Source of the DNA: Marinobacter sp. Arc7-DN-1
GTDB lineage: Bacteria; Pseudomonadota; Gammaproteobacteria; Pseudomonadales; Oleiphilaceae
Direction of reading: 5' to 3'
Assembly (NCBI RefSeq): GCF_003441595.1
Contig: NZ_CP031848.1
Coordinates: 1,674,001 to 1,738,000, forward strand
Length of the DNA stretch: 64,000 bases
The translations under genes were made by a program, and so were the position numbers. Below, piece by piece: positions 1-64,000 of this stretch. How positions within the stretch are numbered: position 1 is the first letter of the stretch; each line of letters opens with the position of its first letter. The notes under the pieces were generated by a model that worked only from the letters and a program-made list of their open reading frames with translations, searched no databases and had not been told where the DNA came from.

Positions 1-2
1 GC

Positions 3-755
3 ACGAAATGGCTGAAGACAGTCAGCACCAGCCTGGCACTCACCGTTGCCGCAGGAACCGTCAGCGCAGAAACCCTGCGTGTCGTCACTGACCCGAGTTT
101 TGTTCCGTTTGAAATGATGGATCAGCAAACCGGTGAAATGATCGGTTTCGATATGGAAATCATCCGTGAGGTTGCTGACCGCGCCGGTTTCGAGATTGAT
201 CTCAACACCATGGATTTCAACGGCATCATCCCGGCACTGCAAACCGGGAACGTGGACATCGCCATCGCGGGCATCACCATTACTGACCAGCGCGAAGAGA
301 TCGTTGATTTCTCTGATCCATACTACGATTCCGGTCTGCGTATTCTGGTCCGCCAGGGCGAAGATGGCGTAACGGAGTTAGACGATCTGGAAGGCAAGAA
401 AATTGGCACCAAGATCGGCAGCACCAGTTACGACTACCTGGTAAAGACCCTCGAAGAAGACGATGGTGTCACTCCGTATCCCGGCAGCTCAGACATGTAC
501 ATGGCGCTGATGTCCCGTGCCATTGATGCGGTCTTCTACGATGCGCCGAACGTTGGTTACTTTGCCCGCACCAAGGGTGAAGGCAAGGTCAAGACGGTTG
601 GACCGCTTTACGAAGGCCAGCAATACGGCATCGCCCTCAAGAATGGCAGTGAGTGGGTCGATGATGTCAACGCGGCTCTCGCGGCCATGAAAGGAGATGG
701 CACCTACAAAACCATCTATGAAAAATGGTTTGGCCCGATGCCAGAAGGCATGTAA
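3..755 (+). CDS. Polar amino-acid ABC transporter, periplasmic substrate-binding protein (5' truncated)
   Basis: The reading frame is open from the first bases of the window and encodes the end of a signal peptide (hydrophobic stretch ending near VSAE), so the true start lies just outside. The mature protein opens with LRVVTDPSFVPFEM, typical of family 3 solute-binding proteins (GlnH/HisJ type), and continues through the conserved GFDMEI and ITITDQREEIVDFSDPYY motifs. It should capture a polar amino acid in the periplasm and hand it to the permease and ATPase encoded next. The ligand cannot be told from sequence; glutamine, glutamate or a related amino acid is likely. Order SBP-permease-ATPase is the usual operon order. 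Confidence 0.9.
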   Translation, partial: TKWLKTVSTSLALTVAAGTVSAETLRVVTDPSFVPFEMMDQQTGEMIGFDMEIIREVADRAGFEIDLNTMDFNGIIPALQTGNVDIAIAGITITDQREEIVDFSDPYYDSGLRILVRQGEDGVTELDDLEGKKIGTKIGSTSYDYLVKTLEEDDGVTPYPGSSDMYMALMSRAIDAVFYDAPNVGYFARTKGEGKVKTVGPLYEGQQYGIALKNGSEWVDDVNAALAAMKGDGTYKTIYEKWFGPMPEGM

Positions 756-843
756 GGACCGGACCCGCAAGGTCTGATTCCCTGCGCCGGGGTGTGTTCA
801 CTCCGGCCGTTCCTGACTCCAAAACGCTGCGGAGATCCTCACT

Positions 844-1515
844 GTGGAATTCCAGTTTCAGTTCGACTGGCAGGCTGCCATCGACTCCATCCCTTTTCTG
901 CTTGAAGGGATTCCCTACACCCTCCTGATTTCCTTCGGTGGCCTGGTCATTGGTTTTGCCCTGGGCATTTTCTTCGGCCTGCTGAGCATCAACAAGCGAT
1001 GGTTCCTGAAATGGCCGGCGACCGCCTACATCGAAATTTTTCGCGGTACTCCGATCCTGGTCCAGGTCCTGTTTATCTTTTACGGCCTGCCCGACCTGAT
1101 CGGCGGCCCGATCGATCCCCTGACCGCCGGTATCGCAGCCATTGCGCTGAACTCCGGCGCCTATATTTCGGAAGTGGTTCGCGGTGGTGTTCAGTCCATT
1201 GCCAAAGGCCAGAGCGAAGCGGGCCTTTCCCTGGGCCTGTCCAGAACCCAGACATTCTGGTCCATCATCTGGCCCCAGGCATTCCGCCGGATGATTCCGC
1301 CGCTGGGCAACCAGGCCATCGTCAGCATCAAGGACACGTCTCTTTTCTCGGTCATTGGTGTGGGCGAGCTGGTCCGCCAGGGCCAGATCTACATTGCCAA
1401 CACCTTCACCGCGTTTGAGGTGTATTTCGTGGTCGCGATCCTGTATCTCGCCATTACCCTCTCTCTGTCCCTGATTCTCCGCTACGTCGAGCGGCGCGGA
1501 CTGGTCTCTGTCTGA
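844..1515 (+). CDS. Polar amino-acid ABC transporter permease (HisM/GlnP family)
   Basis: A 223-residue inner-membrane protein with about five hydrophobic helices and the EAA-type loop around [31 protein letters not shown] (written here only as its family hallmark, residues about 125-155), which docks on the ATPase. It starts at a GTG, with GGAG about ten bases upstream. It lies between the binding protein and the ATP-binding gene on the same strand. Because only one permease gene is present, the transmembrane part is probably a homodimer, as in GlnP-type systems. Substrate not predictable from sequence. Confidence 0.9.
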
Positions 1516-1528
1516 AGGAAAGGTACCC

Positions 1529-2275
1529 ATGACTCATATTGTAGAAATGAAGGGCATGAACAAGTACTTCGGCAACCTGCATGTCCTGAAAGATATAGAT
1601 TTAACCGTCGAACAAGGCGAAGTGGTGGTCATTATCGGCGCCAGTGGCTCCGGTAAGTCCACCCTGATCCGTTGCGTCAATGGCCTGGAAGAGTTTGAAT
1701 CCGGTCATCTGAAGGTGGATGGCCACGAGCTTGCGCCAAAGAGCGGTAATCCGAAAGCCCTGGCCGAGATCCGCAAGGAAGTCGGTATGGTATTCCAGCA
1801 GTTCAACCTGTTCCCGCACCTCACGGTGAAGAAGAACATCATGCTGGCACCCCGGAAGGTCAAGAGCGAATCACCGACAGTTGCCAATGCCACTGCTGAA
1901 CGACTGCTGAGCCGGGTTGGCATCGGAAATCAGGCAGACAAGTATCCAAGCCATCTGTCGGGCGGCCAACAACAACGCGTTGCCATTGCCCGGGCCCTGG
2001 CCATGGAACCGCGCCTGATGCTGTTCGACGAGCCAACGTCAGCCCTGGATCCGGAAATGATCGGTGAAGTGCTGGACGTCATGCGCGAGCTGGCCAAAGA
2101 AGGGATGACCATGATGGTCGTCACCCACGAAATGGGCTTTGCCCGCGAAGTGGCCGACCGGGTGATCTACATCCACGAGGGCCAGATTGTCGAGCAAGGC
2201 AAACCCGAAGACGTCTTCGACAACCCCCAGAACGAGCGCACCCAGTCATTCCTGTCACGGGTACTCGCGCACTGA
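1529..2275 (+). CDS. Polar amino-acid ABC transporter ATP-binding protein (GlnQ/HisP family)
   Basis: A 248-residue ABC ATPase. Walker A is GASGSGKST (residues 37-45), the signature is [15 protein letters not shown], Walker B and D-loop read [14 protein letters not shown], and the switch histidine is in VVTHEMGFA. Length and motifs match the GlnQ subfamily closely. It powers uptake by the transporter formed with the two preceding genes; the gap to the permease is only 13 bases with an AGGAAAGG ribosome binding site. A hairpin with a T-run follows 17 bases after the stop, closing the operon. Confidence 0.93.
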
Positions 2276-2291
2276 GCTAAGCCGCCCAGAC

Positions 2292-2316
2292 AAAGCCCCT
2301 GCTTCCGGGGGCTTTT
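2292..2316 (+). terminator. Rho-independent terminator of the amino-acid transporter operon
   Basis: Stem AAAGCCCC / GGGGCTTT (2292-2299 with 2308-2315) around an 8-base loop, ending in a short T-run. It lies just after the ATPase stop codon. Confidence 0.8.
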
Positions 2317-2441
2317 CTTCAGGTTTTTCTTTTTTCAGGGTCGACTAATTGGTTTTCTGTAACTTTTTCGCAATGTTAGCCAAATACACTTACCCCGGTG
2401 TTCCAAAATACACAAGCAAACCGACAAGGTAAGAGAAAACC

Positions 2442-3524
2442 ATGGCTAAGAAATATTTGAGCTTGATGCTGGCGGTTTCCGCTGTTTCCGCACAGGCCGG
2501 TACTGTTACGACTGACGGTGAGGACCTGGTGATCAATACCGAGAGTGGTATTGAGGTCAAAACGTCTGATGATTTGGCATCCTTTCAGCTTGGTGGCCGT
2601 ATCCAGTGGGATTACGACGCAACGCAGTCGGATGACAACGGCGTTGATACCAAGGATTTTGATGTGCGGCGTGCACGCTTATACGTCAAGGGCCATTATG
2701 GCGACTGGGCCTACAAGACTCAGTTTAACGTCGCGGAAAGTGAGGGTGCCGACGGCGGTGACGTCGAAGACCTTTACATTCGGTACCTGGGGTTTGGCTC
2801 AGTTGCAAGCGTCACCATCGGTAAGCAGAAAGAGCCTTTCGGCCTGGAAGAACTGACAAGCTCGAAAGACATTTCCGCGCTAGAGCGCTCCGCCATGACC
2901 GAGCGTTATGCTCCCGGACGCAGTGGCGGTATTCAGCTGAGCGGGAAGGGAAGTAACTGGACCTACGGTATCGGTTATTTTGAAGCGGATGGTGACGGCA
3001 GCAACGACTTCAATAATACGGCGATAACGGCACGGGGTACGTTTGCGCCGATTCAAACGAATGATGCCGTTGTTCATCTTGGCGCGGGTTATACCACGCG
3101 TGAGGCCGATGTTCAGGCTGATGAAATCGATACCTACAATCTGGAACTGGCTGGCCGTATGGGGCCTTTCCACGCTCAGGCCGAATACTTCGATTCCGAG
3201 GAAGGGCAGTTGGATGTCGATGGCTACTACGTGCAGCTCGGCTGGGTCATTACCGGAGAGAGTCGCCCCTACAAAGCGGGCGTGTTTAAGCGGGTAAAGC
3301 CGTCATCGCCCAGAGGTGCCTGGGAAGTAATCGCCCGTTTTGAAGAGGGTGATGGAAAATACAGTGACGTGGGGCTGGCCACAACCGACGGCGAGCAAAC
3401 GACGCTGGGTGTTAACTACTACGCCAATAAGAATGTCCGACTCGGCTTGAGCTACATGGACGGCGAGCAAGCCAGCGGCGAAAGCGGAGATGAGGTCCGT
3501 GCGCGGTTCCAGTATGCGTTTTGA
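2442..3524 (+). CDS. Phosphate-selective porin O/P family outer-membrane protein
   Basis: A 360-residue protein with a clear Sec signal peptide (MAKKYLSLMLAVSAVSAQAG) and a beta-barrel pattern: alternating hydrophobic residues, the FQLGGRIQWDYDA and DFDVRRARLYVKG motifs of the Porin_O_P family, and a C-terminal aromatic residue (RARFQYAF) as expected for BAM recognition. It should form an anion-selective channel; phosphate or pyrophosphate preference is a family expectation, not shown here. The start is supported by GGTAAGAG upstream. No phosphate-uptake genes are adjacent. Monocistronic, with a terminator about 140 bases downstream. Confidence 0.85.
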   Translation: MAKKYLSLMLAVSAVSAQAGTVTTDGEDLVINTESGIEVKTSDDLASFQLGGRIQWDYDATQSDDNGVDTKDFDVRRARLYVKGHYGDWAYKTQFNVAESEGADGGDVEDLYIRYLGFGSVASVTIGKQKEPFGLEELTSSKDISALERSAMTERYAPGRSGGIQLSGKGSNWTYGIGYFEADGDGSNDFNNTAITARGTFAPIQTNDAVVHLGAGYTTREADVQADEIDTYNLELAGRMGPFHAQAEYFDSEEGQLDVDGYYVQLGWVITGESRPYKAGVFKRVKPSSPRGAWEVIARFEEGDGKYSDVGLATTDGEQTTLGVNYYANKNVRLGLSYMDGEQASGESGDEVRARFQYAF

Positions 3525-3567
3525 TCATGCATGATCCCCGGTTCCGCTTATGTAAGGCTCAAGCCAA

Positions 3568-3648
3568 ATGGTAAAATTGCTGTATAAACAGCAAGATGGT
3601 TATTGGGTTTGGGTTCTGTCCGCGTTGGCGCTGATACTGGCGAGATAA
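3568..3648 (+). CDS. Possible 26-residue membrane peptide
   Basis: A short ORF preceded by TAAGG eleven bases upstream of its ATG. It encodes a polar N-terminus (MVKLLYKQQDG) followed by a hydrophobic segment (YWVWVLSALALILA) and a terminal Arg, the shape of a single-span micropeptide. It ends 17 bases before the terminator at 3666, so porin, ORF and terminator could share a transcript. I recognise no family. Without conservation data it may be chance. Confidence 0.25.
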   Translation: MVKLLYKQQDGYWVWVLSALALILAR

Positions 3649-3665
3649 AGAGTTAATCAGGTTTC

Positions 3666-3692
3666 AGGGGCAGATTTTTCTGCCCCTTTTTT
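3666..3692 (+). terminator. Rho-independent terminator downstream of porin
   Basis: Perfect nine-base stem AGGGGCAGA / TCTGCCCCT around a TTTT loop, followed directly by a run of T. Confidence 0.85.
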
Positions 3693-3931
3693 ATGGTGCG
3701 CCCGACATGGCGCGCAGCGCGTTGACCGGCGTTGTTCCGGTACAGCGCCGGGGCTGGCCGGATGACTTTGGGCGCAAAAAGGTCAAGGGCGACCAGGCTG
3801 GCACTAAAATCGAGCGCCACACTGATCGAACGATGGATATCGCTCCATTTTGGGGCGCTGCGGATTTATGAATCGGACTTCGCTACTGCTTTTTAGAATT
3901 AAAGTTATAATAAACAACAAGTTATAATGAT

Positions 3932-3947
3932 TGGCACCTTGTTTGCT
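3932..3947 (+). promoter_or_regulatory. Sigma-54 (RpoN) type promoter for the TorF-like porin
   Basis: TGGCAC-CTTGT-TTGCT matches the -24/-12 consensus (TGGCAC-N5-TTGCW) with GG and GC exactly ten bases apart. The predicted transcription start lies about 30 bases before the ATG at 3989. It implies control by an enhancer-binding protein such as NtrC; I did not find a convincing activator site upstream. Confidence 0.65.
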
Positions 3948-3988
3948 CCTGAGGAATGCGAAAAGCGCAACTTAAAAAGGTGTACATA

Positions 3989-4717
3989 ATGGATAAGCAA
4001 GTTCTCAGAAAATCCGGATTGCTCGGTGTTGGTCTGTTTGCAGTTCTTCAGGCAACTCCTTCAATGGTCAGCGCTGACGTAAGCGCCAATGTAGGCGTCT
4101 CCAGCAATTACCTCTTCCGTGGCGTGACACAAACAGACAATTCAGCTGCTGTCCAGGGTGGGCTCGACTACGAGCATGCGTCCGGCTTGTATGCCGGTGT
4201 ATGGGGTTCCAATGTGGATTTTGGCGACGGGACCAGCTATGAGTTTGACCTCTATGCGGGTTACTCGGGCGCTATCAACGATATCGGATATGACGTCGGG
4301 TATATATATTATGCTTACCCGGACGCTCCCGCCTCTATTGATTTCGGGGAGATATACGGGGAGCTGAGTTACGGGTATTTATCCGCGGGGCTAGCCTATA
4401 CAGTAAACAGTGACAACAGCACACCAGGGCTGTTCGTGGAAGGTGATGTCTTCTATTACCTGAGCGCCCACATGCCATTGGAAAATGATTTCAGTGCAGG
4501 TGTTACATTAGGCTACTACGACTTTACCGACGACAAAAAACCGTCCGTGGGCGAGGCGAGCTATGGACACGCCGCCGTCAACGTGACCAAGGATGCGGGA
4601 ACGCTCGGCTCCGTCAGTATCAATCTGGAATATTCGGATATCGACCCGGACAGCGCCCTTGGCTCCGTCAACTCGGATGATCCGAAATTCTGGCTTGGCT
4701 GGAGTAAAAGCTTCTGA
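3989..4717 (+). CDS. TorF family putative porin (Gcw_chp family)
   Basis: A 242-residue outer-membrane beta-barrel candidate. After a signal peptide (MDKQVLRKSGLLGVGLFAVL..., cleaved near VSADVSA) it has the family hallmark VSSNYLFRGVTQTD and repeated amphipathic strands, ending in WLGWSKSF with the terminal Phe typical of barrels. The ATG at 3989 is chosen over an upstream in-frame ATG at 3956 because it begins the signal peptide and has AAGGTG in front. The sigma-54-type promoter just upstream suggests nitrogen- or stress-responsive expression. Substrate unknown. Confidence 0.8.
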   Translation: MDKQVLRKSGLLGVGLFAVLQATPSMVSADVSANVGVSSNYLFRGVTQTDNSAAVQGGLDYEHASGLYAGVWGSNVDFGDGTSYEFDLYAGYSGAINDIGYDVGYIYYAYPDAPASIDFGEIYGELSYGYLSAGLAYTVNSDNSTPGLFVEGDVFYYLSAHMPLENDFSAGVTLGYYDFTDDKKPSVGEASYGHAAVNVTKDAGTLGSVSINLEYSDIDPDSALGSVNSDDPKFWLGWSKSF

Positions 4718-4754
4718 TTACGGACGCTTTTCCAGTGATTTTGGTCAAGTGAAA

Positions 4755-4777
4755 GCAGGCCCGGTCAATGGGCCTGC
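4755..4777 (+). terminator. Hairpin downstream of the TorF-like porin
   Basis: Perfect stem GCAGGCCC / GGGCCTGC with a 7-base loop, 38 bases after the stop. There is no long T-run behind it, so it is a weak or factor-assisted terminator candidate. Confidence 0.5.
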
Positions 4778-4899
4778 GTCCTGAAATCCTGCTACAGTAA
4801 ATTATTGGGATTTTTTAATCCCCGTCCCATCAGCGTCCCCTTAGTCTTTCTTAAGGAATTCCGAGGCTCTGGAAGTTTGTCGGCATTGGCCAGTCGCCG

Positions 4900-4931
4900 C
4901 TGTTAACGGTAATATCCGCACAGGTTAACCG
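4900..4931. promoter_or_regulatory. Putative BirA operator upstream of bioA
   Basis: Half-sites CTGTTAACG and GGTTAACCG are separated by 14 bases. The known BirA signal is TTGTAAACC-N14/15-GGTTTACAA; each half matches at most core positions and the spacing is right. It lies 40-70 bases before the bioA start, where biotin-dependent repression by BirA would be expected. Confidence 0.5.
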
Positions 4932-4970
4932 CCGACAATCCAGAACACGACCGTCTGATGGAGAATTCTC

Positions 4971-6323
4971 ATGCGCAATGCTGACCTCGTCGCCCGTGGC
5001 CTCAAATCCGTGTGGCATCCCTGCACCCAGATGAAAGACCATGAAGGAACCCTGCCACTGGTCCCGATCAAGCGGGGCGAAGGTGTCTGGCTGGAAGACT
5101 TCGAGGGCAACCGGTTCATCGACGCCGTGAGCTCCTGGTGGGTCAACCTGTTCGGCCATGCCAATCCGAGAATCAACGCCGCGATCCAGGAACAAATTGG
5201 CCAGCTTGAGCATGTCATCCTGGCCGGCTTTACCCATGAGCCCGTGGTCAACCTGTCCGAGCGCCTGATTGAGGCAACTCCGGAAGGACTCAACAAATGC
5301 TTTTACGCCGACAACGGCTCGTCTGCGATCGAAGCCGCCCTCAAGATGAGCTTCCACTACTGGAAAAACCACGGTAAACCGGGCAAGAAAAACTTCGTGA
5401 ACCTGAGCAACAGCTACCATGGGGAAACTCTGGGCGCACTGGCCCTCGGCGATGTATCTCTGTACAAGGACACCTACCAGCCTTTGTTGATGGAAGTCCT
5501 GACGGCGCCCTCCCCAGATGCGTTTAACAAAGAACCGGGTGAGACCGATGAGGATTACGCACTGCGCCAGTTTGAGGCCATGGAAACACTGCTGGCCGAA
5601 AAGCACGACGAAATCTGCGCCGTGGTGGTGGAACCTTTAATCCAGTGTGCCGGCGGCATGCGCATGCACCACCCGATTTACCACACCAGGCTGAGAGAAG
5701 CCTGCGACCGCTATGGCGTGCACCTGATTGCCGATGAGATTGCAGTGGGCTTTGGCCGAACCGGCACCCTGTTCGCCTGCGAGCAGTCGGGCATCACCCC
5801 GGATTTCATGTGTCTGTCCAAGGGGCTGACCGCTGGCTACCTGCCGCTGTCCGTAGTGCTGACCACCGATGATGTCTACAACGCATTTTACGACGACTAT
5901 GAAACCCTCAAGGCCTTCCTACACAGCCACAGCTACACTGGCAACCCAATTGGCTGCGCTGTGGCACTGGCCACCCTGGACATCTTCCGGGACGACAACG
6001 TTATCGAGAGCAATCGCAGGCTCTCCACCTGCATGACCGAATCTGTTGCCCACCTGGCGGACCACCCCAACGTGGGAGATATCCGCCAGCACGGCATGAC
6101 CCTCGCCGTAGAGATGGTGAAAGACAAGGCATCGAAAACCCCGTTCCCCTGGCAGGAACGGCGGGGAATCCGGGTGTATCAGCATTCATTGACCCGCCAG
6201 GCCTTGCTTCGCCCCCTGGGTAATGTGGTTTACTTCATGCCGCCTTACGTAATCACCGAAGAACAGATCCGGCACCTCGCCCAGGTCGCAACGGAAGGCA
6301 TAGAAATCGCGGTTCGGGACTGA
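4971..6323 (+). CDS. bioA: Adenosylmethionine-8-amino-7-oxononanoate aminotransferase
   Basis: A 450-residue PLP enzyme of biotin synthesis: it transfers an amino group from S-adenosylmethionine to KAPA, giving DAPA, in the cytoplasm. Hallmarks are WHPCTQM near the N-terminus, SSWWVNLFGH, the phosphate-binding turn YADNGSSAIEAALKM, the PLP-ring Asp in LIADEIAVGFGRTG and the Schiff-base lysine K284 in LSKGLTAGYLPLS. Length equals the family norm. GGAG sits before the ATG. A putative BirA box lies upstream. Other bio genes are not in the window; rsmE follows 30 bases later and may be co-transcribed. Confidence 0.95.
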   Translation: MRNADLVARGLKSVWHPCTQMKDHEGTLPLVPIKRGEGVWLEDFEGNRFIDAVSSWWVNLFGHANPRINAAIQEQIGQLEHVILAGFTHEPVVNLSERLIEATPEGLNKCFYADNGSSAIEAALKMSFHYWKNHGKPGKKNFVNLSNSYHGETLGALALGDVSLYKDTYQPLLMEVLTAPSPDAFNKEPGETDEDYALRQFEAMETLLAEKHDEICAVVVEPLIQCAGGMRMHHPIYHTRLREACDRYGVHLIADEIAVGFGRTGTLFACEQSGITPDFMCLSKGLTAGYLPLSVVLTTDDVYNAFYDDYETLKAFLHSHSYTGNPIGCAVALATLDIFRDDNVIESNRRLSTCMTESVAHLADHPNVGDIRQHGMTLAVEMVKDKASKTPFPWQERRGIRVYQHSLTRQALLRPLGNVVYFMPPYVITEEQIRHLAQVATEGIEIAVRD

Positions 6324-6353
6324 GAACCGTCCCGTAACCTGAGAGAACCATCC

Positions 6354-7088
6354 ATGCGCATACCCCGCATCTACACCGATTCCGCCCTCAGCGAGGGCGC
6401 AACCGCTGATCTTGATGACAATGCCGCCCAGCACGTGGGCCGGGTATTGCGCATGCAGCCGGGGCAGGAACTGCTGCTGTTCAACGGTAACGGCAACGAC
6501 TACCCCGCCACGATTATCAGTGCCAGCAAAAGAAACGTTGAAGTACAGGTGGGCACGCCGGAAGCCAACGCCACCGAGTCCCCCCTGGAAATCGTCCTTG
6601 GCCAGACCCTTTCCAAAGGCGACCGCATGGACTACGCCGTGCAAAAAGCCGTGGAAATGGGCGCCACCCGCATCGTGCCGTTAACCACCGAACGCTGCGA
6701 CGTGAAACTCAAGGGTGACCGTGAGGACAAACGCCTGCGCCACTGGCAATCCGTCGCCATCAGCGCCGCCGAACAATGTGGCCGCGCCCGGGTGCCCGAC
6801 ATACTGCCGGTCATGACCCTGCCTGAATGGTTCGGGCACACCGAAGACTGCACCCTGCGACTGGTCCTCCACCACCGTACCGAACAATCCCTTGGCTCCA
6901 TGGCCAAGCCCTCCCGGGTTGCCCTGATGATCGGCCCCGAAGGCGGCCTCAGCCCGGAAGAAATCACCGCCGCCGAAACCGCCGGCTTCCTGCCGGTAGC
7001 CCTCGGTCCACGAGTTCTCAGAACCGAAACCGCTCCGGTAGCGGCCATGGCTCTTTGCCAATGGTTATGGGGTGACATTGGCAACTGA
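6354..7088 (+). CDS. rsmE: 16S rRNA (uracil1498-N3)-methyltransferase
   Basis: A 244-residue SPOUT-class methyltransferase. The N-terminal PUA-like part begins MRIPRIYTD and contains AAQHVGRVLRMQPGQELLLFNG; the knotted SAM-binding part contains MIGPEGGLSPEEI and LGPRVLRTETAPVAA, the RsmE signature. It methylates U1498 of 16S rRNA in the assembled small subunit. It starts 30 bases after bioA and ends before a hairpin-rich intergenic region. Confidence 0.95.
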   Translation: MRIPRIYTDSALSEGATADLDDNAAQHVGRVLRMQPGQELLLFNGNGNDYPATIISASKRNVEVQVGTPEANATESPLEIVLGQTLSKGDRMDYAVQKAVEMGATRIVPLTTERCDVKLKGDREDKRLRHWQSVAISAAEQCGRARVPDILPVMTLPEWFGHTEDCTLRLVLHHRTEQSLGSMAKPSRVALMIGPEGGLSPEEITAAETAGFLPVALGPRVLRTETAPVAAMALCQWLWGDIGN

Positions 7089-7419
7089 TTAGTCCCCGAC
7101 CGTGCCGCCGTCGCAAGCTGGCGCCCAGGTCATTGACAGCGGGCGGCCTCAACAACATTATCCTTTTCGATTAGAAACGCAGTTGAAGACACCCCCTCAT
7201 TCGGGGCTGCGTTACGGGAATGCATATCCAAAACTGTACGGAGCCGACAGAACACCGTAGCTTGATCGATCGAGCGGGCGGGCAGGCACTTCTGAAACCG
7301 TGCGGAGCCATGGATGGCGGAGCCGAGCGTACAGGGACGTATTCACAGCGTGTTTCAGAAGTGCCTGCCCGCCCGCTCAGACTCCGAGCAAAAATACTAA
7401 AGAGACTGCGAGTACCAGG
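7089..7419. other. Hairpin-rich intergenic region rsmE / DUF445 gene
   Basis: 331 bases without a gene. It holds a stem-loop at 7176-7213 (AACGCAG / CTGCGTT outside, CCCC / GGGG inside), possibly the rsmE terminator, and the large repeat hairpin at 7272-7378. Confidence 0.7.
7272..7378. repeat. Long hairpin repeat, copy 1 (conserved core, copy-specific arms)
   Basis: Perfect 27-base inverted arms (7272-7298 with 7352-7378) flank a 53-base core containing GTGCGGAGCCATGGATGGCG and then ACAGGGACGT. The same core occurs at 36505-36561, enclosed by different arms that are again self-complementary. It lies between rsmE and the DUF445 gene, ending 41 bases before the latter. Confidence 0.85.
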
Positions 7420-8649
7420 ATGACAAGCCTGCTAAACACCCAAGAATTCTGGCAATACCTCAGTATCCCGGTGATTGCCGCCCTGATCGGCTGGAGCACC
7501 AACTGGCTCGCCATCAAAATGACCTTCTACCCCCTGGAATTCATCGGCAAACCACCCCTGTTGGGCTGGCAAGGCATCATCCCCTCAAAAGCCCGGAAAA
7601 TGGCCGCCATCAGCGTAGACGCCACCATCTCCAAGATCGGCACCGTTCAGGAAATCTTCCAACAGATCGACCCCAAGGTACTGGCCGCCCACATTGTTCA
7701 CTCGGTCGAGCCACGCATTGAAGAGTACGTGGACGAATTGATGCTGAAGGAGCACCCCACCTTCTGGGAAAACCTCCCGGCTTCCGCCCGGAAAATGGTT
7801 TACGACCGGGTTCGAAAATCCACCCCTCAACTGGTCGACAACCTCGTTGAAGACGTCTCCGGTAACATCGAAGACCTGCTGGACATCAAGGGCATGGTGA
7901 TCGAGCGACTGGCGAGCGACAAGGAACTGCTGAACCGGATCTTTCTTGAATGCGGCGAAGTCGAGTTCCGCTTTATCATCAACTCCGGTCTCTACTTCGG
8001 CTTCCTGTTCGGCCTGATTCAGATGGCTGTCTGGTACGTGTACCCGAGCTGGTGGGTGCTGCCATTCTTCGGCTTGCTGGTTGGCTGGGCCACCAACTGG
8101 ATTGCACTCAACGTCATCTTCCGCCCGTTACATGCAAAAAAAATCGGGCCGTTCCGGGTGCAGGGCCTGTTTCTCAAACGACAGCCGGCAGTGGCGGAGT
8201 CCTTCTGCCACATCGTTACCCATGAAATCCTCACCGTTGGCAACATCATTAACGCGATTCTCGACGGCCCTAAAGGCGACCGCGCCCGCAATATGGTTAA
8301 GAAACACATCAAGCCACTGGTGGATGAAACCGCCGGCATGGGTAAGGCGCTGACCCAGGTCGCCTTTGGCCCCACCGGGTTTGCCTCCCTGAAAAACAAG
8401 GTTGGCGAAAAGGCGATCGAAATATCCCAGACGTCCTTCAACAACCCCGTATTCGAGAAAGATCGGGCAAGGGCCGTCGAATCCATTATGGTAGAGCGAA
8501 TGATTGCCCTATCCTCCGTGGAATTTCAGGACCTGCTCCGGCCCTGCTTCCAGGAAGATGAAATCAAACTGATCCTGGTGGGCGCCTTCCTGGGCTTCGG
8601 CGCCGGTATCTGCCAGCTGGTCTTCGTGTTCGGGGAATCGTTCCTGTAA
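7420..8649 (+). CDS. DUF445 family membrane protein
   Basis: A 409-residue protein of the DUF445 family (YheB/YjiN-like), function unknown. The N-terminal segment LSIPVIAALIGWSTNWLAIKMTFYPLEFIG and a second internal copy of the GWATNWIALNVIFRPL motif (near residue 220) form the family's duplicated membrane signature; a further hydrophobic helix closes the C-terminus. I chose the ATG at 7420 because the longer frame from 7300 would be read out of the hairpin repeat and lacks family similarity. The gene stands alone between the repeat and the HDOD gene. Confidence 0.85.
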   Translation: MTSLLNTQEFWQYLSIPVIAALIGWSTNWLAIKMTFYPLEFIGKPPLLGWQGIIPSKARKMAAISVDATISKIGTVQEIFQQIDPKVLAAHIVHSVEPRIEEYVDELMLKEHPTFWENLPASARKMVYDRVRKSTPQLVDNLVEDVSGNIEDLLDIKGMVIERLASDKELLNRIFLECGEVEFRFIINSGLYFGFLFGLIQMAVWYVYPSWWVLPFFGLLVGWATNWIALNVIFRPLHAKKIGPFRVQGLFLKRQPAVAESFCHIVTHEILTVGNIINAILDGPKGDRARNMVKKHIKPLVDETAGMGKALTQVAFGPTGFASLKNKVGEKAIEISQTSFNNPVFEKDRARAVESIMVERMIALSSVEFQDLLRPCFQEDEIKLILVGAFLGFGAGICQLVFVFGESFL

Positions 8650-8757
8650 ATTCCGGCTTCAATTCACGGGCTTAACCTGTGCAAGGATGCGTCGTACCTC
8701 TATACTCACAGAAACGGAGGTTCACTACTTCGAGCAGGTTCGACCCGGAGGCAACGG

Positions 8758-9807
8758 ATGCCAGGTTTTCTCTCCTGGATTTCAGGATTATTCTCTACCT
8801 CACAACCCGCACCGCCGGCCCTGGAGGCGCGACTTTTCAATCCGGCACCGGAAGATCCGGCGAATGACACCCCGGACACTGGCCCCGAGCTCGCCCAGCA
8901 ACTGGAAGATCACCTGTTTTGCTGGCTGCTGGACGCCGAGCCTCTTGCTCTGAAGGCCGATCTCTCGTCCTCTGGAGCTGTTCTGGAGGAACTGCACCAG
9001 CGCCTCTCCAATAACCGGGTGGACGAACTTCCCAGGCAGCCCATGAGCCTGCCAATGCTGATGCGGGCGCTATCCGACGAATCCACGGATCGTCAGCAGC
9101 TCACCGACATCATTCTCGGGGATCCTTCACTGACCGATCAGCTCCTGCAGATTGCCAACAGCCCCTATTTCCGTCCTGGGGACCATTCCATCGAGTCGGT
9201 GGATCAGGCAGTCTTTGTGCTGGGAGTCGATGGCATCCGGAATGTCATCGCCGCTGCGGTGATGCGCCCGATGATGGCCGCCAGGAACAGCCGTGAAGCG
9301 CTTTTCGGTCAGCGGGCGTGGCGCTGGGGCCTGACCTGTGCGCGAGCATCGGAACTTATTGCGAGAATACATGGCGAGGACATCAGCGCCCATTTCATGG
9401 TGGGGTTACTGCCTTCGCTGGCCTACATTACCATTCGGCGGGAACTCCAGCGGATCTGCCGGTCCCGGACAACCACCGCGGAGCCGGAGCCGGCACTGAT
9501 TCGCCATGCGCTGGCTCGCTACCAATGGGCCACCTGCCAGTTGCTGGCCAATGAGTGGAATCTGCCGCCCAAGTACCACGCCTACCTTCTGGCCGCGGAA
9601 CGCCCTGCCCCGAGGCAGAGACATACCCCCCTGACCGACGGCATGGTGATCGGTACCCGGGAAGTCCTCAGGCACGCCCATCAACGCAACCTCGCCGAAG
9701 AGGACCTGCCCAAGGTCGTCCGGCTGACAGACGACCAGATCAGCAACGTCCGCAGGGCACTTCAGACCATGCTCCGGGAAGGCGGGCGCTCAACCGTCAG
9801 AGGCTGA
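8758..9807 (+). CDS. HDOD domain protein
   Basis: A 349-residue cytoplasmic protein with an HDOD domain (about residues 95-290): LPMLMRALSDEST, ILGDPSLTDQLLQIANSPYF and SVDQAVFVLGVDGIRNVI are the usual landmarks. HDOD proteins are catalytically inactive relatives of HD phosphohydrolases involved in signalling and stress responses. The first 90 residues are low in similarity and Pro/Ala-rich. GGAGG lies six bases before the ATG. The 3' end overlaps the convergent brkB-like gene by 18 bases. Confidence 0.85.
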   Translation: MPGFLSWISGLFSTSQPAPPALEARLFNPAPEDPANDTPDTGPELAQQLEDHLFCWLLDAEPLALKADLSSSGAVLEELHQRLSNNRVDELPRQPMSLPMLMRALSDESTDRQQLTDIILGDPSLTDQLLQIANSPYFRPGDHSIESVDQAVFVLGVDGIRNVIAAAVMRPMMAARNSREALFGQRAWRWGLTCARASELIARIHGEDISAHFMVGLLPSLAYITIRRELQRICRSRTTTAEPEPALIRHALARYQWATCQLLANEWNLPPKYHAYLLAAERPAPRQRHTPLTDGMVIGTREVLRHAHQRNLAEEDLPKVVRLTDDQISNVRRALQTMLREGGRSTVRG

Positions 9808-11151
9808 GACTGGCTCCGACTCGGCCCTTGAGCTGGTCTTTTGCGAGTCTCCTTCGCCGCGCAACAACTCGGCAAATGTCCGGGTTTCATCGGCTCTTTG
9901 CGTTCCCACCAGCTCCGCGGGAATCACATTCGGGAGCCGATCAACGACCCGGTCTTCATCGTTGCGGACAACCCTCAGTACTTCACCCACGGTAATCAGA
10001 TCCAGTGCCCGCCCGGGCGCAAGCTGATCGCCCTGGCGCCCCGCCAGCGTCAAAAGCCCTGCCCGGATAAGCTTGTCGCTCAGGGCACGGGTCACTTCGC
10101 CGGGCACCTTCAGTTCCTGCTCCAGTGCTTCCTGTTGCGGCGCCGGCCTGCCTTCACTGAAGGGTTTGGCCACCAGCCACATGGTTGCCAGTGCAACCTT
10201 CTCCTGCAACTCGGGCGCCAGTTGCACCTGACGCCGCTTGGCCACGGTACCCGGATTTTGCAGATAAAACGCCAGGCTGGCACCGAGCAGCAGAATCATC
10301 CAGTTCAGGTAGATCCAGATCAACAGGATAATGCCAATGGCGAAACTGGAGTATATTGCCGCGTATTTGGCCGATCCCGCGACAAACGAGGCGAACAGCA
10401 TCCCCGCCGCCTGCCAGGAAACCCCGGCAATCAGGCCGCCAATCGCAGCATAGCGCAACCGGACCCGGGTGTTGGGCATGAACACATAAACAAAGGTAAA
10501 GGCACCAACCACAAGGAAGAACGGGGTAAAACGACTGACGACAAGAATCACAGAGCCAAAGGGCTCAATCTCGATCAGTTTCTGGACAATCGTCGAGGAA
10601 AAAATGGTGGCACTGACACCAATGGCCGACACCATCAGAAGCGGGCCAACCATGATGACGCTGAGATAATTACTGAAGCGCTGGGCCACGGAGCGCATGT
10701 CCGGCACCCGCCAGATCATGTTGAAGGAACGTTCTATCTTCTGAAGTAGTGAAACAACCGTGTAAACCAGCAACGCAAGTCCGACGGACCCCAGCACCCC
10801 GACTTTCATGTTGTCGACAAATCCCAGAATCCGTTCCGCAAGTTCGATGCCCTGTGGCCCAAGGGGCTGAAAAAACTGGAACAGGAACGGCTCCATTCGC
10901 TGGTGCACACCCAGCGCCTTCAGCACCGAGAAGCTCAGGGCAAGTAACGGCACAATACTCAGCAACGTGGTGTAAACCAGACTCATGGCATGGAGCGTCA
11001 GCTGCCCGCTGAGAACATCCCGGGCCATTGCATACACCGTGCGCCCGACCTTGTACAACCAGGTCCAGGGCCAGCTCTGGGGCGGATTGGGGTTGGCCAG
11101 AATCCAGCTCTCCGCAGCCTGGAGCCGTTCTTTCAATTGGAATGAAGCCAC
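9790..11151 (-). CDS. YihY/BrkB family inner-membrane protein
   Basis: A 453-residue protein with six predicted membrane helices in its first 300 residues and a soluble C-terminal region resembling a winged helix. It shows the family pattern AMSLVYTTLLSIVPLLALSF and, later, FVPNTRV-like and GASLAFYLQN segments. Proteins of this family were once called ribonuclease BN but are membrane proteins of uncertain function. The GTG start has AGGA upstream. Convergent with, and slightly overlapping, the HDOD gene. Confidence 0.85.
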   Translation of the reverse strand: MASFQLKERLQAAESWILANPNPPQSWPWTWLYKVGRTVYAMARDVLSGQLTLHAMSLVYTTLLSIVPLLALSFSVLKALGVHQRMEPFLFQFFQPLGPQGIELAERILGFVDNMKVGVLGSVGLALLVYTVVSLLQKIERSFNMIWRVPDMRSVAQRFSNYLSVIMVGPLLMVSAIGVSATIFSSTIVQKLIEIEPFGSVILVVSRFTPFFLVVGAFTFVYVFMPNTRVRLRYAAIGGLIAGVSWQAAGMLFASFVAGSAKYAAIYSSFAIGIILLIWIYLNWMILLLGASLAFYLQNPGTVAKRRQVQLAPELQEKVALATMWLVAKPFSEGRPAPQQEALEQELKVPGEVTRALSDKLIRAGLLTLAGRQGDQLAPGRALDLITVGEVLRVVRNDEDRVVDRLPNVIPAELVGTQRADETRTFAELLRGEGDSQKTSSRAESEPVSASDG

Positions 11152-11296
11152 TATAGGTCCTGTCGTTCCGTGTTTTATTCAGTTTATCAGACAGATATCC
11201 AGTCGGGACCTAGTATGGCTGATTCACGGCCTTTTGCGAGAGTCTGGATCACAATATATTCAAGAGTGAGAGTGCACTGCCGCCGAAGTGGTTTAC

Positions 11297-12232
11297 TCAA
11301 CCCCCCGACGCCAAGTTGGTGGCAGTAATACCGACAATGCGCTGCCGCGCTTCCCGGCTGGCCCAGGCAGAGTGCGGGGTAATGATCAGGTTCGGAATAT
11401 CGTCCGCCAGCAGGGGGTTGCCATGCCGGGGCGGCTCCTCGGTCAGCACGTCAAAACCGGCACCGCCGATTTCGCCGGCCTTCAGGGCGTCCGCCAACGC
11501 CTGCTCGTTCACCAGACCACCCCGGCTGGTGTTGATCAGCAATGAATCGGGCTTCATCAGTTTCAGTTCACGGGCACCGATCAGATCACGGGTTTCATCC
11601 GTGAGCAGGCAATGGAGTGACAGCACATCCACTTGCGGCAGCAGTTCTTCCAGAGGGATCCGGGGGTAATCATCCACGACTCCCGCTTCCTGGCCCGGCC
11701 GTGCGCCCAACACAACTTTCATCCCGAATGCAGCCGCACGCTCTGCCACCCCCTGGCCCAGGTCACCGTAGCCGACGATCCCGAGGGTGCGACCCTCCAG
11801 CTCCATGATCGGATGATCCATCAGGCAGAACATGTCGCTCCGGCCCCAGCGCCCGGCCTGCACATCCCGGCTGTAATCCAGCAACCGTGTGGCCAGTGCC
11901 AGCATCAGCGCCATAGTGTGCTGCGCCACTGTGGCACGGCCGTAATTGGTCACGTTCATCACCTTGATGCCGTGATCCTTCGCCGCCGCCCGGTCAATGT
12001 TGTTCAGGCCCGTGGCCACCACCGCAATGGTCTTCAGCTCAGGGCAGGCCTCGAAATGCTCCCGGCTGAGCACCACCTTGTTGACCAGAACCGTATCAAA
12101 GCCCCGGATCCGCTCCAGTACCTGCTCCGGGGCAGTCCGGTCATACTTTTCAAGCTTGCCGGTCACCGATTCGATAGGCGACAGATCCACATCATCGCCG
12201 AGCGTCTTGGCGTCAAGGAACACCGCTTTCAT
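11297..12232 (-). CDS. D-2-hydroxyacid dehydrogenase (glycerate/hydroxypyruvate reductase type)
   Basis: A 311-residue NAD(P)-dependent dehydrogenase. The Rossmann motif is GIVGYGDLGQGVAERA; the catalytic triad is visible as Arg in INTSRGGLVNE, Glu in the FDVLTEEPP region and His in ITPHSAW. It should reduce hydroxypyruvate or glyoxylate, or oxidise glycerate; the exact substrate is open. The internal ATG at 12232 is preferred over 12259 because AGGAGA lies directly in front. Divergent from tpm, with an 81-base gap. Confidence 0.88.
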   Translation of the reverse strand: MKAVFLDAKTLGDDVDLSPIESVTGKLEKYDRTAPEQVLERIRGFDTVLVNKVVLSREHFEACPELKTIAVVATGLNNIDRAAAKDHGIKVMNVTNYGRATVAQHTMALMLALATRLLDYSRDVQAGRWGRSDMFCLMDHPIMELEGRTLGIVGYGDLGQGVAERAAAFGMKVVLGARPGQEAGVVDDYPRIPLEELLPQVDVLSLHCLLTDETRDLIGARELKLMKPDSLLINTSRGGLVNEQALADALKAGEIGGAGFDVLTEEPPRHGNPLLADDIPNLIITPHSAWASREARQRIVGITATNLASGG

Positions 12233-12313
12233 ACTTTTCTCCTGAATCCAGATAGCCACAGATTAAGCTAGACTGAAGCAAACGTCCAAATGTCCAAGAA
12301 CAGGGTGGAAACC

Positions 12314-12967
12314 ATGGAACACGAATTCTGGCACGAACGCTGGACCAAGAAGGAAATCGGCTTTCACGAAGGCACCGTCAATCAGTATCTTTATGATCAC
12401 TGGCCCGAACTCGCCGGCAGGGGCACCGGCGCCGTCTTCGTCCCCCTCTGCGGCAAAGCCCACGACATGTGGTGGCTCCATGACCGCGGCCACCCCGTCA
12501 TCGGCGTGGAACTGAGCGACATCGCCTGCAAGGACTTCTTCGAAGAGGCCGGAGAAAAAGCCAAAGTTCACCCTGGAGAGCCCTTCACCACCTTCCGACA
12601 CGATAATCTTCAACTCTGGTGCGGCGACTTCTTCCAGCTGGCACCTGATGATCTCAGGCACGTCCGCCTCGTCTACGACCGCGCCGCCCTCATCGCCCTG
12701 CCCCCGAACATGCGTAAAGGCTATGTGGACCACCTGACCACCATCATCCCGGACGGCACCCGAATCCTGTTGATCACCCTCGACTACGCCACCGAAATAA
12801 AAGGCCCGCCGTTCAACGTCAGCGACGACGAAGTAAAAGCGCTGTACGCCGATGACTACAAGGTAGAGCACATCCTGACCAACACCCTGGCCAGGGATCA
12901 CCCGTTCACCAAACGAAAAGGCCTGGAAGGCGCGACGGAAAGCGTGTTTCGCCTGACCAAGCTGTAG
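12314..12967 (+). CDS. tpm: Thiopurine S-methyltransferase
   Basis: A 217-residue SAM-dependent methyltransferase of the TPMT family: it begins MEHEFWHERWTKKEIGFHEG and has the SAM motif VFVPLCGKAHDMWWLHDRGH. Bacterial homologues methylate thiopurines and also selenium or tellurium oxyanions; the physiological substrate is unclear. The ATG at 12314 has AGGGTGG upstream and matches the family N-terminus, unlike the in-frame ATG at 12290. A strong bidirectional-looking hairpin follows. Confidence 0.92.
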   Translation: MEHEFWHERWTKKEIGFHEGTVNQYLYDHWPELAGRGTGAVFVPLCGKAHDMWWLHDRGHPVIGVELSDIACKDFFEEAGEKAKVHPGEPFTTFRHDNLQLWCGDFFQLAPDDLRHVRLVYDRAALIALPPNMRKGYVDHLTTIIPDGTRILLITLDYATEIKGPPFNVSDDEVKALYADDYKVEHILTNTLARDHPFTKRKGLEGATESVFRLTKL

Positions 12968-12997
12968 CGCGCCAGGGCGACTCCACGAGGCCTGATC

Positions 12998-13042
12998 GGA
13001 GTGTATCGGGGGTCTTTTTAAAAACGACCCCCGGTGCACTCC
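12998..13042. terminator. Terminator hairpin after tpm
   Basis: Seventeen-base arms (12998-13014 with 13026-13042), 15 of 17 complementary, around TTTTTAAAAAC. T-runs are available on both strands. Confidence 0.75.
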
Positions 13043-13320
13043 AGCCCCCAGAACAAGCCCAAAAGCCCAACCAAAGCTACAAAAACACCACACCCGCCCA
13101 ACACAATTTAATGAACCTTAACCACTCGCCCACTGTCCAAGTTCGCGAGCGTGAACTAAGCTCAAAGTAAGCAAGCCGACCACGACCTGATCGTTTACCG
13201 GCTTGTAAGTATCCATTCCTTCCACCCATAACTAGACAGGCCGCCCGGACGGGCGGAGCCAACTGCAACGGGGAAATTGCGTGAACTGAAAGCTGAAGAA
13301 CAGCGAGCGAGGGGCGATCT
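13043..13320. other. Upstream region of the prkA operon
   Basis: 278 bases between the terminator and prkA (the full gap from tpm is 353 bases). I see a GC-rich inverted repeat (GGCCGCCCGG ACGGGCGG near 13240) but no clear sigma-70 or sigma-54 promoter. The prkA ribosome site is GAGGGG, six bases before the ATG. Confidence 0.4.
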
Positions 13321-15243
13321 ATGAGCATACTGCAGCACTTCAAAGACCGGTATGAGAGTACCCAGGAAGAAGAATACAGCCTGGAGGAATACCTGGAGAT
13401 CTGCAAAAAGGACCCAACGGCCTATGCCGCGGCCGCTGAGCGAATGTTAATTGCCATCGGCGAACCAGAACTCGTCGATACCTCCCGTGATCAGAGGCTG
13501 TCACGCATCTTTTCCAACAAGGTCATCAAGCGTTACCCGGAATTTTCCGAGTTTTACGGCATGGAAGATGCCGTCGAAAACATCGTGTCTTTCTTCCGCC
13601 ACGCGGCCCAGGGCCTGGAAGAGAAGAAACAGATTCTTTACCTGCTCGGCCCGGTCGGCGGCGGTAAATCCTCCCTGGCGGAAAAACTCAAGTCACTGAT
13701 GCAGAAGGTGCCTTTCTACGCCATAAAGGGTTCGCCGGTGAACGAATCGCCGCTTGGCCTGTTCGACCCGGCCGAGGATGCCCAGATTCTGGAAGAGGAA
13801 TACGGCATCCCGGCCCGCTACCTGAAAACCATCATGTCCCCCTGGGCCGTCAAACGCCTGCACGAATATGGCGGCGACATCAGCCAGTTCCGGGTGGTCA
13901 AGAAATACCCTTCAGTACTCGACCAGATCGGCGTGTCCAAGACCGAGCCCGGCGATGACAACAACCAGGACATTTCCGCCCTCGTAGGCAAGGTCAACAT
14001 CCGCATGCTGGAAGATTTTTCCCAGGATGATCCGGATGCCTACAGCTTCAGCGGCGGCCTGTGTAAGGCCAACCAGGGCCTGATGGAGTTTGTGGAGATG
14101 TTCAAGGCACCGATCAAGGTGCTGCATCCACTGCTGACCGCCACCCAGGAAGGCAACTACAACACCACCGAAGGTATGGGTTCCGTGCCCTTTGACGGCG
14201 TGATCCTGGCCCACTCCAACGAATCCGAATGGCAGACCTTCCGCAACAACAAACACAACGAAGCCTTCCTTGACCGGGTCTACATCGTCAAGGTGCCTTA
14301 CTGTGTGCGGGTGACCGAAGAAATCGAAATCTACAAGAAGCTGCTGAGCAACAGCTCTCTGGAAGGCGCGCCCTGCGCACCTGACACTCTGGACATGCTC
14401 GCGCAGTTCTCCGTGCTCTCACGAATTAAAGAGCCTGAAAACTCCAGCATTTTCTCGAAGATGCGGGTATACGACGGCCAGAACATCAAGGATACCGACC
14501 CGAAAGCCAAATCCATCCAGGAGTACCGGGATGCCGCCGGCGTGATGGAAGGCATGGACGGCCTCTCGACCCGGTTCGCCTTCAAGATCCTGTCCAAGGT
14601 GTTCAACTTCGACACCACCGAAGTGGCCGCCAACCCGGTGCACCTGCTCTATGTTCTGGAAAAGCAGATTGAACAGGAGCAGTTCCAGTCTGAAACCCAT
14701 GAGAAATACCTCAGGTTTATCAAGGAATTCCTGGCACCGCACTATGTCCGGTTCATCGGCAAGGAAATCCAGACCGCGTATCTGGAAAGCTACAGCGAGT
14801 ATGGCCAGAACCTGTTCGACCGCTATGTCACCTATGCCGATTTCTGGATTCAGGACCAGGAATACCGGGATCCGGAGACCGGCGAGATCCTCGACCGCTC
14901 GGCCATCAACGATGAGCTGGAGAAGATCGAGAAGCCGGCTGGCATCAGCAACCCGAAGGATTTCCGGAACGAGGTGGTCAATTTTGTGCTGCGGGCACGG
15001 GCCAACAATCAGGGCCGCAACCCGTCCTGGCTCAGCTATGAAAAGCTGCGCAGTGTGATCGAGAAGAAGATGTTCTCGAACACAGAAGACCTGTTGCCGG
15101 TAATCTCCTTCAACCCGAAAGCCAGTCAGGAAGATCAGAACAAGCACAAGCAGTTCGTCGAGCGTATGGTCGATCGAGGCTACACGGAGAAGCAGGTACG
15201 GCTCCTGGCCGAATGGTACCTGCGGGTTCGCAAGTCTCACTAA
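13321..15243 (+). CDS. prkA: PrkA family serine protein kinase (YeaG-like AAA protein)
   Basis: A 640-residue protein with an AAA domain first (Walker A GPVGGGKSS, residues 110-118) and the PrkA C-terminal kinase-like domain. Family members are implicated in stress, starvation and sporulation responses; in Escherichia coli the homologue YeaG acts in nitrogen and carbon starvation. Length is typical. It leads the conserved trio with the DUF444 and SpoVR-family genes, 33 bases upstream of the former. Confidence 0.95.
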   Translation: MSILQHFKDRYESTQEEEYSLEEYLEICKKDPTAYAAAAERMLIAIGEPELVDTSRDQRLSRIFSNKVIKRYPEFSEFYGMEDAVENIVSFFRHAAQGLEEKKQILYLLGPVGGGKSSLAEKLKSLMQKVPFYAIKGSPVNESPLGLFDPAEDAQILEEEYGIPARYLKTIMSPWAVKRLHEYGGDISQFRVVKKYPSVLDQIGVSKTEPGDDNNQDISALVGKVNIRMLEDFSQDDPDAYSFSGGLCKANQGLMEFVEMFKAPIKVLHPLLTATQEGNYNTTEGMGSVPFDGVILAHSNESEWQTFRNNKHNEAFLDRVYIVKVPYCVRVTEEIEIYKKLLSNSSLEGAPCAPDTLDMLAQFSVLSRIKEPENSSIFSKMRVYDGQNIKDTDPKAKSIQEYRDAAGVMEGMDGLSTRFAFKILSKVFNFDTTEVAANPVHLLYVLEKQIEQEQFQSETHEKYLRFIKEFLAPHYVRFIGKEIQTAYLESYSEYGQNLFDRYVTYADFWIQDQEYRDPETGEILDRSAINDELEKIEKPAGISNPKDFRNEVVNFVLRARANNQGRNPSWLSYEKLRSVIEKKMFSNTEDLLPVISFNPKASQEDQNKHKQFVERMVDRGYTEKQVRLLAEWYLRVRKSH

Positions 15244-15276
15244 GTCAGTGACCACTCACTGAACTGGAGTTACGCC

Positions 15277-16572
15277 ATGGGAATGACCCACATAGTCGAC
15301 CGGCGACTGAACGGCAAGAACAAGAGCGCGGTGAACCGGGAACGGTTCCTGCGCCGCTACCGCCACCACATCAAACGTGCAGTGGCGGATGCGGTGCAGA
15401 AGCGCTCGATTACGGACATAGAGCGGGGCGAGAAAGTCAGCATTCCGTCCCGCGACATTGAAGAACCCATCTTCCACCACGGCCAGGGCGGCCGGCGGGA
15501 GGTGGTTCACCCCGGTAACCAGGAGTTTGTGGCCGGGGACACCATCCCGAAGCCCGAAGGCGGGGGTGGCCAGGGTTCCGGACAGGGGCAGGCCAGCCCG
15601 GATGGAGAGGGTATGGACGAATTCGCCTTCCAGATCACCCAGGAAGAGTTCCTGGATTTCCTGTTCGACGATCTGGAACTGCCCAACCTGGCCCGCAAGA
15701 AACTGAAAGACACCGAAGCCTTCAAATACGTCCGCTCCGGTTTCAGCACCCAGGGGGTGCCGGCCAAGCTGGATGTCGTGCGCTCCCTGCGCGGTGCCCA
15801 CGCCCGACGCCTGGGCCTTGGCGGTGCCCGCAAGAAAAAGATCCGGGATCTGGAAAAACAACTGGAAGCCCTGAAATCCGCGCCGGACGACCTGGACCCG
15901 GCGTTCAGCCATGAAGACCAGATTCAGGTTCTGGAGGAAGAAATTGCCCGGCTGAAAGCGAATGTAAAGCGAATCCCGTTCATTGATGAAATCGACCTGC
16001 GCTACCGCCAGCACCTGAAGCAGCCGCAACCGGCCACCAGCGCTGTGATGTTCTGCCTGATGGATGTGTCCGGGTCCATGACCCAGATGCACAAGGACAT
16101 CGCCAAGCGCTTTTTCATCCTGCTGTACCTGTTCCTGAAGAAAAACTACAAGAAGATCGAAGTGGTCTTCATTCGCCACCACACCAGCGCCAAGGAAGTG
16201 GACGAGGAGGAGTTCTTCTATTCCCGGGAAACCGGCGGCACCATCGTCTCCAGCGCCCTGAAACTGATGCGCAAGATCGTTGAATCCCGCTATTCTCCGT
16301 CTGAGTGGAATATCTACGCGGCACAGGCATCAGATGGCGATAACTGGAATGACGATTCCCCGGTGTGCAGCAAGATTCTGGCCGACAGTATTTTGCCGCT
16401 GGTCCAGTACTTCGCCTATGTGGAAATCACGCCGCAGGATCACCAGATGCTCTGGTATGAATACGAGAAGATCCACGAACGCTTCCCCCAGAGCTTTGCG
16501 TTACAGCAGATCGCCGACCCCGGCGAGATCTATCCGGTGTTCCGCCAGTTGTTTGAGAGGAAAGCCGCATGA
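15277..16572 (+). CDS. yeaH: YeaH/YhbH family protein (DUF444, von Willebrand A-like)
   Basis: A 431-residue protein of the YeaH family. A charged N-terminal half with a Gly-rich linker ([11 protein letters not shown] region) precedes a VWA-like domain whose metal-site motif DVSGS begins at residue 263. It is found next to PrkA in many proteobacteria and is thought to work with it; no biochemical activity is established. Its stop overlaps the start of the SpoVR-family gene by four bases, implying translational coupling. Confidence 0.93.
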
Positions 16573-18128
16573 CCAACCTCATGGGCCGCCCGAACCCGCC
16601 GGGAAGTAACCAGCCCAGAGCCCGGGAGCCAATCTCCACGGGTTCTGAATGGACCTTCGAGCTGGTCCAGAAATACGACGACGAGATCGCCAAATGCGCC
16701 GCTGAGTTCGGTCTGGACACCTACCCCAACCAGATTGAGGTGATCAGTGCTGAACAGATGATGGACGCCTACAGCTCCGTGGGCATGCCCGTTGGCTACC
16801 ATCACTGGTCCTTCGGCAAACAGTTCCTCAGTACCTCAAAGGGATACCAGCGCGGCCAGATGGGGCTGGCCTACGAGATCGTCATAAACTCCAATCCCTG
16901 CATCGCTTACCTGATGGAGGAGAATACCCTGCCAATGCAGGCGCTGGTGATTGCCCACGCCTCCTATGGCCACAATTCCTTCTTCAAGGGCAATTACCTG
17001 TTCCGCACCTGGACCGACGCCAGCGCGATTATTGACTACCTGGTGTTCGCCCGGAATTACGTGGCGGAATGCGAGGAGCGTTACGGCGTGGACGCGGTAG
17101 AGGAGATTCTGGATTCCTGCCATGCCATGATGAACTATGGCGTAGACCGATACAAGCGGCCGGCCCCCATCTCGGCCTCGGAGGAAATGCGGCGGCAGAA
17201 GGAGCGGGAGGAATACCAGCAACGGCGCATCAACGACCTGTGGCGCACCATCCCGAAGATGGACGAGGACGACGACCCGGTGAAGCGGCGCCAGCGCTAC
17301 CCCGAGGAACCGCAGGAGAACATTCTCTATTTCATCGAGAAAAACGCCCCGCTGCTGGAAACCTGGCAGCGGGAAATCATCCGCATCGTGCGCAAGCTGG
17401 CCCAGTATTTCTACCCGCAGCGCCAGACCCAGGTGATGAACGAGGGCTGGGCCACCTTCTGGCACTATACCCTGTTGCACCGCATGTACGACAAGGGCCT
17501 GGTGAACGACGGCTTCATGCTCGAATTCCTCCAGAGCCATTCGGCCGTGGTTTATCAGCCGCCGTTTAACAGCCCCTGGTACTCGGGCATCAACCCCTAC
17601 ACTCTGGGTTTTTCCATTTTCACGGACCTTCGCCGGATCTGTGAGAAGCCGACGGATGAAGACCGCCACTGGTTCCCGGACATCGCCGGCAGTGACTGGC
17701 TGGAAACCCTGCATTTCGCGATGAAAAACTTCAAGGACGAGAGCTTTATCCAGCAGTTCCTCTCGCCCAAGGTGATGCGGGATCTGAAGCTGTTCGCAAT
17801 CCAGAACGACGACCAGGAAGATGTGTACCGGGTAACCGCCATTCACGACGACCCCGGCTACCGGGAACTGCGAGAAAAACTGGCCCGCCAGTACAACCTC
17901 AGTTACCGTGAGCCGAACATTCAGGTGTGGAACGTGGATGTGCGAGGTGACCGCTCGCTAACCCTGCGGCACGTACCGGTAGATCGCGTGCCCCTGGGCA
18001 ACGAGACCGAAGAAGTGCTGCGCCACGCGCACCGGTTATGGGGCTTTGATGTACACCTGGAGAGCGTGGACGACGGCGCCACCGTCCAGCAATACCATTG
18101 CCCACCCCAGGAATTCGAGGAGGATTGA
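16569..18128 (+). CDS. ycgB: SpoVR family protein (YcgB-like)
   Basis: A 519-residue cytoplasmic protein of the SpoVR/YcgB family, recognisable by [17 protein letters not shown], the region [17 protein letters not shown] and [19 protein letters not shown]. Function unknown; in Bacillus the homologue affects spore cortex formation. Third gene of the prkA-yeaH-ycgB operon, overlapping yeaH by four bases. Convergent with the trpB-like gene, with a 76-base gap in which I see no strong terminator. Confidence 0.93.
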
Positions 18129-18204
18129 TCTGGCACCCACCGCCATCCGGCAACCGAACGCTGGCGGCGGGGGTACCATCTTTCAGCAGCGTAAAGACGA
18201 CTGA

Positions 18205-19563
18205 TCAGGCATTGACGGACGGGAGCCCGGACAGGGCCATGGCCAGTTCCTGCTCGTCGTATTCGTGGTCACTCAGGTCGCCGGCGAAATAGGAGGTATA
18301 GGCCGCCATATCGAAGTGACCGTGGCCACAGAGGTTGAACAGAATCACCTCTTCCTTGCCTTCTCGCTTGCAGCGCAGGGCTTCGTCGATGGCGCCCTTG
18401 ACTGCGTGGTTGGCTTCCGGGGCGGGCACGATGCCCTCGTTACGGGCAAACAGCACGCCAGCCTCGAAGCATTCACGTTGCGTGTAGGCCACCGCATCAA
18501 ACAGGCCCAGTTCCTTGGCGTGGGACACCATCGGCGCCATGCCATGATAACGCAGGCCACCGGCATGGAAGCCCGGCGGCGTAAACCCAGAACCCAGCGT
18601 GTGCATCTTGGTCAGCGGCGTCATCTGGGCAGTATCGCCGTAATCATAGGCGTACCTGCCGCGGGTGAGGGTCGGACAGGCCGAGGGCTCCACCGCAACG
18701 ATCCGGGATTTTTCACCACCCCGTAGCGCATGGCCCATAAACGGGAAGGCAATGCCGGCAAAGTTGGAACCACCACCGGTGCAGCCCACGATGACATCCG
18801 GCCAGCAGTCCGCCATTTCCATCTGCTGCATGGCTTCCAGACCAATGATGCTCTGGTGCAATAACACATGGTTCAGTACCGAGCCCAGGGCGTACTTGGT
18901 GTTCGGATCCTGCACCGCCAGTTCCACCGCCTCTGAAATGGCAATCCCCAGACTGCCGGTGTGGTCCGGGTTGTCCGCCAGCACCTTGCGCCCGAATTCG
19001 GTCAGCTCCGAGGGCGAGGCCACACACCTGGCACCGTAGGTTTCCATCACCGCCCGGCGATAGGGTTTCTGGTTGTAGGAGACCCGCACCTGAAACACGG
19101 TAACGTCAATATCAAACAGCGAACCCGCGAAGGACAGGGATGTGCCCCACTGACCCGCGCCGGTTTCCGTGGTGAGGGTACGAATGCCCGCTTCACGGTT
19201 GTAAAAGGCCTGGGGAATGGCGGTATTGGGCTTGTGGCTGCCCGCCGGGCTCACGCCTTCGTATTTGTAGAAAATCTTCGCCGGTGTACCAAGCGCTTTC
19301 TCGAGCCGATGAGCCCGGTATAACGGGGCCGGGCGCCAGAGTTTGTAGACGTCACGCACCGGCTCGGGAATCTCGATTTCCCGCTCTGTGGTCACTTCCT
19401 GTTCGATCAGCGCCATCGGGAACAGCGGTTCAAGGTCCGACGGTCCTACTGGCTGCTGAGTCCCCGGGTGCAGCACCGCCGGCAGCGGTTCCGGAAAGTC
19501 CGCCTGCAGGTTGTACCAGTACTTCGGCATCTGGCTCTCTTGGAGAAGAAACTTGGTTTGCAT
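18205..19563 (-). CDS. TrpB-like pyridoxal-phosphate enzyme (TrpB2 group)
   Basis: A 452-residue homologue of tryptophan synthase beta chain of the longer TrpB2 type (N-terminus [18 protein letters not shown]). The PLP lysine is K111 in GSHKPNTA and the phosphate loop is [11 protein letters not shown]. TrpB2 proteins often lack a TrpA partner and may use serine or O-phosphoserine with indole; the role here is uncertain. ATG 19563 is preferred over 19596 because AGGGAA lies in front and the family starts there. It lies 67 bases downstream of lrgB on the same strand. Confidence 0.88.
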
Positions 19564-19630
19564 GATTCTGAATTCCCTGATGTTCGATTTGCTCATTATT
19601 GAACGTTGGTTGCGGGCTCAAAGTCTCTGA

Positions 19631-20371
19631 CTAGACCGGCAGCCAGGACGCAAGCATATCCACCAGCCACGGCACCAGCAAGGCGGTGGCAAAAGCCGAG
19701 AGCGCCATCGCCAGCCCGGAAAAGGCCCCCATCTGGGAGCTCACCTGAAAGGCCCGGGCGGTTCCGATGCCGTGCGCCGCGACGCCCATGGCAATGCCCT
19801 TGGCGGTGTCATCCCGTACCCGGATCCACTCAAACAGCTTGGTGCCTAGCACGGCGCCGGTGATCCCGGTGATCACCACCAGCACGGCGGTCAGCGAGGG
19901 AAGCCCGCCTATCTTCTCGGAGATGCCCATAGCCACAGGCGCAGTCGCCGATTTTGGTGCCAGGGACATCTGGATTTCCATGGAGCCGCCAAGCAGCCGG
20001 GCCAAACCAATGGAGCTGCCGGCAGCAATCACCACGCCACAGAACAGTGAGATCGTTACCGGCAACCAGAGTTGGCGCAGTCTGGAAAATTGTTGGTACA
20101 GGGGAACAGCCAGGGCAACTGTGGCCGGCCCCAGCAGGAAATGAACAAACTGGCCACCTTCAAAGTAGTCATTGTAGGAAGTGCCGGTAGCCAGCAACAG
20201 AATGATAAGCATCGCAACCGACGTGACGACCGGATTAGCCAGCGGATTGGAGTTGGTTTTCAGGTATAGCCGGTAGGCCAGGCCATACGCCACCAGGGTA
20301 ATGGTAAGCCCCAGCAGCGGAGAGGCCGACAGGTAAACCCAGATATCTTTCAGACCCGGCTCATTCATCAT
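19631..20371 (-). CDS. lrgB: LrgB/YohK family membrane protein
   Basis: A 246-residue inner-membrane protein with multiple helices and the LrgB signature around LAPKSATAPVAMGISEKIGG and AHGIGTARAFQ. With LrgA it forms a pair linked to control of murein hydrolase activity in Gram-positives and to small-molecule export (pyruvate, glycolate) in other lineages. I start it at the ATG at 20371, preceded by GGAAAGG; it overlaps the 3' end of lrgA, so the two are coupled. Confidence 0.88.
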   Translation of the reverse strand: MMNEPGLKDIWVYLSASPLLGLTITLVAYGLAYRLYLKTNSNPLANPVVTSVAMLIILLLATGTSYNDYFEGGQFVHFLLGPATVALAVPLYQQFSRLRQLWLPVTISLFCGVVIAAGSSIGLARLLGGSMEIQMSLAPKSATAPVAMGISEKIGGLPSLTAVLVVITGITGAVLGTKLFEWIRVRDDTAKGIAMGVAAHGIGTARAFQVSSQMGAFSGLAMALSAFATALLVPWLVDMLASWLPV

Positions 20372-20741
20372 GCTCACCTTTCCCGGCGAGGGGCCGGGTA
20401 AACCAGCGAGTGGTCACCTGCATGATCAGGGCTGTGGCCACCATGGTGATCACGGTACTCAAAAGCAGAGCCAGAGTGATCGGCACCCACTCGTCGGCGA
20501 TGCGGCCAAAATGCGCCATCATGCCCACACCAGCAGGCACGAACAGCAGCGAGAGGTGGCTGAGCAACGCGGTAGACGCCTGATCAACTGACTCTGGCGC
20601 CTTTCCCCGGATCATCAGGGTTATGAATAGCATCACCATGCCAAGCACCGGCCCGGGAATGGGCAGGCCTAGCAGACGAACCGTGATTTCGCCCACTAAC
20701 TGATACACCAGAAGGAGGGTAATACCATTCAGAAAAGTCAT
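20361..20741 (-). CDS. lrgA: LrgA/CidA family holin-like membrane protein
   Basis: A 126-residue protein with four predicted helices and the LrgA/CidA pattern (LPIPGPVLGMVMLF, LFVPAGVGMMAHF). It partners LrgB, encoded next. The start has GGAG seven bases upstream. Homologues act as antiholin/holin-like regulators or as parts of a small organic acid exporter; the sequence does not decide between these. Confidence 0.88.
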   Translation of the reverse strand: MTFLNGITLLLVYQLVGEITVRLLGLPIPGPVLGMVMLFITLMIRGKAPESVDQASTALLSHLSLLFVPAGVGMMAHFGRIADEWVPITLALLLSTVITMVATALIMQVTTRWFTRPLAGKGEHDE

Positions 20742-20901
20742 TTCTTACTCCGCTCAGGTCATCGTCAACCCGCACTGGCGCCGCGTTAAGTACTGAAGGC
20801 GTCAATGATCTGAGCATACGCAGGAAGGACCTGCCAGGAAAGCCCCAAATCGGCAGGGGAAGCGCTCCTCCCCCACTTCTCCGGTATGCACGCCAGCTTA
20901 A

Positions 20902-22929
20902 TCAGGCAACCTTGAAATGAACCACAGACTGCAGCAGTTCCTGAGAGAGGAGCGAAAGATTCTGGCTTGACTCCGCCGTTTGCCCGGATGCTGTTGCAGC
21001 CTGCTCGGCCACGCCCGCAATATTTTCGACATTCAGATTCATTTCATCTGCAACCGTTGTTTGCTGATCGGCAGCACTGGCGATCTGCGTGTTCATGTCG
21101 TTGATCACCGCGACCCGTTCAAGTATCGACTCCAGTGAGCGACCGGTTACTTTGGCCAGCTCGACGCTTTCTCCGGTATTTTTCCTGCTTAACTCGATTA
21201 CCTTGACGGCGTCAGCGGCACCGCATCTCAACTTTTCGATCGTGGCGTCGATCTCTTCGGTGGAACTCTGAGTTCGGGCCGCTAGCGATCGAACCTCATC
21301 CGCAACAACTGCAAATCCACGGCCACCTTCTCCCGCCCGGGCCGCTTCAATGGCGGCGTTCAGGGCAAGCAGGTTGGTTTGTTCCGCGATTCCGTTAATC
21401 ACCTCAAGTACCGTACCGATTTCACTGCTCTGTGACTGCAGCTGAGTCATCACTTGCCCGGCATCTTCCATAGCCTCCGCAAGCACATTAACTTTGGCGA
21501 CCATTTCCTGAAGCACCCCCCGGCCTTCACCGGCTTCGCTATTGGCCTGATTGGCAGCTTCTGCCGCCGCTACCGTATTGCAGGCCACCTCACGAACGGT
21601 AGCGCTGAGTTCACTCATGGCAGAGGCTACCTGTTGGGTTTCAGCCCGCTGCTGAGAAACGCCTGCGGCCGTTTGCTCAGTGACGGCGGACAGCTCTTCC
21701 GCAGCCTGGGCCACTTGCTCCGTCGATTGGATCACGTGCTTAACCACTTTCTCAAAACCTGAGACCATGACATTCAGAGATTGGGCCACACCCGCCAGTT
21801 CATCTTTTCCACGGATGTTAAACCGTGCAGTCAGATCACCTTCACCAAGCTTGCCTGTTGTTTCCTGAAACTCTTCAATGCTGTCGATCACACCGCGATA
21901 GAACGACAGGAACAGGTAAAGCACGACCAGCAGAGCCAGGGCCATGACCGCCAGAGTGATGGTTCTGACCTGTGCAAATCGGCCCTTCCTGGCCGCCATC
22001 AACCCATCCAGCACAGGCAGGGTCTGATCAAAGACATCGAACACCTGATTGATGGCCTGAGTGCCTACGCGTACAACATCTCCTGCGGACACGGACAGTG
22101 TCTCCGGATCAAGCAGTTGGGTCTGAACCAAATCAGAGAGGTTACGAATACTTCTTTTAGTCTGATCCCCCAACTCCTTAAGTTTGGCACCCAACTCCGG
22201 CTTGTAGGAAAATACACGCTCCAGATTGTATTCAAATGCATTGAGTTGCTGGACAATCCTGTCCTGACGAACTGCAAGATCCGCCCATGAACGGCCCTGA
22301 TGTGTGCCAGCTGCAGCCACACCTGCTCCGATCCCACGGGCCTGCCCCATCGACTCGGTCAAAGAGGGAAACTTATTGACTACAAGATCAATCAGATAGA
22401 AGGTATCCACCTCCGGATCCAGGATCAGATTTGAGGCCTCCGCCAGCAACCCCGTGAGCTCAAACAGTTTATCAATCAGGGCAGTATGCGATTCAAAGCT
22501 CTGCGCAGCAGTCATCCCGGTGACCGATCCTGAAAGTCGTTGCCAGTCCCGCTGAATCATCTTCACTTTCCCGGCAATTTCCTTTGAGCTGGCATCTGCG
22601 CTTGCCAGCCGATCCAGATTTTCCAGGGTCTGATCCACTTCTGCAGCTTTGCTTCTGATATCGTTAAGAAAGTCACGGTTTCCACCATGAAAGCCAGCGG
22701 AAAGCCCACGGTGTTGCTGAATGAGGGCCAGAGGCCTGCGGACCAGGTCAATATCCGACAGCCCCTGCCGCTCTTTGTCAACAAAATGGATCTGAGAGGC
22801 CATCTCCGCTTGCAGAAGGTAGCCAAGACCGAACAGGGGGATCAGGAAAACGAGTGAGATGAGGAGAAACTTCTGGGGGTACCGCAGGTTATTCAACAGT
22901 GCCGTACCGGGTCGCAATAAGACTTTCAT
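20902..22929 (-). CDS. Methyl-accepting chemotaxis protein
   Basis: A 675-residue chemoreceptor: an N-terminal membrane helix (about residues 20-42), a large periplasmic helical sensor of about 290 residues, a second membrane helix, a HAMP domain and the cytoplasmic signalling domain with the hairpin tip [20 protein letters not shown]. The sensor starts with [16 protein letters not shown], which resembles the RGxS motif of helical-bundle nitrate/nitrite (NIT-like) sensors, an inference only. ATG 22929 with GAGAGG upstream fits the membrane topology better than the in-frame start at 22968. Confidence 0.92.
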
Positions 22930-23442
22930 GTTGTGGCCTCTCGGGTCGCACCAGCCGCGGAGGCGCACCGTAACCCCAGACCCCGGGCTAGCGAACGGAA
23001 TCTGTCAGGGTGGCTTGCCCGGTATTGCCGCATGGTGGATGTGTTTTTATTTTTTATTACAATCCAGGGAACAAGGCTTTCATTAAGCCTTGCCCAAAAT
23101 TGATTCATAAAGAGTAATGCTTATTGAGAGGCTGACCAGTCAAATCTTGCAAAGATGCGTAACCGTCTTTTACAGGTAGGGCACGCCCATAAACCGCCGC
23201 CGGTATGGACATGGCACTGGATTCCACAGTGCCTCCGGATGTTTTTGTTTTTACCGCAGCCAACCGGTGAAAAGTAGCACAGACTGTTCACTTGCGGGAG
23301 CATTCAACAGCAACCGCTTGTAACCGGGAAACCACGAAAACCAGAGAACTTTCTGGCCGGGAGGATCGTGTCCTGAAGCAGTTATCAGTATACTTGCAAC
23401 AGATAACTAAAATACCTGGACACTCGTGGAGACACTCAAGGA
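22930..23442. other. Intergenic region between divergent chemoreceptor and wax ester synthase genes
   Basis: 513 bases without a convincing gene. I see two perfect small hairpins, CAAGGCTT / AAGCCTTG (23071-23091) and GGCACTG / CAGTGCC (23213-23233, followed within 15 bases by a T-rich tract). The chemoreceptor leader is at least partly transcribed from here. No known riboswitch consensus was recognised. Confidence 0.5.
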
Positions 23443-24924
23443 ATGAAACGCCTGGGAACCCTGGATGCCTCTTGGCTGGCAGTAGAATCCGAAGACACCC
23501 CGATGCACGTGGGCAATCTGCAGATCTTTTCGCTACCCGAAGGCGCCCCTGAAACCTTTCTTCGGGACATGATCACCCGCATGAAAGAAACCGGCGACGT
23601 AGCGCCTCCGTGGTGCTACAAGCTTGCCTGGTCCGGCTTTCTGGGCCGGGTACTGGCACCGGCCTGGAAAACCGATAAGGACATCGACCTGGATTACCAT
23701 GTCCGCCACTCTGCCCTGCCCCGACCTGGCGGTGAACGTGAACTGGGCATTCTGGTTTCGCGGCTGCACTCCAACCCCCTCGATTTCGCCCGCCCGCTCT
23801 GGGAGTGCCATGTCATCGAAGGGCTGGAGAACAACCGCTTTGCCCTGTACACCAAGATGCATCATTCAATGATTGATGGCATCAGTGGTGTTCGCCTGAT
23901 GCAACGGGTGCTGACCACAGACCCGGACAAAAAGGACATGCCTCCCCCCTGGTCGGTTCGGCCAGAGCGCCGCCGGGGCAGCAAAACCGATTCCGAAGCC
24001 AGCGTACCGGCTGCATTTTCACAGGCCATGGATGCCCTGAAGTTGCAGGCCGATATGGCACCACGGCTGTGGCAGGCGGGGAACCGGCTGGTCCATTCGG
24101 TCCGCCACCCGGAGGATGGCCTCACCGCGCCTTTCACCGGGCCGGTGTCGAAGATCAATCACCGGGTAACCGGCCAGCGCCGGTTCGCCACCCAGCATTA
24201 CCAGCTGGAACGCATCAAAGCGCTCTCCCAGGTATCGGGCGGCTCCCTGAACGATATCGTGCTGTACCTCTGCGGGACCGCCCTCCGGCGCTTTCTGCTT
24301 GAGCAGGATGAGTTACCCGACACCCCCCTCACGGCCGGTATACCGGTTAATATCCGGCCAGCCGGTGACCAGGGCACAGGCACCCAGATCAGCTTTATAA
24401 TCGCCTCCCTGGCGACCGACGAACCGGACCCGCTAACGCGACTGCAAAATATCAAGACATCAAGCCGGCGCGCGAAAGAACACCTGCAGAAGCTGCCCAA
24501 GAGCGCACTGACCCAGTACACCATGTTGCTGATGTCGCCCTACATTCTCCAATTGATGTCCGGGCTGGGCGGGCGAATGCGCCCGGTGTTCAACGTCACC
24601 ATCTCCAATGTACCCGGCCCCCAGAGAACGCTCTACTATGAGGGCGCCAGGCTGGAGGCCATGTACCCGGTGTCATTGATTACCCACGGCGGCGCACTGA
24701 ACATTACCTGCCTGAGTTATGCGGGGTCCCTGAACTTCGGCTATACCGGTTGCCGGGATACCCTGCCAAGCATGCAAAAACTGGCGGTGTATACCGGAGA
24801 GGCACTGGATGAGCTGGAAAGTCTGATTTTGCCGCCGCCGTCGAAGCCTGAAGCCGCAACAAAAAAAACGGGAACTGCAGCAAAACCCCGGGCATCGCGA
24901 AAGAAGGCCGCACCGAAAGAGTGA
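23443..24924 (+). CDS. Wax ester synthase / diacylglycerol acyltransferase
   Basis: A 493-residue bifunctional acyltransferase that esterifies fatty alcohols (or diacylglycerol) with acyl-CoA to make storage lipid. The catalytic motif HHSMIDG occupies residues 140-146, PLW is at 118-120, and the conserved ND motif is in GGSLNDIVLYLCG. The C-terminal tail is Lys/Ala/Pro-rich, as in some family members. AAGGA precedes the start. Marinobacter species are known wax ester producers, which supports the assignment of the host lineage. Confidence 0.93.
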   Translation: MKRLGTLDASWLAVESEDTPMHVGNLQIFSLPEGAPETFLRDMITRMKETGDVAPPWCYKLAWSGFLGRVLAPAWKTDKDIDLDYHVRHSALPRPGGERELGILVSRLHSNPLDFARPLWECHVIEGLENNRFALYTKMHHSMIDGISGVRLMQRVLTTDPDKKDMPPPWSVRPERRRGSKTDSEASVPAAFSQAMDALKLQADMAPRLWQAGNRLVHSVRHPEDGLTAPFTGPVSKINHRVTGQRRFATQHYQLERIKALSQVSGGSLNDIVLYLCGTALRRFLLEQDELPDTPLTAGIPVNIRPAGDQGTGTQISFIIASLATDEPDPLTRLQNIKTSSRRAKEHLQKLPKSALTQYTMLLMSPYILQLMSGLGGRMRPVFNVTISNVPGPQRTLYYEGARLEAMYPVSLITHGGALNITCLSYAGSLNFGYTGCRDTLPSMQKLAVYTGEALDELESLILPPPSKPEAATKKTGTAAKPRASRKKAAPKE

Positions 24925-24948
24925 AGGTGTCCCCGGCCGGGCCCTGAC

Positions 24949-25575
24949 TCAGCCCGGGCTTTTCCAGTTAGCAGCGCCCACGAAGATCAGCTGAAGGAAG
25001 CGGGTAGTCCGCTTCCGGATCTGCTCAATCTGGTAATCATCATCCGGTGAAACACCCAACAGGTCGGTCAGGCTGAAGGCGACGCTTCGCACCACCAGAT
25101 CAGCGGTCATATCCAGATCCTGGTCGGTAAGGTGATCCACCAGCCTCAACCTGCGCAGGTCGTTGGCCAGCTCGCTGGCGAAGAACCGCATTTCGCTGCG
25201 AATGCCCTCCTGCACTGCCCGGCTCTCGCCGGCAAGCCCTTGGGCCATGAACATAAAAAAGCTCCGGTTGGCCTGGGCATGGCTGATGAAGATAGCCACG
25301 GATTCTTCAATCAGCTTGTCCGCCTGCAACACATTAGCCCGGGCCTCACGCATCATCCGGCGCAATACCAGCCCCAGCTCATCCACCAGCTGCAAGCCCA
25401 GGTCATCCATATTGCGGAAGTGGCGATAGAACGAGGTTGGAACCACCCCGGCCTGCCGCGTTACCTCCCGGATACCCAGACTGGCGAAATGCCGCCCCTT
25501 CCCCACCAGTGTTAACGCCGCATTCATCAGTTTCTCGCGGGTTTCACCGGGCTTTCTTCGTTGTTTTTCCGCCAT
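24949..25575 (-). CDS. desT: TetR family regulator, DesT-like
   Basis: A 208-residue TetR-type repressor: the N-terminal HTH (GETREKLMNAALTLVG, VTRQAGVVPTSFYRHF) and an all-helical ligand domain. It is divergent from a ferredoxin-reductase/desaturase pair exactly as desT is from desCB in Pseudomonas aeruginosa, where DesT senses the acyl-CoA saturated/unsaturated ratio. By analogy it should regulate the neighbouring pair through the operators at 25701-25737. ATG 25575 fits the family start and has a purine-rich site upstream; 25623 is a longer in-frame alternative. Confidence 0.8.
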   Translation of the reverse strand: MAEKQRRKPGETREKLMNAALTLVGKGRHFASLGIREVTRQAGVVPTSFYRHFRNMDDLGLQLVDELGLVLRRMMREARANVLQADKLIEESVAIFISHAQANRSFFMFMAQGLAGESRAVQEGIRSEMRFFASELANDLRRLRLVDHLTDQDLDMTADLVVRSVAFSLTDLLGVSPDDDYQIEQIRKRTTRFLQLIFVGAANWKSPG

Positions 25576-25700
25576 CGCCTGCCCGTAATGACTGCCGTTG
25601 ATCAATGGCTGACAAGTGTACACATCCCGAAAAATAAAAGTACAGAAAGCGTGTCATTTTGCGCCAATGCCCAGGCACCCATTGCCTCCCTCCACAACCC

Positions 25701-25718
25701 TGTGTACATTCGTACACA
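25701..25718. promoter_or_regulatory. Operator 1 in the desT-desC promoter region
   Basis: Perfect inverted repeat TGTGTAC-ATTC-GTACACA. It lies 53-70 bases upstream of the reductase start. TetR-type regulators bind such palindromes. Confidence 0.6.
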
Positions 25719-25721
25719 TTA

Positions 25722-25737
25722 GTGTACAAGTGTGCAC
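25722..25737. promoter_or_regulatory. Operator 2 in the desT-desC promoter region
   Basis: GTGTAC-AAGT-GTGCAC, the same half-site with one mismatch, centred exactly 20 bases from operator 1 (about two helical turns). A further GTGTACAC lies at 25616-25623 near the regulator's start. Confidence 0.55.
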
Positions 25738-25770
25738 ATCGGAACAGAATATTTACGGGAGACAAGCACC

Positions 25771-26874
25771 ATGTTAGCCAAACAGACCCAGAGCCGAACG
25801 CTGCACTGGCTTGGCAGGCAGCTATTTAACCGGGATGACCCGGCTGCATTTTTCGACCCGCTGCTTGAGTCCATCAATCCGATGTGGATACAAGAGTACA
25901 CACCGGCACGGGTGGAACAGATCATCCAGGAAACCCCGGACACCAAAACCCTGGTACTGCAGCCGTCCCGAAGATGGTCCGGATTCAGGGCCGGTCAGCA
26001 TGTGAACATCTGTGTTGATGTGGGTGGCATTCGCCGTAATCGCAGCTTCAGTCTCTCCAGCTCCCCGATTCTCTGGCAGGAACAGGGGCGGGCAACCCTG
26101 ACCATCAAGCGCCTGCCGGGCGGACGGGTGACCAACTGGATACACGATGACCTCCAGACCGGCACGGTGATCGGAATGGGCGAGGCCTTTGGTGACTTTC
26201 AGATTCCCGAACCGGCTCGACCGGTGCTGTTCATCGCGGGAGGCAGCGGGATCACGCCGGTGCTGAGCCAGCTTGAAACCATGGCCGCCACCAATTACCG
26301 GGCGCCGGTGACGCTGCTGTATTTTGTGCGCATAGAGGACGACGTAATCGCCCGGGAAAAACTTCAGGCCCTGGCAGCACGCTACGGCGCGCTGACCCTG
26401 CACATCATCACAACCCACGAGACAGACACACCCCGCTACCTGTGCGACGCGGATCTTGGCTCAATACCCGGGATCAATGCACGGCAGGTTTACCTTTGCG
26501 GCCCGAAAGGGCTGATGGACCTGGCCCGGGAGCTACTCCACCAGCGTGGCATTGCCGACACAGACATCCACAGCACGTTCTTTTCGGTGCCACAGGCCGA
26601 TCCGGGTAACGAGCCACTGGGAGGGCAGGTCCGGTTTTCCGAAAGCAAACTGGGGGTTGGCTCCGAGGGCGATGCCACCCTGCTGGAAATAGCCGAGGCG
26701 GCCGGCCTGTCACCCCGCTACGGCTGCCGGATGGGCATTTGCCACCAATGCAGCTGCCGCAAAACCGCCGGCACCGTAATCAATCGTCTGACCGGTCAGG
26801 CCTCCGGTCACGGCGAAGAAAACGTCCAGCTTTGCATTTCGGTGCCCAAGGGTCCGGTTTCCATCGACATTTAA
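25771..26874 (+). CDS. desC: Ferredoxin reductase-type oxidoreductase (DesC-like)
   Basis: A 367-residue electron-transfer protein: a FAD-binding barrel (RNRSFSLSSSP), an NAD(P) domain (FIAGGSGITPVLSQLE) and a C-terminal plant-type 2Fe-2S ferredoxin domain with CRMGICHQCSC and a last Cys in VQLCIS. It should pass electrons from NADPH to the desaturase encoded 54 bases downstream. ATG 25771 has GGGAG upstream; a longer GTG frame from 25732 would start inside operator 2. This matches the DesC role in the P. aeruginosa DesCB acyl-CoA delta-9 system. Confidence 0.88.
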   Translation: MLAKQTQSRTLHWLGRQLFNRDDPAAFFDPLLESINPMWIQEYTPARVEQIIQETPDTKTLVLQPSRRWSGFRAGQHVNICVDVGGIRRNRSFSLSSSPILWQEQGRATLTIKRLPGGRVTNWIHDDLQTGTVIGMGEAFGDFQIPEPARPVLFIAGGSGITPVLSQLETMAATNYRAPVTLLYFVRIEDDVIAREKLQALAARYGALTLHIITTHETDTPRYLCDADLGSIPGINARQVYLCGPKGLMDLARELLHQRGIADTDIHSTFFSVPQADPGNEPLGGQVRFSESKLGVGSEGDATLLEIAEAAGLSPRYGCRMGICHQCSCRKTAGTVINRLTGQASGHGEENVQLCISVPKGPVSIDI

Positions 26875-26928
26875 TGACCAACACCCGATTTCATCGCGGA
26901 GCCTTGAAGCTCCGCAAGGAGTAACACC

Positions 26929-28005
26929 ATGAAACACATGACCGAAGCACAGCTCTCGGAACTCGAACAGGATCTCAACGTCATCCGGGAGGAGGTGATT
27001 GCCGATCTCGGCGAGCGGGACGCCCAACACATCCGTCGTATGGTGCGCCTCCACCGGATGCTGGAAGTCGGAGGCCGGGTGATGATGCCCCTCGGCTTCA
27101 TCCCACCGGTCTTCGTTGCAGCAACCGCAACTCTTGGGGCTGCCAAGATTCTGGAAAATATGGAGATTGGCCACAATGTGATGCATGGCCAGTACGACTG
27201 GATGAACGACCCGAGCCTGCACTCCCAGACTTACGAATGGGACACCGTCTGTACCGGTGATTCCTGGCGCCGCACCCACAACTATGAGCACCACACCTAC
27301 ACCAACATCATCGGCAAGGACCGGGACTACGGGTACGCGGTTCTGCGCCTGAGCAATGATGAGCCCTGGAAGCCCTGGCATGCCCTGCAGTTCATCAACT
27401 ACGTTCTGCTCAGCGTGTTTTTCCAGTGGGGTGTGGGCCTGCACGAACTCGAAACCGAGAAGCTTCGGCGCAGGGAGATCAGCTGGCGCGAGAAGCTGCC
27501 GTTCCTGAAAGAATTCGCCCGCAAAGGTGGCCGGCAGGCGTTCAAGGACTATGTGTTCTTTCCGTTGGTCACCTTCCCGGTGGCCCCCATTGTTCTGGCC
27601 GGAAACGTTGGCGCCAACCTGATACGCAATCTCTGGTCATCAACGGTCATTTTCTGCGGCCACTTTACCCGGGACGCCGAGACCTTCAGCGAGGAGGAAT
27701 GCGAAGGCGAGAGCAAGGGTCACTGGTACCTTCGCCAGCTAACCGGCTCCTCAAACTTTACCGGGGGCCGCTGGCTGCATATTTTGAGCGGGCATCTGAG
27801 TTACCAGGTGGAACACCATGTGTTTCCCAACCTGCCGGCACACCGTTACCCGGAGATTTCCGGGAAAGTACAGGCGGTCTGCCAGAAGCATGGCATTCAC
27901 TACAACACCGGGAGTTTCGCCCGGCAGTACGGTACCGTATTGAAGCGGATCCTCCGGCACTCCCTGCCCGAACGTCTTGGAGGAGGGGCCGCCACTACGG
28001 CATAA
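26929..28005 (+). CDS. desB: Membrane fatty acid desaturase (DesB-like)
   Basis: A 358-residue di-iron membrane desaturase. Three histidine boxes are visible: GHNVMH (residues 81-86), HNYEHH (117-122) and, near the C-terminus, QVEHHVFP. Two hydrophobic regions span the membrane. It should insert a cis double bond into acyl-CoA with electrons from the preceding reductase, using O2. AAGGAG precedes the ATG. The 3' end overlaps the convergent cyclase gene by 11 bases. Confidence 0.9.
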   Translation: MKHMTEAQLSELEQDLNVIREEVIADLGERDAQHIRRMVRLHRMLEVGGRVMMPLGFIPPVFVAATATLGAAKILENMEIGHNVMHGQYDWMNDPSLHSQTYEWDTVCTGDSWRRTHNYEHHTYTNIIGKDRDYGYAVLRLSNDEPWKPWHALQFINYVLLSVFFQWGVGLHELETEKLRRREISWREKLPFLKEFARKGGRQAFKDYVFFPLVTFPVAPIVLAGNVGANLIRNLWSSTVIFCGHFTRDAETFSEEECEGESKGHWYLRQLTGSSNFTGGRWLHILSGHLSYQVEHHVFPNLPAHRYPEISGKVQAVCQKHGIHYNTGSFARQYGTVLKRILRHSLPERLGGGAATTA

Positions 28006-29830
28006 CGGGCTCGCAGGTTCCGGAATGCAGGTTGCCGGGCGAATGGACCGTCACCCGGTTCCGGCCAGCCTGCTTGGAGGCATAGAGAGCCTCGTCCGCC
28101 GCCGCAATCAGCTCGCACGGGTCCACGGAAGTGCCACCGGGCGCCATCGCCACGCCAAGACTGACAGTCACCGCAACCGGGCGCCCTTCCCATTCAAATT
28201 GAAGATTACGCTCAACCGTTGCGCGAACCTTCTCCGCGAGCGCCCTGGCTCCGGTGGCATCAGTGTAAGGCAGGATAATGGCAAACTCTTCTCCGCCATA
28301 GCGCGCGACTATATCCGTCCCACGCCGGACAACCATCGTCAAGGTGTCAGCGAGCCGCTGCAGGCACGCATCCCCGGCCTGATGCCCCAGACTATCGTTA
28401 AAGGATTTGAAATGATCCACATCGACCATGATCAGGGCCATAGGACCCTGACGCCGGCAACGGGCAGCTTCTTCCGCCAAGCGGGCATCAAAATAGCGAC
28501 GATTGAATACGCCTGTTAATCCATCCGTTGAGCTCAGGGCTTCCAGTTGCCTGTTGGCGGACTCCAGCTCCGAGGTTCGCTCGGCAACCCGGGATTCCAG
28601 CTTTTCGTTCATTTCCTGCTGGATTTGCTGGGTCTTGAGCGACATATGCCTCAGGCGGTCAGCCAGGGCAATGGACAGCAGAATGACTTCGAAAGCCGAG
28701 CCGATCTGGATGCCGAACTCGGTGAGAAAGTTGGCTGGCACCAGGGCAAACGTCTTCAGAGTGTACAGAAGCATCCCGGACAACAAGGCGGTCCAGGCCA
28801 CCATGAAATAGCGGGCCGGCCGGAACCTGCGATACAGGCAAAGCCCACCTGCCAGGATAACGAATCCAACCGACACGGCTGCCATAAAGGTGTTTACCCG
28901 GATTACCGGGCCATAGTCCGGCCAGAACAGTGCCCCCGCCCCGGCGAGAACAAAGAACACCATCAGCGAAAGGAACACTTTTTCAAGCCGGGGTGCGTTC
29001 TCCCTGAGAGCCAGGAACGAACGGGAGAATCCGAGAACACAGAACATGCCGGTAGCAATCAGGAACGCCACCGCACGATTGTTCCACCAGGGCGATTCCG
29101 GCCAGAGATGCTCAAAGGCGAGCCCATTCAGGGTGAACTGGAGCAAGCCATAGGACAGGATATAGGACACGTACCACAGGTAGTTGGTATCCCTGAACGA
29201 CACGAAGATCAGAAAATTGAAGATCGCCATGGAAACGAGAAGCCCGTAATAGAGTCCCAGCAGGAACCGCTCCTGGTGATCCGCCGAACTGAAGTCATCC
29301 GAGTTCCACAGCAGGGTACGCATCTGCACAGCCCCGGAGGTCCTGACACGGAAAAACAGGTCAACACTCTGCCCCGTCGGCAGCTTCAGGAAAAAATTGA
29401 TATTGTGGTGGTCCTTGGGGCGCTGCCGAAAGGGGATCGCGTCTCCCGCTATCTGACGACCAACGCTCCCGTCCGCCCTGACAAAGAAAACTTCCATTTC
29501 ATCAATGATCGGATACAGGCCTTCAATCACCCAGCGATCATTTGGGCTGGAACTGTTGATAACCCGGGTGTGGAACCAGTAGGTCGAATCGGTAAAGCCG
29601 AAGTTATAAGCTTCATCCGGAATGCCAACGGATGCAATTTGCGGCCAGCGCCGGACGATCTGGGAGATATTCAGGCTGGAAGAAGGATCTTCATAGTAGG
29701 TTAAATGGCGGGATATATCGAGCCTTCCGCTGTCCTCATCCAGCACAACGGGAAAACTGTCCGGTGTTCCGGTTGCGGACGCGCCTGCCGAACACAGCGC
29801 CAGCAACACCAGCAAGGCAATATGAATCAA
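27995..29830 (-). CDS. 7TMR-DISM diguanylate cyclase
   Basis: A 611-residue membrane sensor: a signal peptide, a periplasmic 7TMR-DISMED2 domain (about residues 30-170), seven transmembrane helices (about 190-385), a short coiled coil and a GGDEF domain. The active-site loop is RYGGEEF, with an RxxD inhibitory site (RGTD) five residues before it, so it should make cyclic di-GMP and be product-inhibited. Stand-alone gene between desB and nsrR. The extracellular ligand is unknown; DISMED2 domains are thought to bind carbohydrates or similar molecules. Confidence 0.88.
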   Translation of the reverse strand: MIHIALLVLLALCSAGASATGTPDSFPVVLDEDSGRLDISRHLTYYEDPSSSLNISQIVRRWPQIASVGIPDEAYNFGFTDSTYWFHTRVINSSSPNDRWVIEGLYPIIDEMEVFFVRADGSVGRQIAGDAIPFRQRPKDHHNINFFLKLPTGQSVDLFFRVRTSGAVQMRTLLWNSDDFSSADHQERFLLGLYYGLLVSMAIFNFLIFVSFRDTNYLWYVSYILSYGLLQFTLNGLAFEHLWPESPWWNNRAVAFLIATGMFCVLGFSRSFLALRENAPRLEKVFLSLMVFFVLAGAGALFWPDYGPVIRVNTFMAAVSVGFVILAGGLCLYRRFRPARYFMVAWTALLSGMLLYTLKTFALVPANFLTEFGIQIGSAFEVILLSIALADRLRHMSLKTQQIQQEMNEKLESRVAERTSELESANRQLEALSSTDGLTGVFNRRYFDARLAEEAARCRRQGPMALIMVDVDHFKSFNDSLGHQAGDACLQRLADTLTMVVRRGTDIVARYGGEEFAIILPYTDATGARALAEKVRATVERNLQFEWEGRPVAVTVSLGVAMAPGGTSVDPCELIAAADEALYASKQAGRNRVTVHSPGNLHSGTCEPVMP

Positions 29831-29943
29831 ACCGGCCCCGACAACGATTGTTGTTATTTATGAATCCGGTTCCATGTTATCGGACCCGCGGGCTCACCAG
29901 CGGTTTAAAATGGATTTGATTCGTAAGTTTCTGTATCGCCCCG

Positions 29944-30381
29944 TCAGGCGATCTGGAGCAGTCTCAGTAACTGAGGCCTGTGCTGCTCCTGGATAATATC
30001 GGCCAGGGTGTATTTATCGAGCACCTCCAGGAAGGCGTTCAACGCTTCTCCGAACATCGATTTCAAGCCACACACCGGGGTGATCCTGCAAGCATTTTTC
30101 GACGAAAAACACTCCACAATACTCAGATCCTGCTCGGTTTCGCGTACCAGGATACCGACATTGATGTCGGACGGCGCCATGTGCAGACGCATACCACCCT
30201 TCTTGCCGCGAACGGTTTCGATGTAGCCTTTCTTGTTGAGCTGATGAACCACCTTCATAAGATGGTTCTTGGAGATATCATAGCTGTCGGCAATCTCCTG
30301 GATGGTTGCCAGTTGATCACCCTGCACTGCGAGATAAATCAGTACGCGAAGTGAGTAATCCGTGTAACGGGTGATGTGCAT
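29944..30381 (-). CDS. nsrR: Nitric oxide-sensing Rrf2 family repressor
   Basis: A 145-residue Rrf2-type regulator with N-terminal winged helix (MHITRYTDYSLRVLIYLA) and three cluster cysteines C91, C98 and C104 (ECFSSKNACRITPVCGLK), the NsrR arrangement. The iron-sulfur cluster reacts with NO and relieves repression. It is the last gene of a three-gene minus-strand unit; two NsrR-type sites lie in the intergenic region ahead of that unit, so it probably autoregulates and also controls the divergent RIC gene. Confidence 0.9.
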   Translation of the reverse strand: MHITRYTDYSLRVLIYLAVQGDQLATIQEIADSYDISKNHLMKVVHQLNKKGYIETVRGKKGGMRLHMAPSDINVGILVRETEQDLSIVECFSSKNACRITPVCGLKSMFGEALNAFLEVLDKYTLADIIQEQHRPQLLRLLQIA

Positions 30382-30405
30382 TCAATACTCCAGTCGTTAA
30401 TAGGG

Positions 30406-30798
30406 TCAATAAGACGGCCGGGTCACCAGGTAACAGGCGGTGCCACTAAGAAACACGCCTGAAATCGCCAAAGTCATTGCCGATGCCCCGAAAAGAGCCA
30501 GCATCCCCCAGCTCAGCGCCATCATGCCGCAGGCCAGCACCTTTGCCCGCCCGGGGACAGCCCGTCGTGTGCGCCACTGATCAATAGCAGGACCAAACCT
30601 GGGATGGTCTTCAAGCCATTGCGCAAAAGCCGGCGACCCCTTGCTGGCAAAAAAGGCCGCCAACAAGACAAACGGCGTCGTCGGTAACAACGGCAAAATC
30701 ACACCCGCCGCAGCCAGCGTTACCGATATATACGCAAGAATACGAAATCCGGTTTTCCCAAAACGACCGCCCATCACAGGGTTCTCACCAAGGCTCAT
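30406..30798 (-). CDS. ybaN: YbaN family (DUF454) membrane protein
   Basis: A 130-residue inner-membrane protein with the DUF454 signature AAGVILPLLPTTPFVLLAAFFASKGSPAF and a second helical pair at the C-terminus. Function unknown. It lies between a 71-residue membrane protein and nsrR, 24 bases upstream of nsrR, so it probably belongs to the NsrR regulon. The start could be 30798 or an ATG 24 bases later (30774), which has GGTGAG in front; I cannot decide. Confidence 0.82.
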   Translation of the reverse strand: MSLGENPVMGGRFGKTGFRILAYISVTLAAAGVILPLLPTTPFVLLAAFFASKGSPAFAQWLEDHPRFGPAIDQWRTRRAVPGRAKVLACGMMALSWGMLALFGASAMTLAISGVFLSGTACYLVTRPSY

Positions 30799-30821
30799 AA
30801 CTGCATCTATTCTACCGGTAT

Positions 30822-31037
30822 TCAGTGAACAGGTCTGCCCAAACGGCTGAGAAATACCAGCCTGGCAACGTAAGCGACCTTGATACCCACCGCAAAAAGC
30901 AGGGTTCCAACGTGCGCAAGAATCTGGATGGCCATGGGAAAGTAGTGCGCCATCGGATAGGCCACCACTATTGTCAGCACCAGTCCCAGCAATGACCAGG
31001 CCATCGCACTGTTCGCCCTGAATAGCAGATTTTCCAT
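30822..31037 (-). CDS. Small membrane protein of the NsrR unit, unknown function
   Basis: A 71-residue protein with two hydrophobic helices (about residues 12-32 and 34-55) and a basic C-terminus. I do not recognise its family. The ATG at 31037 is strongly supported by AGGAGA; upstream codons of the open frame cross the putative operator and are not used. It is first in the unit with ybaN and nsrR and sits 25 bases behind an NsrR-type site, so NO-induced expression is likely. Confidence 0.65.
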   Translation of the reverse strand: MENLLFRANSAMAWSLLGLVLTIVVAYPMAHYFPMAIQILAHVGTLLFAVGIKVAYVARLVFLSRLGRPVH

Positions 31038-31061
31038 TTGAAATCTCCTGAACACACCTTT

Positions 31062-31084
31062 AACATGTATTTTATAAACTCCTT
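31062..31084. promoter_or_regulatory. Putative NsrR operator for the 71-residue protein/ybaN/nsrR unit
   Basis: AACATGTATTT-T-ATAAACTCCTT. The left half matches the NsrR pattern (AAGATGYATTT) at 10 of 11 positions and the right half at about 7 of 11. Confidence 0.5.
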
Positions 31085-31166
31085 TTATGGAAATTTCAAC
31101 CCGGGTCAACCTTATTTTATAGGCACTAACCAAAAATTCAGACGGAAAAGCATGACCGAACCAAAA

Positions 31167-31189
31167 AACATTTATTTATTTTGCATCTA
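31167..31189. promoter_or_regulatory. Putative NsrR operator for the hemerythrin gene
   Basis: AACATTTATTT-A-TTTTGCATCTA, about 9 of 11 and 7 of 11 matches to the two NsrR half-sites, directly in front of the AAGGAG ribosome site of the RIC gene, where a repressor would block transcription. Confidence 0.5.
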
Positions 31190-31202
31190 AAGGAGAAAAT
31201 CA

Positions 31203-31688
31203 ATGTCCCCACAAACCTGGCTTGAAAAAGCCTCAGAGGAAGAACTGATCGAACACATCCTCAACCGCTATCACGACACCCACCGGGATCAGTTGCCCGA
31301 AATGATTCGGTTGGCCCAGAGAGTCGAGCGGGTGCACGGTAGTCATCCTGAATGCCCTTCTGGCCTCAGTGCCCACCTTGAGACGATGCGGGCAGAACTC
31401 GAAACCCATATGGCCAAGGAGGAGCAGATTCTGTTTCCGATGATTGCGCGCGGAATATCCGGCATGGCCCGGGGCCCTATCTCGGTGATGCGCGCTGAGC
31501 ATGAGGACCACAGTACCGCGCTTGCCCGGCTTGACGCACTCACCAACCATTTGGATCTGCCAGAGGATGCCTGCAATACCTGGCGGAAGCTCTATGAACA
31601 GATCGCCACTTTCCGGGAAGACCTGAATGCACATATCGCCCTGGAAAACAGCGTGCTGTTTGCCCGGATAGACGGCCGGACGGCTTAG
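31203..31688 (+). CDS. Hemerythrin-type di-iron protein, short RIC/DnrN form
   Basis: A 161-residue hemerythrin-domain protein. Ligand-type residues include H18, H24/H27, H69, E73, H100, H144 and E148; the stretch [20 protein letters not shown] is typical of the YtfE/ScdA/DnrN group (repair of iron centres after nitrosative stress). It lacks the N-terminal ScdA_N domain and so is shorter than YtfE (about 220 residues). AAGGAG precedes the ATG and an NsrR-type site lies just upstream, consistent with NO induction. Confidence 0.85.
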
Positions 31689-31801
31689 CATCCCGCCTGG
31701 GCAGTTCAATTACCTCCCGTGGGGTATCGGATTCGTTGATCCAATCTGCAATACTTGGTCTATACTCAGATCAAAAAACAGGCGGTAACAGGATCAACCC
31801 G

Positions 31802-32794
31802 ATGCCCCAGAGCAAGCTCACAGACCGTTTCGGCCGCACTGTCAACTACGTGCGGCTCTCCGTTACTGATCGCTGTGACTTCCGCTGTGTCTACTGCATG
31901 GCCGAGGATATGACTTTCCTTCCCCGCCAGCAGGTTCTGACTCTGGAGGAGATTGCCCGGGTTGCCCGCAATTTCGTCGATCTGGGCACCGAGAAAATCC
32001 GCCTGACCGGTGGCGAGCCTCTGGTACGCAAGGACATCCTGGAGCTGGTCAGGGAAATCGGCACCTATGGGCTGCGTGACTTTGCCATGACCACCAACGG
32101 CAGCCAGCTGCCCACCATGGCCCTGCCCCTGCGCAAAGCCGGAATGCACCGGCTGAACATCAGCCTCGATTCCCTGGACGCCGAAAAATTCCGCAACATC
32201 ACCCGCACCGGCAATCTCGGCCAGGTGCTGGATGGCATCGATGCCGCCCGCGAGGCCGGCTTCCGGGGCATCAAACTCAATACCGTGGTCATGAAGGGGC
32301 GCAATGATGAGGAAGTCCCCGAGCTGATTGAATTCGCCCGAAAGAAGCAGGTGGATATCAGTTTCATTGAGGAAATGCCCCTGGGCGAGATTTCCGAGCA
32401 TGACCGGGGCTTGGCCCTGTGTACCAGCAAGGAAGTGCGGGACATCATCCGTCAGCACTACGAACTGGTGCCCGCCACTGAGGATTCCGGCGGCCCCGCC
32501 CGTTACTACCGAATGCCGGGCAGCCCCACGAAGGTGGGTTTTATCTCGCCTCACTCTCATAATTTCTGCTCGACCTGCAACCGGGTACGGGTCACCGTCG
32601 AGGGCCGGCTCCTGCTCTGCCTCGGCAATGAGCACTCCGTGGACCTTCGCCGCGTTCTGCGTGGCAACCCGGTGACCGACGACAAGCTCCGCCAGACCAT
32701 TATTAACGCCATGGACCTGAAGCCGGAGCGGCATCACTTCTCCACCAATGGGGATGTTCAGATTCTTCGGTTCATGAATATGACCGGGGGTTGA
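31802..32794 (+). CDS. moaA: GTP 3',8-cyclase, molybdenum cofactor biosynthesis
   Basis: A 330-residue radical-SAM enzyme performing the first step of molybdopterin synthesis. The N-terminal cluster is CDFRCVYC (C25, C29, C32) and the C-terminal cluster is in [15 protein letters not shown] with a third Cys in LLLCLG. The ATG at 31802 matches the family start; an in-frame upstream start at 31736 has no family similarity. Its presence next to nos and nar genes fits the need of NarG for bis-MGD. No other moa genes are in the window. Confidence 0.93.
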
Positions 32795-32811
32795 GCAGCC
32801 AGCATAAAGAA

Positions 32812-32841
32812 GGGGTCAGATGAAGGCTTTCATCTGACCCC
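32812..32841. repeat. GGGGTCAGATGAA hairpin, single unit
   Basis: Arms GGGGTCAGATGAA (32812-32824) and its exact complement (32829-32841) around GGCT. It lies between the convergent moaA and nosL ends and may serve as a bidirectional terminator. Same family as the repeats at 43484 and 54491. Confidence 0.85.
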
Positions 32842-32845
32842 GGGT

Positions 32846-33385
32846 TCACATATCCTTCATGTCACTCATCTTCCCTGTCGAAGCGCCATCTATAAGGTGA
32901 TCCAGGGTGATTTCGCTGTATTTCAGAACCTGGCCGCCATATTCCCTCATGAACTCATGGGCAGAGCTTTCGGTAGCGAATGAGGCCAGTGTTGGGCCCA
33001 TGGCACCGGTTCGATCGGAGCCGGCTACGTAGAATGCGGCCCTGGCGTCGATCAGGGCGGTGTCGTCCGGGCTTTGCCAGCCAGTCTGGGCCATATCGTG
33101 GACGTAGAGGGTGTGGTCGCGGTTGATGTTTTCCGGCTGTAGCATCCAGGCGAACATGTCCCTGGTGGAGCAGAACTTGCGGACGTGCTGGTCTTTTTCG
33201 GTGATAGCCTGGCCTTTGGGGCCGGGGAAGCCCTCGATGATCATGCCACAGACATGGCATTCGTCGCCGCTTTCAAACTGCACCGGGGCAGGCTTGGCAG
33301 TGGTCTGTTCTTCGCTGCCTGAGCAGGCAGCCAGTGTAAAAACCGCCAGGGCGGCGAGAAGCCAGTTCAGTTTGATTCGGTTCAT
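32846..33385 (-). CDS. nosL: Nitrous oxide reductase copper chaperone lipoprotein
   Basis: A 179-residue lipoprotein (lipobox LAAC, Cys21) carrying the NosL copper site CHVCGM (C43, C46, M48). NosL delivers Cu(I) for assembly of the NosZ copper centres on the periplasmic side, working with NosDFY. ATG 33385 is preceded by GGAGG; the longer GTG frame lacks a site. It is last in the nosRZDFYL operon, 15 bases after nosY. Confidence 0.93.
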   Translation of the reverse strand: MNRIKLNWLLAALAVFTLAACSGSEEQTTAKPAPVQFESGDECHVCGMIIEGFPGPKGQAITEKDQHVRKFCSTRDMFAWMLQPENINRDHTLYVHDMAQTGWQSPDDTALIDARAAFYVAGSDRTGAMGPTLASFATESSAHEFMREYGGQVLKYSEITLDHLIDGASTGKMSDMKDM

Positions 33386-33400
33386 CAGGGGCACCTCCGT

Positions 33401-34231
33401 TCAGATACGACGATTCCGGAACAGCAACAGGGCGCCCGCCAGCGGGATGGCAAACCACAGCACCAGGCCGATCCAGAGGCCGGAAGCACCGATGGGCAGG
33501 TCGGCGCCCAGGCTGAGGACACCACTGAGCTGCGCTGCGCCATCGAAGGCCACAATGTTGAGAAGACGGTAGATGTCCGTGGGGTTCAGCATCAGCAGCC
33601 AGGGCAGCAGCTCGGCGCTGAACTTGCCCTCGCTCGCCACCAGGGTGCCGAGCAACATCAGATCGAAAATCAGCACGAAGAAGAACCAGATGGCCAGGGC
33701 CAGGCCAGCGGCGATGGACTTTTCACTGACCCGGACGCTGATCACGTAGGCAAGTGCAATGAAGCCCCAGCCCAGCAGGACGGTGGAGGCGATAAAACGG
33801 GCCATTGCGATGGCCAGACTGGCAATGGCCACGTCCTCCACCAGCAGGGCGATAGCCACACCGGCAACGCCAAAGCCGATCAGGGTGGCCAGGGCCAGGG
33901 TCAGGCCGTGGCCCAGGAACTTGCCCAGCAACAGCTGGCTGCGGCTGAGGGGGTAGGTCATCAGTAACAGCAGGGTGCCGCCCTCTTCTTCCCCAACGAT
34001 GGCGTCGTAAGCCAGTAGCAGCGCAATCAGGGGAATCAGGAAGATCCCGAGGCTGGCAAGACTGGCAATGGTGGCTGGCGTGGAGGCATAGCCCACGTGG
34101 CCGGAAGCGGCGGCGCCGAACCAGGCGATGCCCAGGGCCAGGGTGGCAAAGACCAGGGAAATGGCCATCAGCCAGCGGTTTCGCAGGCTGTCGCTGAGTT
34201 CCTTACGGGCAATGGTCCAGACGCTGTTCAT
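33401..34231 (-). CDS. nosY: NosY, ABC-type membrane subunit for NosZ maturation
   Basis: A 276-residue membrane protein with six helices and the conserved start MNSVWTIARKELSDSLRNRW. With NosF and NosD it forms the ABC complex that supports copper-site assembly in NosZ. The family loop DAIVGEEEGGTLLLLMTYPLSRSQ is present as residues about 75-98. Its ATG overlaps the nosF stop (ATGA), implying coupled translation. Confidence 0.94.
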   Translation of the reverse strand: MNSVWTIARKELSDSLRNRWLMAISLVFATLALGIAWFGAAASGHVGYASTPATIASLASLGIFLIPLIALLLAYDAIVGEEEGGTLLLLMTYPLSRSQLLLGKFLGHGLTLALATLIGFGVAGVAIALLVEDVAIASLAIAMARFIASTVLLGWGFIALAYVISVRVSEKSIAAGLALAIWFFFVLIFDLMLLGTLVASEGKFSAELLPWLLMLNPTDIYRLLNIVAFDGAAQLSGVLSLGADLPIGASGLWIGLVLWFAIPLAGALLLFRNRRI

Positions 34232-35160
34232 TGGTTGCCTCCACGGTGGGCCAGGCCACCAGAGCCGATGAAATGCACGTAAATATCTTCCAGGCTGGGT
34301 TGATGGATGCTGATATCCGCCACCTCGCCCGAGGCCATGACCGCTTTCAGCAAGGCCATCTTCTCCCTCGGTTGAACATCCACCTGCAGGCGTCCGTTAT
34401 CGGTCTTGATCATCAGGCCACTGTTGCTGGAAGCGCTGTCGATGACCTGCTCCAGCGCAGAAATACTGTTGGCGGGATCCAGCGACAGGGTCACAGGCAT
34501 ATTTGCCTGCCGCCTCAGCGCCGCCAGATTTCCGGCCGCTTGCAAGGAACCTTCCGTGAGAATGGCAGCGCGGTCGATGTAAGGCTCGACCCCGGGCAGA
34601 ACATGGGAACACAGCACAATACCCGTACCCTCATCCCGCAGCACCCGGAGCAGCCGGTACAGGTCTGCCGTGGCCACCGGATCCAGACCCACGGTAGGCT
34701 CGTCCAGCATCAGCAGCTTCGGCTTGCCCAACAACGCCTGGGCCAACCCTAAACGCTGGCGCATGCCCTTGGAGTAGGTCTTGGTCCGGGCATCCATGGC
34801 ATCGCCGAGACCCACCTGTTTGAGCAGCTCAGGCACCTGCCGCTGTGAGGCTCCCTTCAGCCGCGCGAAATGGCTCAGAATCTCCCGACCGGTCAACTGC
34901 GGGTAGAACATCACATTCTCTGGCAGGTAACCGATGTGCTGGGTGACCTGAGGATCACCGGCGTGACCGCCGAGCACCGACAACCTGCCCTGAGTTGGCT
35001 GCATCAGCCCAAGAATGAGCTTGATGGACGTGGTCTTACCGGCCCCGTTATGGCCAAACAGCCCCAGGATTTCACCCGGCTCCAGTGTCAGGTCTATGCC
35101 CTTCAGCACCGGACTCTTGTCGTACCGGTAACTCACATTCTCAAGACGAAAACAGCTCAT
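34228..35160 (-). CDS. nosF: NosF, ABC-type ATPase for NosZ maturation
   Basis: A 310-residue ABC ATPase: Walker A GHNGAGKTT (residues 36-44), signature YSKGMRQRLGLAQAL and Walker B LLMLDEPTVGLDP. It energises the NosDFY complex. The start at 35160 overlaps the nosD stop (ATGA); the longer open frame upstream is inside nosD. The C-terminal about 100 residues form the usual extension of the family. Confidence 0.94.
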   Translation of the reverse strand: MSCFRLENVSYRYDKSPVLKGIDLTLEPGEILGLFGHNGAGKTTSIKLILGLMQPTQGRLSVLGGHAGDPQVTQHIGYLPENVMFYPQLTGREILSHFARLKGASQRQVPELLKQVGLGDAMDARTKTYSKGMRQRLGLAQALLGKPKLLMLDEPTVGLDPVATADLYRLLRVLRDEGTGIVLCSHVLPGVEPYIDRAAILTEGSLQAAGNLAALRRQANMPVTLSLDPANSISALEQVIDSASSNSGLMIKTDNGRLQVDVQPREKMALLKAVMASGEVADISIHQPSLEDIYVHFIGSGGLAHRGGNQ

Positions 35161-36425
35161 CGGATCTCCGGTTTCAGATCGGCAGGAGGTCGCATCAGCG
35201 GAAAAGAGTCGGCAACCCCGGCATCTTTCACCACCGGGAAGGCATCCTGCACCCAGCGCAGGGTATCCACCGCCGGGCTGAACATCAGGATCTTTGCCTC
35301 CGGATACTTCCACAGCAGCCGGTCGACATTGTCATTGGGCTCATAGGCCACATCCCCGATCCCATCCTGATTGCGATCCCAGCCCAGGTAGTCACTCCAG
35401 TAATTGCCCTTACCGTCCCTCGACCACTCCTGAGTGCGAGTGGCCACATACTTCACCTGCCGCTGGTTATTCACAAAAGCATTCCCGAACACCTCGTTAT
35501 CCTCGGAACCGGCGGTCAGATGAATCCCGATGTTGCTGTCCGCAAACAGATTGCCCGCAAAGGTGTTGTACAAGGAGTTATAGATAAACACCGCCTTGCC
35601 CTCGGCGCCATCAATCACCACACCACCGGTCCGGCCCTCGGAAACCCCGGTCACCACATTCCCCCGCAGCTCCGACTGGGTAATGAAGTTCATCAGAATC
35701 CCGTAGTTCTCATCATTCACCGACCGGTTATTGATCACCCTCAGCCGTTTGCTCTGCATCAGCGCGTAACCGGTCCGCGTGCCACGGGTGACATTGTTCT
35801 CCAGCAGGTTATTCATCGAATACATGTAGTGAATGCCATAACGCAGATCCGACATCTCATTGCCCCGGATCGTATTGTTATTCGCCGTCTCAATATAGAT
35901 CGCATCCCGGGTCTGACGGATGTCGTTCCCCTCAATCAGCGCCCCGGTGGTATTGAACAAGTGAACCCCGTTGCCCCGGTCATTCGGACGCATGCTGGCA
36001 TCGCCACGAATTGTATTGTTGCGAACCGTCACATCCGGCGTGGCATCCAGCCACACCCCAAACGCCGGCCCCTGCAGACGGTTATTCTCAACCACCGCCC
36101 CCCGGGCCTCCCGAGCCACAAAAATCCCCGCATCCAGCTCGTTCAGATCCCGGCCCCAGTTGCGCACCGAACAACCGGACAACGTCACCTCCCCGGCGAC
36201 AATATCCACAGCATTGCCCTGCCCGCCCCCGTCAATCACCGTGTCGGAATGGCAAGACACCGTCACCCCGGGCACCCGAATAGCCAGAGAGGAAACATGC
36301 TCAGGAGGAAGCTCAAAGGTTGCGCCCGGTTCCAGGGCATCAAGCTGTTCTTGCAGGCCCGCGCTCGCGGTCAGCGATAAAAGAGCGACTGTCAGGGCCA
36401 CTCCATAACGCAAAATTTGGTACAT
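35157..36425 (-). CDS. nosD: NosD, periplasmic copper-site maturation protein
   Basis: A 422-residue exported protein (signal peptide MYQILRYGVALTVALLSLTASA) made of CASH-type right-handed beta-helix repeats, seen as recurring NNRI/GNxI-type turns. NosD receives copper from NosL and contacts NosZ. The ATG at 36425 begins the signal peptide and has GAGAGA upstream. A long hairpin repeat (36476-36590) lies between nosZ and nosD. Confidence 0.93.
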   Translation of the reverse strand: MYQILRYGVALTVALLSLTASAGLQEQLDALEPGATFELPPEHVSSLAIRVPGVTVSCHSDTVIDGGGQGNAVDIVAGEVTLSGCSVRNWGRDLNELDAGIFVAREARGAVVENNRLQGPAFGVWLDATPDVTVRNNTIRGDASMRPNDRGNGVHLFNTTGALIEGNDIRQTRDAIYIETANNNTIRGNEMSDLRYGIHYMYSMNNLLENNVTRGTRTGYALMQSKRLRVINNRSVNDENYGILMNFITQSELRGNVVTGVSEGRTGGVVIDGAEGKAVFIYNSLYNTFAGNLFADSNIGIHLTAGSEDNEVFGNAFVNNQRQVKYVATRTQEWSRDGKGNYWSDYLGWDRNQDGIGDVAYEPNDNVDRLLWKYPEAKILMFSPAVDTLRWVQDAFPVVKDAGVADSFPLMRPPADLKPEIR

Positions 36426-36475
36426 CAATGTCTCTCTGAGAGATGAAATTTCTTTGGGCCTTGCCAGAACTCTGG

Positions 36476-36590
36476 CAATCCGAGAGGAGGCTGCTTTCCA
36501 AAACTGTGCGGAGCCATGGATGGCGGAGCCCAAGCGTCACAGGGACGTGCCGAAGGAGCGTGTTTTGGAAAGCAGCCTCCTCTTGGATTG
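36476..36590. repeat. Long hairpin repeat, copy 2, inside the nos operon
   Basis: Arms of 29 bases (36476-36504 with 36562-36590), complementary except one G:T pair, enclose a 57-base core that repeats the 7299-7351 core (GTGCGGAGCCATGGATGGCG, then ACAGGGACGT). The arms share no obvious sequence with those of copy 1. It sits between the nosZ stop and the nosD start. Confidence 0.85.
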
Positions 36591-36649
36591 CTTCTCCCAA
36601 GTGGAAGGGAAAGCCGGAACCTCATAAAGGAGTCCCGGCGGAGAGAAGA

Positions 36650-38545
36650 TCAGGCCTTCTCAACAAGCATGCGACCCCGCATCTCCATATGCAGCGCATG
36701 ACAGAACCAGTTGCAATAGTACCAGTGAACCCCCGGCCGATCCGCCACAAAGGTCACCGAAGACGTCTGCTGCGGACTGATCTCCATGCTCACACCATGG
36801 TTCACCATACAGAAACCGTGCGTCACATCCTCAATGGTGTCCAGGTTGGTCACGTACACCGTCACCTCATCGCCCTGCTTCACCTTGAACTCCGTCATCC
36901 CGTACTGCGGCGCAATAGAGGTCATGTAAACACGCACTTTATTGCCGTCACGGACAACCTTGTTGTCGGCTTCCAGGGTAATGCCATCCTTCTTTGCCTG
37001 TTCACGGGCCGAGGCGAAGAACGGATCATCACGGGTATAGATCTTCTTCGTCTTGATCTGGTCACGGCGCACCAGGATGCAGTCATGGGGCTCAGCAAAA
37101 GTCGGGCCATCGTGCACCAGCTTCATTTCCTCACCGGAAATATCAATCAGCTGGTCATTTTCAGGGTGCAGCGGCCCTACCGGCAGGAAGCGGTCCTTCG
37201 AGAACTTCGACAACACCACCAGCCACTTGCCATCCGCATCCCGGGACTCGGTCAGTGAGGCGTGGTTATGGCCCGGCTGATATTGAACATCCAGCTTCTG
37301 ACGGATGTAGTTCACATCCTCGCCGTTGTAATGCTTGATCGCATCGGCAATATTCCACTTGCACACCTGGCTGTCGATAAACAGCGTGGTGTAGGCGTTA
37401 CCCCGGCCGTCGTAGGTGGTGTGCAGAGGCCCAAGACCCAGCTCTGGCTCAGCCACCACGGTATCACGGGGCTCAATCGCTCCGTCGAACAGATCATCCA
37501 GCTTTTCGATCGAAATAATGGTGACCGTTGGCGACAGCTTGCCATTGGCAATAAAGTACTTGCCGTCCGGGGAGGTATTCAGGCCATGCGGGTTCTTGGG
37601 AACCGGGATGTAACGGGTCAGCTCGGAGCCATGGCGACCATCCACCACCGGCACTTTAGAATCACCCAGCGTCTTGAAGTCGCCATTTTTGACGGCTTTT
37701 TCAATACGCTCAATATTGAATACTACTGCCCAGTCGCGGTCATTACGCATGGTGCCGGCAAGATCCAGGGCTTTCTCGGAGTTGTAACAGGTAGCGCAGG
37801 CGTATTTGCCGGTGTAGTCCGCATCGGTGTTGTCCAGGTTGCCGTCCACAATCACCTGGAAGGCCACTTCCATGGTCTCCGCGTCCACCGCATTGAACAT
37901 GGTAAAGCTGTTTTCAAGGCTGGTATCGCTGCCGTCGTTCGGGTGCGGGATCACGTACTCCGCGTTGCAGAACACGTACCTGGTTTTGGGCACCTTCTGC
38001 AACCGCAGACCATGAATGGCCTGGACGTTGGGAATGGTGGTGATCTTGTCACACTTCATGATGTCCAGGCGGATCCGGGCCACCCGGGTATTGGCCTTGT
38101 CATTGATGAACAGATACTTGCCATCGTAACGGCCATCGGTCATGGAAATATGCGGGTGGTGGGCGCCACCGTTCAGGTGGGTATTGTCATGGCCCAGTAC
38201 GTCCTTGCTCTCGTTGCTGATGCCCCAGCCTGTCGCAGAATCCACGTTGAAGACAGGGATGCGCATGAGTTCCCGCATGGAGGGAACGCCCAGTACGCGC
38301 ACCTCACCGGAGTGGCCACCACTCCAGAAACCGTAGTACTCGTCCAGTTCGCCCGGGTGCACAATGAAATTATTGCGCGCTTCTTCGGCGGCGGCCGCGA
38401 ACGATTCCCGGCTCATCACTGCAGTACCAAGACCGGTTGCCCCGGCCACGCCGGCCAGTGCCGCTGCGCCCATAAACCGGCGACGGCTCTGGCCGCTTTC
38501 CGGTAGCTCCGGTGTAGCCTTGGTCAGATCATCTTTCTTTTTCAT
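36650..38545 (-). CDS. nosZ: Nitrous oxide reductase
   Basis: A 631-residue periplasmic copper enzyme reducing N2O to N2. It has a Tat signal ([13 protein letters not shown]), a beta-propeller carrying the CuZ histidines (for example in GGAHHPH) and a C-terminal cupredoxin domain with the CuA ligands C611, C615, H619 and M622 in [12 protein letters not shown]. The Tat signal marks it as clade I. ATG 38545 is used; a TTG nine bases earlier is in frame. Second gene of nosRZDFYL. Confidence 0.97.
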
Positions 38546-38610
38546 AACATCCAACTCCGTTATTGATAATGGCGGTTTTTACTTCTCATGCTTTCTTTTT
38601 TTTCGACTGC

Positions 38611-40767
38611 TCAGGTCACCTGAACCACCGGGATTTCCTCCGGATGGCCGGGCGCGTTATGACCCCGGCGTTTGCCGCGACGCTTGACGATCAGCGGCGG
38701 GCACTTGTGGTCATCGAAATAGGTCATCTGGCAATCCAGGCAGTAGTGACATTCCATGTAGTTAATGTGCCCGTCCGGGTGAATGGCCTGAACTTCACAC
38801 TCGTGATCACACAGCCGGCAGGGGTTGCCGCATTCCTTGCGCCGCTTTAGCCAGTCAAACACCCGCAGCTTGGTGGGCAATGCCAGCGCCGCGCCCAGGG
38901 GGCACAGATACCGGCAAAAGGCCTTGCGGGTGAACAGATTGACCACCAGCAACAGGACGGCGTAGGTGACAAAGGGCCAACTGCGGTCGAACTTGAGGGT
39001 GATCGCAGTTTTGAAGGGTTCCACCTCGGCCAGGCGCTCGGCGGTGGCCATGGAGTCCAGCGACACCCCGAACAGCACCAGCAGAATGATGTATTTGATG
39101 GCCCACAGCCGTTCATGCCAGGCAAAGGGCACGCTGTACTGGGGCACCCTGAGCTTGCGGGCAATCTCGTTCAGTAACTCCTGCAGGGCCCCGAACGGGC
39201 ACAGCCAGCCACAGTAAACCGCCCGACCCCAGAGCAGGATGATGCCGGCCACCACCGCCCAGAGTACAAACAGCATCGGATCGATCAGGAAGGTTTCCCA
39301 ACTGAAGCCGCTGATCAGGCTGTTCACAAAGGTCAGCACATTCACGATGGAGAGCTGCCCCAGGGCGTACCAGCCGATGAAGAACAGGGTGTAGGTCAGG
39401 AAGGCATGGCGGATCCAGCGCAGCATCCTCGGCTTCTGCACCAGCCAGTCCTGGAAAAACAGAATGAACAGCAGCACACCGATGCCAATACCGAGCACCA
39501 CAATCTGGAACTCCCGCTGGTGCCACATCTGCACCCACATGGGCTGGTCCGCCAGCATGTCCTCTTCGGTCATTACCGGTTCCGGGCGGGTGTAGTACTG
39601 ATCCGGCAGCTGGTAAGTAAGCGGAAATACCTGGAACTCGCTGTCCAGCGGACCGGTCTGGCGTTTGACGGTAAGCTCCAGGGTCCATTCAGAGCCCGGA
39701 TCAAATTTATATTGCTGCCGGATAATGAAGATCGCCATCTCTTTGAAGTCCGGCATGCCCTCAGCGTAAACGTCGCTCAACCGGTAAAAATCCAGGTCAC
39801 GGAAGTTGAAAGTATCACCGAACTGGCGGATCTGGATGCGGTCGAAGATACCGCCACGAACATAACCGGAACCCTTGAACGAGTATTCGCCATTGGCCAT
39901 CACGGCGATGGCATGTTCGCCCTCCTTAAGCTCCGAAGTCAGCCACTGGAACTGGCTCTCGCCCAACAGGTTACGGCCGATGGTTGGCACATCCAGATAG
40001 GCGATGTACAGATCAATCAGGGGCTTGCCGCGCTGTTTCGGCGGTGTTGTGTCGATCCCCTCCGCATCCGTGCCCTTGAAGGCGTCATCCGCCTGGCCAC
40101 GGGTCAGCTTCAGCCGGCGCACGGAACCTTCGTCGGTGAGTGCCTGCCAGCCTTTTTCCTGAAAGCTGTCGGTCTGAACACTCGCGGCTGGCGGGCGGTC
40201 ATCGCTCAGGCTCTGGACAAGCCCCAGTTCGGCGCCAACACGGTGGGCCGATTTCATGATGACCTCATTCACCACCATGACGGTTACCGTGGCACCGGAC
40301 AAACCGTCCACGGCCACCTTATGCTCTGAAGTTGTACCGCCGACCGTCACCCTCTGGTCCGCCGCCAGCCCCACGTACTGGTCGGTAAAGTCATGGAGTT
40401 TGCTCTCGGGAATACCGACAAGCAGAATCGGTTCATGATGCTCGATAACACGTGAGCTCACGATTTTCCCGTCCGTATCCAGGACCACCACAATATTCAG
40501 CGGCTTGCCGGAATAGGCCGGTGTCTGGATGAAGTCGAGACTCTGGTAAGCGTAGCCTTTCAGCTCGTCTCCGGCATAGAGTTCCTGGATGGCACGGTTG
40601 TCCTCCCGCGGGACCACGGTAGTGACCGTCGGAAACGCCTTCTGGATGACCTGGCGACCGGCAACGGGGTCGTACTCAGTCACAGGCGCTGCATTCAGGG
40701 CCATAGCCATGATCGACATGAACACAGGAAAAACAAAGCGGGAAAAAACGGTCACTGAAGGCTCCAT
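38611..40767 (-). CDS. nosR: NosR, membrane flavo-iron-sulfur protein of N2O respiration
   Basis: A 718-residue protein needed for nosZ expression and electron supply to NosZ. After a signal peptide it has a periplasmic FMN-binding domain with the covalent flavin site SGAT (Thr160), several membrane helices with CGWLCPFGA and CRYLCPLGA, and a C-terminal cytoplasmic ferredoxin-like part (CGNPCRLCDHEC and CHYCLDCQ). Length is typical. First of the nos genes; I could not find an FNR-type box directly upstream, so it may be read from the dnr promoter. Confidence 0.95.
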   Translation of the reverse strand: MEPSVTVFSRFVFPVFMSIMAMALNAAPVTEYDPVAGRQVIQKAFPTVTTVVPREDNRAIQELYAGDELKGYAYQSLDFIQTPAYSGKPLNIVVVLDTDGKIVSSRVIEHHEPILLVGIPESKLHDFTDQYVGLAADQRVTVGGTTSEHKVAVDGLSGATVTVMVVNEVIMKSAHRVGAELGLVQSLSDDRPPAASVQTDSFQEKGWQALTDEGSVRRLKLTRGQADDAFKGTDAEGIDTTPPKQRGKPLIDLYIAYLDVPTIGRNLLGESQFQWLTSELKEGEHAIAVMANGEYSFKGSGYVRGGIFDRIQIRQFGDTFNFRDLDFYRLSDVYAEGMPDFKEMAIFIIRQQYKFDPGSEWTLELTVKRQTGPLDSEFQVFPLTYQLPDQYYTRPEPVMTEEDMLADQPMWVQMWHQREFQIVVLGIGIGVLLFILFFQDWLVQKPRMLRWIRHAFLTYTLFFIGWYALGQLSIVNVLTFVNSLISGFSWETFLIDPMLFVLWAVVAGIILLWGRAVYCGWLCPFGALQELLNEIARKLRVPQYSVPFAWHERLWAIKYIILLVLFGVSLDSMATAERLAEVEPFKTAITLKFDRSWPFVTYAVLLLVVNLFTRKAFCRYLCPLGAALALPTKLRVFDWLKRRKECGNPCRLCDHECEVQAIHPDGHINYMECHYCLDCQMTYFDDHKCPPLIVKRRGKRRGHNAPGHPEEIPVVQVT

Positions 40768-40867
40768 GACACAGAACGTCTGTACTACATAAGCCTAGAC
40801 AAATTAGAGGAAAATCACATACCTCTTTTTGGATACGCCAAACAATGGAATAGGCGGTTACACGCTG

Positions 40868-41269
40868 TCAGCCCAGGCTGACAGCGTTTCCCCGTGGATC
40901 AAGGGGAAGGTAATTCCCAATATGGCCCAGGCGAATCGACTCCACCATCATGGTCAGCGGCTGCTGTGCTTCGTCGGTAGACGGCGCCATGCCGCCACGG
41001 CCAGACATGGCAGCGATGAACACCACATCCCAGGCCTGGCCAGTGGCCCTGGACTCTTCGGCAAGGGCCCCAAAATCGGGCGCTTCCTCCGGCGTCTTGT
41101 CAACACAGATGACCGGTGTCAGGGCACCGCCCTCACCGCGTTCAAACGCGGCCTTTTCTTCAGCACAGGCATCGTCGGGCAGTTCGGCCCGGCAAAACAC
41201 GAATAACAGGCGCTGGGCCTCCTGTTGGTTGCGGGACGCCTGAATCAGATCACTGTAACTGCTGATCAT
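40868..41269 (-). CDS. Uncharacterised protein between dnr and nosR
   Basis: A 133-residue soluble protein without signal peptide or membrane helix. I do not recognise a characterised family. It is acidic, contains two cysteines (in FVFCRAE and VICVDKT) and a Gly-rich turn (MSGRGGM). It is 35 bases downstream of the DGC gene and 100 bases upstream of nosR on the same strand, so a link to denitrification is plausible from position only. Confidence 0.75.
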   Translation of the reverse strand: MISSYSDLIQASRNQQEAQRLLFVFCRAELPDDACAEEKAAFERGEGGALTPVICVDKTPEEAPDFGALAEESRATGQAWDVVFIAAMSGRGGMAPSTDEAQQPLTMMVESIRLGHIGNYLPLDPRGNAVSLG

Positions 41270-41304
41270 TTGGAAAATCCTTGCTGGTATCGAGCCACGG
41301 CGAT

Positions 41305-41691
41305 TTACGCCTGGCGGGCAATTAGCTGGTCGGACGAGGCGAGCCTGCGAACTTCTTCACACACTTCTTCCACGGCGTCGTCGCCGTAACTCTGGCCGTA
41401 GTGCTTTTTGAAGCCAAACTCGTAGAGCCGCATATGCTCATCAGGTTCAACGCCGATGTTTTCGAGACAGGCGCGGGCACAGTGCAGCGGGCAACCGTCG
41501 ATCACGGTGATCGGGCGACCGGATCTGGCGGTTTTCACCAGCGAGGGCACCTTGCCGCCCACTCCGGAAATACACGACATTTCAAATTCGCCGGCGTGGT
41601 CGAGCCGCACTGCCGCATTGTTGGCCAGCTGCGCCACATCGGAGCAGCCAGAGCAGGAGTAAATCAGCGGGCGTTGCTTTCTTGCAGTCAC
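41305..41691 (-). CDS. Putative zinc-binding DGC-type protein
   Basis: A 128-residue protein with the cysteine pattern of the DGC family: YSCSGCSDV near the N-terminus, MSCISGVGG, DGCPLHCARAC (the DGC motif) and a C-terminal helical tail. The family is thought to bind zinc; its role is unknown. It lies 43 bases after dnr and ahead of the uncharacterised gene and nosR, all on one strand, so it may assist metal handling in this regulon (inference). Confidence 0.75.
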   Translation of the reverse strand: MTARKQRPLIYSCSGCSDVAQLANNAAVRLDHAGEFEMSCISGVGGKVPSLVKTARSGRPITVIDGCPLHCARACLENIGVEPDEHMRLYEFGFKKHYGQSYGDDAVEEVCEEVRRLASSDQLIARQA

Positions 41692-41734
41692 TTGTCCTCC
41701 TTTTCAAAGAGCCGGGAGGCTTGAACAGGGTCGG

Positions 41735-42484
41735 TTACTGGCTGATTTCGATCAGTCGTTGAGGATCTGAAATGAACAGTCGGCTGCGGTTAACCCGCAC
41801 CAGTCCGTTGGATTTCAGATCGGCCAGAATCCGGGAGAAGGTCTCCGGCTGCATGGCCAGCCTGGAAGCAACCAGGCATTTGGGCAATGGCAACTCTACC
41901 TCACCGCCCTCTTCCGGGCCGTTTGGCAACAGATCAATCAGGTAACGGATCAGCCGGTCACGGGCGCTCTGGACCGTCATGATTTCCAGGTCGTGGAACC
42001 GGGAGACAGCCCGCTTGGCATAATGGCGGAGGGCTGCCCGGGCATACTGGAGGTTGCTCTCAAGCAGGTCCTGGTAGGCATGTATGGGAATCATCAGCAC
42101 TTCGCTGGATTTAAGGGCTTCGGCGTAACAGGCGTACCGGGGCGGGTCGGCGTAGATCATGACTTCGGCGATGCTGTCGCCAGGGGCGATGCTGTCGAGG
42201 GTGCGGTCGATCCCCGAGGAGTCCAGGCGGTACAGGCGCAGGCGGCCGGAGATGACGAAGAAAAAGTGATGGGCCGGCATGTCCTGGCGATACAGTAACT
42301 GATGATGCCCCAGGCGTAGTCTTCGGGACTGCTGGATCAGCTGCTGCAGATCCTTGCCACTGAGTTCCGAGAACATTGGATGACTGCGTAAGACCTTCAG
42401 GCCACCCTCGTCGTCAAAGGGTTTGTTCACGGCGACCAGGACGGGTTTAGTGTGGCGGGTTTCGGCAGTTTGTGAAAGTGCCAT
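41735..42484 (-). CDS. dnr: Crp/Fnr family regulator, DNR type
   Basis: A 249-residue regulator with an N-terminal cyclic-nucleotide-binding-like sensor domain and a C-terminal HTH. The recognition helix has ETFSR, matching the ExxSR of FNR-type proteins that read TTGAT-N4-ATCAA. There is no N-terminal cysteine cluster, so it is a DNR-type NO sensor rather than an O2-sensing FNR/ANR. ATG 42484 is used; the longer frame to 42622 runs through the promoter. An FNR-type box lies 115 bases upstream. Confidence 0.85.
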   Translation of the reverse strand: MALSQTAETRHTKPVLVAVNKPFDDEGGLKVLRSHPMFSELSGKDLQQLIQQSRRLRLGHHQLLYRQDMPAHHFFFVISGRLRLYRLDSSGIDRTLDSIAPGDSIAEVMIYADPPRYACYAEALKSSEVLMIPIHAYQDLLESNLQYARAALRHYAKRAVSRFHDLEIMTVQSARDRLIRYLIDLLPNGPEEGGEVELPLPKCLVASRLAMQPETFSRILADLKSNGLVRVNRSRLFISDPQRLIEISQ

Positions 42485-42598
42485 TGATGTATCCCCTCTG
42501 CATGTTAATGCATCCAAAATTATATTTTTAATAGTAGAGGGATACTGGTTAAAAATCGCTCCCCCCATGGGGGTAATAGGGGGATTATTCGGGAGTAA

Positions 42599-42612
42599 TT
42601 GATCTAACTCAA
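42599..42612. promoter_or_regulatory. FNR/ANR/DNR box of the dnr promoter
   Basis: TTGAT-CTAA-CTCAA, 9 of 10 consensus positions. On the minus strand TATTAC (42578-42573) lies at the expected -10 distance, placing the box near -40. Confidence 0.7.
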
Positions 42613-42655
42613 AGATTTTCATTTTTAGCCAGCTTGGCGTTTGGGCGCGCGCCTT

Positions 42656-43462
42656 CTACTGCATCAGGGGAGAGTCTGGAAGTTCCAGATCGACACCTTC
42701 TACACCAGTTTCAGCAGCCAGAACCTGCAGGTACTGGCGGAACGCTCTTCTGGTCACGCTTTCGCTCAGGTACTGCCGGATCTGGGGCTTCACGTGCTCA
42801 TAGGGCAGTTGCTCGCCGTCGATGCGTTGGTCGACGCGGACGATGTGCCAGCCGTAGCGGGTTTCGATCAGTTCGGGGTTGAGGCCTTCCTGGAGGGACA
42901 GGACGGGGCGTTCGAATTCTTCCACCGTCTGGCCTTTGCTGATCTGGCCGAGGCTGCCGCCCTGGTGGCGGGATTCGCAGGCGGAGTATTGTTTGGCCAG
43001 ATCGGCGAACTGGGAACGGCCGTCGATGAGTGATGACAGCAGTTGGTGGCCGGCTTCTTCCTGGCGGATGCGTTCCTGAACATCGTCCGGGGCGGCGGCG
43101 AGGAGGATGTGGCTGACGGCCATCAGGGTCGGGCTGCAGAAGCGGGCCGGGTTGGCGGCGTAAAAGCGTTCGCAGTCCTGTTCAGTGGGGTCCGGGACGT
43201 TGAGTTCCAGTTCCAGCACGCGGGCGATGCGGTCTTCCTCGTCGGCGATGTCGCCGAGCTTGAGCCGGCCGGCCTGTTGCAGCAGGAGTTCGCGGATGAC
43301 GAGGCTCCTGGCGGCTGCATGCCAGGCTTCGGCGACGTCTTCGGCCGGATGGTGCTGCATTTCCCGGGCAATGTCGTCTTCGCCGATGAGGGTTTCACCC
43401 ACGGTCACCGGCGGGAACTGGTTTCTGGGTTTTTCGGCTTCGCCGACGGGGATCAGTTGCAT
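42656..43462 (-). CDS. Parvulin-type peptidyl-prolyl isomerase of the nar operon
   Basis: A 268-residue protein: an alpha-helical N-terminal region and a rotamase domain (about residues 115-220) with MAVSHILLAA, GGSLGQISKGQ and TRYGWHIVRVD. PPIases of this NifM-like type follow narI in Pseudomonas nar operons and are presumed to aid folding of a nitrate reductase component. It has no signal peptide. The gap from narI holds a nested hairpin repeat. Confidence 0.85.
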   Translation of the reverse strand: MQLIPVGEAEKPRNQFPPVTVGETLIGEDDIAREMQHHPAEDVAEAWHAAARSLVIRELLLQQAGRLKLGDIADEEDRIARVLELELNVPDPTEQDCERFYAANPARFCSPTLMAVSHILLAAAPDDVQERIRQEEAGHQLLSSLIDGRSQFADLAKQYSACESRHQGGSLGQISKGQTVEEFERPVLSLQEGLNPELIETRYGWHIVRVDQRIDGEQLPYEHVKPQIRQYLSESVTRRAFRQYLQVLAAETGVEGVDLELPDSPLMQ

Positions 43463-43483
43463 GGTGTTAACCTCAGTGAAGTT

Positions 43484-43573
43484 GGGGTCAGATGAAGGCG
43501 TTCCGCTAGTGAAGTTGGGGTCAGATGAAGGCGTTCATCTGACCCCAGGTTTGGAACGCCTTCATCTGACCCC
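43484..43573. repeat. GGGGTCAGATGAA repeat, nested double hairpin after narI
   Basis: Outer arms of 21 bases (43484-43504 with 43553-43573) are perfectly complementary and enclose an inner hairpin of 13-base arms (43517-43529 with 43534-43546) with a GGCG loop. In addition a 29-base segment (43475-43503) is repeated directly at 43508-43536. Same unit as at 32812 and 54491. Confidence 0.85.
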
Positions 43574-43585
43574 GTTTTCAGTACT

Positions 43586-44266
43586 TCAGGCCCGCTTGCG
43601 CACCACCTGGTACTTGCGTCCGAAATACTCCACCGGCACGCTCAGCATGTGCACCAGGCGGGTGAACGGGAACAGCACGAAGATGGTCAGGCCCAGGAAG
43701 ATGTGGGTCTTGTAGATCCAGTGCACGTCGGCAATGTAGTCCGCCACGCCGCCCTGCAGCGTGAAGATGCCCTGGGCCCAGGCGGAGAACTTGAGCATGG
43801 TGCTGCCATCCAGGTGGCCCAGGGTGGGCAGGATGGTCAGCAGGCCGAGCGCCAGCTGGATGATCAGGATTACGATGATCATGTTGTCCGCGAATGAGCT
43901 GCTGGCCTTCACACGGGGGTCGGTCAGCCGGCGCCAGGCCAGCATGCCACCACCGATGATGGCCATGACGCCAGCGATGCCGCCGACCACAATGGCCATA
44001 ACCTGCTTCTGGCCCGGGGTGATGATCCACTCGTAGGCCCAGTGCGGGGTGAGCAGGCCCACAAGGTGGCCGAAGAAGATCACCAGTACGCCAACATGGA
44101 ACAGCACGCTGGCGATTACCATATTTTTCTTGCGCAGCATCTGGCTGGACTGGGCTCTCCAGGTAAACTGGCCCTGGTCATAACGCGCCCAGGTACCGAT
44201 AACAAGCACAGCCAGGGCGATGTACGGGTAAATCCCGAAAATCAGTGTATTCAGATAGGACATCAT
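43586..44266 (-). CDS. narI: Respiratory nitrate reductase gamma subunit
   Basis: A 226-residue di-heme b membrane protein with five helices that oxidises quinol and passes electrons to NarH. Heme-ligand histidines are visible in FHVGVLVIFFGH (H57, H67) and, near the C-terminus, in DVHWIYKTH. Length matches NarI. The start may be either of two adjacent ATGs. Fourth gene of narGHJI, 20 bases after narJ. Confidence 0.96.
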   Translation of the reverse strand: MMSYLNTLIFGIYPYIALAVLVIGTWARYDQGQFTWRAQSSQMLRKKNMVIASVLFHVGVLVIFFGHLVGLLTPHWAYEWIITPGQKQVMAIVVGGIAGVMAIIGGGMLAWRRLTDPRVKASSSFADNMIIVILIIQLALGLLTILPTLGHLDGSTMLKFSAWAQGIFTLQGGVADYIADVHWIYKTHIFLGLTIFVLFPFTRLVHMLSVPVEYFGRKYQVVRKRA

Positions 44267-44286
44267 TTTCGTTTCCTCCTGCGCCC

Positions 44287-45027
44287 TCAGGCGCGCCCTG
44301 CCTGACGGGGTATGGCATCCGTCATCAGCTGATCACTCAGGTGAATGGTCTGGGTCTGTTCCAGTTCGCGGCGGCGCTGGCCTACAACGCCGCCAGTGCT
44401 GCAGGAACCGCCCTGGTCATCGACGAACTTCACCATTTCCTCTTCCCAGACTTTATCCAGGGCTTCCGGGGTGTCGTCACGCTCTTCCGAGGCCACGATC
44501 CGGGCCAGCTCCTGGCGGTTGGCCTTGCGGCCAGACAGCATCAGCAGGGAATCCATCACCACGTGATAGAAGCTCTCACGTTGATACAGGCGCTCACCCA
44601 GCAAGCCCAGGATGTGGTGGATGTCCTCCAGCCAGTTGCGGATTTCATCCCAAGGGCGGGTGGAGAGGTACTCCAGGAACAACGGCAGGTAGTCCGGCAG
44701 TTCCCTGGCGTCGATCTCCAGACCATTGGTGCGGTATTGCTCCATCAGGTCCACCATGGCCTGGCCACGGTCGCGGGATTCGCCGTGCACGTGTTCGAAC
44801 AGCAGCAGGGACGTTGCCCGCCCCTTGTCGAAGGTGCCCACGTAGGCCTCCTGCAGATCCAGCAGGTCGCCGTCGCACAGCATTTCCACGCAACGGAGCA
44901 GTTGCTCCTTGTTCTGCCGGGGCAGCCGGCTGTCCTCAAGGACAGCGGCCACCAGGGCGTCTCTGGAGGCCTGGAGCTCTTCGGTGGGGTACTCAAGAAC
45001 CCGTGCCATTACTTTTAAAAGTTGCAT
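44287..45027 (-). CDS. narJ: Nitrate reductase assembly chaperone
   Basis: A 246-residue cytoplasmic chaperone of the TorD/NarJ family. It contains the conserved DLQEAYVGTFD and LLLFEHVHGESRDRGQAMVDL segments. NarJ holds apo-NarGH while the molybdenum cofactor is inserted and before membrane attachment. Ten bases after narH, in standard operon order. Confidence 0.95.
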   Translation of the reverse strand: MQLLKVMARVLEYPTEELQASRDALVAAVLEDSRLPRQNKEQLLRCVEMLCDGDLLDLQEAYVGTFDKGRATSLLLFEHVHGESRDRGQAMVDLMEQYRTNGLEIDARELPDYLPLFLEYLSTRPWDEIRNWLEDIHHILGLLGERLYQRESFYHVVMDSLLMLSGRKANRQELARIVASEERDDTPEALDKVWEEEMVKFVDDQGGSCSTGGVVGQRRRELEQTQTIHLSDQLMTDAIPRQAGRA

Positions 45028-45037
45028 CTCGGCCTCC

Positions 45038-46612
45038 TTATTCCTGCAGCTGCTTCGGATCGATCTGTTTCACGGTTGTCAGCTTCTGGACCATGCTGGT
45101 GGTCTGCTTGCGGCCACCGAACATGTTGAATTCGCTGTCACCGTTGCAGCCGTCGCCGAAGCTGAAGCCGCAGCCATTGCGCTCGCCGTAGGCGGTGGCA
45201 TCCGGGAAGGCCTCTTTGGCCAGCTCGCGGTGGCTGGTGGGGATCACGAAGCGGTCCTCGTAGTTGGCAATCGCCAGGTAGCGGTACATTTCATCGGCCT
45301 GGGCCTTGGTCAGTCCCGCTTCCTCCAGGGCGCGCAGGTCTTCCTTGCCGTCCACGGTTTCTGCCCGCTTGTACAGGCGCATGGCCATGATCCGCTTGAG
45401 GGCCCGGACGATCGGCTTCTCGTCACCGGCGGTGAGCAGGTTAGCCAGGTACTTAACCGGAATCCGCAGGCTTTCGATCTTCGGTAATACGCCGTCAAAC
45501 TCGACCTTGCCGGCTTCCGCGGCTGACTGGATCGGGCTCAGGGGCGGCACGTACCAGACCATGGGCAGGGTGCGGTATTCCGGGTGCAGCGGCAGGGCCA
45601 GCTTCCAGTCCACCGCCATCTTGTAGACCGGGCTCTGCTGGGCCGCTTCGATCACGTTCATGGGGATGCCGTCTTTCTTCGCCTGCTTGATCACTTCCGG
45701 ATCGAACGGGTCCAGGAAGATTTCCAGCTGCTTTTCGTACAACTCGTGCTCGCCCGGGGCGCTGGCCACTTCCTCGATGCGGTCGGCATCGTACAGCAGC
45801 ACGCCCAGGTAACGGATACGGCCTACGCAGGTCTCGGAACACACGGTCGGCATACCGGCTTCGATACGCGGGTAGCAGAAGATGCACTTCTCGGACTTGC
45901 CGGTTTTCCAGTTGAAGTAGATCTTCTTGTACGGGCAACCGGAGACACACATCCGCCAGCCGCGGCACTTGTCCTGGTCGATCAGGACGATGCCGTCCTC
46001 TTCCCGCTTGTAGATGGCACCACTTGGGCAGCTGGCAACACAGGCCGGGTTCAGGCAGTGCTCGCACAGGCGCGGCAGGTACATCATGAAGGTGTTTTCG
46101 AACTGGCCGTAGATGTCTGCCTGGACCTGGTCAAAGTTCTTGTCCTTGCGGCGCTTGGCGAACTCGGTACCCAGGATTTCTTCCCAGTTCGGGCCCCACT
46201 CGATTTTCTGCATGCGCTGACCGGAGATCAGCGATCGGGGCCGGGCTATCGGCTGGTGTTTGCTGTCGCCCGCGGTGTGCAGGTGCTGGTAATCGAAATC
46301 GAACGGCTCGTAGTAGTCGTCAATTTCCGGCAGGTCCGGATTGGCGAAGATGTTTGCCAGCACCCGGAAGCGGCCACCGATCTTCGGGCGGATCTTGCCG
46401 GAGCTGTCGCGCATCCAGCCGCCTTTCCACTTGTCCTGGTTCTCCCACTCTTTCGGGTAGCCGATACCGGGCTTGGTTTCGACGTTGTTAAACCAGGCGT
46501 ACTCCATGCCTTCCCGGCTGGTCCATACGTTTTTGCAGGTGACTGAACAGGTGTGGCAACCAATGCACTTGTCCAGGTTCAGCACCATGCCGACTTGGGA
46601 ACGGATTTTCAT
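45038..46612 (-). CDS. narH: Respiratory nitrate reductase beta subunit
   Basis: A 524-residue iron-sulfur subunit linking NarI hemes to the NarG active site. Cys groups are visible at CIGCHTCSVTCK (first cluster set), CEHCLNPACVASC, CRGWRMCVSGCPYKK (with the Trp typical of the 3Fe-4S site) and CIFCYPRIEAG. Its ATG overlaps the narG stop by four bases. Length is near that of other NarH proteins. Confidence 0.97.
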   Translation of the reverse strand: MKIRSQVGMVLNLDKCIGCHTCSVTCKNVWTSREGMEYAWFNNVETKPGIGYPKEWENQDKWKGGWMRDSSGKIRPKIGGRFRVLANIFANPDLPEIDDYYEPFDFDYQHLHTAGDSKHQPIARPRSLISGQRMQKIEWGPNWEEILGTEFAKRRKDKNFDQVQADIYGQFENTFMMYLPRLCEHCLNPACVASCPSGAIYKREEDGIVLIDQDKCRGWRMCVSGCPYKKIYFNWKTGKSEKCIFCYPRIEAGMPTVCSETCVGRIRYLGVLLYDADRIEEVASAPGEHELYEKQLEIFLDPFDPEVIKQAKKDGIPMNVIEAAQQSPVYKMAVDWKLALPLHPEYRTLPMVWYVPPLSPIQSAAEAGKVEFDGVLPKIESLRIPVKYLANLLTAGDEKPIVRALKRIMAMRLYKRAETVDGKEDLRALEEAGLTKAQADEMYRYLAIANYEDRFVIPTSHRELAKEAFPDATAYGERNGCGFSFGDGCNGDSEFNMFGGRKQTTSMVQKLTTVKQIDPKQLQE

Positions 46613-49600
46613 TTTACAGCCTCCTGAACAGTGTCATTGCCTTCACCGTCGAGCCAGTCGACGTTGTGCATCTTGCGCACCACCACGAATTCGTCGCGGT
46701 TCGAGCCTACGGTGCCGTAGTAGTTGAAGCCGTAGGAGTACTGGGCGTAACCGCCGATCATATGGGTCGGCTTCGGACACACCCGGGTGACCGAGTTGTG
46801 GATGCCGCCCCGGGTACCGGTGATCTCCGAGCCCGGAATGTTCACAATCCGCTCCTGGGCGTGATACATCATCACCATGCCCGGCATCACCCGCTGGCTG
46901 ACCACAGCCCGGGCCGCAATGGCGCCGTTGGCGTTGAACAGCTCGATCCAGTCGTTATCCTCGATGTTCAGTTCCTTCGCATCGTCCTCGCTCAGCCACA
47001 CGATCGGGCCACCGCGGGAGAGGGTCAGCATCAGCAGGTTGTCGCTGTAGGTGCTGTGGATACCCCACTTCTGGTGCGGCGTGATCCAGTTCAGCGCTTT
47101 CTCGGCGTTGCCGTTACTGCGCTGGTTCAACATACTGCTGACCGTCTTGGTGTTAATGGGCGGACGGTAGACCAACAGGCTCTCGCCGAAGGCCCGCATC
47201 CACTCGTGGTCCTGGTAGAACTGCTGACGGCCGGTCAGGGTGCGCCAGGGGATCAGCTCGTGGACGTTGGTGTAGCCGGCGTTGTAGGACACGTGTTCAT
47301 CTTCCAGGCCAGACCAGGTGGGGCTGGAGATGATCTTGCGCGGCTGCGCCACGATGTCCCGGAAGCGGATTTTTTCCTCTTCCTTGTTCTTCGCCAGATG
47401 GGTGTGGTCCAGGCCGGTCATCTCAGACAGCGCAGCCCAGGCTTTCACCGCCACCTGGCCGTTGGTTTCCGGCGCCAGGGTCAGGATCACTTCCGCGGCA
47501 TCAATGGCGCTTTCGATCTTCGGACGGCCAGCGTTGGCACCTTCCACATGCTTGTAGTTCAGGTCACCCAGGAACTTCACTTCTTTCTCGGTGTTCCAGT
47601 TGATGCCCTTGCCACCGTTACCCAGCTTGTCCATCAACGGCCCAAGGGAGGTAAAGCGTGCGTAGGTGTTCGGGTAATCCCGCTCAACGGTGATGAAGTT
47701 GGGTGCAGTCTTGCCCGGGATCAGATCGCACTCACCCCGCTTCCAGTCCTTCACGTCAAAGGGCTGGCCCAGTTCCGCAGGCGCGTCGTGCAGCAGCGGC
47801 AGGGTAACCACGTCTTTCTCGACGCCCAGATGACCTTCGGTCGCTTTGGAGAAGGCCTTGGCAATGCCCTTGTAGATTTCCCAGTCACTGCGAGCTTCCC
47901 AGGCCGGATCAGTGGCTGCGGTGAGCGGGTGAATGAACGGGTGCATGTCTGAGGTATTCAGGTCGTTCTTCTCGTACCAGGTGGCCGTCGGCAGCACGAT
48001 GTCGGAATACAGACAGGTGGTGGACATCCTGAAATCCAGGGTCACCAGCAGGTCGAGCTTGCCCTCGGGCGCCTCGTCATGCCATTTGACCTCTTTCGGC
48101 TTGGCGCCGCCTTCGTGGCCGAGATCCTTGCCCTGCAGGCCACTCTTGGTGCCCAGCAGGTACTTCAGCATGTACTCGTGGCCCTTGCCGGAGGAGCCCA
48201 GCAGGTTGGAGCGCCAGATGAACATGTTGCGCGGGTGGTTCTGGGGTGCTTCCGGATCCTCACTGGCAAAGGCCAGGGAGCCATCCTTCATGGACTGGGC
48301 CACGTAATCCGACACTTCCATGCCGGCTTTTTCCGCTTCGGCGGCAATGCCCAGCGGGTTGCGGTTCAGCTGCGGTGCAGACGGCAGCCAGCCCATGCGC
48401 TCGGCGCGCACGTTGTAGTCGATCAGGCTGCCACCGAATCTGGACTTGTCGGCCAGCGGCGACAGGATTTCGTCAACACCCAGCTTCTCGTAACGCCACT
48501 GACCGGAGTGGGCGTAGAAGAAGGAAGTGGAGTTCATGTGCCGGGGCGGGCGCTGCCAGTCCAGACCAAAGGCCAGCGGCTGCCAGCCGGTCTGCGGCCG
48601 CAGTTTCTCCTGGCCAACATAGTGCGCCCAGCCGCCACCGCTCTGGCCGATACAGCCACACATGATCAGCATGTTGATCAGGCCACGGTAGTTCATGTCC
48701 ATGTGGTACCAGTGGTTCATACCGGCACCGACGATGACCATGGAACGGCCCTTGGTCTTGTCGGCGTTGTCGGCGAACTCACGGGCAATGCGAATCACTT
48801 TTTCGGCAGGCACGCCGGTGATCTTTTCCTGCCAGGCCGGGGTGTAGGGCTTCACTTCGTCATAGGAGGTGGCGCCGTCATCCTCGCCCAGGCCACGGCT
48901 GATGCCGTAGTTGGCCACCATCAGGTCGTAGACGGTGACCACGCGACCCTCGGTTCCATCAGCCAGCTGCACCTTGCGGGTACCCAGCTTGTGCTTGAGG
49001 ATGTCCTTGATTTCAACATGCTGGAAATGGTCATGCTCGATGCCGCCGAAGTAGGGGAAGGCCACATCGACGACGTCGTCGTGTTTCTCCACCATGGACA
49101 GCTGCAGGTTTACGTCGGCGCTGTTGGCGGTCTGCTTGAGGTTCCATTTGCCCTTCTCACCCCAGCGGTAGCCGATCGAGCCATTCGGCGCGGTCAGCTC
49201 ACCGGACGCCTCATCAATGGCGATGGTTTTCCACTCGGGGTTGTTCGCTTCACCCAGGCCATCCACCAGATCGCTGGCGCGCAGAAACCGGCCCGGCACG
49301 AAGCTGCCATCGTCCTTCTCGTCCAGCATGACCAGGTAAGGCATGTCGGTGTAGCGGCGCACGTAGTCGGTGAAGTATTCGCTTGGCTTGTCGACGTGAA
49401 ATTCCTTCAGGATCACGTGGCCCATGGCCATACCGAGCGCGGCGTCGGTGCCCTGCTTGGGGTTCATCCACTCGTCGGACAGCTTGGAGACCTCGGCGTA
49501 GTCCGGGGTGATGGCCACGGTCTTGGTGCCCTTGTAACGCACCTCGGTGAAGAAGTGGGCATCCGGCGTCCGGGTCTGGGGCACGTTGGAGCCCCAGGCG

Positions 49601-50352
49601 ATGATGTAGCCGGAGTTGTACCAGTCGGCGGATTCCGGCACGTCGGTCTGCTCACCCCAGGTTTGCGGCGAGGCCGGCGGCAGGTCGCAGTACCAGTCAT
49701 AGAAGCTCATGCAGACGCCGCCAATCATGGACAGGTAGCGGCTGCCAGCGGCGTAGGACACCATGGACATGGCCGGAATCGGAGAGAAACCGATGATGCG
49801 GTCCGGGCCATGCTTTTTGGCGGTGTAGACGTTGGAGGCGCCAATCAGCTCGTTGACCTCATCCCAGCTCGAACGCACAAAGCCGCCCATGCCTCGGCGG
49901 GGCTTGTACTCAGCGGTTTTTTTCGAGTCTTCGACAATGGAAGCCCAGGCTTCGACAGGGTCGTTATGTTGCATTTTCGCCGCACGCCAGAGCTTCATCA
50001 GGTGCTTGCGCATTAACGGGTACTTCAGGCGGTTGGCGCTGTACATGTACCAGGAGTAGCTGGCGCCCCGGGGGCAGCCGCGGGGCTCGTGATTGGGCAG
50101 ATCCGGGCGGGTGCGGGGGTAGTCGGTCTGCTGGGTCTCCCAGGTGACCAGGCCATTCTTGACGTAGATTTTCCAGCTGCAGGAGCCGGTACAGTTAACG
50201 CCGTGGGTGGAACGCACGATCTTGTCATGCTGCCAGCGCTGGCGGTAGCTGTCTTCCCACTCGCGGCTGACGTCGTGGGTTTCGCCGTGGCCGTTCGCGA
50301 ACGGCTCGCGCTTCTTCCTGAAGTAGTTCAGTTTGTCGATCAAATGACTCAT
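46609..50352 (-). CDS. narG: Respiratory nitrate reductase alpha subunit
   Basis: A 1247-residue molybdenum bis-MGD catalytic subunit reducing nitrate to nitrite on the cytoplasmic side. The FS0 cluster ligands are H50, C54 and C58 (HGVNCTGSC), with a further Cys in EPRGCPRGAS. The family segment SGYIIAWGSNVPQTRTPDAH is intact. ATG 50352 is preceded by GAGAGAGA and begins MSHLIDKL as in other NarG proteins; the ATG 15 bases earlier is less likely. Several long antisense frames lie opposite it and are not genes. Confidence 0.97.
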   Translation of the reverse strand: MSHLIDKLNYFRKKREPFANGHGETHDVSREWEDSYRQRWQHDKIVRSTHGVNCTGSCSWKIYVKNGLVTWETQQTDYPRTRPDLPNHEPRGCPRGASYSWYMYSANRLKYPLMRKHLMKLWRAAKMQHNDPVEAWASIVEDSKKTAEYKPRRGMGGFVRSSWDEVNELIGASNVYTAKKHGPDRIIGFSPIPAMSMVSYAAGSRYLSMIGGVCMSFYDWYCDLPPASPQTWGEQTDVPESADWYNSGYIIAWGSNVPQTRTPDAHFFTEVRYKGTKTVAITPDYAEVSKLSDEWMNPKQGTDAALGMAMGHVILKEFHVDKPSEYFTDYVRRYTDMPYLVMLDEKDDGSFVPGRFLRASDLVDGLGEANNPEWKTIAIDEASGELTAPNGSIGYRWGEKGKWNLKQTANSADVNLQLSMVEKHDDVVDVAFPYFGGIEHDHFQHVEIKDILKHKLGTRKVQLADGTEGRVVTVYDLMVANYGISRGLGEDDGATSYDEVKPYTPAWQEKITGVPAEKVIRIAREFADNADKTKGRSMVIVGAGMNHWYHMDMNYRGLINMLIMCGCIGQSGGGWAHYVGQEKLRPQTGWQPLAFGLDWQRPPRHMNSTSFFYAHSGQWRYEKLGVDEILSPLADKSRFGGSLIDYNVRAERMGWLPSAPQLNRNPLGIAAEAEKAGMEVSDYVAQSMKDGSLAFASEDPEAPQNHPRNMFIWRSNLLGSSGKGHEYMLKYLLGTKSGLQGKDLGHEGGAKPKEVKWHDEAPEGKLDLLVTLDFRMSTTCLYSDIVLPTATWYEKNDLNTSDMHPFIHPLTAATDPAWEARSDWEIYKGIAKAFSKATEGHLGVEKDVVTLPLLHDAPAELGQPFDVKDWKRGECDLIPGKTAPNFITVERDYPNTYARFTSLGPLMDKLGNGGKGINWNTEKEVKFLGDLNYKHVEGANAGRPKIESAIDAAEVILTLAPETNGQVAVKAWAALSEMTGLDHTHLAKNKEEEKIRFRDIVAQPRKIISSPTWSGLEDEHVSYNAGYTNVHELIPWRTLTGRQQFYQDHEWMRAFGESLLVYRPPINTKTVSSMLNQRSNGNAEKALNWITPHQKWGIHSTYSDNLLMLTLSRGGPIVWLSEDDAKELNIEDNDWIELFNANGAIAARAVVSQRVMPGMVMMYHAQERIVNIPGSEITGTRGGIHNSVTRVCPKPTHMIGGYAQYSYGFNYYGTVGSNRDEFVVVRKMHNVDWLDGEGNDTVQEAVK

Positions 50353-50471
50353 GGTCTCTCTCTCCATCTGCCCGTCTGCCGGATCGCTGCTCTGATTCAG
50401 CTCCGATTTGAGACCATTGTGTGTGAGAAAAACCGCAAAATCTGCGTGGTTACTACCACATAACCCGCCTC

Positions 50472-50487
50472 TACCACCCTGGTGGTA
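50472..50487. promoter_or_regulatory. 7-2-7 palindrome resembling a NarL site, upstream of narG
   Basis: TACCACC-CT-GGTGGTA is a perfect inverted repeat with the 7-2-7 geometry NarL uses, though the heptamer matches the E. coli consensus (TACYYMT) only in part. It lies in the 141-base narK-narG gap, 120 bases before narG. It could instead be a narK-end hairpin. Confidence 0.35.
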
Positions 50488-50493
50488 GGTGGT

Positions 50494-51762
50494 TTATATC
50501 CCCCGGTGGAGAAAGCTCTCACGCTCGTGCCGGCGGCTCTCACGGGCAAACAGGAACAGGCAGCCGGCAAGCAGGAGGAAGAGAATCATGAAAACGGCGC
50601 TGCGAATGCCCAGCCAGTGGTTAACACCACTGAATATCACCAGCAGGCCAAAGGCCACGGAGTAGGCGCTCACCAGCAACAAACCGGCAACAAATGCCGC
50701 CACCGTGCGATTTTCAACAATAACCAGCCTCTGCAGGCTGCCCATGGTGCAACCCATGGCCAGCCCCAGGGTTACCACAAACACGCCCTCGACCCGCATG
50801 GGCAGAGCGAATTTCACCAGGATTGTGGCGTCGACGCCCTGGATAAACAGCGTCATGGGTGGGTACGACAGCACAAACAATGCGATGAGACAGACCACCA
50901 GCGCCCGGCTGACAACCCTGGCGCTGCCGAACCGGTCTGATAACCCGCCCCCGGCAATCTGGGCCAGGGCACCCGGAATAACGAACCACTGTGCCAGCCG
51001 TGCGCCAGAGTCCACCGGCAGCTCAAACTGGCCAGACAGGTAGTCCGGCAACCAGAGAGCCAGCGCAAAGAAGCTGCCAGCCACAATGCCAAAGTAGCCA
51101 CACAGTTGTCCGGCCCGCTTTCGCCTCATTCTTTGCAACAATACCCTGACAGATGTTTCAGCGGCGGAGTCCGCCGCCGCATCTTCCGGATCGGTCAGCA
51201 TGATCAGCAGCGCAAGAACCAGGACAAGCACGACAAGATAAGCCAGTGGAACCGCGTGCCAGGAAAAAGCCTCATGGACCAGCGGCACCAGATAGTAATT
51301 GAAGCCGGCACCGATAACGCCTGCGCCGAACACACCCAGCACCAGGCCGAGGCGCGAGGACTCGCAATGGCGCGTCACGAACTGCAACCCGGCACTGTAA
51401 TAGCCCCCGGCCAGCCCAAGCCCACCAGCGGCGATGAGGTAACCCGGGAAGGTATCGGTGATCAGAAGTATCGCCATGCAGGCGGCCAGCCCGGACAGGC
51501 AGATCAACATGATCCGGCGGGCGCCGAATTTCTGCGCTGCCAGCCCGGCAGGAATGGCCAACGCGGCACTGACCGCCATAGGCATTGCCAGCAAGAAGCC
51601 GAACTGGAGATTGCCGAGGTTCAGCTCTGAGCGCAGGTGCACGCCAGCTACCGCAAACAGGGTCCAGCTTCCGGCAGCAATGACAAAGCCTGCCACCGCC
51701 AAGGGCAGCACGACGGCCAGTGACGCCAGCCGGTCATCTGCTCGATCCGCCTCTGACTCCAT
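50494..51762 (-). CDS. narK: Nitrate/nitrite transporter of the NarK/NNP family (MFS)
   Basis: A 422-residue major-facilitator protein with twelve predicted helices. The N-terminal half contains the nitrate-signature-like GLAGGYYSAGLQFVTR region and an A-type motif GLAAQKFGARR. It is transcribed toward narGHJI as in Pseudomonas narK1K2GHJI; only one transporter is present, closest to the NarK1-like type. ATG 51762 is used (a TTG frame starts 21 bases earlier). An FNR-type box about 95 bases upstream has a good -10 on this strand. Confidence 0.82.
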   Translation of the reverse strand: MESEADRADDRLASLAVVLPLAVAGFVIAAGSWTLFAVAGVHLRSELNLGNLQFGFLLAMPMAVSAALAIPAGLAAQKFGARRIMLICLSGLAACMAILLITDTFPGYLIAAGGLGLAGGYYSAGLQFVTRHCESSRLGLVLGVFGAGVIGAGFNYYLVPLVHEAFSWHAVPLAYLVVLVLVLALLIMLTDPEDAAADSAAETSVRVLLQRMRRKRAGQLCGYFGIVAGSFFALALWLPDYLSGQFELPVDSGARLAQWFVIPGALAQIAGGGLSDRFGSARVVSRALVVCLIALFVLSYPPMTLFIQGVDATILVKFALPMRVEGVFVVTLGLAMGCTMGSLQRLVIVENRTVAAFVAGLLLVSAYSVAFGLLVIFSGVNHWLGIRSAVFMILFLLLAGCLFLFARESRRHERESFLHRGI

Positions 51763-51803
51763 TAATGTCACTCTGTGAAACAAACCTGACTTTCAGTTTC
51801 ATC

Positions 51804-51826
51804 CTTTGATCCCTGGAGGGTCAAAG
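51804..51826. repeat. Imperfect palindrome in the narK-narX promoter region
   Basis: CTTTGA and TCAAAG with inner TCCCT / AGGG pairing form a 23-base pseudo-palindrome covering the expected narK transcription start. It may bind a regulator or fold in the leader; I recognise no specific consensus. Confidence 0.5.
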
Positions 51827-51856
51827 ATTATGATGGGTTACCAACTATTGGGGTAA

Positions 51857-51870
51857 TTGACTATCCTCAA
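51857..51870. promoter_or_regulatory. FNR/ANR/DNR box between narK and narX
   Basis: TTGAC-TATC-CTCAA, 8 of 10 consensus positions. On the minus strand CATAAT (51832-51827) lies about 43 bases from its centre to the predicted start, a class II arrangement for narK. NarL-like heptamers (for example TGGGGTA at 51849) flank it. Confidence 0.6.
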
Positions 51871-51943
51871 GGAGGTATGAGGGACCACAAAGCCCGGGCA
51901 TAATCCGCCCCGGCGTGCCAGACGCACCGATGCGCGAGATCTC

Positions 51944-53803
51944 ATGAAATCCAGAAGCCCACTTGTTAACCGAATTGCCCTTGTCGTCGGCGCCGTGGTG
52001 CTGACCGCGCTGGTGAGCATGGCCACCACACTTGCCGTGTCCAAGAGCATTGAGGGCAATGCCACTGCCATTAACCTGGCCGGCGCCCTTCGCATGGGGG
52101 CTTTCCAGTTGCTCGCCCGAAGCGCCGGCCCGGTAACGGCGGAATCCGGACCGGGCTCAATGGGGCAGATGCTTGACCGTTACCGGGAAAAACTGGCCGA
52201 CACAGGTATCACCAGGACCATTCCGGGGGCCCGGGACCACCCTCTGGCCAGCCAGTACCAGGCTATTCTGGATTCGTGGGAAGAGGTGCTGCGGCCCGCG
52301 CTGAACGATCACCCCCAGGGCACCCCGGTAACGGGTGTCATGCTGACTGCAACCGAAAAGTACGTTGACGATGTGGATCGGCTGGTGAGCATGCTGGAAC
52401 AGCGCACCGAAGCCCGGATCGATCTGTTGCATCTGATCCAGATCATCAGCCTGGCCTTTTCCGTCCTGATTATTGTCGCGCTGTTTATCGATCTCAAGAA
52501 CCGCATTCTCCGGCCACTTCGCAAACTGGTCAGTGTAGCCATCGCCGTGGGCGACCAGGATTTCTCCAGGAAGACCAATATGAGGGGCTCCGATGAACTC
52601 GCCCAGCTCGGGCAGGCATTTGACCAGATGACCAGCGAGCTGGCGCTGACCTACTACGAACTGGAAGAAAGAGCCCGCCTGAAAACCGAGGAACTGGAAA
52701 AAAGCCACGCGGCACTGCAGTTGCTCCACTCAGCAAGCCGGGACCTGTTTGCCAACCACGATTTATGCCATGGCTCCATCCCCATGCTACAGGAGCTGGA
52801 ACAGCTTCTCGGCATCGGGCCCATCCGCCTGTACCTCCATGACAGGGAATCCTCGGAGCCGGTGGAGGCTGTCACCACGGCCAGCCAGGAGCGGCCCTTC
52901 TATTGCAACGACCACCATTGCAACGCCTGCCTGGTCACGCCTGAGGTGTATGACGAACTTCCCCTGGAAAACAACGACGGGCGCCGGCTGCTGCTGCCGA
53001 TACGCACCCCCGGCCAGCTGCTTGGCACCCTGGAAGTCTGGTACCCCGCCGACGAAGGCCTCTCGAAAACCGCCCGCCGGCTTCTGGAAACCCTCAGCGA
53101 CCAACTGGCCACCGCCATTATCCTGGAGCGGCAGATTACCGAGGAACAGCAACAGACCCTGGCTGAGGAGCGCACCGTGATCGCCCGGGAACTGCACGAT
53201 TCCCTGGCCCAGTCACTCTCCTACCTGAAAATGCAGGTTGCCCGGCTGAGGCGCCTCAACATCGACGGCGAGCAGCAATCGGTTCACGAAGCCATTCTGG
53301 ATGAACTCAGCACCGGCCTGAACAGCGCCTACCGCCAGCTGCGGGAGTTGCTGGCCACCTTCCGACTGAAGCTGGACACGCCGGACCTGGCCACGGCACT
53401 GCGAAAGACCGTCGAGGAATTTTCGGTGCGGCTGGGCAAGCCGGTGGAGTTGCAATACAACCTGCCACCCCAGACCCTGTCACCGAACGAGGAAATCCAC
53501 ACCCTGCAGATTGTCCGGGAAAGCCTGGCCAATGCGGTCAAACACGCAGATGCCACCGACATCAGCGTCGATGTGCTGTTCGAATCCCCCCAGGTCCGGG
53601 TACAAATCCGGGACAATGGCAAGGGCTTGCCCGGCGGCGACCAGCCGGTCAATCACTATGGACTGATCATCATGCAGGACCGCGCCAGAACCCTGGGTGG
53701 CCAGGTCAAGGTACAAAACCGGGATGAAGGCGGCGTGGAAGTCACGCTATTATTTGTGCCCAAAAGCCGGAACCTGATTCCCACAGAAGCTTCAAACGCC
53801 TGA
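51944..53803 (+). CDS. narX: Nitrate/nitrite sensor histidine kinase
   Basis: A 619-residue membrane kinase: TM1 (about 10-32), periplasmic domain with the nitrate-binding P-box [19 protein letters not shown]2 (about 168-188), HAMP, a central GAF-like module, the HisKA_3 H-box [18 protein letters not shown] with phospho-accepting H418, and the HATPase domain. The central module has a tight cysteine group C321, C326 and C329 (CNDHHCNAC). It should phosphorylate NarL, encoded 17 bases later. Confidence 0.93.
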
Positions 53804-53820
53804 TTACAAGAGAGAACCCG

Positions 53821-54477
53821 ATGTCTGAATCACCCGCTAGTATTCTGCTGATCGACGACCACCCCCTTCTTCGCCAGGGCATCAAACAGCTCATCGAAAT
53901 GGAAGACGACATGGTCGTTGCCGGAGAGGCCAGCAATGCCGCCGACGGCATTCGACTGGCCACTGAACTGGAGCCGGACCTGATTCTGATGGACCTGAAC
54001 ATGCCGGAAATGGACGGCATTGAAGCCCTGAAAAAACTGCGTGAGCAGAACATCAGTTCCCGTATTGTGATGTTTACCGTCTCGGACCAGGAAGACGACG
54101 TGGTGGCGGCACTGCGGGCCGGCGCGGACGGCTACCTTCTCAAGGACATGGAGCCTGAAGACATGATCGCCCAGCTTCACCAGGCGGCCGTCGGCAAGAT
54201 GGTTATCAGTGACCGCCTGACTACGCTGTTAGCCGAGGCCTTGCGCTCCAACAAACCCCAACAGGCATCGCGCCCGGATTTCGACAGCCTGACCCCCCGG
54301 GAAAAGGACATTCTCCGCCTGATCGCCGAAGGCCTGTCCAACAAGATGATCGGTCGCAAGCTGGACATCAGTGATGGTACCGTCAAGGTCCATGTGAAGC
54401 ACCTGCTGAAAAAACTGAACCTGCGCTCACGGGTGGAAGTTGCCGTGTGGGCGGTAGAGGAAGGCCTGCACCGCTGA
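53821..54477 (+). CDS. narL: Nitrate/nitrite response regulator
   Basis: A 218-residue NarL/FixJ-type regulator: receiver domain with the phospho-acceptor Asp in [13 protein letters not shown] and a C-terminal LuxR-type HTH ([23 protein letters not shown]... family pattern). Together with NarX it should activate narK-narGHJI when nitrate is present. A doubled hairpin repeat follows the stop by 13 bases. Confidence 0.94.
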
Positions 54478-54490
54478 GGGGCATTCCACC

Positions 54491-54550
54491 GGGGTCAGAT
54501 GAAAATGGGGTCAGATGAAAGTTCATCTGACCCCATTTTCATCTGATCCC
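54491..54550. repeat. GGGGTCAGATGAA repeat, tandem double unit after narL
   Basis: Arms of 29 bases (54491-54519 with 54522-54550), 28 of 29 complementary, each made of two GGGGTCAGATGAA units joined by AAT. It lies directly after narL and could terminate it. Confidence 0.85.
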
Positions 54551-54558
54551 AGGCACTT

Positions 54559-54572
54559 CTGAGTTATATCAA
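54559..54572. promoter_or_regulatory. FNR-like box upstream of ubiT
   Basis: CTGAG-TTAT-ATCAA, 8 of 10 positions with a perfect right half, centred about 51 bases before the first ATG of ubiT. Anaerobic expression would fit the gene's role. Confidence 0.5.
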
Positions 54573-54616
54573 AGTCCCGGCTCCGGTTTTCATCTACCCT
54601 GCTCCAGTCACCAAAC

Positions 54617-55126
54617 ATGGAGCTGATCATGCTGCTGCCCAGGTTGCCATCATTCCCCTCACACTTGCCACTGCTTGACCAGACCCTGACAGTACTCCGG
54701 GAATACCTGCCCTCCCCCGCGCCGGTGCTTGGCGCTATTGATCGCGGAATCCCGGTGCCCCTCAAACAGTTGGCGGCCGAGGCGCCCCTCAATCGGCTGT
54801 TTGCTCAAGCGATCAATGACGGAGAATTTGAAGACTTCGAAGGCCATCGTATCCGGCTGGAAGTGAGCGGCGGGCAACCGGGCATCACCATTGGCTTCTG
54901 GGCCGGCCGTCTGCGAGTGATCGATGGTCCGGGCGAGGCGACGATCCGGGGCTCATTAGCCGCCTTCAAAACCCTGGCGGAGCGTCGGCAAGATCCTGAC
55001 CAGCTGTTTTTCCAGCGACGCCTGATAATCGAAGGAGACACCGAGCTTGGGCTGGCGCTAAAAAACCTGCTGGATAGTCTGGAGTGGAATTTCACCATCC
55101 GTCGGTTTCTGTTCAGTCAACAATAG
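54617..55126 (+). CDS. ubiT: SCP2-domain accessory factor of O2-independent ubiquinone synthesis
   Basis: A 169-residue SCP2-domain protein resembling UbiT (YhbT, 174 residues in E. coli): a lipid-binding fold with LEVSGGQPGITIGFWAG and a C-terminal LDSLEWNFTIRRFLF. UbiT, with UbiU and UbiV, supports anaerobic ubiquinone hydroxylation. ubiU and ubiV are not in the window. The start may be 54617 or the Met at 54629. Its position inside a denitrification island and an FNR-like box upstream support the assignment. Confidence 0.75.
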   Translation: MELIMLLPRLPSFPSHLPLLDQTLTVLREYLPSPAPVLGAIDRGIPVPLKQLAAEAPLNRLFAQAINDGEFEDFEGHRIRLEVSGGQPGITIGFWAGRLRVIDGPGEATIRGSLAAFKTLAERRQDPDQLFFQRRLIIEGDTELGLALKNLLDSLEWNFTIRRFLFSQQ

Positions 55127-55149
55127 CCCTGCAATGCCACCGCCCTCTC

Positions 55150-55163
55150 TTGATAACAATCAA
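55150..55163. promoter_or_regulatory. Perfect FNR/ANR/DNR box upstream of pqqA
   Basis: TTGATAACAATCAA matches TTGAT-N4-ATCAA at all ten positions. It lies 205 bases before the pqqA start and 24 bases after ubiT. TATAAC at 55176-55181 is a possible -10. Confidence 0.8.
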
Positions 55164-55202
55164 TAATAATACACCTATAACAACTGGCCGAACTAACGCT
55201 TT

Positions 55203-55236
55203 CCGGGCTCGCCTGGCTGTTTCGCCAGGAAGCCGG
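55203..55236 (+). other. Stem-loop in the pqqA leader
   Basis: Inner stem CCTGGC / GCCAGG extended by GGCT / AGCC and CCGG-type pairs around a TGTTTC loop. No T-run follows. It is downstream of the FNR box, so it is either in the pqqA leader or the ubiT terminator. Confidence 0.5.
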
Positions 55237-55367
55237 ATAATTAATACCAAAGCGCCAGGTAATTAGGCCAAAGGTACCATTTATCCATCTGTTTCGTGGA
55301 GCCTAAAGTGAATGCAGCCAGAAAAACCACTGGCCATAAACATTCATTACATATACTGGAGATTGCC

Positions 55368-55442
55368 ATGAAGTGGACCGACCCGGATTTCAAAGACCTG
55401 AGATTGGGCTTTGAAGTAACAGCCTACGTTTACGTTCGCTAA
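55368..55442 (+). CDS. pqqA: PqqA precursor peptide
   Basis: A 24-residue peptide with the PqqA pattern: MKWTDPDFKDLRLGFEVTAY opens it and VYVR closes it. The two residues that become PQQ in the known pathway are present as E16 and Y20 in EVTAY. GGAGATT lies just upstream of the ATG. PqqD and PqqE are encoded next, and a hairpin separates pqqA from them, as expected for a peptide needed in excess. Identity is strong; whether the end product is PQQ is open because pqqB and pqqC are not in the window. Confidence 0.9.
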   Translation: MKWTDPDFKDLRLGFEVTAYVYVR

Positions 55443-55452
55443 CTGTCCCACT

Positions 55453-55486
55453 CTGTTCCCGTAAGTAATCTCTGCTGCGGGAACAG
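55453..55486 (+). other. Stem-loop between pqqA and pqqD
   Basis: Perfect nine-base stem CTGTTCCCG / CGGGAACAG with a 16-base loop. It could attenuate read-through or protect the pqqA message, giving more PqqA than PqqD/PqqE. Confidence 0.6.
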
Positions 55487-55522
55487 CTTCCGAATGTGCA
55501 CCATTTCATCAGTGAGGCACCC

Positions 55523-55816
55523 GTGGCTGATTCAAACAATCACAACAGCCGGTCCAGATTCCGCATCGCCCCGGTATTCATGTTCCGGTGGGAAGAGTCC
55601 CAGCAAGCCTACGTTCTGATGTACCCCGAAGGCATCGTCAAGCTGAACACCACGGCCGGCGAAATCCTGACCCGCTGTAACGGAACGAACACAGTCGACG
55701 ACATTGTTCATCAACTGTCCAAACTGTTCTCCGAACAACCTGAATTCATCGAACCCCGCGTTCACCAGTTTCTGGAGGTGTGCCATGGCAAAGGCTGGAT
55801 CCAACCTCAATCTTGA
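55523..55816 (+). CDS. pqqD: PqqA-binding chaperone PqqD
   Basis: A 97-residue PqqD (RiPP recognition element) with the typical FRWEESQQAYVLMYPEGIVK and NTTAGEILTRCNG segments. It binds PqqA and presents it to PqqE. I place the start at the GTG at 55523, which has GTGAGG six bases upstream and gives the usual PqqD length; a GTG at 55496 would add nine residues. The 3' end overlaps pqqE by 32 bases. Confidence 0.9.
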   Translation: MADSNNHNSRSRFRIAPVFMFRWEESQQAYVLMYPEGIVKLNTTAGEILTRCNGTNTVDDIVHQLSKLFSEQPEFIEPRVHQFLEVCHGKGWIQPQS

Positions 55817-56918
55817 TGGCCAGGGCAACCCCGTGTGGCTGCTTCTGGAACTGACCTACAAGTGCCCTCTCAAATGCGCATTTTGCAGCAACCCGACCGA
55901 TCTCGATGACCATCAGGATGAGCTGACCACCGCCGAATGGAAAACCGTGATTCAGGATGCCCGCAAGATGGGAGCCATGCAGATTGGTTTCTCCGGTGGC
56001 GAACCCACTCTCCGCAAGGATCTGGAAGAGCTGGTGGCGGAAGCCAACGAACTGGGGTATTACACCAATCTGATTACATCCGGCATCGGCCTTACCCGCA
56101 AGCGGCTGGAAAACCTGAAAAAAGCCGGTCTGCGCCATATCCAGCTCGGTTTCCAGTCGAGCGATCCACAAACGGCCCATTGGCTTGCGGGTGTCGACTG
56201 CTACGAAAAGAAAGTCAACATGGCCCGGGAGATCAAAGCCCTTGGTTTTCCGATGGTTCTTAACATGCCGATATCCAGCCTTAACATCCACCAGGTACCG
56301 GACATCATCGATCTGGCCGCCGACATCGGCGTTGAATATCTGGAACTGGCTAACGTGCAGTATTACAACTGGGCCCTGGTGAACCGGGACCAACTGATGC
56401 CCACCCGAGAAGCGCTGGAGACAGCAGAGGCCCAGGTTGCCGAAGCCCGCAAGCAGCTCGGCGACAAAATGACCATTTTCTTTGTTATACCGGACTACTA
56501 CGAAGGCCGCCCCAAGGCCTGCATGAATGGCTGGGGCAGTATTCACCTGACCATCGCACCGGACGGTGTGGTACTGCCCTGTCAACAAGCCCGCTCCCTG
56601 CCCGATCTCAACTTTCCCGGTGTTCGCGATCATGACCTCAGTTGGATCTGGCACGAGTCCGAGAGCTTCAACCTCTACCGGGGGGACAGCTGGATGAAAG
56701 AGCCCTGTCGCAGCTGCCCGGAAAAAGAGCGGGATTTCGGTGGTTGTCGCTGCCAGGCCATGCTGCTGACCGGCGATGCTGCCAACGCAGACCCAGCCTG
56801 CAGCAAATCGCCCCAACATCACATTGTCCAGGAAGCCGTAATCCGGGCACTTGGCACAGAGCAGGACCACAAAAAGCTTATCGCCCGCGATGTGAGCTGG
56901 GTACCAACGGAGGTGTGA
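55785..56918 (+). CDS. pqqE: PqqE-type radical SAM enzyme
   Basis: A 377-residue radical-SAM/SPASM protein that in the known pathway joins the Glu and Tyr side chains of PqqA. The SAM cluster is CPLKCAFC (C27, C31, C34). Auxiliary-cluster residues C246, C266, C308, C311, D317, C321, C323 and C339 are all present in the PqqE arrangement, so it looks fully active. GGAGGTG precedes the ATG. Unusually, pqqB, pqqC and a protease gene are not adjacent; instead a membrane peptide, a PuuD-like protein and SerC/PyrD-like genes follow. Confidence 0.93.
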   Translation: MAKAGSNLNLDGQGNPVWLLLELTYKCPLKCAFCSNPTDLDDHQDELTTAEWKTVIQDARKMGAMQIGFSGGEPTLRKDLEELVAEANELGYYTNLITSGIGLTRKRLENLKKAGLRHIQLGFQSSDPQTAHWLAGVDCYEKKVNMAREIKALGFPMVLNMPISSLNIHQVPDIIDLAADIGVEYLELANVQYYNWALVNRDQLMPTREALETAEAQVAEARKQLGDKMTIFFVIPDYYEGRPKACMNGWGSIHLTIAPDGVVLPCQQARSLPDLNFPGVRDHDLSWIWHESESFNLYRGDSWMKEPCRSCPEKERDFGGCRCQAMLLTGDAANADPACSKSPQHHIVQEAVIRALGTEQDHKKLIARDVSWVPTEV

Positions 56919-56919
56919 T

Positions 56920-57027
56920 ATGAAATTACCTCACGATTCGCTCGCGGGAACTCTGGCCACGGCCATTGCCCTGACCGTTGTACTCTATCTGGTAACGGGT
57001 GCCTGGATTCGGTCGGGCCTGTCATGA
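56920..57027 (+). CDS. 35-residue single-span membrane peptide of the pqq-like cluster
   Basis: A short ORF starting one base after the pqqE stop and ending with a four-base ATGA overlap with the next gene, which makes chance unlikely. It encodes MKLPHDSL, one hydrophobic span (ATAIALTVVLYLVTGAW) and IRSGLS. I recognise no family. It may be a small subunit of a membrane complex with the PuuD-like protein. Confidence 0.65.
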   Translation: MKLPHDSLAGTLATAIALTVVLYLVTGAWIRSGLS

Positions 57028-57530
57028 GCTGGATGTTGATGGATATCGCCCTGCGCTGGCTCCACATCGTGTTTGCGTTGATCTGGGTTGGCCATAACTA
57101 CGCCAATGTGGTCAAGACCCCAAGGTTCATTCCCTTGCGTATTGATCCTGACGAAAGGAGTGCCAGATCCTCCGATCTGACCCGACGCATGCACCAGGAA
57201 CATGGCACCTTCCGGTACGCGTCCCTGGTGGTTCTGGCGTCAGGCGCCCTAATGCTCTGGAATCGCGACATTCTTGCGGACGTACTGATGCTCCAGGGTC
57301 ACCATGCGGTTATTGGAGTCGGCGCCTGGATCGGTGTCATCATGGTGCTGAACCTCTGGTTCGTACTCTGGCCCCATCAGAAGAAAGTACTGGGTTTTGT
57401 ACCGGCACCGGCCACAGAGCGGATCCGCTGTTCACGAATCACCTTTTTATCCTCCCGAACCAACACCATCCTCTCTTTCCCGCTGATTTTCTTTATGACT
57501 GCCGGAAGTCACGGGCTGGCGCTGTTCTGA
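57024..57530 (+). CDS. PuuD-like integral membrane protein (urate oxidase N-terminal domain family)
   Basis: A 168-residue protein with four or so membrane helices. It resembles the membrane domain of the PuuD urate oxidase: RWLHIVFALIWVGHNYANVV, WPHQKKVLG and SRTNTILSFPLIFFM. PuuD itself carries a C-terminal cytochrome c that is absent here. Histidines H14, H24, H57, H60, H93, H94, H118 and H163 could bind heme or another redox centre (inference). It overlaps its neighbours by four bases and one base, so it is translationally coupled in the pqq-like operon. Confidence 0.7.
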   Translation: MSWMLMDIALRWLHIVFALIWVGHNYANVVKTPRFIPLRIDPDERSARSSDLTRRMHQEHGTFRYASLVVLASGALMLWNRDILADVLMLQGHHAVIGVGAWIGVIMVLNLWFVLWPHQKKVLGFVPAPATERIRCSRITFLSSRTNTILSFPLIFFMTAGSHGLALF

Positions 57531-58612
57531 TGGACCGCGTATATAACTTCGCTGCAGGGCCGGCCGCCTTGCCGCCAGAAGTGCTGGCGCGGGCCCGGGC
57601 AAGCCTGGCCGATTGGCAGGGGCTGGGCTACTCATTACTGGAAGCGCCATTTACCAGCGATGAATTCAAGGCCCTGATGGACACCACCCGGCTCCAGGTG
57701 AGGACGGCCCTGGCAGTGCCAGACCGCTATCAGGTGGCTTTTCTGCAAGGCGGCGCATCGGCGCAGTTCTCACTGGTTCCGCTGAACCTGTTACCGCCCA
57801 CGGCCACCGCCGGCTATGTGGAAACGGGCCACTGGTCGGCAAGGGCACTTGAGGAGGGACGCCGGTATGGCCGAAGCCACCTGGTTGCCAGCACCCGAGG
57901 CACTGGTTTTGATCGTGTTCCTGCGGTTTCTGAATGGGCGCTGAATGAAAGTATCCACTATTGCCACATAACCCCCAACGAGACCGCAAATGGTGTCCAG
58001 TTCCCCGGAGACCCGGATTGTGGTGATATTCCCCTGATCGCGGATATGACCTCCGAGTTCCTGTCACGCCCTGTCGATATCGAACGTTACGGCATGATTT
58101 ACGCGGGAACCCAGAAAAACCTGGGTCCCACCGGCCTGGTTATTGCCATCATCCGCGAGGATCTGCTGGGACAGGCACGACCGGAAACCCCGACTGTGTT
58201 CAATTATCAGTTACTGATTGAACGTCAGAATCGCATCAATACGCCCCTGATGTTCGCCATTTACCTGGTTCACCTGATGCTCGACTGGATTGAGGAGCAA
58301 GGCGGGGTCGAGGCTCTTCATTCCCACAACATTGCCCAGAGCCAGGCAATTTATCGCATCATTGACGAAGACGACTTCTTTTACTGCCCGGTAATACCAG
58401 AGCACCGTTCCATTATGAACGTGTGTTTTGGCACACGTGATGAAAGCCAACAGCAGCGGTTTCTTGGCGAGGCTGAGGCAATGGGGCTGGCGAATCTGGC
58501 GGGGCACAGCCACGGCGGAGGACTTCGAGCCAGCCTCTACAATGCCCAGCCGGACGCCGCTGTCGCAGCTCTGGCCTCTTTCATGAGCCATTTCCGTCAG
58601 CGTTATGGCTAA
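57530..58612 (+). CDS. SerC-like aminotransferase lacking phosphate-binding residues
   Basis: A 360-residue fold-type I PLP enzyme clearly homologous to phosphoserine aminotransferase (NFAAGPAALP, FLQGGASAQF, HITPNETANG, YAGTQKNLGP with PLP lysine K196). Residues that hold the substrate phosphate in E. coli SerC are changed: the SHR motif (His41/Arg42) reads APF here, and GHRVVGGMR reads GHSHGGGLR (Arg329 lost; the carboxylate-binding Arg335 kept). So it is probably an aminotransferase for a non-phosphorylated substrate. Start overlaps the previous stop by one base; end overlaps the next gene by eight. Confidence 0.85.
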   Translation: MDRVYNFAAGPAALPPEVLARARASLADWQGLGYSLLEAPFTSDEFKALMDTTRLQVRTALAVPDRYQVAFLQGGASAQFSLVPLNLLPPTATAGYVETGHWSARALEEGRRYGRSHLVASTRGTGFDRVPAVSEWALNESIHYCHITPNETANGVQFPGDPDCGDIPLIADMTSEFLSRPVDIERYGMIYAGTQKNLGPTGLVIAIIREDLLGQARPETPTVFNYQLLIERQNRINTPLMFAIYLVHLMLDWIEEQGGVEALHSHNIAQSQAIYRIIDEDDFFYCPVIPEHRSIMNVCFGTRDESQQQRFLGEAEAMGLANLAGHSHGGGLRASLYNAQPDAAVAALASFMSHFRQRYG

Positions 58613-59474
58613 TCTGCTCACCAGACCAGCCAGTGACCGGGAGCGGGCCTTCATGAGCGCCTGCAACCAGGCCAGCAATCTCCCGCCTGCACGGGAGCGC
58701 CTGAGCGAGGGCGCCACTGCCATAAACTGCATGGGGTTGTCATTTACCAATCGCCTGGGGATTGCCGCGGGTTTTGATCAATGTGGAAAGCTGGGCCGAA
58801 GTGCCGGCAACCTGGGATTTGGCGCTATTGAACTGGGCAACTGGACCCAGGAAAACTGGCCCCGAAGCCTACCCGCCCAGCACCCCGAAGCAATACTCAA
58901 TACCCGGCTGGGAATTCGGCTGGCGGCAACCGCCCCTGTATCACCGGAGCAGGAAACCGCGCAACTCCTTCAACTGATCGAGAGAGCCTGGTTTACGGCG
59001 GACTACCTGACCATAGCTCCTGGCTGGCTTCAGCAGGCAGTTCCCTTCCGCCAGCTTTACCGCAATCTGCTCCGATTGCGGGAGGCTCAGCAGACACTGG
59101 AAAGTCAAACCCGAAAGTCCTGCCCCGTTGTTTACAAGCTCCGGGTAAAGCCGGGGAATGAAGAGGCCTGCAACCTCATTCCCTACCTCGCCTGCCAGGA
59201 AGTCGATGGCATCCTGATCAGCTTCGACTTCGGCAAACCCGTCGCCGATGCCCATTACCGCCAATGGCGGGACCCTGAACTTCAGGCGAGCACCTGCCGG
59301 GCCATTGAGGCCTGCCAGCATCATCTCAAAGGAAATACAGCTCTGCTGACCAATGGCGGCGTGTGTTCGCGCCAGAACTATCTGGACCGGCTCAATGCCG
59401 GTGCCGATCTGGTACAACTGCACAACGCGCTTGTGTTCGAAGGGCCTGACATTGGCTGGAAACTCAGTCAATAA
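58605..59474 (+). CDS. PyrD-like protein without dihydroorotate dehydrogenase active site
   Basis: A 289-residue TIM-barrel homologue of class 2 dihydroorotate dehydrogenase: [20 protein letters not shown] at the start, LGFGAIELG, and [34 protein letters not shown] at the end (residues about 244-278). Catalytic and substrate residues are lost: AAGFDK becomes AAGFDQ, the NxSSPNTPG loop (base Ser) becomes TIAPGWLQQ, and the NTT motif becomes SFD. It may still bind FMN. It is the last gene of the coupled chain, overlapping the convergent selD by 11 bases. Its reaction is unknown. Confidence 0.8.
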
Positions 59475-60501
59475 CCCGAACCAAAGGCTCACCTGAAGCG
59501 CGCTCATGCAACTGGCCGAAGGGATAGAGTTCCAGCCCGTGTTCCCTGGCCTTTTTCTCAAAGTCGGCCCGGTCCTGTTCGGCGACGCAGACCAGCAGGC
59601 CACCACTGGTCTGGGGGTCGAAAAGTAACGTCTTGTCCAGGTCTGTCAGGCCCTCAAAGGCATCGCCCAACGATGCGGCATTCCGATGGGTACCTCCAGG
59701 AATGCAGTCCGAATCAATATAGCGTGCAAGGTTCGGCATCTGCGGCACTGAATTTCGGTTAATGGTGGCGCCAACACCGCTACCCCGGCAGATCTCCAGC
59801 AAATGGCCGGCAAGACCAAAGCCGGTAACATCCGTCATGGCATGTACGCCGTCCAGTGAAGCGAAGACTTCACCTACTTTATTGAGGGTGCACATGGTTT
59901 CAACGGCGACCGCCAGATCAGCCTCGTTGATCCTATGCTTTTTCAGCGCACTGGTTAGAATTCCCACGCCAATCGGCTTGGTCAGGTACAGCAGGTCGCC
60001 AGGCCGGGCGCCATCGTTACGCACAATACGATGCACCGGCACCTGACCGGTAACGGCCAGCCCGAAGATCGGTTCCGGCGAATCAATGCTGTGCCCCCCG
60101 GCCAGTGCAATTCCAGCCTCCGCACATACCGCCCGCCCGCCCTCAATCACCCGGGCGGCGATCTCCGGCGCCAACTGGTTTACCGGCCAGCCCAGTATCG
60201 CGATTGCCATCAATGGCTTTCCGCCCATGGCATAGACATCACTGATGGCGTTTGCAGCCGCAATCCGGCCAAAATCATAGGCATCGTCCACCACGGGCAT
60301 AAAGAAATCCGTGGTACTGATAATCCCCAGGCCATTGCCGACATCCAAGACGGCAGCATCATCCCGGCTGGCATTGCCGACCAGAAGTCGCGGGTCGTGA
60401 TAATCGGGGGTCGTGGTGTGAAGAATGCGGTCCAGGACATCCGGAGCAATTTTACAGCCGCAACCGGCTCCGTGACTGAATTCGGTAAGTCGTGTTGACA
60501 A
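59464..60501 (-). CDS. selD: Selenide, water dikinase
   Basis: A 345-residue SelD that makes selenophosphate from selenide and ATP. The catalytic motif GAGCGCK places C14 and K17; the ATP-binding segments NASRDDAAV and TSGGLL are intact. The nucleophile is Cys, not selenocysteine. No selA, selB or selU is in the window, so its use (selenoproteins or seleno-tRNA) is open. Convergent with the PyrD-like gene; 25 bases downstream of the hemerythrin-GGDEF-EAL gene, so possibly co-transcribed with it. Confidence 0.94.
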
Positions 60502-60526
60502 AGCGGGGTCCTTTTGTGGATGTTTT

Positions 60527-62533
60527 CTATTGAGATAGCGTCAGGCTTTCGGCCCATTGCGGAAAAGGCTTCCAGCCGGCAAGCCAGCCCGCCAGTTTTT
60601 CCCGGGCCAGTGGTGGTGATATCGCGTAGCCCTGGGCAAACTCGCAGCCCAGGCTTAGCAGTATTTCACCCTGCTCAATGGTTTCCACGCCCTCCGCAAT
60701 CAACTCTCTGCCAAAAACCCGGGATAATCCGATGATCCCTCTCAAAATCGAATAATTCTCCTCAGTATCGTTCACACCGCTGACGAATTCGCGGTCTATC
60801 TTGAGGGCATGGACGGGCAACCGCTTGAGATAGGAAAGCGATGAATATCCGGTCCCAAAGTCATCCAGTGAAAAAGTGACACCCAGTTGCCTGCAATCGT
60901 CAATAATACTCACAACGTTATCAAGCTCACCCAGAGTCGCCGACTCCAGTATTTCCAGGTCAAGGCGAGCTGGGTCCAGGTCGGGAAACCTTCCCAGAAT
61001 ATCCCGGAGCCCGTCAGCGAACCCCGGCGCCTGCAACTGGATTGCTGCCACATTCACACTGATATTCATGTGAATTCCCCGAGCGTCCCACTGACTCATC
61101 TGCGTCAATGCTTCACATAAAACCCACTCACCTACCTCCACCATCAAAGGATGGTGTTCTATCGCGGGCAAAAAACCGCCAGGGGATAAAAAACCGCTAT
61201 CTGGATGCTGCCAGCGAATAAGCGCCTCAACCCCTTTCACCTCTCCGGTCCTCAGACTTACTTTTGGCTGGTATAAAAGCCTGAACTGGCCGCATTCAAG
61301 CCCCTTCCTGATGTCCGATAAAAGCCGCTGGCGGCACCGGCCTGCTTTCTTTTCCCCAACGTCCAGGAACAGCCAGCTTCCTTTGAGCTCCTGCTTGGCG
61401 CGGAAAAGCGTGTGGTCTGCCTGGCGTAGAAGTAGGTCGGCATCTTCGTCGACATGCCCAAGCTCACTATCGGGAAACAATACAATCCCTGCTGTAAATG
61501 ACACCAACGCCGAGCCGCCTCCCAGATCGAAGGGCTGGCGGGCAGTCAGTTGCAGAGCACTGAGCCGGATTTCCACCTGACTGGCATCCGGAAGAAGCAG
61601 GGCGAACTCATCGCCACCGATCCGGGCGAGAGCGGCATCGGGAGGTAGTGCATCCAGCCAGCGCCGGGCAAGCAATCCCAGCATGCGGTCGGCCGTTTCT
61701 TCCCCGAAACGCGCGTTAATCTCTTGAAAGTTGTCAAGATCCATGGAAACCAGCGCTGCGGAATCATTTTTCAGATCGCCACGGTCAAGCAGCTCCCGTA
61801 TGAACCGGGTAATACCATTCCGGTTCCACAAACCGGTAAGGGGGTCTGCGTAGGCCAGGAATTCCACCTGCCTCTGATGATCACTTGCCTGGTCCTCCAG
61901 AGCCCGGTTCAACCGCTCACTCTGCAGTCGCTGCAACTCATCCTCAGCTTTGTGCCTGATCATTTTTTCCCGCATCAGTTGAATGGTGCTGGCAGAGAGT
62001 TTCCCGTAAATCTCCAGCAATGCGGTTACAAGAACGGATACGGAACCATTGAGCTCAGAATCAACCCGCTCTCTGGCCTCCTCCAAAGGTTTGCCTGCTT
62101 TCATGGCTTTTACAGTCAGGGCCATGCGCCGGTCTGATTCAAGGATGTGAAAGGCAAGCCAGCGAGTCAGATAATCAAACAGCTCGGCCAGGACATCTGC
62201 TTGTGGCGCTTTGCTTTGGCGAAGCATCTGGATCCGGACAAAAAACATCTGGTGTGAGTCGTGGTGATTCCGGGCCATCTCCGACGTGCCAAGACTTTCC
62301 GCCCAGACACCCTCCTCATATTTGAAATGGTAGGAGGCATAGGCAAGAAGCTCATCAAGCAGGTGTAAACTATCCAGATCCGAACTGTCTGAGGCAAAAT
62401 GCCACGCCAGACGATTCAGAATAGTCACCAGCACCCGGTGCTGCTCATCAATGTCCTCCAGGCCCGTCTCGAAGTTACGGTTCCAGGGAAAGATCTCGAA
62501 GACATCCGTCTCGCTCTGCCAGGGCATTGTCAC
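60527..62533 (-). CDS. Bacteriohemerythrin-GGDEF-EAL protein
   Basis: A 668-residue soluble signalling protein: an N-terminal bacteriohemerythrin domain (H32, H69, E73, H90, H94 and a later HILESD, a full di-iron ligand set), a linker, a GGDEF domain with intact RIGGDEF and an EAL domain with [16 protein letters not shown] and AEGVET, also intact. It could sense O2 or NO and make or break cyclic di-GMP. GTG start with GGAG upstream. Its position beside nor genes suggests NO/O2-linked control of lifestyle. Confidence 0.9.
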
Positions 62534-62628
62534 TTTTAACGCGCTCCCGATTGCAAAAGTAGGGCAACAACTGACAGTTTAGTTCAAAACCATGCCCCGG
62601 GCTTTGCTGTATATCAGAAGCGCAACAG

Positions 62629-62877
62629 TTACCGGGCCGACGGACGCTGGCCACCATAACGGTTCAGATCAGCCCCAACTCCAGGCGAGCTTCCCGCCTC
62701 GTTCACCCACTGAGAACAACTCTTGTCACCTGGATTTCGACTTCTCGACTCTTCTCTGCGTTTTTCACGCCCCCGCTTTAGTTGGTTGGATTTACACTCA
62801 TTACTTACAAGACCCAGCCACCTCAGGTGCTGATCCCAGACCTCGTCTTTAATATGCTCCGGTTTTTTGCAAACCAT
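62629..62877 (-). CDS. Hypothetical 82-residue basic protein
   Basis: An ORF with a good ribosome site (GAGGAAA eight bases before ATG 62877). It begins MVCKKPEHIKDEVWDQHLRW and then becomes strongly charged and low in complexity (KRGREKRREESRSR). I recognise no family. The charged half may argue against a folded protein; the start region looks more gene-like. It precedes the hemerythrin-GGDEF-EAL gene on the same strand. Confidence 0.35.
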   Translation of the reverse strand: MVCKKPEHIKDEVWDQHLRWLGLVSNECKSNQLKRGREKRREESRSRNPGDKSCSQWVNEAGSSPGVGADLNRYGGQRPSAR

Positions 62878-63052
62878 CGTTATTTCCTCACCCGAATGGA
62901 CCGTTGCTTTGCCTGGAAATGTTCGTTGTGAGATCTCCAGCAAACATTAAGGCAAATATTAAGCCAGATCGGAAAACTACTGGGATTACAACCTTCGGCT
63001 TTTAAAACCGAGGCAATAAGGACACAAAAACCGCTCCGTCCTGGCGAACAGT

Positions 63053-63063
63053 GTCGCGATGAC
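63053..63063. promoter_or_regulatory. NorR-like binding site
   Basis: GTCG-CGA-TGAC fits the NorR pattern GTCA-N3-TGAC at 7 of 8 positions, including GT-N7-AC. It lies about 100 bases upstream of the sigma-54-type promoter, a usual enhancer distance. A second GT-N7-AC (GTCCAAAGAAC) is at 63085-63095. Confidence 0.4.
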
Positions 63064-63159
63064 ATCAGTTACCAGGAAAACCGTGTCCAAAGAACAACGG
63101 CACCGGCATGAGAAACGAAAACTCTTGTTTTTTTGGCTAATTAACAACAACTTAATCAG

Positions 63160-63175
63160 TGGCACACAAAATGCT
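63160..63175 (+). promoter_or_regulatory. Sigma-54 type promoter of norE
   Basis: TGGCAC-ACAAA-ATGCT: the -24 element is perfect, GG and GC are ten bases apart, and the -12 element has one mismatch. Predicted start about 60 bases before the norE ATG. Confidence 0.6.
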
Positions 63176-63247
63176 TATACATCCGCGAGAAAAGCCCTTT
63201 TGGTTTGTAACACTGAAATATTTGAGGTCCTTAGCCGGGTTGTCAAA

Positions 63248-63847
63248 ATGGTACACGAGCACTTACTGACGAATGTCACCAGAGAGCCGGTCAGCGAAGA
63301 ACTGCCGGGCGATTTTGCGATGTGGTTATTTATCCTCATGGAATTAACCGTATTTGCTATCTTCTTCATCAGTTTCGCGACCATGCAAAACCTTTATCCC
63401 GCCATGTTCGGGACTGGGAAATCCTCGCTTCATCCAGTGGCTGGCCTGATATGTACACTGGCACTGATTACCAGCAGCTATTTTGTCGCTCTGGCGGGAA
63501 TCCGGTTGCGGCAGGGAAATGAATCCCGCTGTAGCCTGTTTCTGGCGGCGGCGCTAATGGCAGCAACGTTCTATCTGATCACAAAATTCTCGGAGTACTC
63601 GCAACTGATCCAGGCCGGATACGATCTGTCGACCAATACGTTCTACACACTCTATTTTTTCATAACGTTTTTCCACCTGATGCACGTTGTCCTGGGTATG
63701 GTAATTCTGGGTTACATGCTCCACCGCACCCGTCAGGGCGCTTATGCAACGGGGGAACATTCAGGTTTCGAATCCGGAGCCTCATATTGGCACATGGTTG
63801 ACCTGGTCTGGATCATACTTTTCCCCATCATTTACGTAATCCACTAG
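63248..63847 (+). CDS. norE: NorE, cytochrome c oxidase subunit III-like protein
   Basis: A 199-residue membrane protein with five helices and the subunit III pattern (LPGDFAMWLFILMELTVFAIFF, FFHLMHVVLGM, SYWHMVDLVWIILFPIIY). NorE accompanies NO reductase in many denitrifiers and boosts its activity but is not catalytic. I use ATG 63248, which begins the family-like N-terminus; the open frame extends upstream to 63059, across the promoter. norF follows 24 bases later; norC and norB would be expected beyond the window. Confidence 0.88.
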   Translation: MVHEHLLTNVTREPVSEELPGDFAMWLFILMELTVFAIFFISFATMQNLYPAMFGTGKSSLHPVAGLICTLALITSSYFVALAGIRLRQGNESRCSLFLAAALMAATFYLITKFSEYSQLIQAGYDLSTNTFYTLYFFITFFHLMHVVLGMVILGYMLHRTRQGAYATGEHSGFESGASYWHMVDLVWIILFPIIYVIH

Positions 63848-63871
63848 AGTTGAATTCATCGGAGTGGCTGA

Positions 63872-64000
63872 ATGAGTGCACTGACTATCAAGGCAACCAA
63901 TTCCTGGCTGATCCTCATCTCCCTGACACTTCTATCGCTGGCCGTCTCCGAATGGGTAGAGAACCCGGCCATGATGATCCTGTTCGTCGTTTTGGCCGTG
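63872..64000 (+). CDS. norF: NorF-like small membrane protein (3' truncated by window end)
   Basis: The first 43 residues of a small membrane protein begin MSALTIKATNSWLILISLTL and show two hydrophobic stretches. A GGAG site lies eight bases before the ATG. Position directly after norE and the helix pattern (cytochrome oxidase subunit IV-like) indicate NorF. The gene runs off the right edge, so its length cannot be checked. Confidence 0.7.
   Translation, partial: MSALTIKATNSWLILISLTLLSLAVSEWVENPAMMILFVVLAV

Follow-up and report, generated by a model that had tools for sequence, protein, structure and literature searches.

A second pqq operon with a conserved FNR-type box in Marinobacter as a candidate route to PQQ without oxygen

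The pqqA gene found in the analysed window, which comprises 64,000 nucleotides (positions 1674001–1738000) of a 4.30-Mb single-contig genome with best-matching named loci from Marinobacter, is not the ordinary pqqA of this genome but belongs to a second PQQ operon (its genes are hereafter marked by the suffix 2). This operon is probably induced by ANR or DNR in anoxia and would provide its denitrifying host with PQQ in the absence of O2. A search for PqqE retrieved two genes, one in the window (genome positions 1729824–1730852) and one at 2077946–2079022, the latter as part of a canonical pqqABCDE operon at approximately 2.08 Mb for which PqqB and PqqC were found above the respective cut-offs. 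Anaerobic control of PQQ formation makes sense here because the second operon lacks the O2-dependent PqqB and PqqC and contains three other enzymes instead.

The operon is located in an island for the respiration of nitrate and nitrous oxide that encodes NosR, NosZ, NosD, NosL, NarI, NarJ, NarG, narXL, and a Crp/Fnr regulator, and the genome contains both narG and nosZ. Among the neighboring genes (all coordinates hereafter refer to the window unless stated otherwise) are narXL (51944–54477, +) coding for a nitrate sensor and its regulator, with NarL above its cut-off and NarX the best match for the sensor yet below cut-off, and, next to but outside the operon, ubiT (54617–55126, +; NF047962, 115.8 bits, cut-off 46.9) for O2-independent ubiquinone synthesis. 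The Crp/Fnr-family regulator (41735–42622, −; domains cNMP_binding and HTH_Crp_2) is a candidate DNR. The window also contains palindromic REP-like elements based on GGGGTCAGATGAAA (11 matches compared to 0.5 expected; 32812–32841, 43484–43573, and 54491–54550), the last of which lies directly between narL and ubiT.

The gene order of the operon is pqqA2-pqqD2-pqqE2-TM-PuuD-like-SerC-like-PyrD-like, with neither pqqB nor pqqC, and the tight spacing or overlap of the frames suggests a single operon, which ends against a convergent selD. The first gene, pqqA2 (55368–55442, +), encodes a type-2 PqqA precursor of 24 amino acids (MKWTDPDFKDLRLGFEVTAYVYVR; TIGR02107, 35.3 bits; PF08042, PqqA, 40.9 bits). 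It is followed by pqqD2 (55523–55816, +) for the peptide chaperone, which scored 85.5 bits and above the cut-off with TIGR03859 but under that of PRK02079, and by pqqE2 (55785–56918, +) for a radical SAM protein of a separate PqqE clade (TIGR02109, 516 bits, above cut-off). A 35-amino acid, single-TM reading frame (56920–57027, +) is often conserved, with orthologs detected by tblastn at many loci. The remaining three genes encode a PuuD-like membrane protein of 168 amino acids (57024–57530, +), which matches part of Urate_ox_N (PF06181, 47.6 bits) and occurs at 80 loci, the SerC-fold PLP enzyme SerC2 (57530–58612, +), which has relatives in the PDB, and the class-2 DHODH-fold flavoprotein PyrD2 (58605–59474, +). 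Common to this operon and canonical pqqABCDE are a PqqA with the E-x3-Y motif, PqqD, PqqE, and a promoter element (CCAAAG(G)TACCAT), whereas the lack of pqqB and pqqC, the three extra genes, the FNR-type box, and the separate PqqE clade distinguish it from the canonical set.

When 84,980 species genomes were scanned for the membrane protein, 95 relatives were found, of which 80 loci were kept. In about 75 of these 80 loci the order pqqA2-D2-E2-(TM)-PuuD-like-serC2-pyrD2 is preserved, and the remainder are mostly cut by contig ends. The carriers are Alpha-, Beta-, and Gammaproteobacteria, mostly denitrifiers and methylotrophs, and include Marinobacter, Pseudomonas, Stutzerimonas, Denitrificimonas, Halomonas/Billgrantia, Motiliproteus, Sedimenticola, Thauera, Azoarcus, Hydrogenophaga, Methylophaga-like and Methylotenera-like methylotrophs, and Hyphomicrobium. 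PuuD-like homologs of 32–38% identity elsewhere in the phylum are not located beside pqq genes. All five Marinobacter carriers possess narG and nosZ; as most non-carriers do so as well, this association alone is not significant. Of 48 cluster genomes, 46 contain UbiT, and all 10 that were tested for a PQQ alcohol dehydrogenase, including the genome of the window, have one. Spread by viruses was rejected since the PuuD-like gene was not found in IMG/VR, and spread of the region by plasmids since PLSDB contained no match at the megablast level.

Some loci deviate from this organization. In L210 (G560:C23) the order is pqqD2-pqqE2-pqqA2-PuuD-like with neither serC2 nor pyrD2 nearby, and the PuuD-like protein may act there without the other two enzymes; in G508, pyrD2 was not found between serC2 and a protease gene. 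Five loci (L066, L069, L075, L079, and L209) extend the operon by genes for an M48 protease and a creatininase-family protein related to MftE, which are located behind pyrD2 (e.g., 12515–14510 in L066 and 12496–14460 in L079), or behind serC2 in L209. These could possibly be dedicated PqqA2 peptidases, and their presence would be fitting for the release of a modified dipeptide. The kinship with MftE, a RiPP-cofactor peptidase, recalls the mycofactocin pathway; unlike in that pathway, the creatininase-family proteins stay under the MftE cut-off (85–92 bits compared to 172) and are slightly nearer to creatininase proper, and the window contains no such gene. In L066, the operon is further adjoined by genes for a quinoprotein relay metallohydrolase (TIGR04559) and a fused SoxYZ carrier (TIGR04557; 15250–17161), a pair situated 11 kb from a PQQ alcohol dehydrogenase gene.

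A cluster of this type has been described before. Li et al. (2025; Mol Microbiol, PMC12423496) reported pqqAED-puuD-serC-pyrD in Hyphomicrobium denitrificans (Hden_0548–0553), listed Halomonas, Stutzerimonas, Methylophaga, and Azoarcus among other bacteria carrying it, and described the possibility that PQQ is made there without O2 as a “tempting speculation.” Their cluster resembles the operon in the window in gene set and order, in being second to a canonical pqqABCDE, and in having a denitrifier as host. Upon deletion of two ArsR-type repressors, the pqq transcripts of the cluster dropped along with those of denitrification and ubiXDTUV genes (PMC12423496); FNR is not mentioned in the text of that publication. 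An experimental test of an O2-independent PQQ route was not found in the open-licence literature.

The E-x3-Y motif is present in all 72 PqqA2 orthologs. Their C-terminus is a nearly invariant type-2 signature with a second tyrosine, GFEVTAYVYVR, as compared to GFEVTMYFANR in canonical PqqA. In the PqqE tree, the type-2 and canonical proteins form the two sides of one well-supported branch when L110 is set aside, a mislabelled row for which the type-2 gene had been extracted because the canonical pqqE is cut by a contig edge. Among the cluster genomes, 47 of 50 encode a PqqC and 45 of 48 a PqqB that score above the cut-off, and the operon normally is an addition to the aerobic pqq set. Two PqqC frames in betaproteobacterial cluster genomes (G098:C82:67125 and G088:C2:7660) contain one in-frame TGA each. 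In four genomes, however, namely Billgrantia campisalis, Motiliproteus MSK22-1, and two of Sedimenticola, the type-2 protein is the sole PqqE while pqqB and pqqC are present. The type-2 pqq genes, pqqB, and pqqC form one gene run in Motiliproteus MSK22-1 and both Sedimenticola genomes, whereas B. campisalis carries pqqA1-pqqB-pqqC with no pqqD or pqqE nearby (L214; G070:C45:199000–213000) and, at a distance of 27 kb within this contig, PqqD2/PqqE2. Because these genomes pair a sole PqqE2 with pqqB and pqqC, PqqE2 likely yields the normal cross-linked PQQ intermediate, and the trio of PuuD-like protein, SerC2, and PyrD2 likely is an alternative ending of the pathway beside PqqB and PqqC. Halomonas heilongjiangensis was discarded as a further single-PqqE genome because of a contig-end artefact.

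The reverse case, genomes in which the cluster suffices in the absence of pqqB and pqqC, was judged weak. Only one genome with a complete operon lacks both PqqB and PqqC, and this is a metagenome-assembled genome (MAG) of the Rhodospirillales (G073) that may be incomplete; quinoprotein-associated genes lie beside its operon, the contig also encodes a PQQ alcohol dehydrogenase, and two relatives with the PuuD-like gene possess pqqC. Methylophaga OBS4 (G089) was rejected as a second case, as its contig ends inside the cluster.

The sequences of SerC2 and PyrD2 depart from those of their housekeeping counterparts in a consistent manner. In true SerC, His41, Arg42, and Arg329 bind the phosphate, as known from PSAT structures. 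In SerC2, His41 is replaced by Phe in all 79 sequences compared, and both Arg42 and Arg329 are lost (one sequence having Lys at the latter position), although all 80 proteins retain the PLP-site residues Lys198, Asp174, and Trp102, and 79 of the 80 also Thr153. PyrD2 is highly variable, with about 25% identity among distant members. Its model (pLDDT 90.4) has the fold of a class-2 dihydroorotate dehydrogenase, with E. coli DHODH (7t5k/1f76) as best match, and the protein keeps the FMN-site glycines and Lys217 (76/76), but neither the catalytic Ser175 nor the orotate-binding Asn177, Asn246, and Thr247 are conserved; the Asn172 position is kept in 68 of 76 sequences and occupied by Ala in the copy of the window. 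With the cofactor residues for PLP and FMN kept and the usual substrate sites lost, both enzymes look repurposed for another substrate. The PuuD-like protein has four invariant histidines (His14, His24, His60, and His163), and its model is a four-helix bundle (pLDDT 86.6) for which the PDB fold search returned no match. PuuD itself is a membrane-bound cytochrome c urate oxidase (PMC4562309) with an eight-helix domain and a C-terminal cytochrome c. The window protein corresponds roughly to the second half of Urate_ox_N, comprises about half of the membrane domain, with four helices, and contains neither a CXXCH motif nor a cytochrome c domain.

Together these observations outline the following pathway. 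An FNR-family regulator (ANR or DNR) would induce the operon when oxygen is absent, whereupon PqqE2 with PqqD2 would cross-link Glu and Tyr of PqqA2 as in the ordinary pathway, and a host protease would release the cross-linked product. The PuuD-like protein, SerC2, and PyrD2 would then replace the O2-using steps of PqqB and PqqC, with quinone or cytochrome c of the respiratory chain instead of O2 accepting the electrons. One member of this trio would also add the oxygen to the product. Such a function would resemble in its logic the UbiT/UbiU/UbiV route of O2-independent ubiquinone synthesis, a route under the control of FNR in E. coli (PMC10470549), in that it would be an O2-free substitute for O2-dependent steps, and ubiT is the neighbor of the operon; the enzymes and the cofactor differ, however, and no UbiU/UbiV-type gene was recognized in the operon. 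Synthesis of PQQ without O2 is suggested by the constant trio order, the FNR box at pqqA2, an operon devoid of pqqB and pqqC beside a full canonical set elsewhere in the genome, the four genomes with PqqE2 as sole PqqE, the changed substrate sites of SerC2 and PyrD2, the peptidase genes behind pyrD2 in some loci, UbiT and the PQQ alcohol dehydrogenase in the cluster genomes, and the co-varying transcripts in Hyphomicrobium.

One difficulty of this scheme is the PLP enzyme. Since PQQ retains the amino nitrogens of both Glu and Tyr, the need for such an enzyme is puzzling. PqqA2 might instead give rise to a PQQ-related but different cofactor or peptide, finished by the PLP enzyme and a flavoprotein coupled to the respiratory chain and made in anoxic cells only, so that the box would serve this anaerobic redox cofactor. 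The distinct C-terminus of type-2 PqqA, the separate PqqE clade, and a transaminase-type enzyme without an obvious role in PQQ formation are in line with this idea, but it appears unlikely: type-2 PqqE as the sole PqqE beside pqqB and pqqC in B. campisalis, Motiliproteus, and Sedimenticola suggests the same intermediate, and PQQ alcohol dehydrogenases are encoded in the cluster genomes tested. A different objection to O2-independent synthesis is that nearly all cluster genomes also carry pqqB and pqqC. This would be expected if the second pqqADE set merely raised the precursor dosage at low oxygen, PqqB and PqqC finishing PQQ with trace O2 and the trio genes being passengers. Such a scenario seems quite unlikely, however, as the order of the trio is constant across three proteobacterial classes and two of its enzymes no longer possess the substrate sites of their housekeeping counterparts, a change that passengers would not need.

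The regulatory part of the preferred reading, induction of a second PQQ operon in anoxia, relies on an FNR/ANR/DNR-type box (TTGATAACAATCAA, 55150–55163, not assigned to a strand) that is located 24 bp past ubiT and whose center lies 211 bp upstream of the pqqA2 start codon. As stated in the original prediction, this is the best FNR-type site of the window, being the sole 10/10 (zero-mismatch) match to TTGATNNNNATCAA within the 64 kb. The runner-up sites (9/10) are located at 10310 and at 42599, the latter at the start of the Crp/Fnr-family gene mentioned above, and the site at 51857 before an MFS (narK-like) gene (50494–51783, −) has the score of 8/10 attributed to it earlier. Within 400 bp upstream of 73 pqqA2 loci, a perfect box was found in 21 and one of at least 9/10 in 36 cases, compared to 0.19 and 1.76, respectively, expected from 400-bp windows taken at random from these loci, and to 2.6 loci with at least 9/10 expected from regions upstream of other ORFs. 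The TTGATNNNNATCAA site is more than 10-fold enriched over these backgrounds, where the 73 loci span many families but are related, so that the counts are not independent. None of 17 canonical pqqA upstream regions contained the box or any site above 7/10.

The distance between box and ATG is 166–182 bp in Pseudomonas, the Halomonadaceae, and some Betaproteobacteria, 210–231 bp in Marinobacter and Methylotenera, and 119–137 bp in the Thiotrichaceae and related gammaproteobacterial MAGs. Perfect boxes occur at pqqA2 of Pseudomonas, the Thiotrichaceae, the Methylophilaceae, and others, and boxes of 9/10 in the Halomonadaceae; in those families no ubiT was found directly upstream, and the box often lies 166–178 bp from the ATG. 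A chance match, or a downstream element of ubiT unrelated to pqqA2, is thus a very improbable explanation of the site in the window. Its position close behind ubiT and far from pqqA2, about 155 bp before the predicted transcription start and beyond the usual class I/II sites, would favor this explanation, but since perfect boxes recur at pqqA2 where the immediate upstream gene is not ubiT, the site belongs to pqqA2. The original prediction named absence of the box from relatives retaining the cluster as an argument against control of pqqA by it, and this applies to a part of these relatives, whereas others keep the box: a good box is missing in M. aromaticivorans, Motiliproteus MSK22-1, and Sedimenticola, degenerate at the equivalent position in Stutzerimonas, and also missing at further loci. 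Loss of strict anaerobic control in Sedimenticola and Motiliproteus MSK22-1 would make sense because their single PqqADE set must also serve PqqB and PqqC. The recurrence of the box in several proteobacterial families with differing upstream neighbors well supports the predicted anaerobic control of pqqA2 by an FNR-family regulator, in agreement with what had been proposed from the window alone. ANR, DNR, and FNR cannot be told apart by the sequence of the site; the Crp/Fnr regulator encoded at 41735–42622 could bind it and is one candidate.

The stretch between box and pqqA2 contains further conserved elements. Upstream lies TACCAAAG (55245–55252, +), the first half of a two-part promoter element, which is conserved in Marinobacter and has ACCAA-type equivalents at pqqA2 of Pseudomonas and in canonical pqqA promoters. 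It is followed by the promoter element CCAAAGGTACCAT (55268–55280, +), which is conserved in the alignment of Marinobacter pqqA2 regions and shared with canonical pqqA (CCAAAGTACCAT), where elements of this type were found at −82 to −115 of nearly all genes examined. In the canonical Pseudomonas and Stutzerimonas pqqA regions examined, CCAAAGTACCAT is nearly invariant approximately 82 bp before the gene, e.g., in L037 near 12200 (−). This shared element may be the site of a general pqq activator of the AgmR type, AgmR being the reported likely pqq regulator in Pseudomonas (PMC12997753). A probable −10 region (CCTAAAGTG, 55302–55310, +) is kept as CCTA(A/G/C)AGTG in eight Marinobacter sequences, and the promoter-like block formed by it and CCAAAGGTACCAT suggests a transcription start near 55316. 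The scan for sigma-70 promoters remained empty, and a class II FNR promoter right behind the box was rejected as there is no consistent −10 region at the expected distance. Activating FNR sites are usually centered at about −41.5 or between −61 and −93 relative to the start. Because the Marinobacter box would be located at about −155, either the FNR-family regulator acts from afar together with the pqq activator or a second start exists.

A structured leader of 205 bases, as had been postulated for this stretch, was not corroborated, this length being merely the distance from box to ATG. The proposed stem-loop (55203–55236, +) does fold strongly on paper (−20.6 kcal/mol alone) but is specific to this one sequence, and the whole 204-nt stretch folds little better than shuffled sequences (z = −1.81). 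With the hairpin absent from seven Marinobacter relatives (54% of cells paired, without a clear excess over shuffles), no supporting covariation among them, no Rfam match for the region, and a conserved promoter inside it, a riboswitch-like regulatory RNA leader is extremely improbable despite the strong hairpin in the single sequence.

The final steps of PQQ synthesis are considered to require O2. According to a recent publication, PQQ enzymes can function under strict anoxia only on carried-over or external PQQ (PMC11102522), and Klebsiella pneumoniae and P. aeruginosa, which have the canonical genes only, form no anaerobic PQQ (cited in PMC12423496). The idea of an O2-independent PQQ synthesis is already published as a speculation (Li et al., 2025; PMC12423496). 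Added here are the Marinobacter member, the family-wide FNR box, the residue loss in SerC and PyrD, the genomes with PqqE2 as sole PqqE beside PqqB and PqqC, and the protease/creatininase extension. The speculation of 2025 is now better supported and directly testable, with the product and the chemistry predicted, and the genomes in which PqqE2 occurs beside PqqB and PqqC make simple knock-outs sufficient for this purpose. If true, such a route would uncover three enzyme activities for which no substrate is known, would explain how PQQ dehydrogenases run without oxygen in denitrifying methylotrophs and alcohol oxidizers, and would be relevant to methanol-fed denitrification.
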